Below, piece by piece: positions 1 to 52,282 of a stretch of 52,282 nucleotides of DNA (its first letter is position 1; the number at the start of each line of letters is the position of its first letter). The stretch is taken from the NCBI GenBank assembly GCA_934655755.1, contig CAKUHA010000009.1, positions 1-52,282 of the forward strand, read 5' to 3'. A program made the position numbers and the translations under genes. This DNA comes from an uncultured Collinsella sp. (lineage in GTDB: Bacteria; Actinomycetota; Coriobacteriia; Coriobacteriales; Coriobacteriaceae). The notes beneath the pieces are model-generated. The model worked only from the letters and a program-made list of their open reading frames with translations, was not told the DNA's origin and did not search any database.

Positions 1-143
1 GGCAGGGACGTTCGGCCGTGCGCGGGCGCCCGGTCGGCGGCCCGTTCTGGGCGCGCCTCAATCGTAGCCCGAGACGGTCCCGGGCTGACAATTTCGACTG
101 TAATGGACGTTCTTAAATGACTACCTGCCGGGAGGAGGTTGGC
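1..143. other. left-edge region, no assignable gene
   Basis: The first 143 bases are very GC-rich up to about 86, then less so. Short frames are open from the window edge, one ending at the TAG at 65-67, so this may be the tail of an upstream gene. No family was recognisable from the residues available. A short GCCCG/CGGGC hairpin lies near 67-86 but lacks a T-tract. No promoter could be assigned with confidence. Confidence 0.3.
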
Positions 144-1055
144 ATGCTCAATGCGCTGATTTGGGCGCTTGCCTGTTTTGGCGTCGTTGCTGCCGATATT
201 GCCCTGAGCGTGGTTCTGTTTTCCGCCCTTGGCGTCGCATCGGTGTTCATGGGTTTTTCAATCGACGACCTCGACATTCAATTGCTTCAGGCTGCCACGC
301 AGACGGCGTCGTTTTTGATGGCGCTGCTGTGGTGGCGTTATTTATGGCCGCGCTCGTTTATGGCTCGCTGGCAAAGCGAGCGCCCGCTCGGCGGGGGAAC
401 AAATGCTGCATGGAAGCGCATCGCATGCGTTGTTGTGATCGGCCTATCCATGCAGGTGGCCATTAACTACCTATGCGATGGCGTGCTGTCGCTGCTGCCC
501 GAGGTTGCGGCAGACTATAGCGAGCTCGTCGAGGAAACAGGCATGGGCGATACCAACCTTCTTGCCGTCCTGACTACGGTGCTCGGTGCCCCATTTTGTG
601 AAGAGCTGCTGGTGCGCGGCATTATTTTTGAGTTTTCGCTCCGAGCGTTTAACCCGCAGTGCCGCCCACTTTGGAAGCGCCTGCGTCGCACGCGGGCACA
701 AGACGGCGCCATGGTGCCCTGGGCGGCCCCGAGTACCTGGGGTATCGCCGCGGCGGTCGTGTTGCAGGCGGCGATCTTCGGTTTTATGCACATGAACTGG
801 GTGCAGGGCTGCTATGCAGGTGCCGCCGGCCTCATCTTTGGCTGGGTGCTCGTGACCACCGGAAAGCTCCGCTACACGATCCTGCTGCACTTTGTCTTTA
901 ATGCCGGGTCGTATCTCATGACGTTGCTCTGGTTTGTGAACACGCCGCTCGATGTGGCAATTACGATCGCTATCGCCGGCGCCATCCTCGTTGAGGCAAT
1001 GCGCTCGCTGCGCCACGCGTGTGGGATGGACGCAGCGAGCGCACCGCTGCCCTAG
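144..1055 (+). CDS. CPBP family intramembrane metalloprotease
   Basis: This is a polytopic membrane protein of about 303 residues in the CPBP (CAAX protease and bacteriocin-processing, Abi) family. The family motifs are all visible: EELLVRG (the EExxxR motif), then FGFMHMNW carrying the second-motif histidine, then HFVFNAG as the HxxxN motif. The conserved Glu pair and His residues would form the metal site inside the membrane. An earlier ATG exists at 117, but the start at 144 is preferred because GGAGGAGG ends six bases before it. The gene ends on a CTAG shared with the convergent gene. In bacteria the family serves prenyl-protein processing, peptide maturation or immunity; the substrate here is unknown. 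Confidence 0.85.
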   Translation: MLNALIWALACFGVVAADIALSVVLFSALGVASVFMGFSIDDLDIQLLQAATQTASFLMALLWWRYLWPRSFMARWQSERPLGGGTNAAWKRIACVVVIGLSMQVAINYLCDGVLSLLPEVAADYSELVEETGMGDTNLLAVLTTVLGAPFCEELLVRGIIFEFSLRAFNPQCRPLWKRLRRTRAQDGAMVPWAAPSTWGIAAAVVLQAAIFGFMHMNWVQGCYAGAAGLIFGWVLVTTGKLRYTILLHFVFNAGSYLMTLLWFVNTPLDVAITIAIAGAILVEAMRSLRHACGMDAASAPLP

Positions 1056-3196
1056 TTGCGACGCCCGCCTCCGTTGGCGCCCTGGCGTCCCTGCGCTGCA
1101 CGGTTGCGCCCGGCAGTGTTTTGCGCGCGCGACATGCCGCCGTGCCCCTTGCTGCCTTTAGGCCCCTTGCTGCCAGCACCACCGTGGGCCTTGCCGCCCT
1201 TCTTGCCGGTGCCATGCCCACCGCCAGCAGTCGTCTCGCCCGGGCGCGGCGGCACGGGGCGGATCAGACAATGCTTGGTGTAGCCAATCAGATCGCGGCG
1301 GCCGGCCTTTTCCAGCGCCTCGCGTACCAGCTTGTAGTTCTCGGGTTTGCGATACTGGATGAGCGCACGCTGCATGGCCTTCTCGTGCGGGTCACGCGCC
1401 ACGTAGATCGGCTGCATGGTACGTGGGTCCACGCCGGTGTAGTACATGCAGGTCGACATGGTGGACGGTGTGGGGTAGAAGTCCTGCACCTGCTCGGGCA
1501 TATAACCCATGTCGCGTACGGCCTCGGCCAGGTCCACGGCTTCCTTCATCGTCGAGCCGGGATGGCTCGAGATCAGATACGGCACCACATACTGCTTGAG
1601 TCCGTACTCGCGGTTCAGGCGCTCAAATTTGCGGCAGAACGCGTCGTAGACGGCGCGGCTCGGCTTGCCCATTACGGACAGCACCGCGTCGCTCACGTGC
1701 TCGGGCGCTACGCGTAGCTGGCCCGAGACATGGTGCTCGAGCAGCTCACGCAAAAACTCGTCCGAGGCATCGGCCATGGTGTAGTCAAAGCGGATGCCGC
1801 TGCGGACGAAGACCTTCTTGACGCCCGGCAGCTGGCGCAGGTCGCGCAACAGCTGCGTGTAGCCGCTCTCGTCGACCACCATGTTCTTGCACACACTCGG
1901 CCTCAGGCAGCGCTTGTTCTTGCACACGCCGTGCTTGAGCTGTTTGTCGCAGGCGGGACGGCTAAAGTTGGCCGTCGGTCCACCCACGTCGTTGATGTAG
2001 CCCTTAAACTCCGGGTCGTGCGTGAGCAGCTCGGCCTCGCGCATGATCGAGTCGTGGCTGCGCATCTGCAGCACGCGGCCCTGGTGGAAGGTGAGGGCGC
2101 AAAACGAACACTCGCCAAAACAGCCGCGGTTGGAGCTAATGGAAAACTTGATCTCGGCAAAGGCCGGCACGCCGCCTGCCGCGTCGTAGTCGGGATGCCA
2201 ATCGCGTGCGTAGGGGAGCTCGGCCACCTCGTCCATCTCATCGGTGGTGAGCGTCGCCGACGGCGGGTTCTGCACCACATAGACGCTGTTGGGGTAGGGC
2301 TCTACCAGGCGATGGCCGGTGATGGGGTCCATATTCTGCTGCTGCACATTAAAGCTGCGTGCGTAGTTGAGCTTGTCGGACGAAAGGTCGTCCCAACTGG
2401 GCAGCAGGTCGTAGTCGTAGACCTCGTCGAGCGAGCCCGTGCGGTAGACGGTGCCGTTGATGTAGGTGATCTGGTCGACGGGCAGCCCGGCGTCGAGCGC
2501 GTCGGCGATCTCGACGATCGCGTGCTCGCCCATGCCGTAGATGAGGATATCGGCGCCCGAATCGAGCAACACCGAGCGCTTGAGCTTGTCCTGCCAGTAG
2601 TCGTAGTGTGCCAGACGGCGCAGGCTCGCCTCGATGCCGCCGATGATGATGGGCGCGTCTTTGAACGTCTGGCGGATGAGATTGCCATAGACCGTGACGG
2701 CTCGATTAGGACGGCGCCCCTCCTCACCGCCGGGGGTATAGGCGTCGGTGTGACGACGGTGCTTGGTCACCGAATAATGGTTGACCATGGAGTCCATGTT
2801 GCCGGCGCTGACCAGAAAGCCCAGGCGCGGCTCGCCGAGCACGGTAATGCTGGCGGGGTCGGTCCAGTCGGGCTGGCAGATGATGCCCACCTTGTAGCCG
2901 TGCGCATCGAGCACACGGCTGATGATAGCCATGCCAAAGCTGGGATGATCCACGTAGGCGTCGCCGCAGATGTAGACGAAGTCGCATTGGTCCCAACCGC
3001 GCGCATCCATGTCGGCACGGCTGACGGGGAGGAACTTGTCACGGCCCGGGCGCCAGGGGCGGGCGGGTGCGGCCTTGGAATGCTTGGCGTGGGCGTCGCG
3101 CGCGGCCTTGGTTTTGCCGTCCTGCTTTTGCTGATGGCCTTGCTTGCCCTGTTGGCCGCGCTGGTTGTTCTGAGCGTGCTGAGGCTTTTTTGCCAC
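1052..3196 (-). CDS. YgiQ family radical SAM protein (UPF0313)
   Basis: The protein has about 714 residues and belongs to the YgiQ/UPF0313 radical SAM family. It carries an N-terminal UPF0313 region followed by the radical SAM core, whose cluster motif is RGCFGECSFC (CxxxCxxC). Three further Cys residues occur in the KHGVCKNKRCLRPSVCKN segment and could bind another cluster. The C-terminus is a disordered Gly/Lys/Arg-rich tail, and the N-terminus is Gln/Lys-rich. The chosen start is GTG at 3196, four bases after GGGAGG; upstream in-frame codons run through the palindrome at 3234-3268 and lack a ribosome site. No reaction is established for the family. The stop overlaps the stop of the protease gene by four bases. 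Confidence 0.9.
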   Translation of the reverse strand: MAKKPQHAQNNQRGQQGKQGHQQKQDGKTKAARDAHAKHSKAAPARPWRPGRDKFLPVSRADMDARGWDQCDFVYICGDAYVDHPSFGMAIISRVLDAHGYKVGIICQPDWTDPASITVLGEPRLGFLVSAGNMDSMVNHYSVTKHRRHTDAYTPGGEEGRRPNRAVTVYGNLIRQTFKDAPIIIGGIEASLRRLAHYDYWQDKLKRSVLLDSGADILIYGMGEHAIVEIADALDAGLPVDQITYINGTVYRTGSLDEVYDYDLLPSWDDLSSDKLNYARSFNVQQQNMDPITGHRLVEPYPNSVYVVQNPPSATLTTDEMDEVAELPYARDWHPDYDAAGGVPAFAEIKFSISSNRGCFGECSFCALTFHQGRVLQMRSHDSIMREAELLTHDPEFKGYINDVGGPTANFSRPACDKQLKHGVCKNKRCLRPSVCKNMVVDESGYTQLLRDLRQLPGVKKVFVRSGIRFDYTMADASDEFLRELLEHHVSGQLRVAPEHVSDAVLSVMGKPSRAVYDAFCRKFERLNREYGLKQYVVPYLISSHPGSTMKEAVDLAEAVRDMGYMPEQVQDFYPTPSTMSTCMYYTGVDPRTMQPIYVARDPHEKAMQRALIQYRKPENYKLVREALEKAGRRDLIGYTKHCLIRPVPPRPGETTAGGGHGTGKKGGKAHGGAGSKGPKGSKGHGGMSRAQNTAGRNRAAQGRQGANGGGRRN

Positions 3197-3233
3197 GATC
3201 CCTCCCGGTGTCTGTGTGCTGCACGTAATTGTA

Positions 3234-3268
3234 ACCAGTCTTTTTGGGACGGGGCTAAAAAGACTGGT
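3234..3268. repeat. palindromic repeat, family B copy 1
   Basis: Perfect 12-bp arms (3234-3245 and 3257-3268, ACCAGTCTTTTT and its complement) enclose the core GGGACGGGGCT. The same core lies inside two hairpins with a different stem sequence at 28749-28785 and 28839-28875. It sits between the divergent YgiQ-like and DUF1275 genes. Confidence 0.8.
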
Positions 3269-3446
3269 GGAGTACATGAGGTGTCGGGTGATGGCGCCGT
3301 GCCCGCCGTTTGTTTCCAGACCGTGTATCCCTGCGCTGAAGGGGCCGTCTCGCGCGCATGCCATGTTGTCAATGGGTTACAGTATGAACGGCGGCTATGT
3401 GTCCGCCAACGCACGAGAGGGTCGTCAACAAGGAGGACGCGCGACG

Positions 3447-4163
3447 ATGCAGCGTGCCAAACAGATATCGGAGTCCATCGAACTGGGCATTATCCTGGCA
3501 CTCGCCGGTGGCTTTATGGATGTGTATTCGTACGTGGGCCGCGACCATGTTTTCGCCAACGCGCAGACGGGCAACATCTTGCTGGTGGGCGTGAGTATCT
3601 CGGAGGGCAACTGGGCGCTCGCGGGACGCTACTTCTTCCCCGTGGTGTCGTTTGCCGTGGGCATTATGCTTGCCGACCTGGTGCACGAGCGGTTTGGCAG
3701 CGTGATTCACTGGCGCCAGGTGACGGTGTTCTTTGAAGCCGTCATCTTGCTGGGCGTGAGCTTTATCCCCGGTGGCGGTTACAACCTTCTCGCCAACTGT
3801 CTCACGTCGTTTGCCTGCGGCATGCAGGTTGAGAGCTTCCGCAAGATTCACGGACACGGCATTGCCACGACCATGTGCATCGGCAACCTGCGCAATGCGC
3901 TGCAAAACGTGGACGACTACATCATCACCCACAAGCGCGGCTTTTTGGAAAACGGCCTGCTGTACTTTGGCGTGATCTTTACCTTTGTGTTTGGCGCCGT
4001 GCTGGGCAACTGGTGTATTGAGCGGATGGGCCTGCACGCCATCGCCGTGGCGAGCGTGCTGCTGTTTGTCGCGTTTGCCATCATGTTCATCGACCGCGAG
4101 CGCGACTTGCGCTTCCGCTGGAAAGTTGCGGCCGAGGCCTGGAAAGAGGGCTGTCGAAAGTAG
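3447..4163 (+). CDS. YoaK/DUF1275 family membrane protein
   Basis: This is a membrane protein of about 238 residues in the DUF1275 (YoaK) family. The typical opening is present: a conserved GGFMDVYSYV segment followed by FANAQTGNILLVGV. Several hydrophobic helices follow, with a basic helix (RKIHGHGIATTMCIGNLRN) in the second half. The start at 3447 follows AAGGAGG ten bases upstream and gives the usual family length; a longer in-frame ORF from 3216 would run through the palindrome at 3234-3268. The family's function is not established. The gene stands alone, followed by two hairpins. Confidence 0.85.
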   Translation: MQRAKQISESIELGIILALAGGFMDVYSYVGRDHVFANAQTGNILLVGVSISEGNWALAGRYFFPVVSFAVGIMLADLVHERFGSVIHWRQVTVFFEAVILLGVSFIPGGGYNLLANCLTSFACGMQVESFRKIHGHGIATTMCIGNLRNALQNVDDYIITHKRGFLENGLLYFGVIFTFVFGAVLGNWCIERMGLHAIAVASVLLFVAFAIMFIDRERDLRFRWKVAAEAWKEGCRK

Positions 4164-4172
4164 GGCAGGATG

Positions 4173-4197
4173 TGACAAAGGGACTGTCCCTTTGTCA
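4173..4197. repeat. perfect palindrome with GGGAC core
   Basis: Twelve-base arms TGACAAAGGGAC and GTCCCTTTGTCA flank one central T, a near-perfect 25-base palindrome just after the DUF1275 stop. It has no T-tract of its own. The GGGACTGTCC core recurs in the family A repeats elsewhere in the window. Confidence 0.8.
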
Positions 4198-4216
4198 GAT
4201 AGATCGATAATGGGGA

Positions 4217-4246
4217 GGGGACGGCCATCTCGGCCGCCCCATTTTT
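4217..4246 (+). terminator. rho-independent terminator after DUF1275 gene
   Basis: A GC-rich hairpin (GGGGACGGCC pairing with GGCCGCCCC around an ATCTC loop) is followed by ATTTTT. It lies 50 bases after the DUF1275 stop and marks the left edge of the AT-rich island. Confidence 0.7.
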
Positions 4247-4345
4247 GGAGTCTTAAGCGCTAAGGTGCATGTTTGTAATGACAAGATTTGACGTCAGCAA
4301 AGCGTGCTGCTTGAGGCTATAGAATAAAAATGTCATCTTTCTAGC

Positions 4346-4351
4346 TATAAT
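4346..4351 (+). promoter_or_regulatory. -10 element of the ABC exporter gene
   Basis: A perfect TATAAT lies 22 bases upstream of the ABC exporter ATG. No good -35 hexamer is found 16-18 bases upstream, so the promoter is either -35 weak or activator dependent. Confidence 0.45.
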
Positions 4352-4373
4352 TATTAGTTGAGGGGATGGACAT

Positions 4374-5978
4374 ATGCCAGAGCTTTTTATTCAAAATAAG
4401 ACGACAGTAATCAAGTTGATGGCGCTCTGCATTTTATCTGCCCTGGTGGAGCTGTCTGTTGTTAAAGCTGAATCGTTGATAATAGACTATGGCCTGCTTC
4501 GTTCTAATTATCGTAACGTTTTATACATTGGGTTAGGCCTGCTAGTATTGCTCTCAGTTGAGCTGGTGACAAATCTGTTCAGATCAAAATATGCGGAGCA
4601 ATTGGCTTCCGATGGTGCTAACTGCTTCTATAGATTGCTTGCCCGCCATGCTTTAGAGCGGCCCTTAGTTTTAGCAAAAGACAGTGACTACCTGTTATCG
4701 CGCATTGAAGAGGCTGGGAACCTACAGCCGATGATTGGAATATTTACAACTGCGTTTCTTCCGTGCCTAGTGACGGGTTTGGTATCGTTTGTGGCGCTAT
4801 CTAATATCTCTTTGTTGCTTTTGATTCCTGTTTGTGTTTCGGCATTGTTTATTTCGCTTCTATATCCGTTCGCTCTTAGTAAGCTATCGACTAAGAGCGA
4901 AAAGGCATTGGAGGCCCAGGCGAGGGGTTCTGCTTATTTAGCCCAACTAATAAATTGTCGACTTTACATTCGTATTTCTCGTTCAATTAACTTGGAATTA
5001 CTTCACTATAAAAAGATGCTTAAAGCCTGCAGGAACTCTCGAGTTGAGGAGAGTGTCTTTGCGAGATTGGCAACTGAAATAGTTGACGCTGGCAACATCA
5101 TTACTGGCTTGCTTTCAGTTCTGCTGCTTATTTTCCTTGTGTTAAAGCGCGGGCTGACGGTCGGGATTGCAGTGCAGAGTTATCAACTTGTACTTCTATG
5201 CTATTCTCCTTTTCCTCTTGTTCTGAATTGTTGGGCTCAGCTTCAGCCGTCGTTTAGATCGTTGCACCGTGTCTTGGAATTACGTCGTCTTTTGGAAGCT
5301 GAAAAACCTAATTTGATATGCTTCGATCACGCTGATCGAATTAGTTGGAAAGGAATCAGTCTCTCGTTTTCGTCGAACGAAACTAATGAGAGGATAACAA
5401 TTCCAGATTGCACGATACAGGCACCTTGTCTGGTTTTAGTAAGCGGCCCTAATGCATGTGGTAAATCTTCATTTCTGGAAGTATTGAATGGATTATTGTC
5501 TCCAGTTGCTGGCAGACTGTGTGTTAATGAGTCTACTGTCATTTTCGATGGTTCGACTTTAATCCAGCTACCCTGCGCAACTATGCCGCAAAGACATTTG
5601 ATAATGGGGGGAACTTTCAGGAAGGCTCTTTACTATGGTCTTGTAGATATTGACTCTGAAAAACTCATCTATCTTTTGAGGGGTTTTAGCCTCGATAAAT
5701 TATTTGAATCAAATCCCATCATTGGAGCTAGGGGACACAATTTGTCTGGCGGAGAACTGGCTTCTCTATTACTTTGTAGGGCCTTTCTGAGCAGTTATTC
5801 TATTGTTATTTTGGATGAGCCTTGCAACAATTTAGATAATGCTTCGATATCCTTTTTGAAGGTGGTGGTTGCACAGGAGATGAAAGAGCGAATCGTCATC
5901 ATTGCGGATCATGGACATGGTTTCGAACAATTTGCGGACTATGTAATACAGTTTCAGGAGCCAGAAAAAACTATCTAG
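4374..5978 (+). CDS. ABC exporter (fused permease-ATPase), probable peptide exporter
   Basis: This half-transporter of 534 residues has an N-terminal membrane domain (about residues 10-330) and a C-terminal ATPase. The ATPase has Walker A GPNACGKSS near 358, signature LSGGE near 457, Walker B IVILDEP near 477 and an H-loop region ADHGHG. There is no N-terminal C39 leader peptidase, so any leader removal must come from elsewhere. GAGGGG lies eight bases before the ATG. The gene is AT-rich compared with the flanking chromosome and faces the maturase operon, ending 34 bases from it. From this context it most likely exports the Cys-rich peptide product; the substrate assignment is inference. Confidence 0.88.
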   Translation: MPELFIQNKTTVIKLMALCILSALVELSVVKAESLIIDYGLLRSNYRNVLYIGLGLLVLLSVELVTNLFRSKYAEQLASDGANCFYRLLARHALERPLVLAKDSDYLLSRIEEAGNLQPMIGIFTTAFLPCLVTGLVSFVALSNISLLLLIPVCVSALFISLLYPFALSKLSTKSEKALEAQARGSAYLAQLINCRLYIRISRSINLELLHYKKMLKACRNSRVEESVFARLATEIVDAGNIITGLLSVLLLIFLVLKRGLTVGIAVQSYQLVLLCYSPFPLVLNCWAQLQPSFRSLHRVLELRRLLEAEKPNLICFDHADRISWKGISLSFSSNETNERITIPDCTIQAPCLVLVSGPNACGKSSFLEVLNGLLSPVAGRLCVNESTVIFDGSTLIQLPCATMPQRHLIMGGTFRKALYYGLVDIDSEKLIYLLRGFSLDKLFESNPIIGARGHNLSGGELASLLLCRAFLSSYSIVILDEPCNNLDNASISFLKVVVAQEMKERIVIIADHGHGFEQFADYVIQFQEPEKTI

Positions 5979-5984
5979 CTCCTG
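5955..5984. terminator. weak hairpin between convergent genes
   Basis: CAGGAGC and GCTCCTG form a 7-bp stem around a 16-base loop that includes the ABC gene stop. No T-tract follows on either strand, so a terminator role is only possible. Confidence 0.3.
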
Positions 5985-6012
5985 AACGTTGCTACGAACT
6001 GCTTTTTGCGAT

Positions 6013-6552
6013 TTATTCGAGATGCTCTTCAATCCGAGCCCTCAGAAGGGCAATGGCTGTGGGTATTCCAATTGCGGCGGCTAATTCGGCTTTATCCAAA
6101 ACCTGTATGCTAAAGCACGATCGTTTATCACATTGAAGAACGATAACTGAAGATAGCTTCACTTCCCGTTGGCTGAATATATCGTAATCTCCAAATAGGA
6201 AGTTACCTTTTATTGTGTAATTCGGTATGTTCGTTATGCACTTCATCTCAAGTCTGTTTAGGCCATAATCGAACACCGCAACTTCCTTGTGTTCGATGAC
6301 GAGCGCAACCCTGGGCATGTTACTAAAACCACCGTCGACGACAGTAAAGAGTTTTTCATTTGCATCGTCATAAACGGTATATTTTAGACTCAATAGCTGT
6401 CCTAGTGGACCCGTGAACCCATGTCTTTTGATATTGAGGTTGTCTCCAGCTGGGTTGATGAGAACCAGATCATGCGGATAAGGGTTACCCTCAATTGAGA
6501 TTCGATATTCGTTTGTAGCCGTCTTGCTCGATTTAGGACCAGTAGCCACCAC
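6013..6552 (-). CDS. LURP-one-related (tubby-like fold) protein in the peptide cluster
   Basis: This 179-residue protein resembles the LURP-one-related/YxjI family, with its tubby-like beta barrel. Matching features are YTVYDDANEKLFTV near the N-terminus, YTIKGNFLFGDYDI in the middle, and the closing CFSIQVLDKAELAAAIGIPTAIALLRA, which aligns with the family's final strand and helix. The start is GTG at 6552; a TGA lies two codons upstream in frame. The initiation region overlaps the last 20 bases of the precursor peptide gene, which suggests translational coupling. It is the last gene of the maturase operon. Family members bind phospholipid-like ligands or are uncharacterised. A role in immunity or maturation is speculative. 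The family call rests on pattern memory. Confidence 0.6.
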   Translation of the reverse strand: MVATGPKSSKTATNEYRISIEGNPYPHDLVLINPAGDNLNIKRHGFTGPLGQLLSLKYTVYDDANEKLFTVVDGGFSNMPRVALVIEHKEVAVFDYGLNRLEMKCITNIPNYTIKGNFLFGDYDIFSQREVKLSSVIVLQCDKRSCFSIQVLDKAELAAAIGIPTAIALLRARIEEHLE

Positions 6553-6712
6553 GCGTCATCGCCTCGATCGAATTGGAACCGACTTCTGCTTCGTGCGGAG
6601 AATTGCGCAGTATGTTGCAGTACATGCAGCTGCAATAACCGCATGGGCAATTTCTAATAAAATGAATGACGCTATTTACTGCATGCATGTTAAATGGACG
6701 AATACTTCTCAT
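6533..6712 (-). CDS. Cys-rich RiPP precursor peptide (candidate)
   Basis: This small gene of 59 codons is the likely substrate of the radical SAM maturase. Its ATG at 6712 is preceded by GGGAGG with a six-base gap, the best ribosome site in the operon. The peptide has a short leader ending HFIR, then the core NCPCGYCSCMYCN with five Cys (residues 22, 24, 27, 29 and 32), then a Ser/Asn/Glu tail ending RGGYWS. It overlaps the end of the acyl-carrier-like gene by 23 bases and the start of the LURP-like gene by 20 bases. A second in-frame ATG at 6688 has no good ribosome site. The Cys spacing and neighbours resemble the clostridial CLI_3235/CcpM type of Cys-rich peptide. The modification, probably Cys-based thioether chemistry, is inferred. 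Confidence 0.75.
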   Translation of the reverse strand: MRSIRPFNMHAVNSVIHFIRNCPCGYCSCMYCNILRNSPHEAEVGSNSIEAMTRGGYWS

Positions 6713-7004
6713 GATTTGCCTCCCATTGTTCGATTGTTTCTGACTGTTCTATTACCTTCTTCACCTCCTCAACACTGTTGAACCCTAGGTTTTCAATCGA
6801 CGAGTACTCAACGTAAACAGAAAACCTGCTTTCAAGATAAATTAGCAGTCGAACTAAATCCGATGAGGACAAGTTGAATGGCGGGTCGGTCAATTGCTGA
6901 TTTCTTAGATTTTGGTCAAATTGAGTCAAATCCAAATCTCTAATATTGCTTATCGCTTTTTCGATTTCTGCATAGATGGTTTCATCTTTACAATATGCTG
7001 TCAT
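6690..7004 (-). CDS. acyl-carrier-protein-like peptide maturation protein
   Basis: This 104-residue protein ends in an ACP-like four-helix pattern. FNLSSSDLVRLLIYLESRF (residues 43-61) aligns with the LGxDSLDxVEL...LEexF region of carrier proteins. The phosphopantetheine-type Ser is kept (about Ser47), but the flanking Asp and Leu of the DSL motif are both Ser. The family best recalled is the TIGR04069 acyl-carrier-related protein of peptide maturation systems. It starts inside the stop of the preceding gene (ATGA overlap, 7001-7004), so the two are coupled. Whether it carries a phosphopantetheine arm is unknown. Confidence 0.65.
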   Translation of the reverse strand: MTAYCKDETIYAEIEKAISNIRDLDLTQFDQNLRNQQLTDPPFNLSSSDLVRLLIYLESRFSVYVEYSSIENLGFNSVEEVKKVIEQSETIEQWEANHEKYSSI

Positions 7005-8014
7005 TTCAGCACCCCAATATCGAAATCAAACAACTCGTTCTCGATTGTTTTGCAGCACAGTAATGATTCTTCTGGATCTAAGCTGGCTGAGAAACAGGGC
7101 ATTCCTCTTTGTCGAAGTTCTCTTGCTGCTTGAATAGCTTTATCGCTAGATGAATAGCTTATTTGAAATCTATGCGTCTCCAACCCTTCCGTGGCGTCAA
7201 GTACTTCGTTTGTAATTTCAAATTGAACTTTCTCTGCTTGCGTAAGCGTTTCAATTACGGGCATGAGCCCAAGCATTATGTCGTAGTCGGCTATCGTGTA
7301 TGGGATATTGATAATGGCCAAGTCAGGGCAGAAAGCTCGGCATGCAGCAATCGATCCTAATCCGTAATCACCGAAAATGTGGTCGTCGTATTTCATAAGT
7401 ACATTGGGCATTTCCAATAGAGCTAGGTCGGATTTATCATTCTCAATGATGAGGTTGATTTGCTCATTCATTTTGATGACGGCGGATTGGCCACCATCAA
7501 AACTAAGGGTGTTGCAGCCCCAGATTTCATCTAAAGGATTGAAGCTCAAAGCGCATAGATTGGGATGGTGCTTTCTCATCTCGCTAACGATGCTACTAAA
7601 CGTAATTGTTGAATCGGCGGGTGTATATAGATTCCCGACAATAATTTTTGGTATCAGGGCTAATTCCTGCATGTCGCTTTTGCTAGACTCGATTTGTTCA
7701 GTGGCGAGTTGGCTGACAACCTTCTTATTTACAGAATGAGCATAGGTTTCAGCGTGTTTACTAAATTCTATGAGTCCTGCGGCGCTTTCTTTCGTCGATA
7801 AAACGACAACCAGGTCTGATTCATCGATTGTCGTTACATAGTTAATTCGATTTCTTATGCCAATTTCTTTGCAATTAACAAGGTTGGCAACATCTACGCC
7901 GTCCGGTAGAATGCCGCATGGCGTTGATACCCGGATATCGTAGCCAATTCCTAGCAATCCAATTAGAAGAGGATAGTCAGCTCTCGTGAAAGATATAAGT
8001 CCAATTGTCTTCAT
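7001..8014 (-). CDS. peptide maturation system protein, TIGR04066-like
   Basis: This 337-residue soluble protein has a Rossmann-like opening (MKTIGLISFTRADYPLLIGL) with alternating hydrophobic strands. No cofactor motif is clear. Notable segments are LSFDGGQSAVIKMNEQINL in the middle and DDHIFGDYGLGSIAACRAF later, the latter resembling a conserved FGDYG region recalled from the TIGR04066 peptide maturation family. It lies five bases after the radical SAM stop and overlaps the ACP-like gene by four bases, so it is part of a tight operon. The biochemical function is unknown even for the family. The assignment leans on gene context as well as sequence. Confidence 0.6.
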   Translation of the reverse strand: MKTIGLISFTRADYPLLIGLLGIGYDIRVSTPCGILPDGVDVANLVNCKEIGIRNRINYVTTIDESDLVVVLSTKESAAGLIEFSKHAETYAHSVNKKVVSQLATEQIESSKSDMQELALIPKIIVGNLYTPADSTITFSSIVSEMRKHHPNLCALSFNPLDEIWGCNTLSFDGGQSAVIKMNEQINLIIENDKSDLALLEMPNVLMKYDDHIFGDYGLGSIAACRAFCPDLAIINIPYTIADYDIMLGLMPVIETLTQAEKVQFEITNEVLDATEGLETHRFQISYSSSDKAIQAARELRQRGMPCFSASLDPEESLLCCKTIENELFDFDIGVLK

Positions 8015-8019
8015 GATTT

Positions 8020-9447
8020 TTATCGCTTGTTCCTTTTAAGAGCCGTTGTAATGGACGCTTCGTGTCTATGAAGCTCAAAGCGAAGTATTTTCTGATTAAG
8101 TCGATCAAAGGCAATTCGTTTTGAGTTGTCGCGTGCTGTTCGCTTGTAATCAGGGCTAATTACTCCTTTGCAATCTGCGCTTTTAATGCATTGAGTGCAC
8201 AGCTGAAATGCCCAACATTTTTTACATGAATCGCTGGTCAGCTTTGAAACATTGATTATCTTTTCAATTTGACCTAAATCAAATCCTGAATCCAATGTAC
8301 CGATATACATGTCCTTGGTTGTTTCGCTGACCCTTTCGCAAGGAAGAAGCGCTCCTGCTGTTGTCACAAATAGACGCGTAACTCCTGGCTCGCATGGACC
8401 ACCGGGTATAGCTTTTGTTGGGATGTTCGAAGGTGTAAATCGCTTAATGTTTTGGTTGATGCTTGCAAGCGTATATGAAGCGAGCCTATCGCTGCGGTTT
8501 CCTTTTTCGATCTTGCGCTCGTCCATAATTCTTGCTTTAAATAAGGCGTAATTCAGTTGACTTGAGAACTTGTCATCGTAGGGGGCGATACGTCCGTTGC
8601 GTTCCAAGTAGTTGAATTGAACATCGCAAGCCTTGATATCCTTATCATTTATAAAGGAAGAGACTGTTTTATAGATGTTGTTCGTGTCGACTACGGCATT
8701 AAAATGAATATATTTGTTGCGTTCAGGATGGTTGTCTAAAATCATATGAACATTGTCTATAACTGCTTGGTATGAGGACTTACCATTAGCGTAATGCCTA
8801 GACTTATCATGGATTTGCTGCGGCCCGTCAAGACTGATTAACAAATAGAATTCATGCCCAGAATCGAAGAAGAATTTAACCATATCTTCAGATAAAAGAG
8901 AGCAATTGGTTGTAATTCGAAATGAGATGTGTTTTCCTTCAAATACCTGTTCTGCATATTGAGTAATTAGCTTTATTTCACTAAATCGAAGGAGAGGTTC
9001 TCCTCCATAAAATGCTACGACCGGGTTTGGGTTGTCAATCGAGTGCATCTTAAAGAATTCGATTGCATGTTTAGCCGTCGAAACAGACATGGAGTTATGA
9101 CTGTGGGTTCTGTTGTATAAGGAGTTTTCGGAATAGATACAGTAATCACATCGGAAGTTGCAAGATTGAGTCAGCTGAAGGGTTATCATCCGTAAATTTC
9201 TTTCCAGCTTAACTTTCAAAAGGTCAATTGATGGATAAGCGATATCCTGCAATGGCGAATCGCAGCAGTAGCCACATGATTGTAGTAACTGGAATTCTTG
9301 GTCTGATTTATAGGAGGCGGGGCAAACTTCGCCTGCCTGGACTTCTGAGATGTAATTGAAGAGATCTTTGCTTACTGCAAGTATCTCGTTTCGATTGGCA
9401 TCATAAATGTAGTGGCCCAAGAGGGTCTTTATGGGTAGAACTAACAT
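8020..9447 (-). CDS. SPASM radical SAM peptide maturase, CcpM-like
   Basis: The protein has about 475 residues. An N-terminal domain with a CGYCC patch could be the peptide recognition element. It is followed by the radical SAM motif QSCNFRCDYC (CxxxCxxC) and the GGEPL motif. A C-terminal SPASM domain has GPCEPG, LPCERV and DSCKKCWAFQLCTQC cysteines for auxiliary clusters. The ATG at 9447 is preferred over the one at 9465, because AGAGG lies eight bases before it and a palindrome abuts the earlier codon. It is the first gene of the minus-strand operon. By family and context it probably installs a thioether or other Cys-centred link in the adjacent peptide; the exact reaction is unknown. Confidence 0.85.
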   Translation of the reverse strand: MLVLPIKTLLGHYIYDANRNEILAVSKDLFNYISEVQAGEVCPASYKSDQEFQLLQSCGYCCDSPLQDIAYPSIDLLKVKLERNLRMITLQLTQSCNFRCDYCIYSENSLYNRTHSHNSMSVSTAKHAIEFFKMHSIDNPNPVVAFYGGEPLLRFSEIKLITQYAEQVFEGKHISFRITTNCSLLSEDMVKFFFDSGHEFYLLISLDGPQQIHDKSRHYANGKSSYQAVIDNVHMILDNHPERNKYIHFNAVVDTNNIYKTVSSFINDKDIKACDVQFNYLERNGRIAPYDDKFSSQLNYALFKARIMDERKIEKGNRSDRLASYTLASINQNIKRFTPSNIPTKAIPGGPCEPGVTRLFVTTAGALLPCERVSETTKDMYIGTLDSGFDLGQIEKIINVSKLTSDSCKKCWAFQLCTQCIKSADCKGVISPDYKRTARDNSKRIAFDRLNQKILRFELHRHEASITTALKRNKR

Positions 9448-9465
9448 CTCTACCGCCTCTTTCAT

Positions 9466-9487
9466 TTCACTAATGTTATTTAGTGAA
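9466..9487 (-). promoter_or_regulatory. palindromic operator candidate before the maturase operon
   Basis: TTCACTAA and TTAGTGAA form perfect 8-bp arms around a 6-base centre, 19 bases upstream of the preferred maturase start. The position, downstream of the promoter, suits a repressor site. No regulator gene lies in the cluster. Confidence 0.5.
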
Positions 9488-9500
9488 CTAAGATGTTTTC

Positions 9501-9533
9501 TAAAAGGTATCCATTTATAAACGTATTGTCAAA
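9501..9533 (-). promoter_or_regulatory. promoter of the peptide maturase operon
   Basis: On the minus strand a consensus TTGACA is followed 17 bases later by TACCTT, a weak -10. The surroundings are AT-rich and the element lies about 60 bases upstream of the maturase start. Confidence 0.45.
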
Positions 9534-9766
9534 CATATATTGCTAAAACAGAAACAATTTATAGACTGAGTTGGTCGTATTCTTTGGACGATTGCTCCTA
9601 TAATCTAGCCTTCGCTGCTGTCGGGAGGAAGGGCTAGGGCTCCGTTATTATGTTGAAACGCTTTAACAATTTTGACGTTCTCGCGATACTTTCGTTTCAA
9701 AAGCGTTAGGATGGGACTCATAGCGTGGGGCGTAATGGGTGCCCCACACACGATGGGAGGCTATCA

Positions 9767-10933
9767 ATGGCTAATCGTTTCGTTCTCAACACCATTTCTT
9801 ACCATGGTTCTGGCGCCATCAAGGAGATTCCCGGCGAGCTCCAGCGTCGCGGCTACAAGAAGATTTTCGTCTGCTCCGACCCCGATCTGGTCAAGTTTGG
9901 CGTTACCGCCAAGGTGACCGACGAGCTCGACGCCGCCGGCATCGCTTGGAGCCTCTACTCCGAGATTAAGCCCAACCCCACCATCCAGAACGTCAAGGAC
10001 GGCGTTGAGGCCTTTAAGGCTGCCGAGGCTGACGCTATCGTGACCATCGGTGGCGGCTCCTCCATGGACACCGCTAAGGCTATCGGCATCATTATCAACA
10101 ACCCCGAGTTCGCCGATGTCCGCAGCCTCGAGGGCGTTGCTCCCACCAAGAACCACGCCGTGTTCACCATCGCCGTGCCGACGACCGCCGGTACCGCCGC
10201 CGAGGTGACCATCAACTACGTCATCACCGACCCCGAGAAGGTCCGCAAGTTCGTGTGCGTCGACACCAACGACGCTCCTGAGGTCGCCGTCGTCGACCCC
10301 GACATGATGGCTTCCATGCCCGCCGGCCTCACCGCCTCCACCGGCATGGACGCTCTGACCCACGCCATCGAGGGCTACACCACCAAGGGTGCTTGGGAGC
10401 TCTCCGATATGTTCCACTTTGAGGCTATTAAGCTGATCAGCGAGAACCTGCGCGACTCCGTCGCCGAGGCCAAGTCCGGCCAGCCCGGCTCCGGCCGTGA
10501 GGGCATGGCCCTTGGCCAGTATGTCGCCGGCATGGGCTTCTCCAACGTTGGCCTGGGCATCGACCACGCCATGGCCCACACCCTGTCCGCTCACTACGAC
10601 ACCCCGCACGGCGTCGCTTGCGCCATGCTGCTGCCGATCGCCATGGAGTTCAACAAGCCGGTCTGCGCCGAGCGCCTGGCCAAGGTCGCCGTCGCCATGG
10701 GTGTTGACACCACGGGCATGAGCACCGACGAGGCCGCCGACGCTGCCATCGCCGCCGTCAAGCAGCTTTCCGCCGACGTGAACATCCCGCACGTCTGCGA
10801 GGCCATGAAGGCTGACGAGATCGAGGTTCTGGCCAAGGACGCCATGGCCGATGCCTGCTTCCCGGGCAACCCGCGCGAGGCGACGCTCGACGACGTCATC
10901 GAGCTCTTCAAGAAGATCTGCCCGGCTGCCTAA
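9767..10933 (+). CDS. fucO: iron-containing alcohol dehydrogenase, lactaldehyde reductase type
   Basis: The 388-residue enzyme matches E. coli FucO along its whole length from the MANR start. It has the GGGSSMD nucleotide-binding loop near 95-101, the PTTAGTAAEVT motif, and the iron ligands Asp195, His199, His267 and His281 (ALTHAIEGY, DHAMAH, TPHG). FucO interconverts lactaldehyde and 1,2-propanediol with NAD(H), typically at the end of fucose or rhamnose fermentation. The ATG at 9767 is chosen because GGGAGG lies six bases upstream. Codon usage is strongly biased to preferred codons, which suggests high expression. No fucose genes are adjacent, so a broader 1,2-propanediol or ethanol role is possible. 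Confidence 0.88.
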   Translation: MANRFVLNTISYHGSGAIKEIPGELQRRGYKKIFVCSDPDLVKFGVTAKVTDELDAAGIAWSLYSEIKPNPTIQNVKDGVEAFKAAEADAIVTIGGGSSMDTAKAIGIIINNPEFADVRSLEGVAPTKNHAVFTIAVPTTAGTAAEVTINYVITDPEKVRKFVCVDTNDAPEVAVVDPDMMASMPAGLTASTGMDALTHAIEGYTTKGAWELSDMFHFEAIKLISENLRDSVAEAKSGQPGSGREGMALGQYVAGMGFSNVGLGIDHAMAHTLSAHYDTPHGVACAMLLPIAMEFNKPVCAERLAKVAVAMGVDTTGMSTDEAADAAIAAVKQLSADVNIPHVCEAMKADEIEVLAKDAMADACFPGNPREATLDDVIELFKKICPAA

Positions 10934-10940
10934 CTTGGTT

Positions 10941-11070
10941 CGGCGGGCCCCTGCCCGTTAGCCCCACAATCGTCCTCGGACCTGTCGGAGGCCCCGCTGC
11001 ACACTACGTGCGGCGGGGCCTCCTTCTGTCCTGCGGAAAGATTCTGGGGCTTACGGGCAGGGGCCCGCCG
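10941..11070. repeat. long inverted repeat enclosing a terminator
   Basis: Twenty-six-base arms at 10941-10966 and 11045-11070 pair with one mismatch (begin CGGCGGGCCCCTGCCCGT). They enclose the hairpin at 10987-11023. The whole could fold as a cruciform or nested RNA stem after the fucO-like gene. Confidence 0.8.
10987..11027 (+). terminator. terminator after the fucO-like gene
   Basis: A 16-bp stem (GGAGGCCCCGC arm, one G-T wobble) with an ACTAC loop is followed by a short TTCTGTCC. The stem is strong but the T-tract is poor. Confidence 0.6.
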
Positions 11071-11188
11071 GCTCGTTATCGTGGCGGGCACTGCTCTGGG
11101 AAGCTCGACGGGTTGTCTCGCTGGGTAAATAATTGTGCGTGGTGGTATTGTTGCTGTGGGTTTAATTCGATATGAAAGGGTGACTTTG

Positions 11189-12217
11189 GTGTCCCAGATG
11201 GATTCTTCGCTTGGCTATATTACTGACCAGTTGAAGGCGCTTACCTCGATTGCTTCACCTACGGGCTATACCCGTGCGGCTACTGATTATCTGATGGAGG
11301 CCCTGCGCGATATGGGCTTTGGGCCCGAGCGCTCCAATAAGGGCAACGTGCTCGTTGAGCTTGGCGGCGAGGGCGAGCCGCTCGTACTGGCGAGCCATGT
11401 CGATACCCTGGGCGCCATGGTGCGCTCCATCAAGGACAATGGTCGCTTGCGTCCCACGACGCTCGGCGGGCATCAGTGGTCTACGGCCGATGGCGAGAAC
11501 TGCACCGTTTACACGCGCGATGGCAATGTCTACACGGGTGTGGTTCTCAACACCGAGCCTTCGGCGCATGTGGCCGATGAACCGGTCAAGACCATCGAGA
11601 AGAACATGGAGATCTTGCTCGACGAGAACGTCGATAGCAAGGACGATGTGCTCGAGCTGGGTATTCAGACGGGCGATATCATCGCTATGGATCCGCGTAC
11701 CACGGTGACGGAGAGCGGCTACATCAAGAGTCGCTTCCTTGACGACAAGCTGTCCGCGTCGATTCTGCTGGGCCTGGCGCGTGCCGTCGCCGCTGGCGAG
11801 GTGACACTCTCGCGCAAGGTATCGCTGCTCTTTACCGTGTACGAGGAGGTCGGCCACGGCGGCGCCTTCGTGCCGGCCGACACGCGCGAGATGATCAGCG
11901 TGGACATGGGTTGCGTGGGCGACGACCTTGGCTGCACCGAGCGCATGGTTTCGATTTGCGCCAAGGATTCGGGTGGTCCGTACAACTACGACCTGGTGAC
12001 CACGCTGTCTAATATCGCGCGCGAGCTGGAGCTCGATTACGCCATCGACGTGTACCCGCATTACGGTTCCGACGTCGAGGCCACGCTTTCGGCCGGTTAC
12101 GACATTCGCCATGGTCTGATCGGCCCCGGCGTGTACGCGAGCCACAACTACGAGCGCAGCCACATCGACGGTGTGCGCAACACCTTCGAGCTCGTCCGCG
12201 CCTACGTACAGCGCTAG
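11189..12217 (+). CDS. M42 family metallopeptidase
   Basis: The 342-residue protein is an M42 aminopeptidase (glutamyl aminopeptidase/endoglucanase-like), a co-catalytic metal enzyme that trims peptides. Visible motifs are ASHVDTLGAM with the first His-Asp, FLDDKLSASILLGLARA with the bridging Asp, YEEVGHGG with the catalytic and metal Glu residues, SVDMGC, and SHNYERSHIDG with the last His. The start is GTG at 11189, eight bases after AAAGGG; an ATG at 11198 is also possible. No operon partner is present; the gene lies between two inverted repeats. Confidence 0.88.
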   Translation: MSQMDSSLGYITDQLKALTSIASPTGYTRAATDYLMEALRDMGFGPERSNKGNVLVELGGEGEPLVLASHVDTLGAMVRSIKDNGRLRPTTLGGHQWSTADGENCTVYTRDGNVYTGVVLNTEPSAHVADEPVKTIEKNMEILLDENVDSKDDVLELGIQTGDIIAMDPRTTVTESGYIKSRFLDDKLSASILLGLARAVAAGEVTLSRKVSLLFTVYEEVGHGGAFVPADTREMISVDMGCVGDDLGCTERMVSICAKDSGGPYNYDLVTTLSNIARELELDYAIDVYPHYGSDVEATLSAGYDIRHGLIGPGVYASHNYERSHIDGVRNTFELVRAYVQR

Positions 12218-12276
12218 ATGCACCGATAACGGCGCTGGCCAGCATGTCTAGAAAGCCAGCGCCGCCCGCCCTCAAT

Positions 12277-12345
12277 AAGTTGCGGTGAAATAGGGACTGT
12301 TTAAGCGTTTTAAATGCGAAAACAGTCCCTATTTCACCGCAACTT
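12277..12345. repeat. palindromic repeat, family A copy 1
   Basis: Perfect 26-base arms (12277-12302 and 12320-12345, beginning AAGTTGCGGTGAAATAGGG) surround a 17-base AT-rich loop. The repeat sits between convergent M42 and HipA-like genes and recurs at 13802-13870. Confidence 0.85.
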
Positions 12346-12358
12346 AGGAGGAGGGCCG

Positions 12359-13732
12359 TTATCTCTGCACGTGCCGTAGTACCTTAACGGCGGCGCTTAC
12401 CTCTATCGTGCGGCGCTCGAGACCGCGGCGGATGGCCTTGAGGCGATTGTCCGCCGTTGCCCATGCGCTTTGTGAGAGGATTTCAACCGCCTCGTCGACG
12501 AACCCATCGAGGTGCGACGCATCGAACCAATCGAGTGAGTCGGCAAGCGCCAGCTGAGCGGAAGGGCTCGGCCCAAACGGTTTGGCGGCAAACCCGAAAT
12601 CCCCGGCTTTAAGCGCAGCGGTTGGCACGTTGTACCACAGACAATTGCCGCTATCGAACAGCGGCGCAGGCCGTATCTCCAGCGTGTCGACGTTGCGGAT
12701 GATGCCGAAGTTTCGCCAGTGGCGGTCGCTGTTGGCCAGAAGGGCATCGCAGACAATCATCTGCGACATGGATTTCCTTACGCTAGCTTCGTCAGCCCCG
12801 TGCCTGCCAAGATATCGACAGTATCGATCGTATGTTGAGCTTCCTCGCTGGCCACCGAGTGCGTCCCTGATATAAGCGGCCGGCACGTATTCCTCGCGGC
12901 CATTAAGAAAGTCATCGCATAGGCATACGGGCCCGTCGAACATGCGCTCGACCGTATAGGGAACAAACTCACCATTGGATAGCAGACGCCGATGTAGAGC
13001 TGTTGCAACCGCCTCGTTAAACGGTCGCTGATCGTCCATTCCGCATCCTTTGACCAGGATGCGAACGCCATTGCGGATCATCCAGGATTTGGGGAGCTCG
13101 CCCTCGGACGTATTGTCAGGATTTTTTAGTCCGATACCCTCAAGCCAGCCTGAACGTTGCTCGGGTGCCGACCGTTCAAAATCGTTCTCGAAGTAATTGA
13201 GGTGCTGCCAATTGAGCCCATCGCAGTCGACCGGCCTCAACCAGTAGCAATCCGAAAGCGAAAGGCCAAGACACTGAACCGGAACTTCAATACCGCTGTC
13301 AATTCCCAGCTCGCGATAGCGCGAGATGAGTCCGGGGCGAACGTCGGGTACCGACCGGTGACTCCACCACGTGTTGAGTGCCCGTTTATTCACCGTTGGG
13401 GAAGAGCTCGAGCACGTGCCAAACGGCATCCGTCGTGCATCGAGTATCTCGGCAATTTCAAAGGAAAACTCGCGCGTTGGATCAAACGAGACATGCGCGA
13501 CCTCGTGGTCGGCTGACATCAACGTGAACTTGCGCCCAACGTCAGCTGCGGGACGGCGCCCGCGCTTACGGATCTTTTGATAATCAATCGCGGAATCGTA
13601 CTCAACCATTTTCCGTCCACCGACGAAATCGCACACGAGCGTTCCCGATGCGGCCAGTTGCGATATGCGGGCCTTCGTAACGCCCAGCAGACGCGCGGCG
13701 TCACCCATGGATATATAGTTGGAAGTACTCAT
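12359..13732 (-). CDS. HipA-like kinase-fold protein with N-terminal HTH
   Basis: The protein has about 457 residues. Residues 5-35 (YISMGDAARLLGVTKARISQL) form a helix-turn-helix. The C-terminal half has a HipA-type kinase loop, ANSDRHWRNFG near 331-341, and a metal-binding PLFDSGN segment near 353, so Asp and Asn catalytic residues are kept. HipA kinases phosphorylate protein or tRNA-synthetase targets and usually need a separate HipB repressor. Here DNA binding and kinase appear fused. The ATG at 13732 follows GAGGTGA. The gene lies alone between two copies of the family A inverted repeat. Toxin activity is not shown; it may be a stand-alone regulator. Confidence 0.7.
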   Translation of the reverse strand: MSTSNYISMGDAARLLGVTKARISQLAASGTLVCDFVGGRKMVEYDSAIDYQKIRKRGRRPAADVGRKFTLMSADHEVAHVSFDPTREFSFEIAEILDARRMPFGTCSSSSPTVNKRALNTWWSHRSVPDVRPGLISRYRELGIDSGIEVPVQCLGLSLSDCYWLRPVDCDGLNWQHLNYFENDFERSAPEQRSGWLEGIGLKNPDNTSEGELPKSWMIRNGVRILVKGCGMDDQRPFNEAVATALHRRLLSNGEFVPYTVERMFDGPVCLCDDFLNGREEYVPAAYIRDALGGQRGSSTYDRYCRYLGRHGADEASVRKSMSQMIVCDALLANSDRHWRNFGIIRNVDTLEIRPAPLFDSGNCLWYNVPTAALKAGDFGFAAKPFGPSPSAQLALADSLDWFDASHLDGFVDEAVEILSQSAWATADNRLKAIRRGLERRTIEVSAAVKVLRHVQR

Positions 13733-13745
13733 CTGCCGCATCACC

Positions 13746-13783
13746 TCGTTAAGTATTCTAATCGTTAAATATAGCAAGTACAA
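13746..13783 (-). promoter_or_regulatory. promoter and direct-repeat operator of the HipA-like gene
   Basis: On the minus strand TTGTAC (13778-13783) and TAGAAT (13755-13760) are 17 bases apart. Two identical TTAACGA heptamers (13762-13768 and 13746-13752), 16 bases apart, flank the -10. That arrangement suits autoregulation by the HTH of the encoded protein. Confidence 0.6.
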
Positions 13784-13801
13784 ACATCATAATGCTTAAC
13801 A

Positions 13802-13870
13802 AAGTTGCGGTGAAATAGGGACTGTTGGGGCGTTTCAAGCGCGAAAACAGTCCCTATTTCACCGCAACTT
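13802..13870. repeat. palindromic repeat, family A copy 2
   Basis: Twenty-five-base arms (13802-13826 and 13846-13870), identical in sequence to copy 1, surround a 19-base loop similar to that of copy 1 and in the same orientation. It lies between the HipA-like gene start and the mnmA end. Confidence 0.85.
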
Positions 13871-13888
13871 AGAGGGGTGGGGTTCCGG

Positions 13889-14989
13889 CTATTTGATAGC
13901 TGCCGCAACGGTACCGCCGCCCAGGACGACGTCGCCGCGGTAGACGACGACGGCCTGGCCGGGGGCGATGGCTCGCTGCGGCTCGTCAAAAGTCAGCAGC
14001 ATTTGTCCGTCGGCGCCACGTGTAAGGGTCGCCGCCTGGTCCTTTTGACGGTAGCGGTACTTGGCGCCCACGCGAATGCCGCCGGCATTGAGCTCGGCCT
14101 CCATGCACTCTGCCGGCGCGCTCCAGATCCAGTCGTTTGCCGTGAGTGCTGTGGCCGCCAGGTCCTCGGCTTCGCCCAGATGCACGGTGTTGTTGGCGGC
14201 GTCGACGCCCGTTACGTACACGGGATGCGCCATCGCGACGCCCAGGCCCTTGCGCTGGCCGATGGTGTAGCGCAGCGCGCCGTTGTGGCGCCCGACCACG
14301 CTGCCGTCGCGCCACACAATGTCGCCCGGTGCAGCGGGATGTCCGCAGCGGCGCTCGATATAGCCCGCGTAGTCGCCGTCGGGAATAAAGCAGATGTCCT
14401 CGCTTTCGGCCTTCTTGGCGTTGGTAAAGCCCTGCTCGGTGGCTAAGCGGCGCACGTCGCGCTCTTTGTCTAGGCCTGCCAGCGGAAAGATCGTGTGCGC
14501 CAGACGCTCCTGCGTAAGCGAATACAAAAAGTAGCTCTGGTCTTTTTTGGGGTCTTCGCCGCGGTGCAGCTGCCAGGTGCCATCGGGCGCCTGGCTTGTT
14601 TTGGCGTAATGTCCCGTTGCGATGTGGTCGCAGCCCATGTCCATCGCCGCATCGAGCAGCGCGCCAAACTTAATGTGGCGGTTGCAGATAATGCACGGAT
14701 TGGGCGTCAGCCCCTCCTGATAGGCGTTTACAAAGCGCTCGATCACGCTGCGGTCGAACGTCTGCTGCAGGTCGAGCACATTGTGGGGTATCCCCAGGCG
14801 CTCGGCGACGGCCTTCGCGTCAGCGATGTCGCGATCGACTTTGCTCATGCCCGTGACGGGATCGGGCGCGGGGCAGGTGAGGCGCATGGTGGCACCGACA
14901 CATTCGTAGCCCTGGCTTTTGAGCAGGTACGCGGTCACGCTGGAATCGACGCCGCCGCTCATGGCGACGAGCACGCGCTTGTTGTGCAT
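13889..14989 (-). CDS. mnmA: tRNA-specific 2-thiouridylase MnmA
   Basis: This 366-residue enzyme makes the 2-thio group of U34 in Lys, Glu and Gln tRNAs using ATP and a sulfur relay. The PP-loop SGGVDSS is at residues 11-17. The catalytic Cys pair is visible as Cys102 in NPCIICN and Cys200 in SEDICFIP. The C-terminal beta-barrel follows, ending with the short AAIK tail. The ATG at 14989 is preferred over upstream in-frame codons because AAGGAG lies nine bases before it and the sequence then begins directly with the P-loop strand. It is separated from cysK upstream by a terminator. A cysteine-derived sulfur link with cysK is possible but not implied by the distance. Confidence 0.95.
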   Translation of the reverse strand: MHNKRVLVAMSGGVDSSVTAYLLKSQGYECVGATMRLTCPAPDPVTGMSKVDRDIADAKAVAERLGIPHNVLDLQQTFDRSVIERFVNAYQEGLTPNPCIICNRHIKFGALLDAAMDMGCDHIATGHYAKTSQAPDGTWQLHRGEDPKKDQSYFLYSLTQERLAHTIFPLAGLDKERDVRRLATEQGFTNAKKAESEDICFIPDGDYAGYIERRCGHPAAPGDIVWRDGSVVGRHNGALRYTIGQRKGLGVAMAHPVYVTGVDAANNTVHLGEAEDLAATALTANDWIWSAPAECMEAELNAGGIRVGAKYRYRQKDQAATLTRGADGQMLLTFDEPQRAIAPGQAVVVYRGDVVLGGGTVAAAIK

Positions 14990-15018
14990 GGGGAGGTTCT
15001 CCTTGGTGGCATGCGGCC

Positions 15019-15057
15019 AAAAAAGAAAAGCGGCGCGGGAGGCTGGTTCCGCGCCGC
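15019..15057 (-). terminator. rho-independent terminator after cysK
   Basis: On the minus strand a perfect GCGGCGCGG/CCGCGCCGC stem with a ten-base loop is followed by TTTTCTTTTTT. It ends cysK transcription before mnmA. Confidence 0.85.
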
Positions 15058-15170
15058 AGACATTGTAGCAAGTTCGGGCGTCCTGTGGGACACCCTGTTG
15101 GGATGAGCTCAGGCTGCCAGAAGAGAGGGAAGACCGGCGTGCCTTGGGCCTATCGACAAGTGACGGGCCC

Positions 15171-16109
15171 TTAGTCCTGGAAGAGCGCCGTGGACAGGTA
15201 GCGCTCGCCGGTGTCGGCAAGCAGGGCTACGATGGTCTTGCCCTCGTTCTCGGGGCGCTTGGCCAGCTGCAGCGCGGCCCACACGGCAGCACCGGACGAA
15301 ATGCCCACGAGCACGCCCTCCTTGTGGCCCACGGCGCGGCCGGTGGCAAAGGCGTCCTCGTTCTCGACGGGGATGATCTCGTCGTAGACCTGGGTGTCGA
15401 GGACGTCGGGCACAAAGCCGGCGCCGATACCCTGGATCTTGTGCGGGCCTGCCTGGCCCTTGGAGAGCACCGGGGAGGTGGCGGGCTCGACGGCGACGAC
15501 CTGAATCTCGGGGTTCTGCTCCTTGAGGAACTCGCCCACGCCGGTCACAGTGCCGCCGGTGCCAACGCCGGCGACGAAGATATCGACCTTACCGTCGGTG
15601 TCGTCCCAGATCTCGGGGCCGGTCGTGGCCTTGTGGATGGCGGGGTTCGCGGGGTTCACAAACTGACCGGCGATGATGCTGTTGGGGGTCTCCTTCTGCA
15701 GCTCCTCGGCCTTGGCGATGGCGCCTTTCATGCCCTTGGAGCCGTCGGTGAGCACGAGCTGCGCACCGTACGCCTGCATCAGCTTGCGGCGCTCGACGGA
15801 CATGGTCTCGGGCATGGTGATGATCACCTTGTAGCCGCGGGCGGCTGCCACGGAGGCGATGCCGACGCCGGTGTTGCCGCTCGTGGGTTCGATGATGGTG
15901 TAGTCGCCGCCGCGCACGAGCTTGCCGGCCTTCTCGGCCTCGTCGATCATGTTCTTGGCGACGCGGTCCTTAACGGAGCCGGCGGGGTTGAAGTACTCGA
16001 GCTTGACGAGCACGCGGGCCTTGAGGTCCTCGTCGGCCTCAAAGTGGGTGAGCTCCAGAAGCGGGGTGTGGCCGATAAGCTGATCGATGGACGTGTAAAC
16101 CTTGCTCAT
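15171..16109 (-). CDS. cysK: cysteine synthase (O-acetylserine sulfhydrylase)
   Basis: The 312-residue PLP enzyme makes cysteine from O-acetylserine and sulfide. The PLP lysine is Lys47 in PAGSVKDR. The substrate loop TSGNTG and the phosphate-binding GTGGTVTG loop are present, and the C-terminal SSGAA motif binds the PLP ring nitrogen region. Length and motifs are those of the CysK class rather than CysM or cystathionine beta-synthase. GGAGGTT lies a few bases before the ATG. It is divergent from an Rrf2 regulator, a pairing known from the CymR-CysK system of Firmicutes, and its leader contains a strong nested palindrome. Confidence 0.93.
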
Positions 16110-16167
16110 GATGAACCTCCAAAGTGTTCAAATGACTGGATACCGTGTGGTTTTACGGTGTGTCTAG

Positions 16168-16207
16168 CAGCTAAACCCACAAACCTTATAGGTTGTTCGT
16201 TTAGCTG
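16168..16207 (-). promoter_or_regulatory. nested palindrome in the cysK leader, Rrf2 operator candidate
   Basis: Outer arms CAGCTAAAC (16168-16176) and GTTTAGCTG (16199-16207) enclose an inner palindrome AACCTTATAGGTT (16182-16194). It lies just downstream of the cysK -10. An Rrf2-type roadblock operator or a leader RNA stem are both possible. Confidence 0.5.
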
Positions 16208-16216
16208 TTGGGAAGC

Positions 16217-16245
16217 ATAGTAGACACTAAAGCCTAGTAATGCAA
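16217..16245 (-). promoter_or_regulatory. cysK: cysK promoter
   Basis: On the minus strand TTGCAT and TACTAT are separated by exactly 17 bases. Transcription would start near 16210 and run through the nested palindrome. Confidence 0.55.
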
Positions 16246-16362
16246 TAGGAAATAGGAGATTATTGCAAGTTGATTAACCATCTTGACCGGAACGGGTATT
16301 TTCAAAGCCAATTTTTCGGCTAGAATTTCAACGGACTAAAAGACCGAAAGGCAGCACTATAT

Positions 16363-16791
16363 ATGTTGGTTTCTACTAAGGGCAGGTACGCCCTGCGCGT
16401 TATGGTCGACCTGGCCGAGCACCAGGCGACAGGCCGTATCCCGCTTAAAGAGATTGCGGCGCGTCAGGGTATTTCGGAGAAGTACCTCGAGAATATTCTG
16501 GCTACGCTCGTGCGCGCCAATATGCTCTCGGGCATGCGCGGCAAGGGCGGCGGCTATGTACTCACGCGCCCGCCCGAGCAGTACACGGTGGGCGAGATCC
16601 TGCGCCTGACCGAGGGCAGCCTGGCTCCGGTTGCCTGTCTGGACGGCGACTGCAAGGGCTGCTCGCGATCGGATGAGTGTCCCACGCTCGATGTGTGGAA
16701 GAACCTGGATAAGCTCATCAACGACTACCTCGACGGCGTGACGCTCGATCAACTCGTCGCGCCCAACGAAGGCTACGACTACGTGATCTAG
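16363..16791 (+). CDS. Rrf2 family transcriptional regulator (IscR/CymR-like)
   Basis: This 142-residue regulator has the winged-helix Rrf2 opening (MLVSTKGRYALRVMVDLA) and the RGKGGGYVL wing. Four Cys at 92, 97, 100 and 106 sit where IscR has its three cluster Cys, with slightly different spacing, so an Fe-S or other metal/redox site is plausible. B. subtilis CymR lacks these Cys. Divergence from cysK suggests control of cysteine synthesis, possibly through the palindrome in the cysK leader. A TAGAAT at 16321-16326 is the best -10 candidate. Which of cysteine, O-acetylserine or Fe-S status is sensed cannot be told from sequence. Confidence 0.85.
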   Translation: MLVSTKGRYALRVMVDLAEHQATGRIPLKEIAARQGISEKYLENILATLVRANMLSGMRGKGGGYVLTRPPEQYTVGEILRLTEGSLAPVACLDGDCKGCSRSDECPTLDVWKNLDKLINDYLDGVTLDQLVAPNEGYDYVI

Positions 16792-16811
16792 GGCTCTAAC
16801 GTAATGTGACA

Positions 16812-16850
16812 GCGCGGGTCGACCTGTGGTGGGTTGGCCCGCGCTTTATG
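16812..16850. terminator. bidirectional terminator between convergent genes
   Basis: AGCGCGGG and CCCGCGCT form a stem around a long partly paired loop, followed by TTTATGTC on the plus strand. It lies between the Rrf2 gene and the convergent holin-like gene. Confidence 0.55.
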
Positions 16851-16859
16851 TCAATTGGA

Positions 16860-17225
16860 CTATTCGCCTGCGACGCCGTCGAGGATGCTGCGCATGATGG
16901 ATACCAGGATGCTGCCCATAAAGGCCGATCCAAAGCTGGCGATGGAGATACCCGCGCCCAGCAGATTGACCGACAGGTAGCTGGCCAGCTCGAGCATAAA
17001 GCTGTTGACTACGAGCTGAAAAATACCCAGCGTAATGATCGTGAGTGGCAGCGAGATGACCGTCAGGAACGGCTTGACGAGCGAATCGACGATGTTCAGG
17101 AACAGTCCCACGAAGGCGAAACAGACCCAGGCCTCGGCAAAACCGAAGGGCTGAATGCCGGGGACGAGAAACGTTGCGATCGCGATGGCGATTGAGGTGA
17201 AGAGCCAGTTAAGCATAAAGCGCAT
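16860..17225 (-). CDS. phage holin family 4 (PF04020-type) membrane protein
   Basis: This 121-residue protein has about four hydrophobic helices. The family pattern is recognisable: LNWLFTSIAIAIATFLVPGI at the start, then GLFLNIVDSLVKPFLTVISL and PLTIITLGIFQLVVNS. Members are widespread chromosomal membrane proteins named for a distant resemblance to mycobacterial phage holins; lysis activity is generally not shown. AAAGGA lies nine bases before the ATG. No phage genes are nearby, so this is an ordinary chromosomal copy. Confidence 0.85.
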   Translation of the reverse strand: MRFMLNWLFTSIAIAIATFLVPGIQPFGFAEAWVCFAFVGLFLNIVDSLVKPFLTVISLPLTIITLGIFQLVVNSFMLELASYLSVNLLGAGISIASFGSAFMGSILVSIMRSILDGVAGE

Positions 17226-17549
17226 GGTGTGAATCCTTTCTTGCGCAGGGTGCGTTGGTGTCGCGTGAAGCGGTTTGCTGCGGCAGCTTGGACGGCTGCG
17301 CGGGTGTGCCGCCTTGTTCGGCCGCCCATTGTCTCAGATATTCGTGGAGCTTACGTGCGCATTCGGTTTCAAAACGGCGTTCGTCCTGAAAAACGCGCCG
17401 CTGGCAGAGAGTCTTGTCGCTTTAGTTTGGTGGTGTGCTACACTGCTACGGGCAAAAGCCACAGGCGTTGCCCTATTGCATAGAACGGGCGAACGATGCC
17501 CGATGTCAGTATCAACTTCGATGCCTTTTGGCGGGTTTGGCGGTGATCG
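17226..17549. promoter_or_regulatory. divergent gap with possible structured leader of the YerC gene
   Basis: This 324-base gap has TTGTCG (17414-17419) and TACACT (17439-17444) 19 bases apart as a marginal plus-strand promoter. Downstream are two small hairpins: GGGCAA/TTGCCC at 17450-17473 and CGGGC/GCCCG at 17486-17502. These could form a structured 5' leader. On the minus strand a frame of about 66 codons is open from near 17424 to 17213 but has no start codon. Confidence 0.35.
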
Positions 17550-17849
17550 ATGAATATCGAGAACATGTTTGACAAGCCTGATGTCAAGCAGCTGGTCCAC
17601 GCATTTAGTCTTTTGGACGACGAGAAGGATATTCAAGCGTTTTTGACCGATATCTGTACGCCGCGCGAGATTTGCGATCTATCGCAGCGTCTGCAGGTCG
17701 CGCGTTACCTGGACGAGGGCGAGCCCTATGTTGAGGTTCAGGCCCGCACCGGCGCTTCGTCCACCACGGTGAGCCGCGTGTCCAAGGCGCTCAACGGCGA
17801 GTACGGCGGCTATCGCAAGATCCTCATCAAGCTGGAGGATGGCGAGTAG
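17550..17849 (+). CDS. YerC/YecD family TrpR-related protein
   Basis: This 99-residue protein belongs to the YerC/YecD family, related to the Trp repressor fold. The TrpR-like helix-turn-helix is visible in TPREICDLSQRLQVARYLDEG followed by TGASSTTVSRVSKALNGEYGGYR. The ribosome site is weak (GGCGGTG), and small hairpins precede the gene, so translation may be controlled. The family's target is not established, and tryptophan genes are absent here. A terminator follows. Confidence 0.85.
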   Translation: MNIENMFDKPDVKQLVHAFSLLDDEKDIQAFLTDICTPREICDLSQRLQVARYLDEGEPYVEVQARTGASSTTVSRVSKALNGEYGGYRKILIKLEDGE

Positions 17850-17876
17850 GCCAACGGCAAAAAACGAATTGCACAG

Positions 17877-17902
17877 AACCGTCCCTTCGGGGGCGGTTTT
17901 TT
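17877..17902 (+). terminator. rho-independent terminator after the YerC gene
   Basis: AACCGTCCC and GGGGCGGTT pair around a TTCG tetraloop, followed by TTTT. It lies 27 bases after the stop and upstream of addB. Confidence 0.75.
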
Positions 17903-17978
17903 GGTGTGGGGCCATGTTGTCCGCGTGGGCGGGTAGGATGGATACATTGAATATTGCGAACGGTTTGAGTGGAGGACC

Positions 17979-20900
17979 ATGCCTGTTCGAATCTATACCA
18001 CCAATGCCGGCGCGGACTTGAGCGATGCCGAGGCCGCGCTGCTTGCCGACCTGGTTGCCCGCCATGGGCGCGCCGTATTGCTGGCACCTACGTTTGCCGA
18101 GCTCGACCTCTGCCGTCACGATGCGGCGGTGGCCGACGTCTCGCTGGGCGTAGACTACAAGACCCCCTCGTCGTGGCTTCGCTCGTTGTGGGAGCTTATG
18201 GGCGATGGCCGCAACTTCGTCGACAACCTGCAGCGTCAGATGCTGTTCTCGGATATGGTTGCCCGTCGCGACGATGCCGATCTACAGCCGCTTTCGCGCA
18301 GCCAGGGCACGGTGCGCATGCTCGCACGCATGGCCCGCGATGTGCTTCCAGGCGTGGCGGGAACGGGTGCCGAGCGCCGCTGCGACATTGTTTGCCAGCC
18401 CGAGTCCAAAAGCGACGCCGAGGTTCGTGTGTTCGAGCTGCTGCGTGCCTATGCGAGCGGCTTGGACCGCCGAGATATGGTCGAGCCCTGCGAGGCGGCC
18501 GACATGATGGCCGGTGCCTTGGCCGACAATCTGCCAACCTGCGCCCGCGCGGTGTTCGTGCGCGGCGTCACGTCGTTTGCACATGGTCTGCTTGGGTTGC
18601 TGTCTGCCGTGGCGAATGGCGGGGGAGAGGTCGTCGTGCTGCTCGCCCGCGAGCAGGCGGCAATGCGCGAGGAACTTGCTGCGGCCTTTGATGCCCGCGG
18701 CGTGCTGTTTGAGGTCGCGCCGCTGGGGGAGGATGCTACTGCGTCTAAGCCCGCCGCTCAGCCTGCCTTTATAGAGGTGGCCGGTCCCCATGCCCGTGCC
18801 TATGCCTATGCGAATGCTATTGATAAGTTGGTAAAGGCGCGCGAGGGCGCCGTGCCGCACGATGGCGCTGCAGCGCCAGCCGATCCTGCGCGCGTGCTCG
18901 TGGTGTCCGCTCAGGCACCCCAGTTGTTCGGCGAGCTTACCGCCCGTTTGGCGGCGCGCCACATTGCGGCTGACACAACCGAGTTCACGGCGTTTTCCCA
19001 ATCCATCGCGGGCGGGCAGTTCACGGCACTTGCCAACCTGATCGAGCGCATGAAGGCCGCCGATGAGGGCAGTGCCTCCAAGACCGAGTGGTGGCCCGCC
19101 CCGGAGCTTACCGACTGGATCTACAGCCCGCTTTCGGGCGCCGATGCCGCCAGCGCGCGAACCTTCGATAAGAACATGCGCCTGTCGCGCAGCAAGACCA
19201 CCGCGGGCGTGAAGAGCCTGCTGCAGAGCGTGCAGGGCCAGGTAAGGGGCGCGCGCAAGGCGGCCAGCGACCAGAACTGGTTTAAGAACGTGCCGTGCGT
19301 GGTCTCGGATGTGTTCCAGGCGCTATGGCGTGACAAGCCCGTGACGGCGCTCAAGGCCATGCTCGCGGTTGCTGAGGCGCTGCCCGATCGCGCCCTGGGC
19401 GGCCTTGACGGTCAGGCCCGTCGCCAGGCCGAGACGGCCCTGCTGCGCCATGCCATCGACATCCTTATGAACGACGCCCGCGCGCTCGATGTGTCGCAGG
19501 CGGCGACCGTGCCCGTGCTCGATGGCGTCCGCACCAAGGTGGATAAGCGCAGTACCGCTTACGATTACGAGACCTACGAGGTCGACCGCACGCCGCGTGC
19601 CCAGGTGCGTTTTGTGTCGCTTGCCGATGCGGCAGCGCTGCGTCCCAACAGCTACGATGCGGTGCTGTTTGCCGATGTCGACCTGGACAGCTATCCGCTC
19701 TCGCATGAGGAGGGCCCGTTGGCCACGTTGACGGAAGAGTTGGGTCGCGACGGCGTGACGCTTGAACCCGCGGCCCTGCTGCGCGTGCGTTTTGGACGTG
19801 CGATGCAAGCGTCGCGTGGTCCGGTTACGCTCGCCCGCGTGACCCACGATCGCCAGGCGCGCGAGTGCTATCCGGCGGCCGTGTGGACTGAGTTGCGGGC
19901 GCGCGTCAAGGCCGCTGACGACGCCAAGGCCGCTGGCACCGACAAGGCCGCTGACGCCGACAAGGTCGCCGGTGCCGCCAAGGCGACGTGCGTGGGCGAG
20001 GGCGATATCGTAAGGGATTTCGACCCCGCCGCCGGCGAAGGGCTCGAGCGCAAGCGGGTCGCGTGCGAGGCCCCTCAGCATCTGAGTGCCGAGGCCGTGC
20101 CGTACCTGGTCCTGCGCCGTCGCGACGGCGAGGGCGAGGATGCGCCACTCGTGCCGCGCTTGACGTCCGCATCGCAGATTGAGGCGTACTCGACGTGTCC
20201 GCTGTGCTGGTTCGTGTCGTATCGCGTCAAGCCCCAGTCCATCGATGCGGGCTTTGGCAACATGGAGAAGGGCAACTTTGTCCATGACGTGCTGGAGCAC
20301 TTGCATGCGCGTCTTCCGCAGGAGGGCATGGAGCGCGTGACGCCCATGAACCTGCCGCGCGCGAAGGAGCTGCTGCACGAGGTCTTTGCCGAGACCCTGG
20401 CCGAGCACGCTGGCAAGCGCGGTACCGAGGGCCCGCTGGTGCCGCTCTCTCCAGTGGAGGAGCGCCAGGTGGCCGAGATCTTGCCGCAGCTGGAGGGTGT
20501 GCTTGCCTATGAAGCCGAGGCGCTGACTCCTTTTGCTCCGCGCTACCTGGAGTTTGCCTTTAACGATCTTAAAGTTGAGTATGCCGGCTGGCCGCTCGGC
20601 GGGCGCATCGACCGCGTTGACGTGGATGCCGGGAATCGCGCCGTGGTAATCGACTACAAGCATCGCTCGGGTGTCGAGGAGTTTAAGCTCGCCGACCCCA
20701 CGGTGCGCGACGAGGAGTCGGGCACGGCGCCCATCGACGATCCGCGCTGGTTGCCGCCACATACCCAGACGCTCATCTACGCCCAGGCCATGCGTCGGGC
20801 GCTGGATTTGGACACCCGCGCGGCGCTCTACTTTTCGACCAAGGGCGGCAAGCCGGCGTTGCGCGGCGCCGCGAGCACCGAGCTGCTCGAGGAAGAGCGC

Positions 20901-21119
20901 GGCGACGGCCGCATCCCAGGCCTTAAGAAGGGCTTTCCCGGCGAGGGCGGCAACATGGACTTCGATGCGCTGCTCGATCGCGTGGAGACCGGCATTGCCG
21001 AGCGTCTGCGCGAGCTCGAGGCAGGCAACGTTGCCGCCGTCGACCCGACGTCGGCTCAGGCCGCGCATGCGCGCTGCTCGTATAACCACGAAGGAACGTT
21101 TGTAAGGAGGGACGTGTAG
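17979..21119 (+). CDS. addB: AddB-like PD-(D/E)XK nuclease subunit
   Basis: This 1046-residue protein is the B subunit of an AddAB-type double-strand break helicase-nuclease. The C-terminal RecB-like nuclease shows the SQIEAYSTCPLCWFV entry, then GGRIDRVDVDAGNRAVVIDYK, with the Asp and Lys of the active site. The N-terminal half is helicase-like in layout but has no GKT Walker A. The Fe-S motif is incomplete: CPLC is present, but the tail keeps only one Cys (ARCSYNHEG). An Ala/Lys/Asp linker near residues 640-670 comes from imperfect repeats. GGAGG lies three bases before the ATG. It is followed by addA after three bases. Confidence 0.82.
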   Translation: MPVRIYTTNAGADLSDAEAALLADLVARHGRAVLLAPTFAELDLCRHDAAVADVSLGVDYKTPSSWLRSLWELMGDGRNFVDNLQRQMLFSDMVARRDDADLQPLSRSQGTVRMLARMARDVLPGVAGTGAERRCDIVCQPESKSDAEVRVFELLRAYASGLDRRDMVEPCEAADMMAGALADNLPTCARAVFVRGVTSFAHGLLGLLSAVANGGGEVVVLLAREQAAMREELAAAFDARGVLFEVAPLGEDATASKPAAQPAFIEVAGPHARAYAYANAIDKLVKAREGAVPHDGAAAPADPARVLVVSAQAPQLFGELTARLAARHIAADTTEFTAFSQSIAGGQFTALANLIERMKAADEGSASKTEWWPAPELTDWIYSPLSGADAASARTFDKNMRLSRSKTTAGVKSLLQSVQGQVRGARKAASDQNWFKNVPCVVSDVFQALWRDKPVTALKAMLAVAEALPDRALGGLDGQARRQAETALLRHAIDILMNDARALDVSQAATVPVLDGVRTKVDKRSTAYDYETYEVDRTPRAQVRFVSLADAAALRPNSYDAVLFADVDLDSYPLSHEEGPLATLTEELGRDGVTLEPAALLRVRFGRAMQASRGPVTLARVTHDRQARECYPAAVWTELRARVKAADDAKAAGTDKAADADKVAGAAKATCVGEGDIVRDFDPAAGEGLERKRVACEAPQHLSAEAVPYLVLRRRDGEGEDAPLVPRLTSASQIEAYSTCPLCWFVSYRVKPQSIDAGFGNMEKGNFVHDVLEHLHARLPQEGMERVTPMNLPRAKELLHEVFAETLAEHAGKRGTEGPLVPLSPVEERQVAEILPQLEGVLAYEAEALTPFAPRYLEFAFNDLKVEYAGWPLGGRIDRVDVDAGNRAVVIDYKHRSGVEEFKLADPTVRDEESGTAPIDDPRWLPPHTQTLIYAQAMRRALDLDTRAALYFSTKGGKPALRGAASTELLEEERGDGRIPGLKKGFPGEGGNMDFDALLDRVETGIAERLRELEAGNVAAVDPTSAQAAHARCSYNHEGTFVRRDV

Positions 21120-21122
21120 ACC

Positions 21123-24100
21123 ATGGATCTTTCGACTTTGATGCCGCAACAACTGCAAGTCGTCAAAACGCTCGACCGCCCGCTGTTTGTCTCGGCAGGT
21201 GCCGGCTCGGGCAAGACCTTTACCCTCACGCGCCGCATCGTCTATGCGCTCTCGCCCGAATCCGGTCCGTTTGTCGAGCATCTGGATCAGGTGCTCGCCA
21301 TTACCTTTACCAAAGATGCCGCAGCCGAGATTCGCGACCGCGTGCGTCGCGCGCTTATCGAAGAGGGTATGGACGAGGAGGCCCTGACCGTCGACGACGC
21401 TTGGATCTCGACCATTCACGGCATGTGTTCGCGCATCCTGCGCGCGCATGCGTTGGAGCTGGGCATCGATCCCGAGTTCACGGTGCTTACCGATACCGAT
21501 GAGCTTATGGATCAGGCTGTCGAGCATGTGCTGGCCCGCGCGACGGCACCCGATGCCGCCCCCGAGCTCGCGGCGTCGCTCAAGGCCCTCTACGCCTGGT
21601 ATCCCATGGCGGGCGAGGGCGGGCCGTTTGGCGCCGGTACCACCATCAAAGGGCTGGTGCGCGACCTGCTGGAGCTATCGAGCCAGCTGCCGGGCGGCAT
21701 GGACGATGTGTGCGTGGCGCGCGGCCAGGCTGACACCTCTGCGCTTGCCGACGCCTATCGCGCGGCGTTGGGTGCGAGCAAGGCCGCGACCGAGAAAGCG
21801 CAGGTGGCGCTCGACGCCATCGACGCGTTCGAGGCGAGCGGCAAAACGATGGAGGATGCGGCGCGACTCATGATGTCGTGCAGCATGCCTCGGGCGAGCA
21901 AGGCGTTCCCTAAGGAACAGGTGGAGCTGCTCAAGGCCGAGGCTGCCGATGCATTTATCAATATCGTGCTGGCCTGTGGTGGTCCCGCGCTTGATGCGCT
22001 GGTGGGGCTTGCTCGTGCTGTGGAGGCGGAGTACCGTGCGCTCAAGGCCGGCCAGTCCGCGCTTGATAACAACGACCTGCTGCGCATGGCGTACGAGGCG
22101 CTGCGCGATTATCCCGCCATCCGAGCGGCCTATGAGGGTCGCTTTAAGATGGTCATGATCGATGAGTTCCAGGACACCGATCAGATGCAGGTCGATTTGA
22201 TTCGTTACCTGACGGGCGCGGGGGAGCGCGCGCTGTGCACCGTAGGCGATGCGCAGCAGTCGATCTACCGCTTCCGTGGTGCCGAGGTCGAGGTGTTCCG
22301 TCGCCAGGAACGCAAGGTGGGCTCCTCTGCTGCGTCCGAGACGGCTGCCGCGTCCGATGCCCCCGCTGGCGAACTCGTCAAACTCGTGCGCAACTTCCGC
22401 AGCCACGACGAGGTGTTGCGCTACGTAGCGCGCGTCTTTGACGGCGACACCGGTGGTTTGATGCAGGGGTTCTTGGATCTTGAACCGAGCGACAAACGCG
22501 AGGACAAGCTCAAGGCGAAGGCATCGCGCCGCCAGGCGATCTTCGTTGCCGGTGGCAGTACGCAGGAGCGAACGCAGGCGAAAGCTCGCGCGATTGCGGA
22601 GCGATTCCAAGCACTCGTTAAAGCGGGCCAGCCCCAGGGCGGTATGGTGCTGCTGCTGGGGCGCATGACCAATGCCGATGTCTATGCCCAGGCTTTCCGC
22701 GACCAGGGGCTCGACTGCGTCATCGCGGGCGGCTCGGTTTTTGCGCAGGCTGCCGAGGTGCAGACGGTGCGCGCCCTAGTCTGCACGCTTGCCAATCCGG
22801 CCGATACGGCGCAGGGCCTCATGCCGCTGCTGGCATCGCCGATGTTTGCGCTGGGCGCCCAGGAGTTTTTGGCGCTGGCGACCAAGCTTGACGATCAGAC
22901 GGGGGAGACCTCGCGCCGCAACATCGATGCGGGCATCATGAGCGATTCCGATGTGCCGGGTTTGCAAGACTTGCCGCTCGTGACGCGCGCCCGCGAGGTG
23001 CTGCGGTATGCGCTTCGTCGCGTGGGCCGCGATTCGTTCGCCGCCATCGCGCGCGATACTGTCAACGCCTCCGGCTGGTTCGTGCGCCTGGCGAAGCGCG
23101 GCCCCGAGGGCAAGGCCATTGCCGCCAACGTGCTCAAGGCGCTCGACGCCGTGGCCGAGGCAGAGGCCGAGCTCGGCAATTCTCCGCGCTCCATTGCGCT
23201 GGCCTTCGACCGCTTCTTGGCGGGCAAGGAGGCCCCGGGTGCCCTCAACGAGGAGGGTGACGGCGCGGTGCGCATCATGACCGTGCATGCGTCCAAGGGT
23301 CTGGAATATCCGGTCGTAGCGGTTGCCGAGTGCTTTGGCGTGCGTAAGTCCTCGGGTGCGGCACAGATGGGTCGTACCGACGGTGGGGCGCAAGTCGTGG
23401 CGCTGCCGGCGCGCTTCGACGGCGTTAAACTCGCCGACGGGACCTTTGTGAAGGGCGATGACGTCAAAAAGCAGTTTGAACACGCGTTTAAGGGCAAGGG
23501 CACGTCGCTGTGGTTGCCGCCAGAGCTTATGGAGGACGTCTGTGCGACGGGTTCTCCCGCCGAGGCGTTCGCTCGTCTGCGCAACGACGACCTGCAGCTT
23601 TCGCTCGAGGAGCGGGCCCGCCTGCTCTACGTTGCCATGACGCGCGCACGCGAGCTGGTAATCCTGGCGATGGACGCCGGCGTGAGCCGTGGCAAGGTGA
23701 CGGCGCCGACCTTCGATGCCGAGACCGATCTGACCTATGACGTGCTGCGCCGCATTTTGCCGACCGACGCTCTGGACATGCCGCAGCTCGATGCCGACCG
23801 TCTGGTGTTCGACAACTCGCAGCCGGGCGATTACGAGCTCATCTCACTGGCGAACTTTACCTTTGGCGAGCAGGCGTTTGAGGCAAATGCTTCGTTGGAT
23901 GCCGAGGGCAGGCTTGTCCGTGGTGGTGCGGAGGCGGAGGGCGCCGGTGCAGATACCGGCGCCGTCGTTCCCGGTCCTGCCGACCCCGAGCCCGATGCAT
24001 TTGAGCTCGTGTATCCCCAGGCAGTAGGCGTTCGCATGGGTACCTGCCCGTATCCTGTGCGCGATTCGTACAGCTATTCATCGATTGCCGCGGCGCTGCA

Positions 24101-24755
24101 TGCCGAGGCCGAGGACCGTGCCGCCGAGGCGCGCGTGCCCATGGACGAGGCGGGCGATGATGCGGAATCGGATGGCTCGGAGATGACGGATGCGGATGTG
24201 GCCGCCGCTGAGCCCGCCGGCAATCCCATGGCACTGGGCTCGGCCTTCCATGCCGCTTGCCAGTGGCTGATCGAGATGGGCGCCGATGAGCTGCCTGCCG
24301 CGCGTGCCGATGCGCTGACGCGCCTGTGGCATCTGACGCCGGAGCAGCGCGAGCGTTTTGACGTCGCCCTGAATCGCTGGCTCAGGTCGTCGGTTCGTGC
24401 CGAGCTGCTTGCCTGGCCGTGTGTCCGCGCCGAGGTGCCGTTCTTCTCGCTGGGCTGCGAAGACGAGGACATTGCTCGCTACGGTGCGTATGCCGAAGGT
24501 GCCATCGATGCTTTGGCGACTGATCCGGCGGACCCGTCGCGCGCGCTGGTCATCGACTACAAGACGGGTGGCACGCCGGACGAGACGCCGGACCAGCTGC
24601 TCGAGAAGCATGCCCTGCAGGCACGCGTCTACGCTGATGTTCTGCACAAGGCGGGCTTTAAGACGGTGACCGTCAAGTTCGTCCGCGTGGAGCAGCCAGA
24701 CCCGACCCTCTTCGTCGAACCCGCCGAGCCCCAGGTAGTTACTTACAACCTCTAG
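21123..24755 (+). CDS. addA: AddA-like UvrD/Rep helicase-nuclease subunit
   Basis: This 1210-residue SF1 helicase carries a C-terminal nuclease. Walker A is SAGAGSGKTFTL near residues 20-31. Further motifs are MIDEFQDTD, GDAQQSIYRFRGAEV, TVHASKGLEYPV and LLYVAMTRARELV. The nuclease motif LVIDYKTGG lies near residue 1145. It would unwind and degrade DNA ends with AddB to load RecA. AAGGAGG inside the end of addB serves its ATG, and only three bases separate the genes, so they are coupled. An Ala/Gly/Glu-rich insert near 920-1030 is low complexity. A family A repeat follows. Confidence 0.9.
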   Translation: MDLSTLMPQQLQVVKTLDRPLFVSAGAGSGKTFTLTRRIVYALSPESGPFVEHLDQVLAITFTKDAAAEIRDRVRRALIEEGMDEEALTVDDAWISTIHGMCSRILRAHALELGIDPEFTVLTDTDELMDQAVEHVLARATAPDAAPELAASLKALYAWYPMAGEGGPFGAGTTIKGLVRDLLELSSQLPGGMDDVCVARGQADTSALADAYRAALGASKAATEKAQVALDAIDAFEASGKTMEDAARLMMSCSMPRASKAFPKEQVELLKAEAADAFINIVLACGGPALDALVGLARAVEAEYRALKAGQSALDNNDLLRMAYEALRDYPAIRAAYEGRFKMVMIDEFQDTDQMQVDLIRYLTGAGERALCTVGDAQQSIYRFRGAEVEVFRRQERKVGSSAASETAAASDAPAGELVKLVRNFRSHDEVLRYVARVFDGDTGGLMQGFLDLEPSDKREDKLKAKASRRQAIFVAGGSTQERTQAKARAIAERFQALVKAGQPQGGMVLLLGRMTNADVYAQAFRDQGLDCVIAGGSVFAQAAEVQTVRALVCTLANPADTAQGLMPLLASPMFALGAQEFLALATKLDDQTGETSRRNIDAGIMSDSDVPGLQDLPLVTRAREVLRYALRRVGRDSFAAIARDTVNASGWFVRLAKRGPEGKAIAANVLKALDAVAEAEAELGNSPRSIALAFDRFLAGKEAPGALNEEGDGAVRIMTVHASKGLEYPVVAVAECFGVRKSSGAAQMGRTDGGAQVVALPARFDGVKLADGTFVKGDDVKKQFEHAFKGKGTSLWLPPELMEDVCATGSPAEAFARLRNDDLQLSLEERARLLYVAMTRARELVILAMDAGVSRGKVTAPTFDAETDLTYDVLRRILPTDALDMPQLDADRLVFDNSQPGDYELISLANFTFGEQAFEANASLDAEGRLVRGGAEAEGAGADTGAVVPGPADPEPDAFELVYPQAVGVRMGTCPYPVRDSYSYSSIAAALHAEAEDRAAEARVPMDEAGDDAESDGSEMTDADVAAAEPAGNPMALGSAFHAACQWLIEMGADELPAARADALTRLWHLTPEQRERFDVALNRWLRSSVRAELLAWPCVRAEVPFFSLGCEDEDIARYGAYAEGAIDALATDPADPSRALVIDYKTGGTPDETPDQLLEKHALQARVYADVLHKAGFKTVTVKFVRVEQPDPTLFVEPAEPQVVTYNL

Positions 24756-24766
24756 CCCTCAATAAC

Positions 24767-24829
24767 TTGCGGTGGAATACGGACTGTTTTGGCCGGAAAA
24801 GCCGCCACTCAGTCCGTATTTCACCGCGA
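24767..24829. repeat. palindromic repeat, family A copy 3 (diverged)
   Basis: Twenty-base arms (24767-24786 and 24810-24829) match family A with one internal mismatch. Relative to copies 1 and 2, a G to C change in the left arm is matched by the C to G change in the right arm, so pairing is preserved. It lies between addA and dnaE. Confidence 0.75.
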
Positions 24830-24929
24830 CTCAATAGGAGCCGTGTGGGTTTGGCTAGGTTCGGGTGGCGTCCGCGCCGTGGGGTAAAATCGTTCAGTCA
24901 GAACACGAACCCGCATCGGAGCTCATCAC

Positions 24930-27900
24930 ATGGCATTCGTCCATCTGCACAATCACACTGTTTTCTCCATGCTCGACGGCGCAACCCGTATCCAGGATAT
25001 GGTCAATCGTGCTGTTGAGCTGGGCATGCCTGCCGTGGCCATCACCGACCACGGCTACATGTACGGCGTGCCCGACCTGGCGCTGGCCTGCGACGCCGTC
25101 AACCACAACACGCCCGAGTACAAGACGTGGAGCCACGACAAGGCCTTCTTGGAAAAGGACCGCCGCGACGAGCTGGTGGAGCCCGACGCCGAGGCAAACC
25201 CGCGCGAGCATGCCCAGTACGTGAAGGACATGGCCATGTGGGACGAGAAGGGAAACATCGACGAGCTCAAGCCGCCCCTGGTCATTAAGCCCATCTTTGG
25301 CTGCGAGGTCTACTTTACGCCGGACGAGACGCTCGCCCGCGATCACAAGCCCGAGCTCTACCACATGATTCTTCTGGCCAAGGACCAGGAGGGCTACGTC
25401 AACCTGATGCAGACGGTCTCCGAGGCCGCCGTGCAGGGCTTTTACTACAAGCCGCGCGTGACGCTCGACAACCTGCGCCGCCACGCCAAGGGCATGATCT
25501 GCACGAGCGCCTGTATTGCGGGCATCATTCCCAAGTACATCGACCGCGGTGATATGGAAGGCGCCATTAAGTGGGCCGAGACCTTCCGCGATACCTTCGA
25601 GCCCGGCGACTTCTACATCGAGATCCAGGAACACGGCATTACCACCGACAACGGCCTAACCGACGAGCAGATGGACCGCACGCTCATCGATATCGCCAAG
25701 CAGGTGGGCGTCAAGGTCATCGCCACCAACGACTTCCACTACCTGCGCCGCGAGGATGCGCCCGTGCAGGATGTCATCATGTGCATCGGCATGAACGCCA
25801 AGGTCGACGACCCCAACCGCATGCGCATGACCGGCTCGGAGTTTTACATGAAGACCGAGGAGGAGATGCGGGCGATGTTCCCGTATTGCCCCGAGGCCTG
25901 CGACAACACGCTCGAGATCGCCGACAAGTGCTACGTGGAGCTGGACTGGGACTCCATCATCCTGCCGCGCTTCCCGCTGCTCGATCCCGGCGAGACGCAC
26001 GAGAGCCAGTTCCGCCGCGAGTGCGAGAAGGGCCTGCGCCAGCACTATGGCGACGACTGGGCCACGCGCGAGATCGGCGGCGTCAACATCAAAGAGCGCT
26101 TTGAGTACGAATATAAGGTCATCTGCGACAAGGGCTTTGCCGCCTACTTCCTCATCGTTGCCGAGTACGTGCAATGGGCCAAGGACAACGGCATCGGCGT
26201 CGGCCCCGGCCGTGGCTCGGCCGCCGGCGCTATCGTCGCCTACGCCATGAACATCACCGCTTTCGACCCGCTCGAGAACGGCCTGATGTTCGAGAGGTTT
26301 CTGTCCCCGCAGCGTACCGAGATGCCCGATATCGATATGGACTTCGACGATGAGCGGCGCCTCGAGGTCGTGGAGCACGTTCGCCAGCTCTACGGCCCCG
26401 AGAAGGTCACCCACGTCATCACCTACTCGACCATCAAGGCCAAGCAGGCCATCAACGACGCCGCGCGTGTTCTGGACTACCCGGTCTACATGGGCCAGCG
26501 CCTGTCCAAGATGGTCTCGAGCGACCCCAAGGTCAAGCTCAAGCAGGTGCTCGACAAGCAACCCGGCAAAGAGGACCTTTTTAACCCCGATTTTGCCGAG
26601 GCCTATAAAAAGGACGACGACGCCCGCCGCATCATCGACACGGCGCTCTCGATCGAGGGCCTCACCCGTGGCGAGGGCGTGCACGCGTGTGCCGTTCTGA
26701 TCTGCCGTGACCCCGTCAACGAACACGTGCCGACCAAGCTCGATACCAAGGGCGGCGTCGAGATTACCCAGTACGAGGGTCATACCGTCGCCGACATGGG
26801 CCTGCTCAAGATGGACTTCCTGGGCCTGCGTACGCTGACGGTTATCTCCAAGGCAAAGGCCAACATCAAAAAGAACTTTGGCATCGACATCAAAGAGGAA
26901 GAGATTCCCTTTGACGACCCCGAGATCTTTAAGCTCATGGGTTCCGGCCACACCGCCGGCGTCTTCCAGGTCGAGTCCGCCGGCATGACGGCCACGATCA
27001 AGAACATGAAGCCCACCGAGTACAAGCACGTCGTAGCATTGATCGCCCTGTACCGCCCGGGCCCGCTGGGCGCCGGCATGGTCTCGTCCTACATCAACCG
27101 TATGAACGGCAAGGAGCCGGCGGTTTCCTACGACGACCGCTTGGACGACATCCTGGGCGAAACCTACGGCACCATGGTCTACCAGGAGCAGGTTATGCTC
27201 ATCTCCGTCGAGATGTGTGGCTTCTCCAAGGGCGAATCGGACTCGCGTATCCGTAAGCCCGTGGCTAAGAAAAAGATCAAGTTGCTCACGTCGACGGTGC
27301 TGCACTGGGAGGATGGCTCGGACGAGACCACCTACGACCACTGGATGAACGGCGCCATCAAGAACAACTACACGCGTGAGGTCGCCCAGAAGATTTGGGA
27401 CGATGTTCTTGAGTTCGCGTCCTACGCCTTTAACAAGTCGCACTCCGCCGGTTACGCCATTCTGGTTATGCAGACGGCATGGCTCAAGGCGCATTATCCG
27501 CACGAGTACATGGCGGCCGTTCTGACGTCCTATACGGGCAAGACCGACAAGATCGTGCACTACGTCTCGGCGTGCCGTCACGACGGCATTCCCGTGCTGT
27601 CGCCAGATGTCAACGAGTCCGGTACCGAGTTCACGGCTACCAAGGAAGGCGTGCGCTTTGGTCTGGCTGGCATCCGCGGCGTGGGCACCGGCGTGGCGCA
27701 GGCGATTATCGCCGAGCGCGAGGCGGGCGGCCCATTTAAGACGCTGCACGACTTTGTCGATCGCGTGGACTCGAGCCAGGCCAACCGTCGCGTGATCGAA
27801 TCGCTGATCAAGGCAGGTGCCTTCGACTCCACGGGCTATCCGCGCCGTCAGATGATGCACTTTGTGGACAAGAACAACCCCGAGAACATCATCGATGCCG

Positions 27901-28733
27901 CGGTGAAGCGCCAGAAGGACCGTGCGAGTGGTCAGACCTCGTTCTTCGATATGTTTGGCGACGTTGAGGGCTCGGGCTTCGAGGTCAGCGTGCCCGATCC
28001 GGACGGCCAGGAGTGGGACCGCCACCTTAAGTTGAGCCAGGAGAAGGAGGTTCTGGGCATCTATGTCTCGGACCACCCGCTGCGCCCGTTTGAGTATGCG
28101 CTCAGCAAAGCGCGCGACTTCTCGTTCTCGCAGATTGACACCGGCTACGAGGTTCAAAACCCTACGGGCGGTACTATCAACCAGGAGATTCCCGAGGGCA
28201 AGGCACTGTGGTGGGCCGGCATGGTCTCGAGCGTGTCCAAGCGCGTGACCAAAAACGGCGACCCCATGGGCATCGTGCAGCTCGAGGACATGGAAGGCGA
28301 GGCCACCGTCGTGGTGTTCCCCAAGACCTATAAGGAGGCCGAGGGGTATCTGTACGGCGAGGTCGATCCCGAGACCGGCGCGCAGCTGTCCGACGCCTTT
28401 GTGCGCATTAAGGGCAAGCTCGAGCGTTCGGACCGCGGCGACCAGATCATCGCGCAGGAGATCGTGCCGCTGGAGCTCAACGAGGAGAACAACAAGCCCA
28501 AGGTTTTTGAGGTCATGGTGCCCAACAGCCGCTTTAGCCAGGGCAATATGGCGCGCCTGGCCACGGTGCTCACCACCAACCCGGGTGGCGACCGCGTGGA
28601 GATTTTTATCGAGCAGGTGGACGGCCGCGTGCTACGTGCCGAGGTACCCGCCAAGGTGAACGCGCGCTCGATTCCGCTGCTGGCCGAGGCCAAGGCCATT
28701 GTGGGTAACCAGGGTCGCGTGACGGTGATCTAA
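24930..28733 (+). CDS. dnaE: DNA polymerase III alpha subunit
   Basis: This 1267-residue replicative polymerase starts with a PHP domain. Its metal ligands look intact: HLHNHT, TDHG, CEVYF, ELYHM, SACIAG and DFHYL, as in polymerases that proofread through PHP. The catalytic region has PDIDMDFDDERR with the active-site Asp residues, then YRPGPLGAGM and YQEQVM. A C-terminal OB fold (GDPMGIVQLEDMEGEATVVVF) follows. It is longer than the usual 1150-1180 residues, mainly from about 48 extra residues in the PHP domain near 55-105. The usual LRRAMGKK segment is altered to RIRKPVAKKK. The gene stands alone; a TAAAAT about 45 bases upstream may be the -10. Confidence 0.95.
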   Translation: MAFVHLHNHTVFSMLDGATRIQDMVNRAVELGMPAVAITDHGYMYGVPDLALACDAVNHNTPEYKTWSHDKAFLEKDRRDELVEPDAEANPREHAQYVKDMAMWDEKGNIDELKPPLVIKPIFGCEVYFTPDETLARDHKPELYHMILLAKDQEGYVNLMQTVSEAAVQGFYYKPRVTLDNLRRHAKGMICTSACIAGIIPKYIDRGDMEGAIKWAETFRDTFEPGDFYIEIQEHGITTDNGLTDEQMDRTLIDIAKQVGVKVIATNDFHYLRREDAPVQDVIMCIGMNAKVDDPNRMRMTGSEFYMKTEEEMRAMFPYCPEACDNTLEIADKCYVELDWDSIILPRFPLLDPGETHESQFRRECEKGLRQHYGDDWATREIGGVNIKERFEYEYKVICDKGFAAYFLIVAEYVQWAKDNGIGVGPGRGSAAGAIVAYAMNITAFDPLENGLMFERFLSPQRTEMPDIDMDFDDERRLEVVEHVRQLYGPEKVTHVITYSTIKAKQAINDAARVLDYPVYMGQRLSKMVSSDPKVKLKQVLDKQPGKEDLFNPDFAEAYKKDDDARRIIDTALSIEGLTRGEGVHACAVLICRDPVNEHVPTKLDTKGGVEITQYEGHTVADMGLLKMDFLGLRTLTVISKAKANIKKNFGIDIKEEEIPFDDPEIFKLMGSGHTAGVFQVESAGMTATIKNMKPTEYKHVVALIALYRPGPLGAGMVSSYINRMNGKEPAVSYDDRLDDILGETYGTMVYQEQVMLISVEMCGFSKGESDSRIRKPVAKKKIKLLTSTVLHWEDGSDETTYDHWMNGAIKNNYTREVAQKIWDDVLEFASYAFNKSHSAGYAILVMQTAWLKAHYPHEYMAAVLTSYTGKTDKIVHYVSACRHDGIPVLSPDVNESGTEFTATKEGVRFGLAGIRGVGTGVAQAIIAEREAGGPFKTLHDFVDRVDSSQANRRVIESLIKAGAFDSTGYPRRQMMHFVDKNNPENIIDAAVKRQKDRASGQTSFFDMFGDVEGSGFEVSVPDPDGQEWDRHLKLSQEKEVLGIYVSDHPLRPFEYALSKARDFSFSQIDTGYEVQNPTGGTINQEIPEGKALWWAGMVSSVSKRVTKNGDPMGIVQLEDMEGEATVVVFPKTYKEAEGYLYGEVDPETGAQLSDAFVRIKGKLERSDRGDQIIAQEIVPLELNEENNKPKVFEVMVPNSRFSQGNMARLATVLTTNPGGDRVEIFIEQVDGRVLRAEVPAKVNARSIPLLAEAKAIVGNQGRVTVI

Positions 28734-28748
28734 GGACGGCGTTGCTGA

Positions 28749-28875
28749 GGGTAGCTAATTTGGGACGGGGCTTTTTTAGCTACCCTTTGGCTGACGGCGA
28801 ATTGGCTGGGATTTGAATAATACTCAACCGACATGTGGGGGTAGCTAAAATAGCCCCGTCCCAAATTAGCTACCC
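28749..28875. repeat. paired palindromic repeats, family B copies 2 and 3
   Basis: Two hairpins, 28749-28785 and 28839-28875, are inverted copies of each other 53 bases apart. Each has GGGTAGCTA/TAGCTACCC stems and a loop with GGGACGGGGCT or its complement, and the 24-base outer arms match perfectly. The second ends just before the SNF2 gene's ribosome site. Copy 1 at 3234-3268 shares the loop but not the stem. Confidence 0.85.
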
Positions 28876-28896
28876 GGTGTGAGATTGGAGGAAGTG

Positions 28897-31800
28897 ATGG
28901 CACGGGGGACGTTTGTGCAGGCGCTTCGTAAGGAAGCGGCGCTCAGCGGCACCTTTATGAAGGGGCGTTCGCTCATGCTCAACGGCGCCGTGCTGTCGTT
29001 TGAGGACTCCGGCTCGCGCTTCTCCAAGAACGTGACGGTCGAGGGCACGGTGCGCGGTTCGCGCGGCGACCTGTACAAGACGCATGTGGAACTCGATGTG
29101 GACGAGTACGAGGTTATCGACTACGACTGCGATTGCCCCGCCGCGTACCGATACCCCGGTATGTGTAAGCACGCCATCGCCACGGCGCTGGCGTATCTGG
29201 ATGCGAGCGGCACCGAGCCCGTCGAGGGCCTGCGCACGCCGGTCCGTACGTTCACGACACCGCCCAAGCAAGCCACGCGTCCTGCGTCTGCCGCGCCGGC
29301 GGTCAACCCCAACTTCCCCTTCCCGGCGCCCGTCCCCACGAGCCCGAGCCTCATGAAGGCGCTCTCTGATCTTTCGGACGCGCGCATGGATGAGTTGGCG
29401 GGCATGCGCCGCAAGCTTGCCGCCACCGTCGACCCCGATGCCCCCAAAGCGGTATTGGAGCCTTCGCTGGTGCCGTACTACAATCCGCTGTTTGCCGACC
29501 GCTTTGCCTGGGCGCTCGAGCTTCGCATCCGCTGCGGCTCGGTGTCCTACGTGGTCAAGGATATCGACGGCATGGCCGACGCCTATGTGCGCGGCGGCAC
29601 GTTCTCGTACGGCAAGAAGCTCACGTTCCTCCATACGCCCGAGGCCTTTGACGAAGTTTCGGTGCGCCTGCTCGACCTTGTTGCGACGACGGTTGCCTAT
29701 CTTTACGACATCACGAGGTCGCGCTCGGCGTCGTACGATTTTGCGCGCAGTGGCTTTGTCGCCGAGCGCCAGCTGCCGCTGTCCGAGCATGACATCGTAT
29801 ACATGCTGGACTTGCTGCGTGGCCGGACCATTTCCTTTGAGCCCGCCTGGTCGCGGGGGACGACGCATCGTTCCTACGAGGTGGCGGTTGAGTCGACGAC
29901 GGAAGGGGAGGACGAGGCCTCGGCAAAGCGTCCGCCGCTCCTTGCCGCCAAGATCGCGCCGGCGGCCGGTGGCAGCTACGACTTGCGCCTGCCCGCCGAT
30001 GCGTACTGTTTTGCCTCGGGCGATGTCGCCTATCTGGTCGACACGCACCGCGCGCGCCGTACCGATACGGCGTTTGCTCAACATGCCGCGCCGTTCCTGT
30101 CGCGTCTGCTGCCCTGCCGCACGCCGGTCCATATCGCTGCCGAACAGGTGGGCGAGTTCTGCCGCATGGCGCTGCCCGTGCTGCGCGAATACACCGACCT
30201 CACCGCTCCCGCCGTGCTCGACACCGTGGCGCCCGAACCGAGTTTTGCCATGGCAATCGGCGTCGACGACGGACTTGTGACCTGCAAGATCACGGTTGCC
30301 TACGGCGATTGGTCGGCAGATCTCTTTAGCTTGGGCGCTCCGGGAAGCCCCTTCGAAGACCAGCGCCCCGGCGTGCCGCCTCGTGACGTGGTGGCGGAGT
30401 TTCGCGTTATGGACACGGCTGCCATGTACTTCGATTTCCACGAGGGTGGCCTGGCGTTTGAGGAGCGCGACGACGAGAGCCTGTTCTGCCTGCTCACCGA
30501 GGGTCTTGCTGCTTTGTCCGAGCTGGGCGAGGTCATGCTTAGCGACCGCCTGCGCCAGATCTCGGTGCGTCCCGCGCCCAAGCTTTCGGTGCGCGCGACC
30601 GTCAAGAGTAACCTGCTCGACGTCGAGCTGGGCGCGAGCGGGCTTTCGGCGGCAGACCTTGCCATCTATCTCGATTCGTACAAGCGCCATCAGACGTTTG
30701 CACGCCTGACATCCGGCGACATCGTGCGCTTGGACGAGGGCGCTCGCGCCGCGTTTGGCCTTGCCGAGGACCTGGGTGTCGATGCGGTCGACCTGCTCGA
30801 CGGCGTGTCGCTTCCCGCGTCGAGCACCCTGTTTGTCGATAGCATGCTCGCGCGCACGCCCGCGCTCGAGGCCGATCGCGATGCCGCATTCCGTCGCACC
30901 GTCGAGCGTCTGGATACGCTCGGCAAGATGGACTTTACGGTGCCCGCCTCGCTCAAGGCCACGCTTCGTGGCTACCAGGTCGATGGCTACCAGTGGCTCG
31001 GTTCGCTCGAGCACCTGGGGCTCGGTGGCATCTTGGCTGACGATATGGGCCTGGGCAAGACCCTGCAGATGATCGCGCATATCCTGGCACGCGTGGAGGC
31101 GGGGGACACCAAGCCCACGCTCGTGGTGTGCCCGGCATCGCTCGTGTACAACTGGACTGCCGAGCTGGAGCGCTTTGCGCCTTCGCTCGACGTGTGCGCC
31201 ATCGTGGGCGCCAAGGCGCAACGCCGCGTGCAGATAGCCGGCGCCGCCGAGCATAACGTGGTCGTGACCTCGTATGACCTCATGCGCCGCGATATCGACG
31301 AGTATGCCGAGCAGGACTTTGCCCGCGTGGTGCTTGACGAAGCCCAGTACATTAAAAACCTGCTTACCCAGGTGGCGCGCGCCGCCAAGCGCCTGCCGGC
31401 CGGCGTGCGCTTTGCCCTGACGGGCACGCCCATCGAAAACCGCCTGTCCGAGCTCTGGAGCATCTTCGACTTTTTGATGCCGGGCCTTTTGGGCACGCGC
31501 GAGTCGTTTGCCAAGCGCTTTGAGAGCCCCGTCGAGCATGCCGAAGGCGACAGTGCCGCTCGCCTGCAGGCGCTCGTGTCGCCGTTTGTGCTGCGCCGTG
31601 TTAAGGAAGACGTGGTGGCCGACCTGCCCGAGAAGATCGAGGACACCGTCATGGCGCAGCTCACTGGCGAGCAGCGCAAGCTCTACCTAGCCAACCAGGA
31701 CCGCATCGCCCAGCAGGTACAGCATCGCGAGGCCAATGAGTTTAAGAAGGACAAGCTCAAAGTACTCGCCGAGCTCACCAAGCTGCGCCAAATCTGCTGC

Positions 31801-32358
31801 GACCCGCATCTGCACTACGAGGACTACAAGGCGGGGAGCGCCAAGCTCGACGCGTGCATGGAACTCGTGCACGGCGCGCTCGATGGCGGGCACCACATTC
31901 TGCTGTTCAGCCAGTTTACGGGCATGCTCGATATCATCGGCAAGCGCTTGGCCAAGGAGGACATCGGCTTTCTTAAGCTCACGGGCGCATCGTCCAAGGA
32001 AAGCCGCGCCAAGATGGTCGCGCAGTTCCAAGCGGGCGAGGTGCCGGTCTTTTTGATCTCGCTCAAGGCAGGCGGCGTCGGCCTCAACCTGACGGCCGCC
32101 GATGTGGTCATCCACTACGACCCGTGGTGGAACGTGGCGGCGCAAGACCAGGCGACCGATCGTGCCCACCGCATTGGCCAGCAGCACACCGTGACCGTGT
32201 ACAAGCTCATCGCCAAGGACACGATCGAGGAACGCATTATGCAGATGCAGGAGTCCAAGCGCGATCTGGTCAACAGCGTGCTCGGCGGTGACGGTATCTC
32301 CTCGGCGCTGTTCACGCGCGAGGACGTTCTGGCGCTGCTGGGAGGCGACGGGCGCTAG
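28897..32358 (+). CDS. SWIM zinc finger and SNF2-type helicase (RapA/HepA-like)
   Basis: The 1153-residue protein begins with a SWIM zinc finger (DCDCPAAYRYPGMCKHAI, CxC...CxH) near residues 70-92. A long middle region follows. The C-terminal SNF2 ATPase has DDMGLGKTLQMIA (Walker A), LDEAQYIKN (DEAQ box), LTGTPIENRLSELWSI, and the helicase C motif TDRAHRIGQ. Such proteins remodel nucleoprotein complexes or recycle RNA polymerase; the partner is unknown. The ATG at 28897 is preferred, because GGAGG lies seven bases upstream and earlier in-frame codons reach into the palindrome. Confidence 0.92.
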   Translation: MARGTFVQALRKEAALSGTFMKGRSLMLNGAVLSFEDSGSRFSKNVTVEGTVRGSRGDLYKTHVELDVDEYEVIDYDCDCPAAYRYPGMCKHAIATALAYLDASGTEPVEGLRTPVRTFTTPPKQATRPASAAPAVNPNFPFPAPVPTSPSLMKALSDLSDARMDELAGMRRKLAATVDPDAPKAVLEPSLVPYYNPLFADRFAWALELRIRCGSVSYVVKDIDGMADAYVRGGTFSYGKKLTFLHTPEAFDEVSVRLLDLVATTVAYLYDITRSRSASYDFARSGFVAERQLPLSEHDIVYMLDLLRGRTISFEPAWSRGTTHRSYEVAVESTTEGEDEASAKRPPLLAAKIAPAAGGSYDLRLPADAYCFASGDVAYLVDTHRARRTDTAFAQHAAPFLSRLLPCRTPVHIAAEQVGEFCRMALPVLREYTDLTAPAVLDTVAPEPSFAMAIGVDDGLVTCKITVAYGDWSADLFSLGAPGSPFEDQRPGVPPRDVVAEFRVMDTAAMYFDFHEGGLAFEERDDESLFCLLTEGLAALSELGEVMLSDRLRQISVRPAPKLSVRATVKSNLLDVELGASGLSAADLAIYLDSYKRHQTFARLTSGDIVRLDEGARAAFGLAEDLGVDAVDLLDGVSLPASSTLFVDSMLARTPALEADRDAAFRRTVERLDTLGKMDFTVPASLKATLRGYQVDGYQWLGSLEHLGLGGILADDMGLGKTLQMIAHILARVEAGDTKPTLVVCPASLVYNWTAELERFAPSLDVCAIVGAKAQRRVQIAGAAEHNVVVTSYDLMRRDIDEYAEQDFARVVLDEAQYIKNLLTQVARAAKRLPAGVRFALTGTPIENRLSELWSIFDFLMPGLLGTRESFAKRFESPVEHAEGDSAARLQALVSPFVLRRVKEDVVADLPEKIEDTVMAQLTGEQRKLYLANQDRIAQQVQHREANEFKKDKLKVLAELTKLRQICCDPHLHYEDYKAGSAKLDACMELVHGALDGGHHILLFSQFTGMLDIIGKRLAKEDIGFLKLTGASSKESRAKMVAQFQAGEVPVFLISLKAGGVGLNLTAADVVIHYDPWWNVAAQDQATDRAHRIGQQHTVTVYKLIAKDTIEERIMQMQESKRDLVNSVLGGDGISSALFTREDVLALLGGDGR

Positions 32359-32530
32359 GCTGCGCAGGTGGCGATCGGGGCTGCCGGGACGGCTTCGGGT
32401 TGCCGGCGCGCCCTGACCCCGGGCGCTCGCCTCGCTCGTTATGTGTTCATTTGCCACGCCGTGGATGGTTCGTTTGCCTTTGGGCATAAGAACCATCGAG
32501 AACATTGGCACATCAGCAAAGGAGAACATC
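32359..32530. other. intergenic gap before the superoxide-reductase-like gene
   Basis: This gap of 172 bases holds a GC-rich imperfectly self-complementary stretch at 32390-32430 with no clear T-tract. The promoter of the next gene must lie here, but no convincing -35/-10 pair was found. Confidence 0.3.
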
Positions 32531-32893
32531 ATGGCGAAATTCTTTAAGGACCCCGAAGGCAAGCTCATCGCTGCCCTTGGCGACGACGTTGCGACCCCTG
32601 CCGGCTGCACGGAGCTGACCGCAAACACCGAGGACGCGGCGCTCGAGAAGCACGTGCCCGTCGTCGAGAGCGAGCGCGACGGCCACGTGATCCGTGCACG
32701 TGTGGGCTCGGTCGAGCATCCCAGCCTGCCCGAGCACTATATCGAGTGGATTGCACTCGAGGCCGAGGGTCGCCTGGAGGTCCATTACCTCCAGCCCGGT
32801 ATGAAGCCCGCGACGTTTTTTGCCGGCGGTTCCAAGACCGGCACCGTCTATGCCTATTGCAACCTGCACGGGCTGTGGTCCGCGACGTTCTAG
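32531..32893 (+). CDS. superoxide reductase-like (desulfoferrodoxin family) protein
   Basis: The 120-residue protein keeps the whole SOR catalytic site: Lys40 and His41 in EKHVPV, His63 and His69 in VEHPSLPEHYIEW, and Cys110 with His113 in CNLHGLW. The enzyme reduces superoxide to peroxide without making oxygen, which suits an anaerobe. The N-terminus aligns with the desulforedoxin domain of desulfoferrodoxin (MAKFFK...LI), but the CxxC is replaced by KDPEG and only one Cys (26) of the later CC pair remains. Centre I is therefore lost. GGAG lies six bases before the ATG. Confidence 0.88.
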   Translation: MAKFFKDPEGKLIAALGDDVATPAGCTELTANTEDAALEKHVPVVESERDGHVIRARVGSVEHPSLPEHYIEWIALEAEGRLEVHYLQPGMKPATFFAGGSKTGTVYAYCNLHGLWSATF

Positions 32894-32939
32894 GAGCGTG
32901 CCCCCGCTCGGGGTATCATAGCTAGCATATGCACATGCA

Positions 32940-32975
32940 AGCGCCGACTGCATCTTGCGGCCGGCGCTTTTACTA
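32940..32975 (+). terminator. terminator after the superoxide-reductase-like gene
   Basis: AGCGCCG and CGGCGCT pair around a 14-16 base loop, followed by TTTTACTAC. It lies about 47 bases after the stop. Confidence 0.55.
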
Positions 32976-33010
32976 CGATAACGACGGTTTACGACGGAAA
33001 GGGCTGAGCC

Positions 33011-34996
33011 ATGAAGCTCGCACTTGCACAGATCGATATGCGCCTGGGTGATATTGAGGGTATCTGCGGTCGCATCGAGGACCAGGCGCGCCTGGCCCAT
33101 GAGCGCGGTGCGCGCGTGCTGTGCGTGCCGGCCCCGCTCTTTATGGGAGCCCTGCCAGGTGGCCTGGTGGGCGCTGCCGACTTTGAGCACGATATGCTTG
33201 CCGGCCTGACCGGCGTCGCCGAGCGCATCCAGGAGCTCGATATGATCTGCATCGTGCCCGCGGCGGTTTCGTTTGAGGGACAGCCCCTGCTCGACTACAT
33301 GATGCTCAAGGACGGTCGCGTAGTGCCGGCCCGCGCGAGCATTGCCCTGCAGCGCGGCGAGAACAACGATGCGCGTTGGGCGCCGCCGGTGTTCGATGTG
33401 GACGGCGTGCGCATCGCGGTGATCTTCGATCTGGACCGTGAGCTCGAGATGCTGCCGACCGGTGTTGACCTCATTGCCTATTTCCAGTTCAACGCATTCG
33501 ATATGACCAACCGCGAGACCGCTGCCGTTGCCGCCGTGCGCAGTGGAGCCTACCGCAAGATCGCATCCAAGCGCAGCGTGTGGTTTGCCTGCATGGCGCC
33601 GGTCGGTGCGTATGACGAGTCGGTGTATACCGGCGGGTCGTTTGTGCTCGATGACTGCGGCCGCGTGGTGGCCCAAGCACCGTGCTTTGAGGAGAGCCTG
33701 CTGGTCCAGGAGATTCAGCGCGGCGTGATGCTCGATGCTCTGGAAGACCATGAGCTGCCGGAGTTTCGCTCGGAGGAGTGGCTGTGGCAGGCGCTGGTGC
33801 TCGCCGTGCGCGATAACGCCCGCGCCCACGGGACGTCGCGCGCCGTGGTGGCGCTCGAGGGCGACCTGCCGTCGTCCCTGCTGGCGGCGCTTGCCGTCGA
33901 CGCCCTGGGTCCGCGCAATGTGATTGGCCTGGTGCTGGGACGCAACCGCATCTTTACGCCGGCGCAGGAGGAGGCGGAGGCCGCTCGCTGCGCCGCCGTC
34001 CGCGCTATTGCCGAGCGCCTGCACATTCGCACGGTTGAGCGCGATGCGCCGGATGCTGCGCGCGTGCTCGACCGCGACGTGTCGGCGGGCGACGCCGAAC
34101 GCCTGCGCTCGCGCACGTTGGGCCTGATGCTGGAAGATACCGCGCTCGAGCTGGGCGCGATGGCGCTGAGCCCGCTCTCCAAAACCGAGTACGCGCTGGC
34201 GGCACCCGCGCTTTGCGGTGGCTACCAGGGCGATTACGCGCCCTTTGGCGACGTATATCTGTCGACACTCGAGTTTGTGGCGCGCGTGCGCAACCGTACG
34301 TCTGCCGTGGTGCCGCAGGAGCTCGTGACGCTCAACGCGGTGGAGGATTGCATGGAGCGCGTGCTGGCGCAGGCGCTTTCGACGCTCAATGGTCCGGTTG
34401 ACATGCTCGACCGCGCGGCGCAGCTGCTCGGCGGGCTTGAGCCGGGCGAGGTCGATGGCACGCTCGAGTCGCACGTGGACCGCAATCGTCCTTTCGACGA
34501 CATCCCGATGGCTGCCGGCAAGCCCGAGGCCTGCTCACTGCTGCTGATGCTCGTGCGCCAGGGCGAGGCTGCCCGCCACCAGCTGCCGACGGCGCCGATC
34601 GTCTCGGCGCGTTCGTTTGCCGAGCGCGCCTGGCCGTATATGCTCGCGTGGTCCGATCTGGGGCTTAACGGTAAAGAGCGCATGACGGTCGATTCGCTGG
34701 CGCACGACGAGGTTCGTCGGTATGCCGACGAGGATACGAGTGAGCGCATGCGAAACGAGATGATGGGCGTGCTCGGTGAGCTGCTGGGTATTTCGCCCGA
34801 ACAGATGGAGGAGCTGCGTTCCGAGGACGGCCAGCGCCGCCTGCACGAGGGCATGAAGAAGTTTGAGGGCGAGGTCCAAGACGCCATCGATAAGATGATG
34901 GGCGGCCAGGGCGGCCCGCAGGGCGGACCTCAGGACGGACCGATGCCGCATCCGCCAGTGGATCCCCGTCAATTCCCGTTCTTTTCGCAGAATTAA
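33011..34996 (+). CDS. NAD synthetase-like protein, probable pseudoenzyme
   Basis: This 661-residue protein has the layout of glutamine-dependent NAD+ synthetase: an N-terminal nitrilase domain (MKLALAQIDMRLGDIEG) and a C-terminal synthetase domain. The catalytic residues look lost. The nitrilase Glu of PEL is Ala41 in VPAPLF, there is no Lys between residues 101 and 182, and the Cys of ICEDLW is Phe139 in VIFDLD. In the ATP loop the expected SGGxDS is EGDLPSS at 283-289, and the NKSE motif is SKTE. A C-terminal extension ends in a Gly/Pro/Gln-rich tail (GGQGGPQGGP). The start follows AAAGGG. The frame is fully open, so the protein is probably expressed with another role. Confidence 0.7.
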   Translation: MKLALAQIDMRLGDIEGICGRIEDQARLAHERGARVLCVPAPLFMGALPGGLVGAADFEHDMLAGLTGVAERIQELDMICIVPAAVSFEGQPLLDYMMLKDGRVVPARASIALQRGENNDARWAPPVFDVDGVRIAVIFDLDRELEMLPTGVDLIAYFQFNAFDMTNRETAAVAAVRSGAYRKIASKRSVWFACMAPVGAYDESVYTGGSFVLDDCGRVVAQAPCFEESLLVQEIQRGVMLDALEDHELPEFRSEEWLWQALVLAVRDNARAHGTSRAVVALEGDLPSSLLAALAVDALGPRNVIGLVLGRNRIFTPAQEEAEAARCAAVRAIAERLHIRTVERDAPDAARVLDRDVSAGDAERLRSRTLGLMLEDTALELGAMALSPLSKTEYALAAPALCGGYQGDYAPFGDVYLSTLEFVARVRNRTSAVVPQELVTLNAVEDCMERVLAQALSTLNGPVDMLDRAAQLLGGLEPGEVDGTLESHVDRNRPFDDIPMAAGKPEACSLLLMLVRQGEAARHQLPTAPIVSARSFAERAWPYMLAWSDLGLNGKERMTVDSLAHDEVRRYADEDTSERMRNEMMGVLGELLGISPEQMEELRSEDGQRRLHEGMKKFEGEVQDAIDKMMGGQGGPQGGPQDGPMPHPPVDPRQFPFFSQN

Positions 34997-35058
34997 GCTA
35001 GGGATAGGATTCGCTCCCAACCCCAACACTTCAACTAAGGATCTTGGCCCCGTTGTGT

Positions 35059-35077
35059 TATTCTAGAACAGACGTTC
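35059..35077 (+). promoter_or_regulatory. LexA (SOS) box with -10 before ruvCAB
   Basis: GAACAGACGTTC at 35066-35077 matches the Gram-positive/actinobacterial LexA site GAACN4GTTC. A TATTCT at 35059-35064 could be the -10. It lies about 57 bases before the ruvC start. SOS control of ruvCAB is known in other bacteria. Confidence 0.65.
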
Positions 35078-35133
35078 GTGAATGATGCGCGGGGCCTCGC
35101 CTTGCGCTTGGCAAAAGGCGAGGGGAGGCTGGC

Positions 35134-35655
35134 TTGGTTATCTTGGGTATCGACCCCGGTTTGGCCCATACGGGTTGGGGAATTATCGAGGAGCGGCGCG
35201 GCGAGGTTCGCTGCCGCGCCTACGGTTGTATCGAGACCAGTGCCGGGAGCCCGCTCGCGGTGCGCCTGTCGCACATCGCCCGCGACCTTAAGAATGTCGT
35301 TGAGCGGTACCGCCCCGATACCGCCGCCATCGAGAGCATCTACTTTGGCGCCAACGTCCGCTCGGCAATACCTACGGCACATGCCCGCGGTGCCGCGCTC
35401 GTGGCGCTTTCGGAGTGCGCGCTCGAGATCGGTGAGTACACGCCCATGCAGATCAAGCAGGCCGTGGTGGGCACCGGCGCCGCGGACAAGCGGCAGGTCG
35501 CCTATATGGTGCGCACGCTCACGCAGCTCGACCACGACCCGCATCCCGATCATGCCGCCGATGCCTTGGCCTGCGCCATCTGCCACGTTAACTTAAGCCG
35601 CACCCGCGCCCTCACCGGCGGCGAGTTCTATCAACAGAGAGGAACCGGATACTGA
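35134..35655 (+). CDS. ruvC: Holliday junction endonuclease RuvC
   Basis: This 173-residue resolvase has the RNase H-like fold. Visible catalytic acids are Asp in LGIDPGLAHTGWG, Glu in IESIYFGANV, and the Asp residues of DHDPHPDHAADALA. It cuts Holliday junctions with RuvAB. Translation appears to start at a TTG (35134), seven bases after GGGAGG; no in-frame ATG fits the family N-terminus. It is the first gene of the ruvCAB operon, ends in TGATG overlap with ruvA, and carries an upstream LexA box. Confidence 0.95.
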   Translation: MVILGIDPGLAHTGWGIIEERRGEVRCRAYGCIETSAGSPLAVRLSHIARDLKNVVERYRPDTAAIESIYFGANVRSAIPTAHARGAALVALSECALEIGEYTPMQIKQAVVGTGAADKRQVAYMVRTLTQLDHDPHPDHAADALACAICHVNLSRTRALTGGEFYQQRGTGY

Positions 35656-36275
35656 TGATCTCCCAGCTCCATGGAACGCTTGTCGAGGCCACGATGAGCT
35701 CGGCCGTCGTCGATGTATCGGGCGTGGGCTTTGAGCTTGGCATCTCGGGCAGCACCGCGGCCACGTTGCCGACGCCCGGCGGAGAGGTTCGCCTCTATAC
35801 GCGCATGCAGGTGCGCGAGGACGCCATGACGCTCTTTGGTTTTGCCTCCAAGGACGAGCGCACGATGTTCGACCGGCTCGTGTCCGTCTCGGGCGTCGGC
35901 CCGCGCCTGGCGCTCGCCGTGCTCTCCACCTATACCGTGGGACAGCTGTATTCCCTGGTGATGGCCGAGGACGACAAAGGCATGGCCAAGGTGCCCGGCG
36001 TGGGCAAAAAGATGGCGCAGCGCCTGATCTTGGAGCTCAAGAGCACCTTTGCCAAGGACAAGGGCTTTGTGCCAGTCGATGTCATACCCGGCCAGGTTGC
36101 GATGCCCGCGCCCGCTGCCGCCCCCTCGGCCATCGACGATGCCCGTGCGGCGCTCCTTTCCATGGGCTTTAGCCCGCAGGAGACCGATGTTGCCCTGAGC
36201 GGGTATGATGGGCAGGATATGCGTGTCGAGGATCTGCTCGGCGCGGCGCTTAAGCGACTCGGAATGGATGCGTGA
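35655..36275 (+). CDS. ruvA: Holliday junction DNA helicase subunit RuvA
   Basis: The 206-residue protein has an N-terminal OB fold ([12 protein letters not shown]...[11 protein letters not shown]), then helix-hairpin-helix motifs ([14 protein letters not shown] and [16 protein letters not shown]), a flexible Pro/Ala linker and a C-terminal RuvB-binding UBA-like helix bundle ([17 protein letters not shown]). It holds the junction for RuvB branch migration. Its ATG overlaps the ruvC TGA by one base and its own TGA overlaps the ruvB ATG in the same way. Confidence 0.95.
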
Positions 36276-37342
36276 TGTGGGAAGCCGATGACTCTCAGGA
36301 CCTGTGGGCGACGCCCGGCAACTCGCCGGCGGCATCCATGGCGCATGGCGAGCGCATGGTGGGCTCGGAGCTGACGCCCGAGGACCTCGATGTCGACCGT
36401 ACCTTGCGCCCCCAGCGCCTGGACGACTACTGCGGCCAGGAGCACATCAAGCAGAGTCTGCGCGTGCTCATCGAGGCAGCGCAGAGCCGTGGCGAGACGC
36501 TCGACCACGTGATTTTCTCGGGTCCTCCGGGTCTGGGCAAAACAACGCTGGCCACGGTTATCGCTAACGAGCTGGGCGCTCAGATCAAGACGACGAGCGG
36601 TCCGGCCATCGCGCGCACCGGCGACCTGGCGGCTATCCTTACCAACCTGCAACCGGGTGACGTTCTGTTTATCGATGAGATCCACCGCCTCAACCGTTCG
36701 GTCGAGGAGGTCCTGTATCCCGCAATGGAGGACTTTGCACTCGATATCGTGATCGGCAAAGGCCCAGCGGCGCGCTCGATTCGCTTGGATATCCCCAAGT
36801 TCACGCTGGTGGCTGCCACGACCCGTTCGGGCATGCTCACGGGTCCGTTGCGCGACCGCTTTGGTATCTCGTATCGCTTGGACTACTACACCGTTGAGGA
36901 GCTCGCCCAGATCGTGACGCGCTCGGCGACCATCCTGGGCGTGACGATCGATCACCCCAGTGCGCTCGAGATCGGTTCGCGTTCGCGCGGTACGCCGCGT
37001 CTTGCCAACCGTCTGCTCAAGCGCGTGCGCGATTACGCGCAGGTGCGCGGTAACGGTCCCATCGAGCTCGATATCTGCCGTCAGGCGCTTGAGTTCTTCG
37101 AGATCGACGAGCTCGGCTTGGACTGGATGGACATTCGCATTTTGGAGACGCTTGCCAAGACGTTCTCCGGTCGCGCCGTGGGCCTGACCACGCTTGCCAG
37201 CGCGGTAGGCGAGGACCCGGGCACACTCGAGGATGTCTATGAGCCCTATCTGCTGCAGTGCGGATTGATGATCCGAACGCCGCAGGGTCGTCAGGCTACG
37301 CTTCGCACCTTTGAGCATTTGGGTATCGAGCCGACCCTGTAG
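36275..37342 (+). CDS. ruvB: Holliday junction DNA helicase subunit RuvB
   Basis: The 355-residue AAA+ motor of branch migration has Walker [12 protein letters not shown], Walker [10 protein letters not shown], sensor 1 [18 protein letters not shown] and the arginine-finger region. The C-terminal winged helix has [18 protein letters not shown] and the ending [15 protein letters not shown]. The ATG at 36275 is chosen over the GTG at 36272 because it reproduces the TGATG junction seen between ruvC and ruvA. An N-terminal extension of about 25 residues precedes the usual start region. Confidence 0.95.
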
Positions 37343-37417
37343 GGGCCTTGTGCCGGCACGTCTGTAAGCTATCGCTGGGCATCGGGTAAACATATCGCCG
37401 TTCGTCGGTTACGGGTG

Positions 37418-37445
37418 TTTTACTATTGCGCGCGCGTGCTATGCT
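37418..37445 (+). promoter_or_regulatory. fhs: probable fhs promoter
   Basis: TTTTAC and TATGCT are 16 bases apart, about 40 bases before the fhs ATG, with a GC-alternating spacer (GCGCGCGCG). Confidence 0.45.
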
Positions 37446-37485
37446 GGATTGGTCTTTTTCTCATCCGGTAACGAAAGGACCGCCC

Positions 37486-39153
37486 ATGCCTACTGACATC
37501 GAAATCGCACGTTCTGTTACGCCGCTGCCTATTACCGAGGTGGCCAAGAACGCCGGCGTCGACGTTAAGCATCTGATTCCGTACGGCTTTGACAAGGCAA
37601 AGGTCGACTACTCCCTGCTCAACGAGCCGACTGATCACCAGGCCAAGCTCGTCCTCGTGACCGCCATCAATCCCACGCCCGCGGGCGAGGGCAAGACCAC
37701 CACGACCATCGGTCTGGCCGACGGCCTGCGTCGTCGCGGCGTCAAGAGCGCCGTGGCCCTGCGCGAGCCTTCGCTCGGTCCCGTCTTTGGCGTAAAGGGC
37801 GGTGCCGCCGGCGGCGGTTGGGCCCAGGTCATCCCCATGGAGGACATTAACCTGCACTTTACCGGCGACTTCCATGCCATCGGTGCCGCCAACAACCTGC
37901 TGGCCGCCATGCTCGACAATCATATCCAGCAGGGCAATCAGCTCGGCATCGACGTTAAGCGCATCACCTGGAAGCGCGTTGTCGACATGAACGACCGCCA
38001 GCTCCGTCACGTCATCGACGGCATTGGCGGCAAGGCCCAGGGCGTGCCACGCGAGGACGGCTTCGACATCACCGTCGCTTCCGAGGTCATGGCAATCCTG
38101 TGCCTGTCCACGAGCATCAACGACCTCAAGGAGCGCCTGGGCGAGATCGTCGTCGGCTACAGCTTTGCCGGCGAGCCCGTCCGCGCCCGCGACCTTAAGG
38201 CCCAGGGTGCCATGGCGGCACTCCTCAAGGACGCGCTCAAGCCTAATCTGGTTCAGACCCTCGAGGGCACGCCCGCGTTTGTCCACGGCGGCCCCTTCGC
38301 CAATATCGCCCACGGCTGCAACTCCATCATGGCCACCCGCATGGCCATGCGCTTTGGCGATGTCGCCATTACCGAGGCCGGCTTCGGCGCCGACCTGGGT
38401 GCCGAGAAGTTCCTCGACATCAAGTGCCGCATGACGGGTGTTCGCCCCAGCGCCGTCGTGGTCGTTGCCACTGCCCGCGCGCTTAAGTACAACGGTGGCG
38501 TCGCCAAGGCCGACCTCAACGAGGAGAACCTCGAGGCCCTCAAGGCCGGCATGCCCAACCTGCTGCGCCATGTCGACAACATTCAGAACGTTTACGGCCT
38601 GCCCTGCGTGGTTGCCATCAACCGCTTCCCGACGGACACCGAGGCCGAGCTGGAGCTCATCGAGTCCGAGTGCCAGAAGCTGGGCGTTAACGTTAAGCTA
38701 TCTGAGGTCTGGGCTAAGGGCGGCGAGGGCGCGCTCGACCTGGCCGATGAGGTCATGCGTCTGATCGAGCAGCCGAGCGAGCTCAAGTTTGCCTACGAGG
38801 ACGGTGCCGATGTGGCCGACGCCCTCGAGGCCGTTGCCACCAAGGTCTACCGCGCCGATGGTGTCGACTTTACGCCGGCCGCCAAGCGCCAGCTCGCCGA
38901 GCTGCGCGAGAACGGCTTTGGCAACCTGCCGGTGTGCGTGGCCAAGACGCAGTACAGCTTTAGCGACAACGCCAAGGCGCTGGGCGCTCCCGAGGGTTTC
39001 CGCATCACCGTGCGCGAGCTCAAGGTTTCCGCGGGCGCCCACTTTGTGGTCGCGCTGACCGGTAGCGTTCTGACCATGCCGGGCCTGCCCAAGGTTCCCG
39101 CGGCCGAGAACATCGACGTCGACAACGACGGCAACATCACCGGCCTGTTCTAA
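37486..39153 (+). CDS. fhs: formate-tetrahydrofolate ligase
   Basis: This 555-residue enzyme makes 10-formyl-THF from formate, THF and ATP. The P-loop is [19 protein letters not shown], followed by the family segment [20 protein letters not shown] and HFTGDFHAI. Length is normal for the bacterial enzyme. GAAAGG lies eight bases before the ATG at 37486; the earlier in-frame ATG has no such site. Codon bias indicates high expression. With the cyclohydrolase and dehydrogenase genes 13 kb away it completes a formate-to-methylene-THF route, useful in purine and serine metabolism or formate assimilation. Confidence 0.96.
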
Positions 39154-39178
39154 GCCCGCCGTCCATAGCCGCTTGCCT

Positions 39179-39215
39179 GCCCCGTCGAGCCCACCAAGGC
39201 CCGGCGGGGCTTTTT
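39179..39215 (+). terminator. terminator after fhs
   Basis: GCCCCG and CGGGGC pair around a partly paired loop and are followed by TTTTT. It lies 25 bases after the stop. Confidence 0.7.
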
Positions 39216-39217
39216 GG

Positions 39218-39296
39218 TCCGCATGCGACGGAGGAAAACGGATCACTTAGGGGGTTGGTCCTACAGAATTATCCGTTTTCCTCCGTCGCATGCGGA
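39218..39296. repeat. perfect 26-bp inverted repeat (family D)
   Basis: Arms at 39218-39243 and 39271-39296 are perfectly complementary over 26 bases (inner part ACGGAGGAAAACGGAT) around a 27-base loop. The right arm is followed by CATTTTT. It is unrelated in sequence to families A and B. Confidence 0.85.
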
Positions 39297-39315
39297 TCAT
39301 TTTTTGCGGCGGCAA

Positions 39316-39327
39316 TGTTGCGCAACA
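39316..39327. promoter_or_regulatory. perfect palindrome TGTTGCGCAACA, operator candidate
   Basis: This perfect 12-base palindrome lies 82 bases before a zinc-ribbon membrane protein start. The same palindrome with the same CAA flank occurs at 49477-49488 before a second zinc-ribbon membrane protein, pointing to a common regulator. Confidence 0.55.
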
Positions 39328-39408
39328 AGAATCCCGATTTCTCTCGTACGGTGTAGATGGAAGAATTGCGCGGGCGCATTGCGGCTGCGACGAGAGACGG
39401 GAGATGCG

Positions 39409-41247
39409 ATGTATTGCACCAAGTGCGGAGCTCAGATACCCGACGGCTCCATGTTTTGCACGAGTTGCGGCGCTCGTGTGGGCGGGGCCGAGGACCAGGC
39501 GGAGCCTGTGGCGTTTCCGGTAGGGGATGAGCCGGCGACCGCTCCTGCGGGGCAGCACGCCCCTCAGGGTGCCCCGGTTCATATGGCGGTGGAGCCTCGT
39601 TATGAGGAGCCTATGACCGAATCCGCTGAGGCCGCTCAGCCGTTTGCTCCGACGCCGCAGCCCAAAAAACCCAAGCGCAAGGGCCGGATCGTCGCTGCCG
39701 TTATCGGCGGTGTTGCCGTTGTCGCCATTGTGGCGGCAATCGTCATCGTGCCGCGTATCGGCGCGTCGTCCGAGGTGACTTCGGGCGGCAAGGGCTACGT
39801 CGTCTGCGCGTGCGAGACCAAAGTCCTGCCCAAGAACAGCAAGGGCAAAAAGCTCGATAGTTATACCGTCGAGCTGGCGCCGGTGTCTGGCAAGGGCAAG
39901 AGCTATACCATCGAGGTCGATGGTGAGGACGGCTTTGCCATGGAGGACTTTGGCGAACTGCCCGACCAGAAGTACCAGATGACCATCACCTCGGGCAAGG
40001 GCAAAAAGAAGAGCACGACCACCATGAAGGTCGACTATACCAAGGAAGGTTCGGACGCTCCCAAGAGCGTCGAGCTCACGCAGTCCAAGAAGGAGGCCAA
40101 GGCCTCTGCCAAGGCGGCGGTCAAGACGGCAAACGAGCTATTCACCGACAAGATTCTCGAGTATCAGAAGAAGTACGGCGAGGGCGAGGCTGTCGAGATT
40201 GATGATTCTCAATCTACGTATGGAGCCCAGGGTGTTGCTTATGCCAAACTTGTTGACTTTGATGGCGACGGCCAAGATGAGCTACTGATTGAGTATTCCG
40301 ATGAACCGGTGGACCGTGGGGATAACGCGGCCGCTGCGCATCTTGAAGTCTGGGCGTATAAGAATGGCAAGATTGAGAAGGTCTATACGCCGGATGTTAG
40401 TGTGGCTCCCAATCAGGCGTATGTGTCTTTCGCTCCTTTTTCTGGCGTTTATGGCGTGCTAGTTTACGATAAGGATTCGGTAAACGAAACCATCGCAACG
40501 GTGGCCACGACGCTGGAGCAGCTGAAGTCGAAGGACTCTGACGATGCGCAGGCGAGCTACGAGGCCGTTTCTGCCACGCAGGATGTCGACTTTACGGCTG
40601 CAGTTGGCGAAGGCCCGCTGGACCCGTCTCCCGATGACACGTGCCAGATTACGGCTACGTGGACCTATCCCCAGGTGAAGGGCCAGGGCGTGGGCGTCGC
40701 CAAGTTCAACAAGGATATGGTCCAGCTCGTTGCGGACACGCTCGACGCGAGCAAGCAGGCCTCGATGGATGACGAGGACAGTCGTGTGACCATGATGTAC
40801 ACCGCCGAGATTGTCTCGATCGATGGCGATATTGCCTGTGTGCGCACGTTTACACGCAGCTATCAACCTCCGTATCGATCGGTGCAAATGACGAGGTCGG
40901 CGTACTACAACCTCAAGACGGGCGAGCAGGTCTCTCTCGAAGACTCGCTTGCACAGCACGGCCTTTCATTCGAAACGCTCAAGAGCGAGGCCAAGCAGGC
41001 GATCAAAACGGCAAAGTCGGATATGGACTCCGCATATAACGATGGTCTCGACGATGACGACAACTTTACCGAGGACCATTTCTACTACGACGGCAAGGGT
41101 TACATTGTTGTCCTCGATACCGGCGTATTTGACTGCATGGCGTGGGATACGCACGACTTGGTTGCGCACGCCTTCGACTCGAGTTATTCCTGTGGTCAGG
41201 ACGTAACGCCCGAGCGAGCCAAGGCTACATACGTGTCCAACGAGTAG
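39409..41247 (+). CDS. zinc-ribbon membrane-anchored protein, 612 aa
   Basis: The protein starts with a double-CxxC zinc ribbon (YCTKCGAQIPDGSMFCTSCG, residues 2-21). A Pro/Ala/Glu-rich linker follows, then one transmembrane helix (about 94-115), and an extracytoplasmic region of nearly 500 residues. The last part (about 500-600) resembles the DUF3298/RsiV-type outer domain, with YYNLKTGEQVSLEDSL followed by an acidic DDDDNF stretch and YIVVLDTGVFD. There is also an EF-hand-like DFDGDGQDELLIEY near 283. The start at 39409 puts the zinc ribbon at the extreme N-terminus, as in the 283-residue protein at 49.5 kb. Function unknown; a surface sensor is possible. Confidence 0.75.
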   Translation: MYCTKCGAQIPDGSMFCTSCGARVGGAEDQAEPVAFPVGDEPATAPAGQHAPQGAPVHMAVEPRYEEPMTESAEAAQPFAPTPQPKKPKRKGRIVAAVIGGVAVVAIVAAIVIVPRIGASSEVTSGGKGYVVCACETKVLPKNSKGKKLDSYTVELAPVSGKGKSYTIEVDGEDGFAMEDFGELPDQKYQMTITSGKGKKKSTTTMKVDYTKEGSDAPKSVELTQSKKEAKASAKAAVKTANELFTDKILEYQKKYGEGEAVEIDDSQSTYGAQGVAYAKLVDFDGDGQDELLIEYSDEPVDRGDNAAAAHLEVWAYKNGKIEKVYTPDVSVAPNQAYVSFAPFSGVYGVLVYDKDSVNETIATVATTLEQLKSKDSDDAQASYEAVSATQDVDFTAAVGEGPLDPSPDDTCQITATWTYPQVKGQGVGVAKFNKDMVQLVADTLDASKQASMDDEDSRVTMMYTAEIVSIDGDIACVRTFTRSYQPPYRSVQMTRSAYYNLKTGEQVSLEDSLAQHGLSFETLKSEAKQAIKTAKSDMDSAYNDGLDDDDNFTEDHFYYDGKGYIVVLDTGVFDCMAWDTHDLVAHAFDSSYSCGQDVTPERAKATYVSNE

Positions 41248-41272
41248 AGCGAAGCAACAGGGAGTGAATTGC

Positions 41273-41315
41273 AAAGTCCCCGGCGGCGCAAAATGCAGCG
41301 CCGCCGGGGACTTTT
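41273..41315 (+). terminator. strong terminator after the 612-aa zinc-ribbon gene
   Basis: A long GC-rich stem (AGTCCCCGGCGGCGC and its complement) with a short AAAATGCA loop is followed by CTTTTTG. It is one of the strongest terminators in the window. Confidence 0.85.
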
Positions 41316-41650
41316 TGATGCCAATTGGCTCCCCAGACAAGCCATCCGGGTCAGCCGTGCCATGAAAAGCGCCCATCTACTACGTTTACCCGGGCTGGAC
41401 CGACCATGGAGCGTTTTTTAGCAATGCAGCAAGACGTTTACCTGCGGTTTTATTAACGCATATTTGGCTATGGTTGGCACCCTTGGGTTAAACGTAGTAG
41501 ATGGGCGCATTTCGTGGCACACGACCCAAGCGGAGACCGTTGGCCGCGCATGTCTTGTAGATACCGGCGGGCTTTGCCCATCATAGGCCTTTGCGCGGGT
41601 AGAATGCATGGGTAACTTGATGCTTACGGGCGACGGAAAGGAATCGTTGC
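41316..41650. other. intergenic region dominated by a long inverted repeat
   Basis: Apart from the inverted repeat at 41357-41520, the region has only a TAGAAT at 41600-41605 as a possible -10 for the next gene, with no good -35. Frames inside the loop are 10 codons or shorter. No gene or RNA was recognised. Confidence 0.4.
41357..41520. repeat. long imperfect inverted repeat (family E)
   Basis: Arms of 35-36 bases (41357-41391 and 41485-41520) pair with about three differences, around a 93-base AT-richer loop. The common core is GCGCCCATCTACTACGTTT. Its size and spacing resemble a miniature element, but no transposase or clear target duplication is present. Confidence 0.75.
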
Positions 41651-42607
41651 ATGGACCAGGACAAGACGACCGTAATGGGCGGCTACGGCTCCCCGCGGAC
41701 GGGCAATGGCGCCGATACGACCCGCGTCGTGCCGAATCCCGGTTACGCTGCTCCCGATACGACCCAGGCGTCGGCCGATCCCACACGCGTTGTGAACTAC
41801 GGAAACACATCGCAGGACCCGTATGGTGCCTCGTCGCAGATCCCTTACGGCAACGCGGCGGCAGACCCTTATGATGACCTGCTGCAAAATCCCATTCCGC
41901 AACCTCAGCAGACGACGTATATGCCGCGCACGGCACAGCCGCGCTACGAGTCGCGCGACCGATATGCACGTGAGCCGTATCGCGAGTATCCCAAATCTAT
42001 TCCGCAGTACGGCGAGGACGAGGAGAAGAAGCCTTCGCGTTCGTCGAGCGTGATCAAGAAGATTCTGATCGTGCTGGCGATCTTCTTTGCCCTGTCGGTT
42101 GTGTTTGCCATCGTGTCGGGCATGCTCAACAAGCGGGGCGCCACGACCGACACTACGACCGAGCAGACCGAGGTCACCTCGTCAGCCGCCGTCGACCTGA
42201 GCGATATCCCGGGGCAGTATTGGTCCAACGCCAAGAAGCTCCTCAGGTCGCGCGGGGCCGACCTCTCGAATGCCGTGATCCTGACCGATGATGGCTCGAC
42301 GCCCGTCGTCGATGCCAACTGGGTTGTAACGTCTGCCTACTATAACGACAACGGCAACCTGGAGGTTCAGCTCACGCGCAAGGACGGCTCGTCGGGCAAT
42401 GTGTCCGGCGATCAGGGCACTACGGACAGCTCGAGCTCCGATACACTGGAGGACCTGAGCAACAAGGCCCAAGAGCTGGGGGATAAGGCCCAACAACTGG
42501 GCGACACGGCTCAGAATCTCGGTGATACCGCACAGAACCTGGGTGACATGGCAACGAACGCCTGGGACACCCTGCAAAACGGCATTTCGGGCGCGCAGGG
42601 GAACTAG
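41651..42607 (+). CDS. single-pass membrane protein with heptad-repeat tail
   Basis: The 318-residue protein has a long disordered Gln/Pro/Tyr/Asp-rich cytoplasmic region (1-130), a transmembrane helix at about 136-157, and a small outer domain at 183-243 (GQYWSNAKKLLRSRGADLSNAVI) that looks PASTA-like. A Ser/Asp linker follows, and then seven-residue repeats (KAQxLGD, TAQNLGD) at about 270-306 that should form an amphipathic helix. DTTRVV near residue 22 and DPTRVV near 43 could be Thr phosphorylation sites. AAAGGA lies nine bases before the ATG. No function is established; a cell-envelope role is likely. Confidence 0.7.
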   Translation: MDQDKTTVMGGYGSPRTGNGADTTRVVPNPGYAAPDTTQASADPTRVVNYGNTSQDPYGASSQIPYGNAAADPYDDLLQNPIPQPQQTTYMPRTAQPRYESRDRYAREPYREYPKSIPQYGEDEEKKPSRSSSVIKKILIVLAIFFALSVVFAIVSGMLNKRGATTDTTTEQTEVTSSAAVDLSDIPGQYWSNAKKLLRSRGADLSNAVILTDDGSTPVVDANWVVTSAYYNDNGNLEVQLTRKDGSSGNVSGDQGTTDSSSSDTLEDLSNKAQELGDKAQQLGDTAQNLGDTAQNLGDMATNAWDTLQNGISGAQGN

Positions 42608-42641
42608 CGCCTGAGCGGCTAGAGCCTTGGCAGTGCAAATA

Positions 42642-42709
42642 AAAACGGGGCGCGGGACCGCGTGACCGGGCGCATATGGGCGTTGGTTGGCGGTCCTGCG
42701 TCCCGTTTT
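42642..42709. terminator. bidirectional terminator between convergent genes
   Basis: AAAACGGG...GGACCGC pairs with GCGGTCC...CCCGTTTT with small mismatches, giving a stem with A-tract on one side and T-tract on the other. It serves both the membrane protein gene and the cation-efflux gene. Confidence 0.75.
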
Positions 42710-42717
42710 GCTGTCGA

Positions 42718-43899
42718 TTACAGCTGCTCGGCTGGGCGGTCGGGCGAACTAAAACCCGAGTCGAACGTGACGACGCACGAGGCATCGGGCCGGCGCTCGT
42801 GCACGATGCGCGTGACGAGCTCCAGCAGCTCCTCGTCGGAAATGTCAAAGCCATCGGGGCGCACCAGGTCAAACGAAACGAAGCCGTCGTGCTCGTGCAG
42901 GTCATGGATGGAGAGCGCGGGGTCGATTTGCATGATGCCGCGTTTGACCCAGCCGCGCAGGTCGTCGCCGGTTGTGGCGATGGGGTCGCAGTGCAGCGTG
43001 ATGTCGATGCCCATCTGGCGCTTGATATCGTGCTCGATGGTATCCAGGATCTCGTGGTGCTCAAAGGCATCGCCCTCGCCGGGCATCTCCACGTGGGCGC
43101 TGGCAAATTGGCGACCGGGGCCGTAGTCGTGCACCATGAGGTCGTGCGTGCCCAGGACCTGCGGATACGACATGATCTTGTCGCGGATTTCCTGGACGAG
43201 CTTGGGGTCGGGCGCTTGTCCCAGCAGCGGGCTGATAGCGTCGCGCACCAGGCCCATGCCGCTGATGCAGATGAAGATGCCCACGCCTAGGCCCGCCCAG
43301 CCGTCGAGGTCAAAGCCGGTCGTCTGTGAAATAAGTGCTGCGGCAAGGACCGATCCCGAGGTGATGACGTCGTTTTTGGAGTCCTGCGCCGTAGCGATGA
43401 GCGTCTCGGAATCGATGCGGTTGCCCAGCGTGCGGTTGAACGCCGCCATCCAAAACTTGACGAGCATGGACAGGATAAGGGCGGCCATGGAGACCAGCGT
43501 GTAGGCGGTGGGCGAGGGCTTGATGATCTTGGTGACCGACTCGAGAATCAGGTTGATTCCGACGGCGCAAACGAGGACGGCGACAAACAGCCCTGCTAGG
43601 TACTCGTAGCGGCCGTGGCCATAAGGGTGCCCCTCGTCGGCCGGGCGGCTGGCAAGACGGAATCCGAGCAGGCTCACGATGTTGCTCGAGGCATCGGAGA
43701 GGTTGTTGAAGGCGTCGGCGACAAGCGACACGGAGCCCGCGAGCAGGCCCGCGATGCCTTTGGCCAGGCACAAGGTGATGTTGAGCCCAATGCAGATGAG
43801 GCTTGCGGCAAAGCCGGCGTTGGTGCGGCAGGAGGTATCGACCGGTTCGCTTTCGCTGCCGGGAACAAGCGTATGTACCAGCCGATTTACAAATAGCAT
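42718..43899 (-). CDS. cation diffusion facilitator family transporter
   Basis: This 393-residue transporter expels divalent metals in exchange for protons. Six helices occupy about residues 25-215. The metal site motifs are visible: DAFNNLSDASSN on helix 2 and HPYGHGRYEYL before helix 3, then SKNDVITS on helix 5. A C-terminal cytoplasmic domain and a further C-terminal region of about 90 residues (LHEHDGFVSFDLVRPDGFD) make it longer than the usual 300. The ATG at 43899 follows GAGGAC; in-frame codons further upstream would add a non-membrane, Arg-rich segment and are rejected. The metal (Mn, Zn, Fe or Co) cannot be told. Confidence 0.9.
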   Translation of the reverse strand: MLFVNRLVHTLVPGSESEPVDTSCRTNAGFAASLICIGLNITLCLAKGIAGLLAGSVSLVADAFNNLSDASSNIVSLLGFRLASRPADEGHPYGHGRYEYLAGLFVAVLVCAVGINLILESVTKIIKPSPTAYTLVSMAALILSMLVKFWMAAFNRTLGNRIDSETLIATAQDSKNDVITSGSVLAAALISQTTGFDLDGWAGLGVGIFICISGMGLVRDAISPLLGQAPDPKLVQEIRDKIMSYPQVLGTHDLMVHDYGPGRQFASAHVEMPGEGDAFEHHEILDTIEHDIKRQMGIDITLHCDPIATTGDDLRGWVKRGIMQIDPALSIHDLHEHDGFVSFDLVRPDGFDISDEELLELVTRIVHERRPDASCVVTFDSGFSSPDRPAEQL

Positions 43900-44161
43900 A
43901 ACGGTCGTCCTCACAATCACGTTTAAGGGGATAGTGTAGCTCGCACGGACGCGTTGCGGGTCGATGCTTAGAAAATGCAGCAATGGTCTGCCGATGCTAA
44001 CGGGCGTAGGGCGGAGACGAGCGGCTGTCCGCGCGGCTTCGAGCCCACTGCGCCTTCTCGTCCGTCCGAGTGCTCCATTTTGGGCCACATGGGTATGGGC
44101 ACGCGCCGATTTGCTCGACATACTTACTGTTGACAGCCCCTGTGCAAAGGAGGACGTTTCC
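43900..44161. promoter_or_regulatory. divergent promoter region, no clear elements
   Basis: This 262-base divergent gap between the cation-efflux gene and the double zinc-ribbon gene must hold both promoters. A TTGACA at 44130-44135 has no good -10 at the proper spacing. No palindrome or operator was recognised. Confidence 0.3.
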
Positions 44162-45499
44162 ATGGACGAGATGTTTGCCATTAAATGCCAAAATTGCGGC
44201 GGCCCCATGTATTCGCACCAGGCAAAACGCAGCTTTGAGTGCGCCTATTGCGGAACGGTTATTCCGTGGCAGGCGGATGCCGGGGAGCCCAAGAGTGCCC
44301 TGGGTATCCGTCATACGCCGCTGACGGTGGTGGACGGGCTGCTCAAGCTCACCCATGTGTCGCAGCTCGAGCGCCCGGAGGACCCGGACTGGTATTTCTT
44401 CAATTCGCACTGGCGCAATCAGTCGGTTTTGGAGCATCTGCTGTGGGAGGACCGCGGTACGGCACAGGAGTTCCAAGAGGCGACGCACGTGAGTATTCCC
44501 TGTCCCTTCTGCGGTGCGTCCTTTGAGGGCGAGTCCACTCAGCGTGTATTTGAGTGCCCGTCCTGCGGCAACAAGATCGGCGTCGCGGACTTGCTCAAAC
44601 CTGGCACGTTTAGCAAGCGCCTGACCATGGGCGTGGGTGCCGAGTACGTGCCAGAGCAGGGCATTCCGTGCGAGATATCACCGCAGCAGGCGCGCGCCAA
44701 CGCGCTGCAACTGGTGCGTCGGTACCCGGAAGCGTTTGCCGGACACGATGTGGAAGATGCGATCCAAAACGACATGATGCTCTTCTATTTCCCCATGGCG
44801 CTCGCGGACCTGCGCATGATGGCGTCCTTCCCGGGCAAGGGCCTGAGCAAGGAGACCCTGGTGTACTACGAGGTGCTTGATTGGGCATACCCCAGGGCCA
44901 ACTACCTGGACGTTCGCCTTATGGGCATTTTGGAGCCGTGGGACTTTGGCAAGGTTGGGCCGTTCGATCCCGCCATGCAGGAAGGAGACTTCCGCGTCGT
45001 CTCGGTCGATGCGTCCACCAAGGACCAGGTGGTTATTGACAAGCTAGCGCTCGACGTTGCGGGCAACGATGCCGAGGCGACCCTGGGGCTCAATAAAAAG
45101 AGCATCCGCACGTGGGCGCGCAAAGCCCGCAAGCACAAGGATGGTCTGGTGATGGTGCCGGTCTACTTTGTCGATCGCCCGGCAACGGACAGCCGCGACG
45201 GCGAGCAGGTGCGCATCGCCGTGAATGGCCAGACGGGTCGCGCGGCCGCGGTGGTGTTTAGCGACAAGCGCGAGACGCATATCGTGGCGCCGCTCAATCC
45301 GAGCGTGATGCTGTCGAGCGAAAGCACCGTGCACGCCACGCCCATCGAGGTCAAATACGTCAAATCGCCGTTCCTGTACCAGATCGTCCGCCGCGGAGGC
45401 GGCGAGCAACCGCGCCAGATTGCAGCTGCGGCCGAGGGCTCCTATCGAGAAGAAAAGCCCAAACGCAAGGGCCTGTTCGGTGCGATCTTTAGGAAGTAG
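44162..45499 (+). CDS. double zinc-ribbon protein, function unknown
   Basis: The 445-residue soluble protein has two zinc ribbons in its N-terminal third: CQNCGGPMYSHQAKRSFECAYCG at about 9-31 and CPFCGASF...CPSCGNKIG at about 115-140. The middle region is alpha/beta with no known motif. The C-terminus is basic (KPKRKGLFGAIFRK) and could touch membrane or nucleic acid. AAGGAGG lies eight bases before the ATG at 44162. The gene stands alone, divergent from the cation-efflux gene, and is followed by a strong terminator. Such zinc ribbons often mediate protein contacts; no specific role can be given. Confidence 0.75.
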   Translation: MDEMFAIKCQNCGGPMYSHQAKRSFECAYCGTVIPWQADAGEPKSALGIRHTPLTVVDGLLKLTHVSQLERPEDPDWYFFNSHWRNQSVLEHLLWEDRGTAQEFQEATHVSIPCPFCGASFEGESTQRVFECPSCGNKIGVADLLKPGTFSKRLTMGVGAEYVPEQGIPCEISPQQARANALQLVRRYPEAFAGHDVEDAIQNDMMLFYFPMALADLRMMASFPGKGLSKETLVYYEVLDWAYPRANYLDVRLMGILEPWDFGKVGPFDPAMQEGDFRVVSVDASTKDQVVIDKLALDVAGNDAEATLGLNKKSIRTWARKARKHKDGLVMVPVYFVDRPATDSRDGEQVRIAVNGQTGRAAAVVFSDKRETHIVAPLNPSVMLSSESTVHATPIEVKYVKSPFLYQIVRRGGGEQPRQIAAAAEGSYREEKPKRKGLFGAIFRK

Positions 45500-45510
45500 G
45501 GGAGCGGCGC

Positions 45511-45548
45511 GGGGCAGCTCGCGGGAGTGCGAGCTGCCCCGTTTTTGT
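45511..45548 (+). terminator. terminator after the double zinc-ribbon gene
   Basis: GCGGGGCAGCTCGC pairs with GCGAGCTGCCCCG around a GGGAGT loop, followed by TTTTTG. A strong rho-independent terminator. Confidence 0.85.
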
Positions 45549-45588
45549 GCGATACGGATGCTTCTCGAGATTTAGTTTGAGGGGCGCT

Positions 45589-46377
45589 CTAAAACAGGCA
45601 GCTCTCAATCAGCTCCTTGCCGCGCAGGGTGTCGATCCATTCCTGCGGGATGGCGTTCATGCTGTATGCTGTGCCCGCGAGGGCGCCGGCGACGGCTGCG
45701 GTGGTGTCGGTATCGTCGCCCAGGTTGACGGCGGTAAGCACGCAGTCTTCGTAGTTGGTGGTGTTCACAAAGCACCAGGTGGCGGCCTTGAGCGTGTCGC
45801 GCACGAAGCCGCCTGATCTTATTTCGTGCTCGGGTACGTCTTTCAGGTGGAGTACCCACGAGGGAAGCGCACCGTCCATCACGGCCCTCATCAGCTCGAC
45901 AAATATGACGCATGCGTCGGTTGACGTTCTGTGGGCGTGCGTTATCGCGGAGACCTCGCAGATCTCTTCGTCTGTCGCATCGGTGAACGCCAGGGGAGCG
46001 ATGCGCATGAGCGAGCCGTTGCCGTTATCGCACTCGCCGGAGCATCCTTTGCCGGTGCGCAGAGCGCGAGCGGTCGTGCCGCCGTAATCGAAAACGCCGT
46101 CGATCGTATACTCGCCACGGGCGATCCAGCCTACGAACTTGTCGCGCATGTCCGCAGTGTCGATGCGGCCGAACTCCCTAATCGAGTCGCAGGTGGCAAG
46201 CGTCATGGATGTATCGTCGCTCCAAGTACCGGCGGGCTGCTCATGCGTGCCGTAGCCGACCATGTCGGTGCATTCGAACGTGCCGCGGGGCCTGAACTCA
46301 TAAGGGACGCCCAATGCATCGCCAACAGCGAGCCCATAGATGCAGTCGCGCAGCGTTGCGTTTGATGTGTCTGCCAT
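45589..46377 (-). CDS. ADP-ribosylglycohydrolase family protein
   Basis: This 262-residue protein belongs to the DraG/ARH family, which removes ADP-ribose from proteins or small molecules. Metal-site motifs are present: GLAVGDALGVPYEF at the N-terminus, WSDDTSMTLATCDS, NGSLMRIAPLA in the middle, and NLGDDTDTTAAVAGALAG near the C-terminus. The Asp residues of SDDT and DDTDT bind the two magnesium ions. AAGGAG lies six bases before the ATG. There is no ADP-ribosyltransferase or nitrogenase gene nearby, so the substrate is unknown. Confidence 0.9.
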   Translation of the reverse strand: MADTSNATLRDCIYGLAVGDALGVPYEFRPRGTFECTDMVGYGTHEQPAGTWSDDTSMTLATCDSIREFGRIDTADMRDKFVGWIARGEYTIDGVFDYGGTTARALRTGKGCSGECDNGNGSLMRIAPLAFTDATDEEICEVSAITHAHRTSTDACVIFVELMRAVMDGALPSWVLHLKDVPEHEIRSGGFVRDTLKAATWCFVNTTNYEDCVLTAVNLGDDTDTTAAVAGALAGTAYSMNAIPQEWIDTLRGKELIESCLF

Positions 46378-46521
46378 GTTGGCTCCTTCTGTATCTGACG
46401 ATTAGAGGCGCGCCTAAGTGGCCTTCGACTGTGTTGAACTATCTTTTGATTCAACCATAAAACCTCGCGCGGACACGAATTGCCGTGCTGCCTGGCGCCT
46501 TCGCGAAGGTGACTCGGGGTG

Positions 46522-46552
46522 GTTAAAATGTGACCATAGAGACTGTTTTAAC
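46522..46552 (+). promoter_or_regulatory. GTTAAAA/TTTTAAC inverted repeat, operator candidate
   Basis: Seven-base perfect arms separated by 17 bases lie 22 bases before the ATG of the 89-residue protein. The spacing of about two helical turns suits a dimeric regulator. Only one copy is seen. Confidence 0.35.
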
Positions 46553-46573
46553 TCAACCCATGGAGTGACACGC

Positions 46574-46843
46574 ATGGACAACAATACCCTGCTGTTCCAA
46601 GACAAGGGCTCGGGCAGGTTTAAAGACGTTAAGATCTACCCTAACCGCATCGAGGTGCTCAAGAAGGGCGTTCTCGGTGGCAAGCACACCGAGATTGTCT
46701 ATCTCAAGGACATTACGGGGGTCAATAGGGTCAAGGGTCGCGACGTTTTCCTGCGCAATCGGCTGTTGACTGCCTGCACCTTCAGGCTCAGCAGTCGCGC
46801 GAAAGCCCAGGAATTCGTTAACGTGCTGAACTCGGCGATATGA
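46574..46843 (+). CDS. small PH-like domain protein
   Basis: The 89-residue protein has a pattern of beta strands followed by one C-terminal helix (SSRAKAQEFVNVLNSAI), as in bacterial PH-like domains. Segments such as FKDVKIYPNRIEVLKKGVLGGKHTEIVYLKDITGV suit an antiparallel sheet. GGAGTGA lies seven bases before the ATG. It is a single gene; the function is unknown and the fold call is by pattern only. Confidence 0.55.
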   Translation: MDNNTLLFQDKGSGRFKDVKIYPNRIEVLKKGVLGGKHTEIVYLKDITGVNRVKGRDVFLRNRLLTACTFRLSSRAKAQEFVNVLNSAI

Positions 46844-46896
46844 TTGATAGGATGCGCACTTGGCTATCGATGCCGTCCGTTGTCTTGCTTTTGACC

Positions 46897-47358
46897 CTAA
46901 CTTTTTGCGACGGCGCGCTTTGGTCTGCCTGCCTTCGGGGCGTCGGCCAGGCGCGTAGCGATACTGTCGACCGTGACATACGTGCGGCGTCCCTTACGGT
47001 AGCCCCTCAAGATACCCGAGTCGAGCATGTGCGTAATTCTGCTAGGGGAGACGGAGAGCCTTCGGGCGGCTTCTGCTGCCGAAACCGTTTCGCCTTCGAC
47101 GATGTAGCTTTCGTCGGTCGAAAAAGCGACCATCATGGAGAGTTCGCCGTCGGCGGGGTCATTGAACTGAGCTTCGGGCACCTTGAGCCCGTCTTTTAAA
47201 AGCGCGCCCACGTAGGTGCTTGCTGCATCAACTGCCTGCTCTGCCGCCTCGGCTATAGTCTCGCCGTAAGTAAAGCAGCCAGGCAAAGATGAGAACTCAA
47301 CGTCATATCCGCCTTCGGAATCGACTGTGAGAATTGCTTGGTAAACATAGGTCTTCAT
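46897..47358 (-). CDS. hicB: HicB family antitoxin with C-terminal HTH
   Basis: The 153-residue protein has an N-terminal HicB fold (YQAILTVDSEGGYDVEFSSL, then PGCFTYGETIAEAAEQAVDA) followed by a C-terminal helix-turn-helix of MerR/excisionase type (SAAEAARRLSVSPSRITHML). It should bind and inhibit HicA and repress its own promoter. The C-terminus is basic. It follows hicA after 26 bases in the usual toxin-first order. Confidence 0.85.
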   Translation of the reverse strand: MKTYVYQAILTVDSEGGYDVEFSSLPGCFTYGETIAEAAEQAVDAASTYVGALLKDGLKVPEAQFNDPADGELSMMVAFSTDESYIVEGETVSAAEAARRLSVSPSRITHMLDSGILRGYRKGRRTYVTVDSIATRLADAPKAGRPKRAVAKS

Positions 47359-47384
47359 TTAGATCATTCCTTACTGCTTCGGGC

Positions 47385-47573
47385 CTAGAGCCAACCGGCA
47401 ACCTTTGCAATCTTTCGGTACGTGCCTATCGGTATTTCTTTTTTGGAGGTCGGTACGCTGATTTGGATGCCGTCTTTGCGCACGACAACGTGGCTGCCTT
47501 TTCCGGTATAAAGCGTCCACCCTTCCTTTCGGAATCGTTTGAGCACCTGTGCGGGTTCCTGTTCTTTAGGCAT
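47385..47573 (-). CDS. hicA: HicA family mRNA interferase toxin
   Basis: The 62-residue protein has the double-stranded-RNA-binding-like HicA fold. The catalytic His is in GKGSHVVVRKDG, and the family ending IPIGTYRKIAKVAGW is intact. HicA cuts mRNA when free of HicB. AGGAGG lies four bases before the ATG. It is the first gene of the hicAB operon, and the sequence shows no disruption. Confidence 0.88.
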   Translation of the reverse strand: MPKEQEPAQVLKRFRKEGWTLYTGKGSHVVVRKDGIQISVPTSKKEIPIGTYRKIAKVAGWL

Positions 47574-47589
47574 GGGACCTCCTTTCGAT

Positions 47590-47646
47590 ACTCTAATTGT
47601 AAACTATTGATAATAATTGGCAATATAAATATCAAGTATTTATATT
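47590..47646 (-). promoter_or_regulatory. hicAB promoter and palindromic operator
   Basis: On the minus strand TTGCCA and TACAAT are 16 bases apart, about 25-50 bases before hicA. Just upstream, AATATAAATA and TATTTATATT form a perfect 10-bp palindrome around TCAAG (47622-47646). The HicB HTH would be the expected binder. The segment is strongly AT-rich. Confidence 0.5.
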
Positions 47647-47703
47647 TATGAAATAGTGTCTTGTGATTCTGCAAGCTAATGAACGGGAGCTGTTGGACAC
47701 AAA

Positions 47704-47740
47704 AACCGGGATGCAAGGAGTCGCACCTTGCATCCCGGTT
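47704..47740 (-). terminator. terminator after lipoprotein 1
   Basis: A perfect 15-bp stem (AACCGGGATGCAAGG and its complement) with a seven-base loop, followed on the minus strand by TTTTGTG. Confidence 0.85.
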
Positions 47741-47775
47741 GAGCTAAAACGCCGCTGCTGCATGCCGTTTGAGCT

Positions 47776-48369
47776 TTAGCGCTTGATCTCGATGTCGTCG
47801 AGCTTAACGTCCATTGCCTCGGTCTTGGCCTTCGCGATGTCATCGGCAAACTCAAGGGACTTCATCATGGTCTCGACGGCGTCCTTGTGCTCTTCGACGT
47901 TGTCGATGCGCACGTACACACTGCCGCCGCCCGCCTCGGTGAAGTACTCGGTCGTCACGCCGCCCGAATGAGTGTAGGAAGCGTTGCGCCAGGTCTTGCC
48001 GTTGTACTTGACGGGATCGTTCTCGGTCCACTCAAAGCTGGCATTCCATTTGGCCTCGTAGTCGAACAGCTCGTCGGCGTTCTTGTCGGGGTCGAAGACG
48101 GGGATGAAGCGGTCGCTGGCGTGCTCGCTCTCGGTGAATTTAAACTGGGCCCTGTCAGCGGTATCGCCGGCGACGTCGGTGATTTCGACGCCCTCGGGGA
48201 CCTCGACCTTAAACCAGATGAAGTCGGTCCTCATATCCACGGCTGGCTTTTCCGCGCCGCCGACACCGCCACTGCCGGCAGCGCCGCCGCTTCCGCCGCA
48301 GCCCACCAGGGCAACTGCGGCAAAGAGACTCAAGCAGAGGGTGAGAATCGCAAAGGCCTTCTTTTTCAT
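47776..48369 (-). CDS. lipoprotein 1 of a tandem paralogous pair
   Basis: The 197-residue protein has a lipoprotein signal peptide with lipobox LVGC (Cys24), so it should be anchored outside the membrane. A Gly/Ser linker follows. The mature part starts TDFIWFKVEVPEGVEITDVAG and ends with a helix and LDDIEIK. The second lipoprotein upstream shares this layout: the same signal peptide, the TDFIWFKVE opening, the GDPVxYNGxTW-like segment and the ending. They are a tandem duplication. No known domain was recognised. The gene has its own terminator. Confidence 0.8.
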   Translation of the reverse strand: MKKKAFAILTLCLSLFAAVALVGCGGSGGAAGSGGVGGAEKPAVDMRTDFIWFKVEVPEGVEITDVAGDTADRAQFKFTESEHASDRFIPVFDPDKNADELFDYEAKWNASFEWTENDPVKYNGKTWRNASYTHSGGVTTEYFTEAGGGSVYVRIDNVEEHKDAVETMMKSLEFADDIAKAKTEAMDVKLDDIEIKR

Positions 48370-48439
48370 GGTCGTGTCCTCCTCGATCTGTAACCGCCCA
48401 TGGATTACCTGCCTTTACTGTACGCGCGGGCTGCTCGCT

Positions 48440-48460
48440 AAGGTGGGCCATGTGTCCCAT
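48440..48460. repeat. 21-base direct repeat, copy 1, upstream of lipoprotein 1
   Basis: A 21-base stretch centred on GGGCCATGTGTCCC is repeated exactly at 49384-49404, upstream of the second lipoprotein. The core is an imperfect palindrome. This may be a shared regulatory site or a remnant of the duplication. Confidence 0.6.
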
Positions 48461-48512
48461 TCTGGGGGTCGGATTTGCGCCGATAAGTGGCAATATGCAC
48501 GGACGCAAAAGA

Positions 48513-48541
48513 GGGGAGGGCCGATGTTGCCGACCCTCCCC
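48513..48541 (-). terminator. terminator after lipoprotein 2
   Basis: GGGGAGGG and CCCTCCCC pair around a loop, followed on the minus strand by TCTTTTGCG. Confidence 0.7.
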
Positions 48542-48586
48542 GGGGTTGGGTGCCTGCGCTTTTAATGGAACGCGCGCGGGCACTTG

Positions 48587-49189
48587 CTACTTGATCTCGA
48601 TGCTCGAAATCTCGACGCTGCGTGCCTCCTTCACGGCTTCCTCCATGTCGTCGGGGAACTCGATGGAGTTGAGAAGTGCCTCGGCTTCTTTCTTATGCTG
48701 GTCGAAGTTCGGGATGAGGATATAGGCGCTTCCCGGCTCAACGTCGGTAAAGAGGTAGGTATAGGTACCGCCGTTGTCCTTGCACGTTCCGGAGAGCCAT
48801 GTCCTGCCGTTGTATTCGACGGGGTCGCCGTCTTCCCACTGGAACGTGCCAGTGTGCCTTTCGGCCTGCTCGGCAAAGGACTCTTCGGCCGTCATCTTCT
48901 CTTCCCAGACGGGGATGAATTGGTCGACCGTGGTGTTCTCGTTTTCGGGGAAGGTGAGATGGACTCTGTCGGCGTTCTTGCCGGCGGAGTCGCTGACGCC
49001 AACGCCCTCGGGCATCTCGACCTTAAACCAGATAAAGTCGGTCTTCTTAGCGACGGGGGCCTTTTCCTTGCTCTCGCCCTTGGCGGCGCTGCTGCCCCCG
49101 CCCGATGCGCTCCCGCCGCAGCCCACAAGGGCGAGCGCGGCAAAGAGGGCGATGAAAAGGGAAAGGATCGATAGAGTCTTTTTCTTCAT
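48587..49189 (-). CDS. lipoprotein 2 of a tandem paralogous pair
   Basis: The 200-residue protein has lipobox LVGC (Cys24), a Gly/Ser/Lys linker, and a mature domain opening KTDFIWFKVEMPEGVGVSD. Shared landmarks with lipoprotein 1 are FIWFKVE, the RFIPV/QFIPV segment, DPVEYNGRTW, and a C-terminal helix before ISSIEIK. The ATG at 49189 is chosen because AAGGAGG lies eight bases upstream and the signal peptide then starts at once. Function unknown. The copies have diverged clearly, so the duplication is not recent. Confidence 0.82.
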   Translation of the reverse strand: MKKKTLSILSLFIALFAALALVGCGGSASGGGSSAAKGESKEKAPVAKKTDFIWFKVEMPEGVGVSDSAGKNADRVHLTFPENENTTVDQFIPVWEEKMTAEESFAEQAERHTGTFQWEDGDPVEYNGRTWLSGTCKDNGGTYTYLFTDVEPGSAYILIPNFDQHKKEAEALLNSIEFPDDMEEAVKEARSVEISSIEIK

Positions 49190-49383
49190 GGTGGCGTCCT
49201 CCTTGTCTCTTGGTGACATCGCGGTGCCGCAGGGCGTCGGGGCGTTGTCTTCGTTTGCGGCGGATGTCTTTGCGTGTGGTGCGGCGATACCTCCGTTCGT
49301 GGTTTGTGACCGTTGCGCTGCCATGCCCCAACGGGTTCCTTACTTATAGATATGCCCCAGTTTGCGCTGCCGGGGAGTCTCGA

Positions 49384-49404
49384 AAGGTGGGCCATGTGTC
49401 CCAT
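49384..49404. repeat. 21-base direct repeat, copy 2
   Basis: Identical over 21 bases to 48440-48460 and in the same orientation. It lies about 195 bases upstream of lipoprotein 2, compared with about 70 for copy 1, so the spacing is not conserved. Confidence 0.6.
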
Positions 49405-49476
49405 GTTTGTGTGTGCGGGCTTGCCGCAAGGCGGGCCTGGCGCTGGGCAAGCGTGCGGCGTGGCTGATTCTCCCAA

Positions 49477-49488
49477 TGTTGCGCAACA
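49477..49488. promoter_or_regulatory. perfect palindrome TGTTGCGCAACA, second copy
   Basis: Identical to 39316-39327, including the preceding CAA. It lies 64 bases before the start of the 283-residue zinc-ribbon membrane protein. Confidence 0.55.
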
Positions 49489-49551
49489 GCGATGCCGGCT
49501 TAAGGTTTTAGACTTGGCTCTGATAAAGGCTAAACCACGAAAGGTCGAACG

Positions 49552-50403
49552 ATGTTCTGTCAAAAATGCGGACAGCAAGTTCCCGATGGATCGACGTTTT
49601 GCACGCATTGCGGGGCGTCTCTTGCGGGCGGCTCCGCACCGACGCTCGCGGCTGGCGCTCCGACTTCTGCACCCACGGCCGGCCCGGGCCTGACCCAGTC
49701 GATGCCGCCGGTCGCGCCCGCGCCTCAAAAGCCTAAGAGCAAAGCTCCGATCGTTATCGCGGTGGCGTGTGCCGCCGTGGTGCTTCTCGGGGGCGGCACG
49801 GTGTTTGCGCTCACGATGCTCAACGGGTCCAAGAGCTCCGACACGCAGATTTCGGTGATCGATACCGGGTCTTCGGACGAGAAAGACTCTTCTGCCAAGA
49901 AGAAGGATGACAAGTCCAAGGCCAAGGAGTCTTCGTCGTCGGATGACGAGGCTGTTCCCGAGGACGAATCGGCATACTACGGCTCGGGAGATTCGGACGA
50001 TTACCTAACCGACGTGCATACGTACACGAACGACATGCATCCTTATAGCATGTCGATTCCCAACCGTTTTGAGATGGAAGATACTCCCAGCGGCAGCAGC
50101 ACAAGGTACGAGGATCCGGAGACGGGTTTTGTGATCGGCCTGTCTGGCTTTGCTAACGTCAACGATGAAACCGCACACGAGATGTTCGTTGACAAGGATA
50201 CCTCGGGCAAGGCCGACCTCTATACCGCGGAGGGCGACAACTGGTACGTGGTTTCGTGGCGCGAGGGCGATACGATTACGTACACAAAGACGATCGTCAC
50301 GGACTCGACGGTCGCCACGGCGTCTCTGGAGTACTCGACCGCGAACCGCGATATGGGGTCGAAGATCATCGACACGCTGCTGCCGACATTCCAGGTGGAC
50401 TAG
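49552..50403 (+). CDS. zinc-ribbon membrane-anchored protein, 283 aa
   Basis: The protein opens with a double-CxxC zinc ribbon (FCQKCGQQVPDGSTFCTHCG, residues 2-21). A Pro/Ala linker follows, then a transmembrane helix at about 66-89 and a Ser/Asp/Lys-rich stretch (100-150). The outer domain at about 160-283 has the look of a small beta-rich fold (MHPYSMSIPNRFEMEDTPSG). The N-terminal module matches the 612-residue protein at 39.4 kb nearly residue for residue. AAAGG lies seven bases before the ATG. Function unknown. Confidence 0.75.
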   Translation: MFCQKCGQQVPDGSTFCTHCGASLAGGSAPTLAAGAPTSAPTAGPGLTQSMPPVAPAPQKPKSKAPIVIAVACAAVVLLGGGTVFALTMLNGSKSSDTQISVIDTGSSDEKDSSAKKKDDKSKAKESSSSDDEAVPEDESAYYGSGDSDDYLTDVHTYTNDMHPYSMSIPNRFEMEDTPSGSSTRYEDPETGFVIGLSGFANVNDETAHEMFVDKDTSGKADLYTAEGDNWYVVSWREGDTITYTKTIVTDSTVATASLEYSTANRDMGSKIIDTLLPTFQVD

Positions 50404-50500
50404 GCCCTCGTGCCTATAGCCGGCAATCGGAAACACCGATAGCCAGAGCTCCTGACAGCCTTTGTCTTATGGGTTAGACTGGGCTTCGATAAAACCGATG

Positions 50501-50540
50501 AATGGGACAACCGCTTCCTGGCGTCGTTGTCCCATTTTTA
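50501..50540 (+). terminator. terminator before fchA
   Basis: AATGGGACAAC and GTTGTCCCATT pair around a 14-base loop, followed by TTTA. It lies about 100 bases after the zinc-ribbon gene. Confidence 0.75.
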
Positions 50541-50588
50541 TTACGCGTGCCGCCCGTGGTGGTCGGCACGGTGGGCTGAGGTGTTTCG

Positions 50589-51221
50589 ATGAGCCAAGAG
50601 ATGATGGATAAAACCTGTCGCGGTTTTGCCGAGGCGCTGGCCGCACGCGAGCCCGTTCCCGGCGGCGGCAGCGCCAGCGCGTTTGTGGGCGCACTGGGCG
50701 CCTCGCTGTGCGGGATGGTTGCCCGCTATGGCGCGACGAACCCCGCGCTTGCCGATCGCGCGGATGATCTGACGTGCGCGTTTGCCCAGGCAGACGAGCT
50801 GGCTCAGGAGCTTGTCGACTTGGTCGCCGAGGACGTTCGCGCCTACGGGCAGGTGTCCGCTGCGTACGGTATTCCGCGCGAGGACCCGGCTCGAGCTGCT
50901 GCAATTCAGGACGCGCTGCATGTTGCCGCCATGCCGCCGTATCGCATCATGGATGCGTGCGGTCGCGCGCTGGCGCTGCTCGAGGATATGGCCGACAAGG
51001 GCTCGCGCCAGCTGCTGTCCGATGTGGCATGCGGTGCCGTGTTTTGTCGCGCGGCCATGCAGGGTGCGAGCCTGACGCTCTTTGCGAATACCACGTCCAT
51101 GAAGGATCGCGCTCGTGCCGAGGAGCTCGAGGCGGCGTGCGATGAGCTGCTCGATACGTGGCTGCCGCGCGCCGATGCGCTGGCACGCCGCGCCGCCGAC
51201 GCTGCAAGAAAGAGGGGATAG
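50589..51221 (+). CDS. fchA: methenyl-THF cyclohydrolase / cyclodeaminase family protein
   Basis: This 210-residue helical protein belongs to the FTCD cyclodeaminase family. The motif PVPGGGSASAFVGALGASL near residues 22-40 forms the folate site. In organisms with Fhs this family acts as methenyl-THF cyclohydrolase (FchA). folD follows after two bases, and FolD has lost its cyclohydrolase lysine, which supports that role. GAGGTG lies six bases before the ATG. Confidence 0.85.
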   Translation: MSQEMMDKTCRGFAEALAAREPVPGGGSASAFVGALGASLCGMVARYGATNPALADRADDLTCAFAQADELAQELVDLVAEDVRAYGQVSAAYGIPREDPARAAAIQDALHVAAMPPYRIMDACGRALALLEDMADKGSRQLLSDVACGAVFCRAAMQGASLTLFANTTSMKDRARAEELEAACDELLDTWLPRADALARRAADAARKRG

Positions 51222-51223
51222 CC

Positions 51224-52078
51224 ATGGCTGATCTGCTAAAGGGTGCTCCCGTCGCCCGTGCGTTGACTGAGGAACTCGCTGCCCGCTGCACCGCCCTGCG
51301 CGAACAGGGCGTTGTTCCGACGCTTGCTATCGTGCGTGTGGGCGAGCGCGAGGACGACCTGTCCTACGAGCGTGGCGCCCTCAAGCGCTGCGAAAAGGTG
51401 GGCATCGAAGCTCGCCGCGTTTTGCTTCCTGCCGATGTTTCGCAGGACGAGTTGTTGGCGGCGATCGGGGACATCAATGCCGATTCGGCTGTTCATGGCT
51501 GCCTGCTGTTCCGTCCGCTGCCCGCCGGCCTTGACGAGGACGCCGTTGCCGCGGCGCTCAATCCCGCCAAGGACGTTGATTCCATGACGCCGGCATCGCT
51601 GCTTACGGCGCTTTCGGGTCGCGGCGAGGGTTTTGCCCCTTGCACGGCCGAAGCCGTTCTGGCGATTCTGGATCACTATGGCGTTGAGCTGGACGGTGCC
51701 AAAGTTGCCGTTGTCGGTCGCTCGCTGGTGATCGGGCGTCCTGTTGCCGCCATGCTTACGGCACGCAATGCTACGGTGACGACATGCCACACGCACACGC
51801 GCGACCTTGCTGCCGAATGCCGTGCTGCCGATATTGTCGTTGCCGCGGTTGGACGCGCACGCACGATTGGCGCGGATGCGGCTCGCGAGGGCCAGACGGT
51901 CATCGATGTGGGCATTAACTGGGATGAGGCCGCCGACAAGTTGGTCGGCGACGTCGATTTTGATGCCGCGGAGCCGATTGTTGGCGCAATCACGCCCGTC
52001 CCGGGTGGCGTGGGCGCCGTGACGACGGCGATTCTCGCCAAGCACGTGATCGAGGCGGCTGAGCGCGCGGCAAAATAG
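51224..52078 (+). CDS. folD: methylene-THF dehydrogenase FolD, cyclohydrolase-deficient type
   Basis: The 284-residue protein has the two-domain FolD fold. The NADP-binding site is visible in VVGRSLVIGRPVAAML and the C-terminal PVPGGVGAVTTAIL loop is intact. In the active site LSYERGALKRCEKVGI keeps Tyr48, but the lysine four residues on (Lys54 in E. coli) is Ala52; the later Lys54 matches E. coli Lys56. That lysine is needed for cyclohydrolase, so this is probably a dehydrogenase only. GAGGGG lies eight bases before the ATG, and fchA ends two bases upstream. Confidence 0.92.
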   Translation: MADLLKGAPVARALTEELAARCTALREQGVVPTLAIVRVGEREDDLSYERGALKRCEKVGIEARRVLLPADVSQDELLAAIGDINADSAVHGCLLFRPLPAGLDEDAVAAALNPAKDVDSMTPASLLTALSGRGEGFAPCTAEAVLAILDHYGVELDGAKVAVVGRSLVIGRPVAAMLTARNATVTTCHTHTRDLAAECRAADIVVAAVGRARTIGADAAREGQTVIDVGINWDEAADKLVGDVDFDAAEPIVGAITPVPGGVGAVTTAILAKHVIEAAERAAK

Positions 52079-52178
52079 GCGTTTTGACCACAGGGGTTGC
52101 CGGGGTCGTGGTTTCGCCCTTTTTGCGTCGAAGCGATACACTGTTACCGTTTGATTTCTTCGCTCAAGGAGGATGCGC

Positions 52179-52282
52179 ATGCCGTGCACAACGATTTTGG
52201 TTGGTAAGAACGCGAGCTATGACGGGTCGACGCTGGTTGCCCGCAACGAGGACTCGTCCAACGGGGTGTTTGAGCCCAAGCG
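52179..52282 (+). CDS. C69 family dipeptidase, N-terminal fragment cut by the window
   Basis: Only the first 34 codons are present. The start [20 protein letters not shown] and the following ARNEDS match the peptidase C69 (U34, PepD-like) family, in which a Cys near the N-terminus is the nucleophile; here Cys3. AAGGAGG lies six bases before the ATG. The rest of the gene continues past the right edge. Confidence 0.8.

What the first reader, a model, noticed from the sequence alone, without database searches (positions are those of the whole stretch)
6533..6712. Short Cys-rich precursor peptide gene in the AT-rich radical SAM cluster
The 59-codon frame has a GGGAGG ribosome site, overlaps both neighbouring genes and encodes CPCGYCSCMYC. 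It is the only Cys-dense frame in the operon that fits a substrate. Its size and overlaps mean automated callers would usually miss it. With the SPASM maturase, TIGR04066-like and ACP-like genes and the ABC exporter, this forms a complete RiPP candidate not, to my knowledge, described from Coriobacteriia.
Basis: partly seen in the sequence, partly recalled or inferred. Interest (0 to 1): 0.88.

Follow-up and report, generated by a model that had tools for sequence, protein, structure and literature searches.

The report
Collinsella Cys-rich RiPP precursor and remnants
A tiny cysteine-rich gene in a gut Collinsella bacterium is probably the raw material of a modified peptide made by a divergent version of a known bacteriocin-type system, and several sister species have lost the peptide-making machinery while keeping a neighbouring gene that may protect against the peptide.

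Summary
Minus strand 6712-6533 encodes 59 aa with CPCGYCSCMYC, a GGGAGG site 6 nt upstream, and overlaps with both neighbours. It is the only Cys-dense frame in the cluster; 2 of 300 shuffles give one of 50 aa or more. A Collinsella aerofaciens cluster keeps 58 of 59 residues. The neighbours are divergent relatives of the known CcpM system (TIGR04068, TIGR04066, TIGR04069), all below curated cut-offs. The peptide misses that system's precursor family TIGR04065, which precursors of two other CcpM clusters match. So: a variant of a known kind (SacP23 of Paenibacillus), without a protease. New here: of 21 close Collinsella genomes, 1 has the full cluster, 15 an empty site, and 5 keep only the peptide's Cys block and tail plus the 179-aa gene. 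In those 5 the 179-aa frame is open (4 in full, 1 to a contig end) and shows purifying selection. Its model resembles the LURP-one/tubby fold. I read it as a candidate immunity protein kept after production was lost; that step is inference.

The parts
6533..6712 (-). 59-aa Cys-rich peptide gene, proposed precursor; Cys block CPCGYCSCMYC at residues 22-32
6719..6724 (-). GGGAGG ribosome-binding site, 6 nt before the ATG
   Evidence: read
6013..6552 (-). 179-aa protein with LURP-one/tubby-like predicted fold; candidate self-immunity protein
6690..7004 (-). 104-aa acyl-carrier-like protein (TIGR04069, 34 bits, cut-off 70)
7001..8014 (-). 337-aa TIGR04066-like protein (40.5 bits, cut-off 200; residues 179-328 only)
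8020..9465 (-). 481-aa radical SAM/SPASM maturase, CcpM-like (TIGR04068, 412 bits, cut-off 500); the second Met at codon 7 may be the true start (read by eye)
4374..5978 (+). 534-aa ABC exporter (permease plus ATPase), convergent with the operon, without the peptidase domain of its best family
5953..5986 (.). inverted repeat TTCAGGAGC...GCTCCTGAA, likely terminator shared by the exporter and the 179-aa gene; kept in the remnant loci. Not listed by the terminator scan
   Evidence: read by eye; not listed
9504..9532 (-). TTGACA, 17 nt, TACCTT: possible operon promoter; the region is also kept in the 5 remnant loci. Not listed by the promoter scan (second hexamer weak)
   Evidence: not listed

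Best explanation
6712-6533 is the precursor gene of a radical-SAM-modified RiPP. Shown: the ORF, its ribosome site, its conservation in the one other full cluster fetched, and its place in a CcpM-type operon. Inferred: the peptide's N-terminal part (about residues 1-21) is bound by the N-terminal domain of the maturase, which links the five Cys (22, 24, 27, 29, 32) to residues of the tail (33-59) by thioether bonds; the TIGR04066-like and ACP-like proteins assist; a protease encoded elsewhere removes the leader; the 534-aa ABC protein exports the product, probably an antibacterial peptide; the 179-aa LURP-one-fold protein, last in the operon, protects the producer. Some sister species lost the biosynthesis and export genes by deletion but kept the operon's upstream region, the peptide's Cys block and tail, and the 179-aa gene, as expected of protected non-producers.
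For: Operon families. Radical SAM and SPASM Cys invariant in 16 of 16 aligned maturases, the window's included; the profile matches solved enzyme 5wgg over positions 3-284. Only Cys-dense ORF in 4160-9760. Same order and 58 of 59 peptide residues in L001. Two metagenome variants with the native start keep all 5 Cys. Two other CcpM clusters carry a 65-aa peptide with a mid-peptide Cys block. No TIGR04065 precursor above cut-off in G001, the genome of the full cluster; best 13.6 bits against 26. The 179-aa gene is present in 5 of 5 remnant genomes, in which no match was found for the maturase (E up to 1e-45), the exporter (1e-60) or the TIGR04066-like protein (0.001). Among those five it shows 12 synonymous and 7 amino-acid changes where 27% synonymous is expected (P about 0.001).
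Against: The peptide matches no family, and its alignment scores to five other precursors are no better than shuffles that keep Cys positions (P 0.26 to 0.95). In the full clusters DNA-level purifying selection on the peptide cannot be shown: one change, non-synonymous, between window and L001. Across all seven sequences its variable sites fall 3, 4, 4 by codon position, as under neutrality, though five of the seven are remnants. No separate protease gene among the six proteins. All shared families are below cut-off. The immunity role rests on position, retention and fold only; the ACP-like gene was not searched genome-wide.
Confidence: 0.7

Rival explanations
1. The maturase acts on a peptide encoded elsewhere, and 6533-6712 is a non-precursor ORF whose role is to couple translation into the 179-aa gene.
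For: No match to a precursor family; in remnants the tail leading into the 179-aa gene is kept while the native start is lost; metagenome variants P0006 and P0007 lack the Cys block but keep the last residues.
Against: G001 has no TIGR04065 peptide above cut-off. A 5-Cys block in an ORF of 50 aa or more is rare by chance (2 of 300). Ribosome site in place, and all 5 Cys kept in the four native-start proteins seen (window, L001, P0003, P0004).
Confidence: 0.18
2. The peptide is a RiPP precursor but the product is not antibacterial (for example a signal or metal-binding peptide), and the 179-aa protein is a processing or lipid-related factor with its own role.
For: LURP-one/tubby-fold proteins are lipid-associated in eukaryotes (recalled); the 179-aa protein matched no immunity family, nor any other; for the Roseburia cluster PMC4573289 (section 10) calls the antimicrobial potential unclear.
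Against: SacP23, the one tested relative that I found, is antibacterial (PMC10731318, title). A relative of the 179-aa protein in G342 lies behind an ABC ATPase whose best family is lantibiotic protection (128.9 bits, below its cut-off of 309.75).
Confidence: 0.25
3. The cluster is decaying everywhere and makes nothing.
For: 15 of 21 close genomes have an empty site and 5 of 21 a remnant; the peptide carries a late stop in 3 of 5 remnants.
Against: In window and L001 all six genes are open. Between the two, change per site is lower at amino-acid than at synonymous sites in the maturase, TIGR04066-like, ACP-like, 179-aa and exporter genes (exporter 8 synonymous and 2 not; maturase 8 and 12). 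The largest maturase cluster has 2338 catalogue members.
Confidence: 0.07

Closest known systems
SacP23 cluster of Paenibacillus polymyxa (CLI_3235 family; TIGR04065, 04068, 04066, 04069)
   Same: Precursor of about 60 aa with a Cys-rich core, CcpM maturase, TIGR04066 and TIGR04069 proteins, ABC transporter (PMC10731318; section 17 read, passages of sections 16 and 17)
   Different: None of the six proteins here is a sigma factor or a subtilase; precursor outside TIGR04065; shared proteins below cut-offs; extra LURP-one-like gene; host an actinobacterium
CcpM clusters on human faecal contigs L153, L154, L155
   Same: Maturase (TIGR04068 550.6, 585.1 and, cut by the contig end, 402.3 bits) followed by a TIGR04066 gene over cut-off in 3 of 3; TIGR04069 gene next in L154; 65-aa Cys-block peptides in L153 and L155
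   Different: Peptide upstream of the maturase (L153) or behind the transporter (L155), not between the ACP-like gene and a LURP-one gene; leader with LGKK (by eye); Peptidase_S8 gene in L153 and L154
Roseburia intestinalis L1-82 cluster (PMC4573289, section 10 read)
   Same: TIGR04068, TIGR04066, TIGR04069 and ABC transporter
   Different: Subtilase present; no structural gene was found there
Arabidopsis protein At5g01750 (PDB 1zxu; LURP-one-related, recalled) and tubby C-terminal domains
   Different: 14% and 10% identity; no Pfam LOR match for the window protein; function in bacteria not known to me

Membership tests
TIGR04065 CLI_3235 precursor | Profile score of at least 26 bits | tested here: not met
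   No match at E up to 10 for P0002 and P0005; L153 and L155 peptides score 32.8 and 35.1
TIGR04068 CcpM maturase | Profile score of at least 500 bits | tested here: not met
   412 bits over 12-456; next family 182 bits. L153 550.6, L154 585.1
TIGR04068 CcpM maturase | Radical SAM CX3CX2C and SPASM-region cysteines | tested here: met
   C102, C106, C109, C358, C376, C414, C417, C423, C426 invariant in 16 of 16 aligned sequences
TIGR04066 | Profile score of at least 200 bits | tested here: not met
   40.5 bits, residues 179-328 only; L153 245.2, L154 454.9, L155 252.3
TIGR04069 | Profile score of at least 70 bits | tested here: not met
   34 bits; L154 104.3 bits
CLI_3235/SacP23-type cluster | Maturase, TIGR04066-like, ACP-like and transporter genes together | tested here: met
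CLI_3235/SacP23-type cluster | Protease in the cluster | tested here: not met
   No peptidase in Pfam at E up to 1; exporter match starts after the peptidase domain of NF045998 (25 of 167 families shown). L153 and L154 have Peptidase_S8
Sactipeptide or ranthipeptide | Thioether from Cys to an alpha or non-alpha carbon | not testable with these tools
   needs mass spectrometry or NMR
LURP-one-related (PF04525) | Pfam score of at least 24.5 bits | tested here: not met
   No match for the window protein; relative P0148 12.7 bits
LURP-one/tubby fold | Model superposes on a solved member over most of its length | tested here: met
Bacteriocin immunity protein | Protects cells from the product | not testable with these tools
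   needs a sensitivity assay

The most novel reading that the evidence does not exclude
A LURP-one/tubby-fold protein is the dedicated self-immunity factor of a CcpM-type RiPP, and gut Collinsella carry it as orphan immunity: producers, protected non-producers and empty strains coexist at one chromosomal site.
Probability: 0.35. Interest if true: 0.68.

Novelty: new variant of a known kind. Interest (0 to 1): 0.5.

Why it matters
Collinsella aerofaciens is a common human gut actinobacterium (recalled), and I found no RiPP of this kind described from its class in the searches made. The three-state site (full, remnant, empty) gives a natural test of which gene confers immunity, and could give a bacterial function to the LURP-one/tubby fold. 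It also suggests that precursors of CcpM-type systems can lie outside the family model TIGR04065, so such clusters may go unnoticed.

Tried and rejected
Leader ORF in remnants: the 66-aa frame MFDNTFIK... that gene callers report (P0005) looked like a fusion protein; its ATG overlaps a TTGACA hexamer and has no ribosome site by eye, so I treat that N-terminus as a likely gene-calling artefact. The promoter scan did not list the site, so the promoter is unproven.

Insertion instead of deletion: judged less likely, not excluded. G147 and G151 keep window 5939-5978, the last 40 nt of the exporter gene, of which about 14 nt lie outside the shared inverted repeat. G315 and G205 keep 5953-5978, which coincides with that repeat and is a weaker scar; in G105 the locus is split over two contigs and the second begins its match at 5953 too (L141). 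The maturase-side junction has the same spacing in 5 of 5; the exporter-side junction differs between G147/G151 and G315/G205/G105. In three CcpM relatives maturase and TIGR04066 gene also stand together, which speaks for the full cluster as the older state.

Similarity of CGYCSC to CAWCSC of P0128 (Paraclostridium): not significant.

Full report
WHAT IS THERE. GGGAGG sits 6 nt before the ATG. Overlaps are 23 nt with the gene before and 20 nt with the gene after. The 1-kb blocks from 4 to 10 kb have 40-46% GC against about 60-66% on either side. Within 4160-9760 it is the only ORF of 30 aa or more with 5 Cys in 11 residues; shuffled sequence gives one of at least 30 aa in 5 of 300 trials and one of at least 50 aa in 2 of 300.

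NEIGHBOURS. In order of transcription: maturase 9465-8020, 337-aa protein 8014-7001, 104-aa protein 7004-6690, the peptide, a 179-aa protein 6552-6013; the exporter 4374-5978 converges from the other side. Best NCBI families are TIGR04068 (412 bits, cut-off 500), TIGR04066 (40.5, cut-off 200) and TIGR04069 (34, cut-off 70). The peptide and the 179-aa protein match nothing at E up to 1. The exporter has an ABC ATPase and a weak permease match in Pfam and no peptidase; its best NCBI family is a peptidase-domain exporter, matched only from position 148 on.

RELATIVES OF THE MATURASE. A scan of genome contigs with the single protein, which finds close relatives only, gave one: C. aerofaciens NZ_SPFY01000012.1 (L001, 98%), with the same gene order and 58 of 59 peptide residues. 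In 396 genomes drawn from its class, 1 (this one) has the maturase at E up to 1e-50; in its genus, 1 of 43 at E up to 1e-45. In the protein catalogue, after four near-identical proteins (95-99%), the best is 44% identical, and several named ones are CcpM of Clostridia (450 proteins at E up to 1e-40, 120 listed). Closest solved structure by profile is 5wgg; that this is CteB, a thioether-forming maturase, is recalled.

OTHER CcpM CLUSTERS. Four faecal contigs in the phage collection encode relatives. Three are CcpM clusters: TIGR04068 550.6 bits (L153), 585.1 (L154) and 402.3 (L155, cut by the contig end), each followed by a TIGR04066 gene over cut-off; L154 also has a TIGR04069 gene (104.3 bits), and L153 and L154 a Peptidase_S8 gene. 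The fourth, L156, is a lachnocin-type maturase. L153 and L155 carry peptides that pass TIGR04065 (32.8 and 35.1 bits, cut-off 26), while the window peptide and its remnant form P0005 give nothing at E up to 10. L154 starts just before the maturase, so its precursor cannot be seen. The window peptide shares with them length (59 against 65), a Cys block after about 20 residues and an aromatic, glycine-bearing end (by eye), but no significant alignment: P 0.48 and 0.27 when Cys positions are kept. So it is placed like a CLI_3235 precursor but is not a member of that family.

REMNANT LOCI. Searching 396 genomes with P0005 gave six strong hits: G001 and five genomes (G147, G151, G315, G205, G105); 131 genomes had some match at E up to 1, but the next best was 0.008. 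The five gave no match for the maturase, the TIGR04066-like protein or the exporter at the limits used. Of 43 genus genomes, 38 have the flanking gene at 3430-4160; the 21 with at least 92% identity to it split into 1 full (G001), 5 remnants and 15 empty. In the 15 empty ones window position 4192-4247 is followed by 9648-9651. In G147 and G151 the order is 4194, then 5939-6693, then 9497 onward. In G315, G205 and G105 the maturase-side break is alike (6690-6692 to 9500-9501), but the other side runs 4110, a piece 4248-4278, then 5953; G105 is split over two contigs. The former upstream region of the operon is thus joined to codon 7-9 of the peptide, the native start and ribosome site are gone, and the 179-aa gene follows. 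All five Cys are kept in 5 of 5, but 3 of 5 have a stop three codons before the end. The 179-aa frame is open in full in 4 of 5 and over 163 residues in G105, which ends at a contig end. I read the remnants as deletions from a full cluster; the exporter scar is clear in G147 and G151 and weaker in the others (see Tried and rejected).

SELECTION. Among the five remnants the 179-aa gene has variable sites 3, 4, 12 by codon position and 12 synonymous against 7 amino-acid changes, where random change would give 27% synonymous (P about 0.001; relatedness is not modelled, and changes older than the deletion, if any, would count too). For the peptide the variable sites are 2, 1, 3 (remnants) and 3, 4, 4 (all seven), which is neutral-like with little power. 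So in remnants the 179-aa gene is what selection keeps; the peptide tail may be a passenger or serve coupling. Two more catalogue proteins, P0006 and P0007, lack the Cys block but keep the tail that runs into the 179-aa gene; one more, P0005, has a Cys changed to Arg. Their DNA was not seen. The four largest 179-aa clusters hold 1085, 858, 282 and 1681 members (sum 3906), more than the largest maturase cluster (2338), in line with many maturase-less loci; catalogue counts are rough.

MECHANISM AND LIMITS. Shown: gene order, homology, conservation, the three states of the site, selection on the 179-aa gene. Inferred: modification by the maturase, thioether chemistry, leader removal by an outside protease, export, antibacterial action, immunity, and the direction of the change. 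SacP23 is the tested precedent (PMC10731318: title, section 17, passages of sections 16 and 17). Roseburia has a similar cluster without a found precursor (PMC4573289, section 10 and passages).

VERDICT.

Noticed in passing
window 9465-9447, minus strand: The first ATG of the maturase frame may be 6 codons too early: GAGGCGG precedes a second ATG, and the nearest relatives are 474-476 aa long (by eye).
   Followed up: no
window 6690-7004, minus strand: The ACP-like protein has a serine run (NLSSSDL) near the carrier-serine position, whereas L154's TIGR04069 protein seems to lack Ser there; read by eye.
   Followed up: no
L117:4816-8362: In G342, near the same flanking genes, two permease-like ORFs (no Pfam match), a lantibiotic-protection-like ABC ATPase, an unknown gene and a distant relative of the 179-aa protein: possibly another peptide-immunity unit.
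   Followed up: partly
P0006, P0007 (catalogue proteins): Variants that lost the Cys block but keep the last residues before the 179-aa gene.
   Followed up: partly
L017:4589-6021: A viral contig carries a radical SAM gene split in two ORFs among phage genes; its first piece fits TIGR04068 best (177 bits).
   Followed up: partly
window 51784-51918, plus strand: 44-aa frame with 5 Cys in 11 residues in GC-rich sequence; probably chance.
   Followed up: no
window 1052-3364, minus strand: Large radical SAM protein of YgiQ type (recalled name) close by; parts of it match in genomes with an empty site, so it is not part of the cluster.
   Followed up: no
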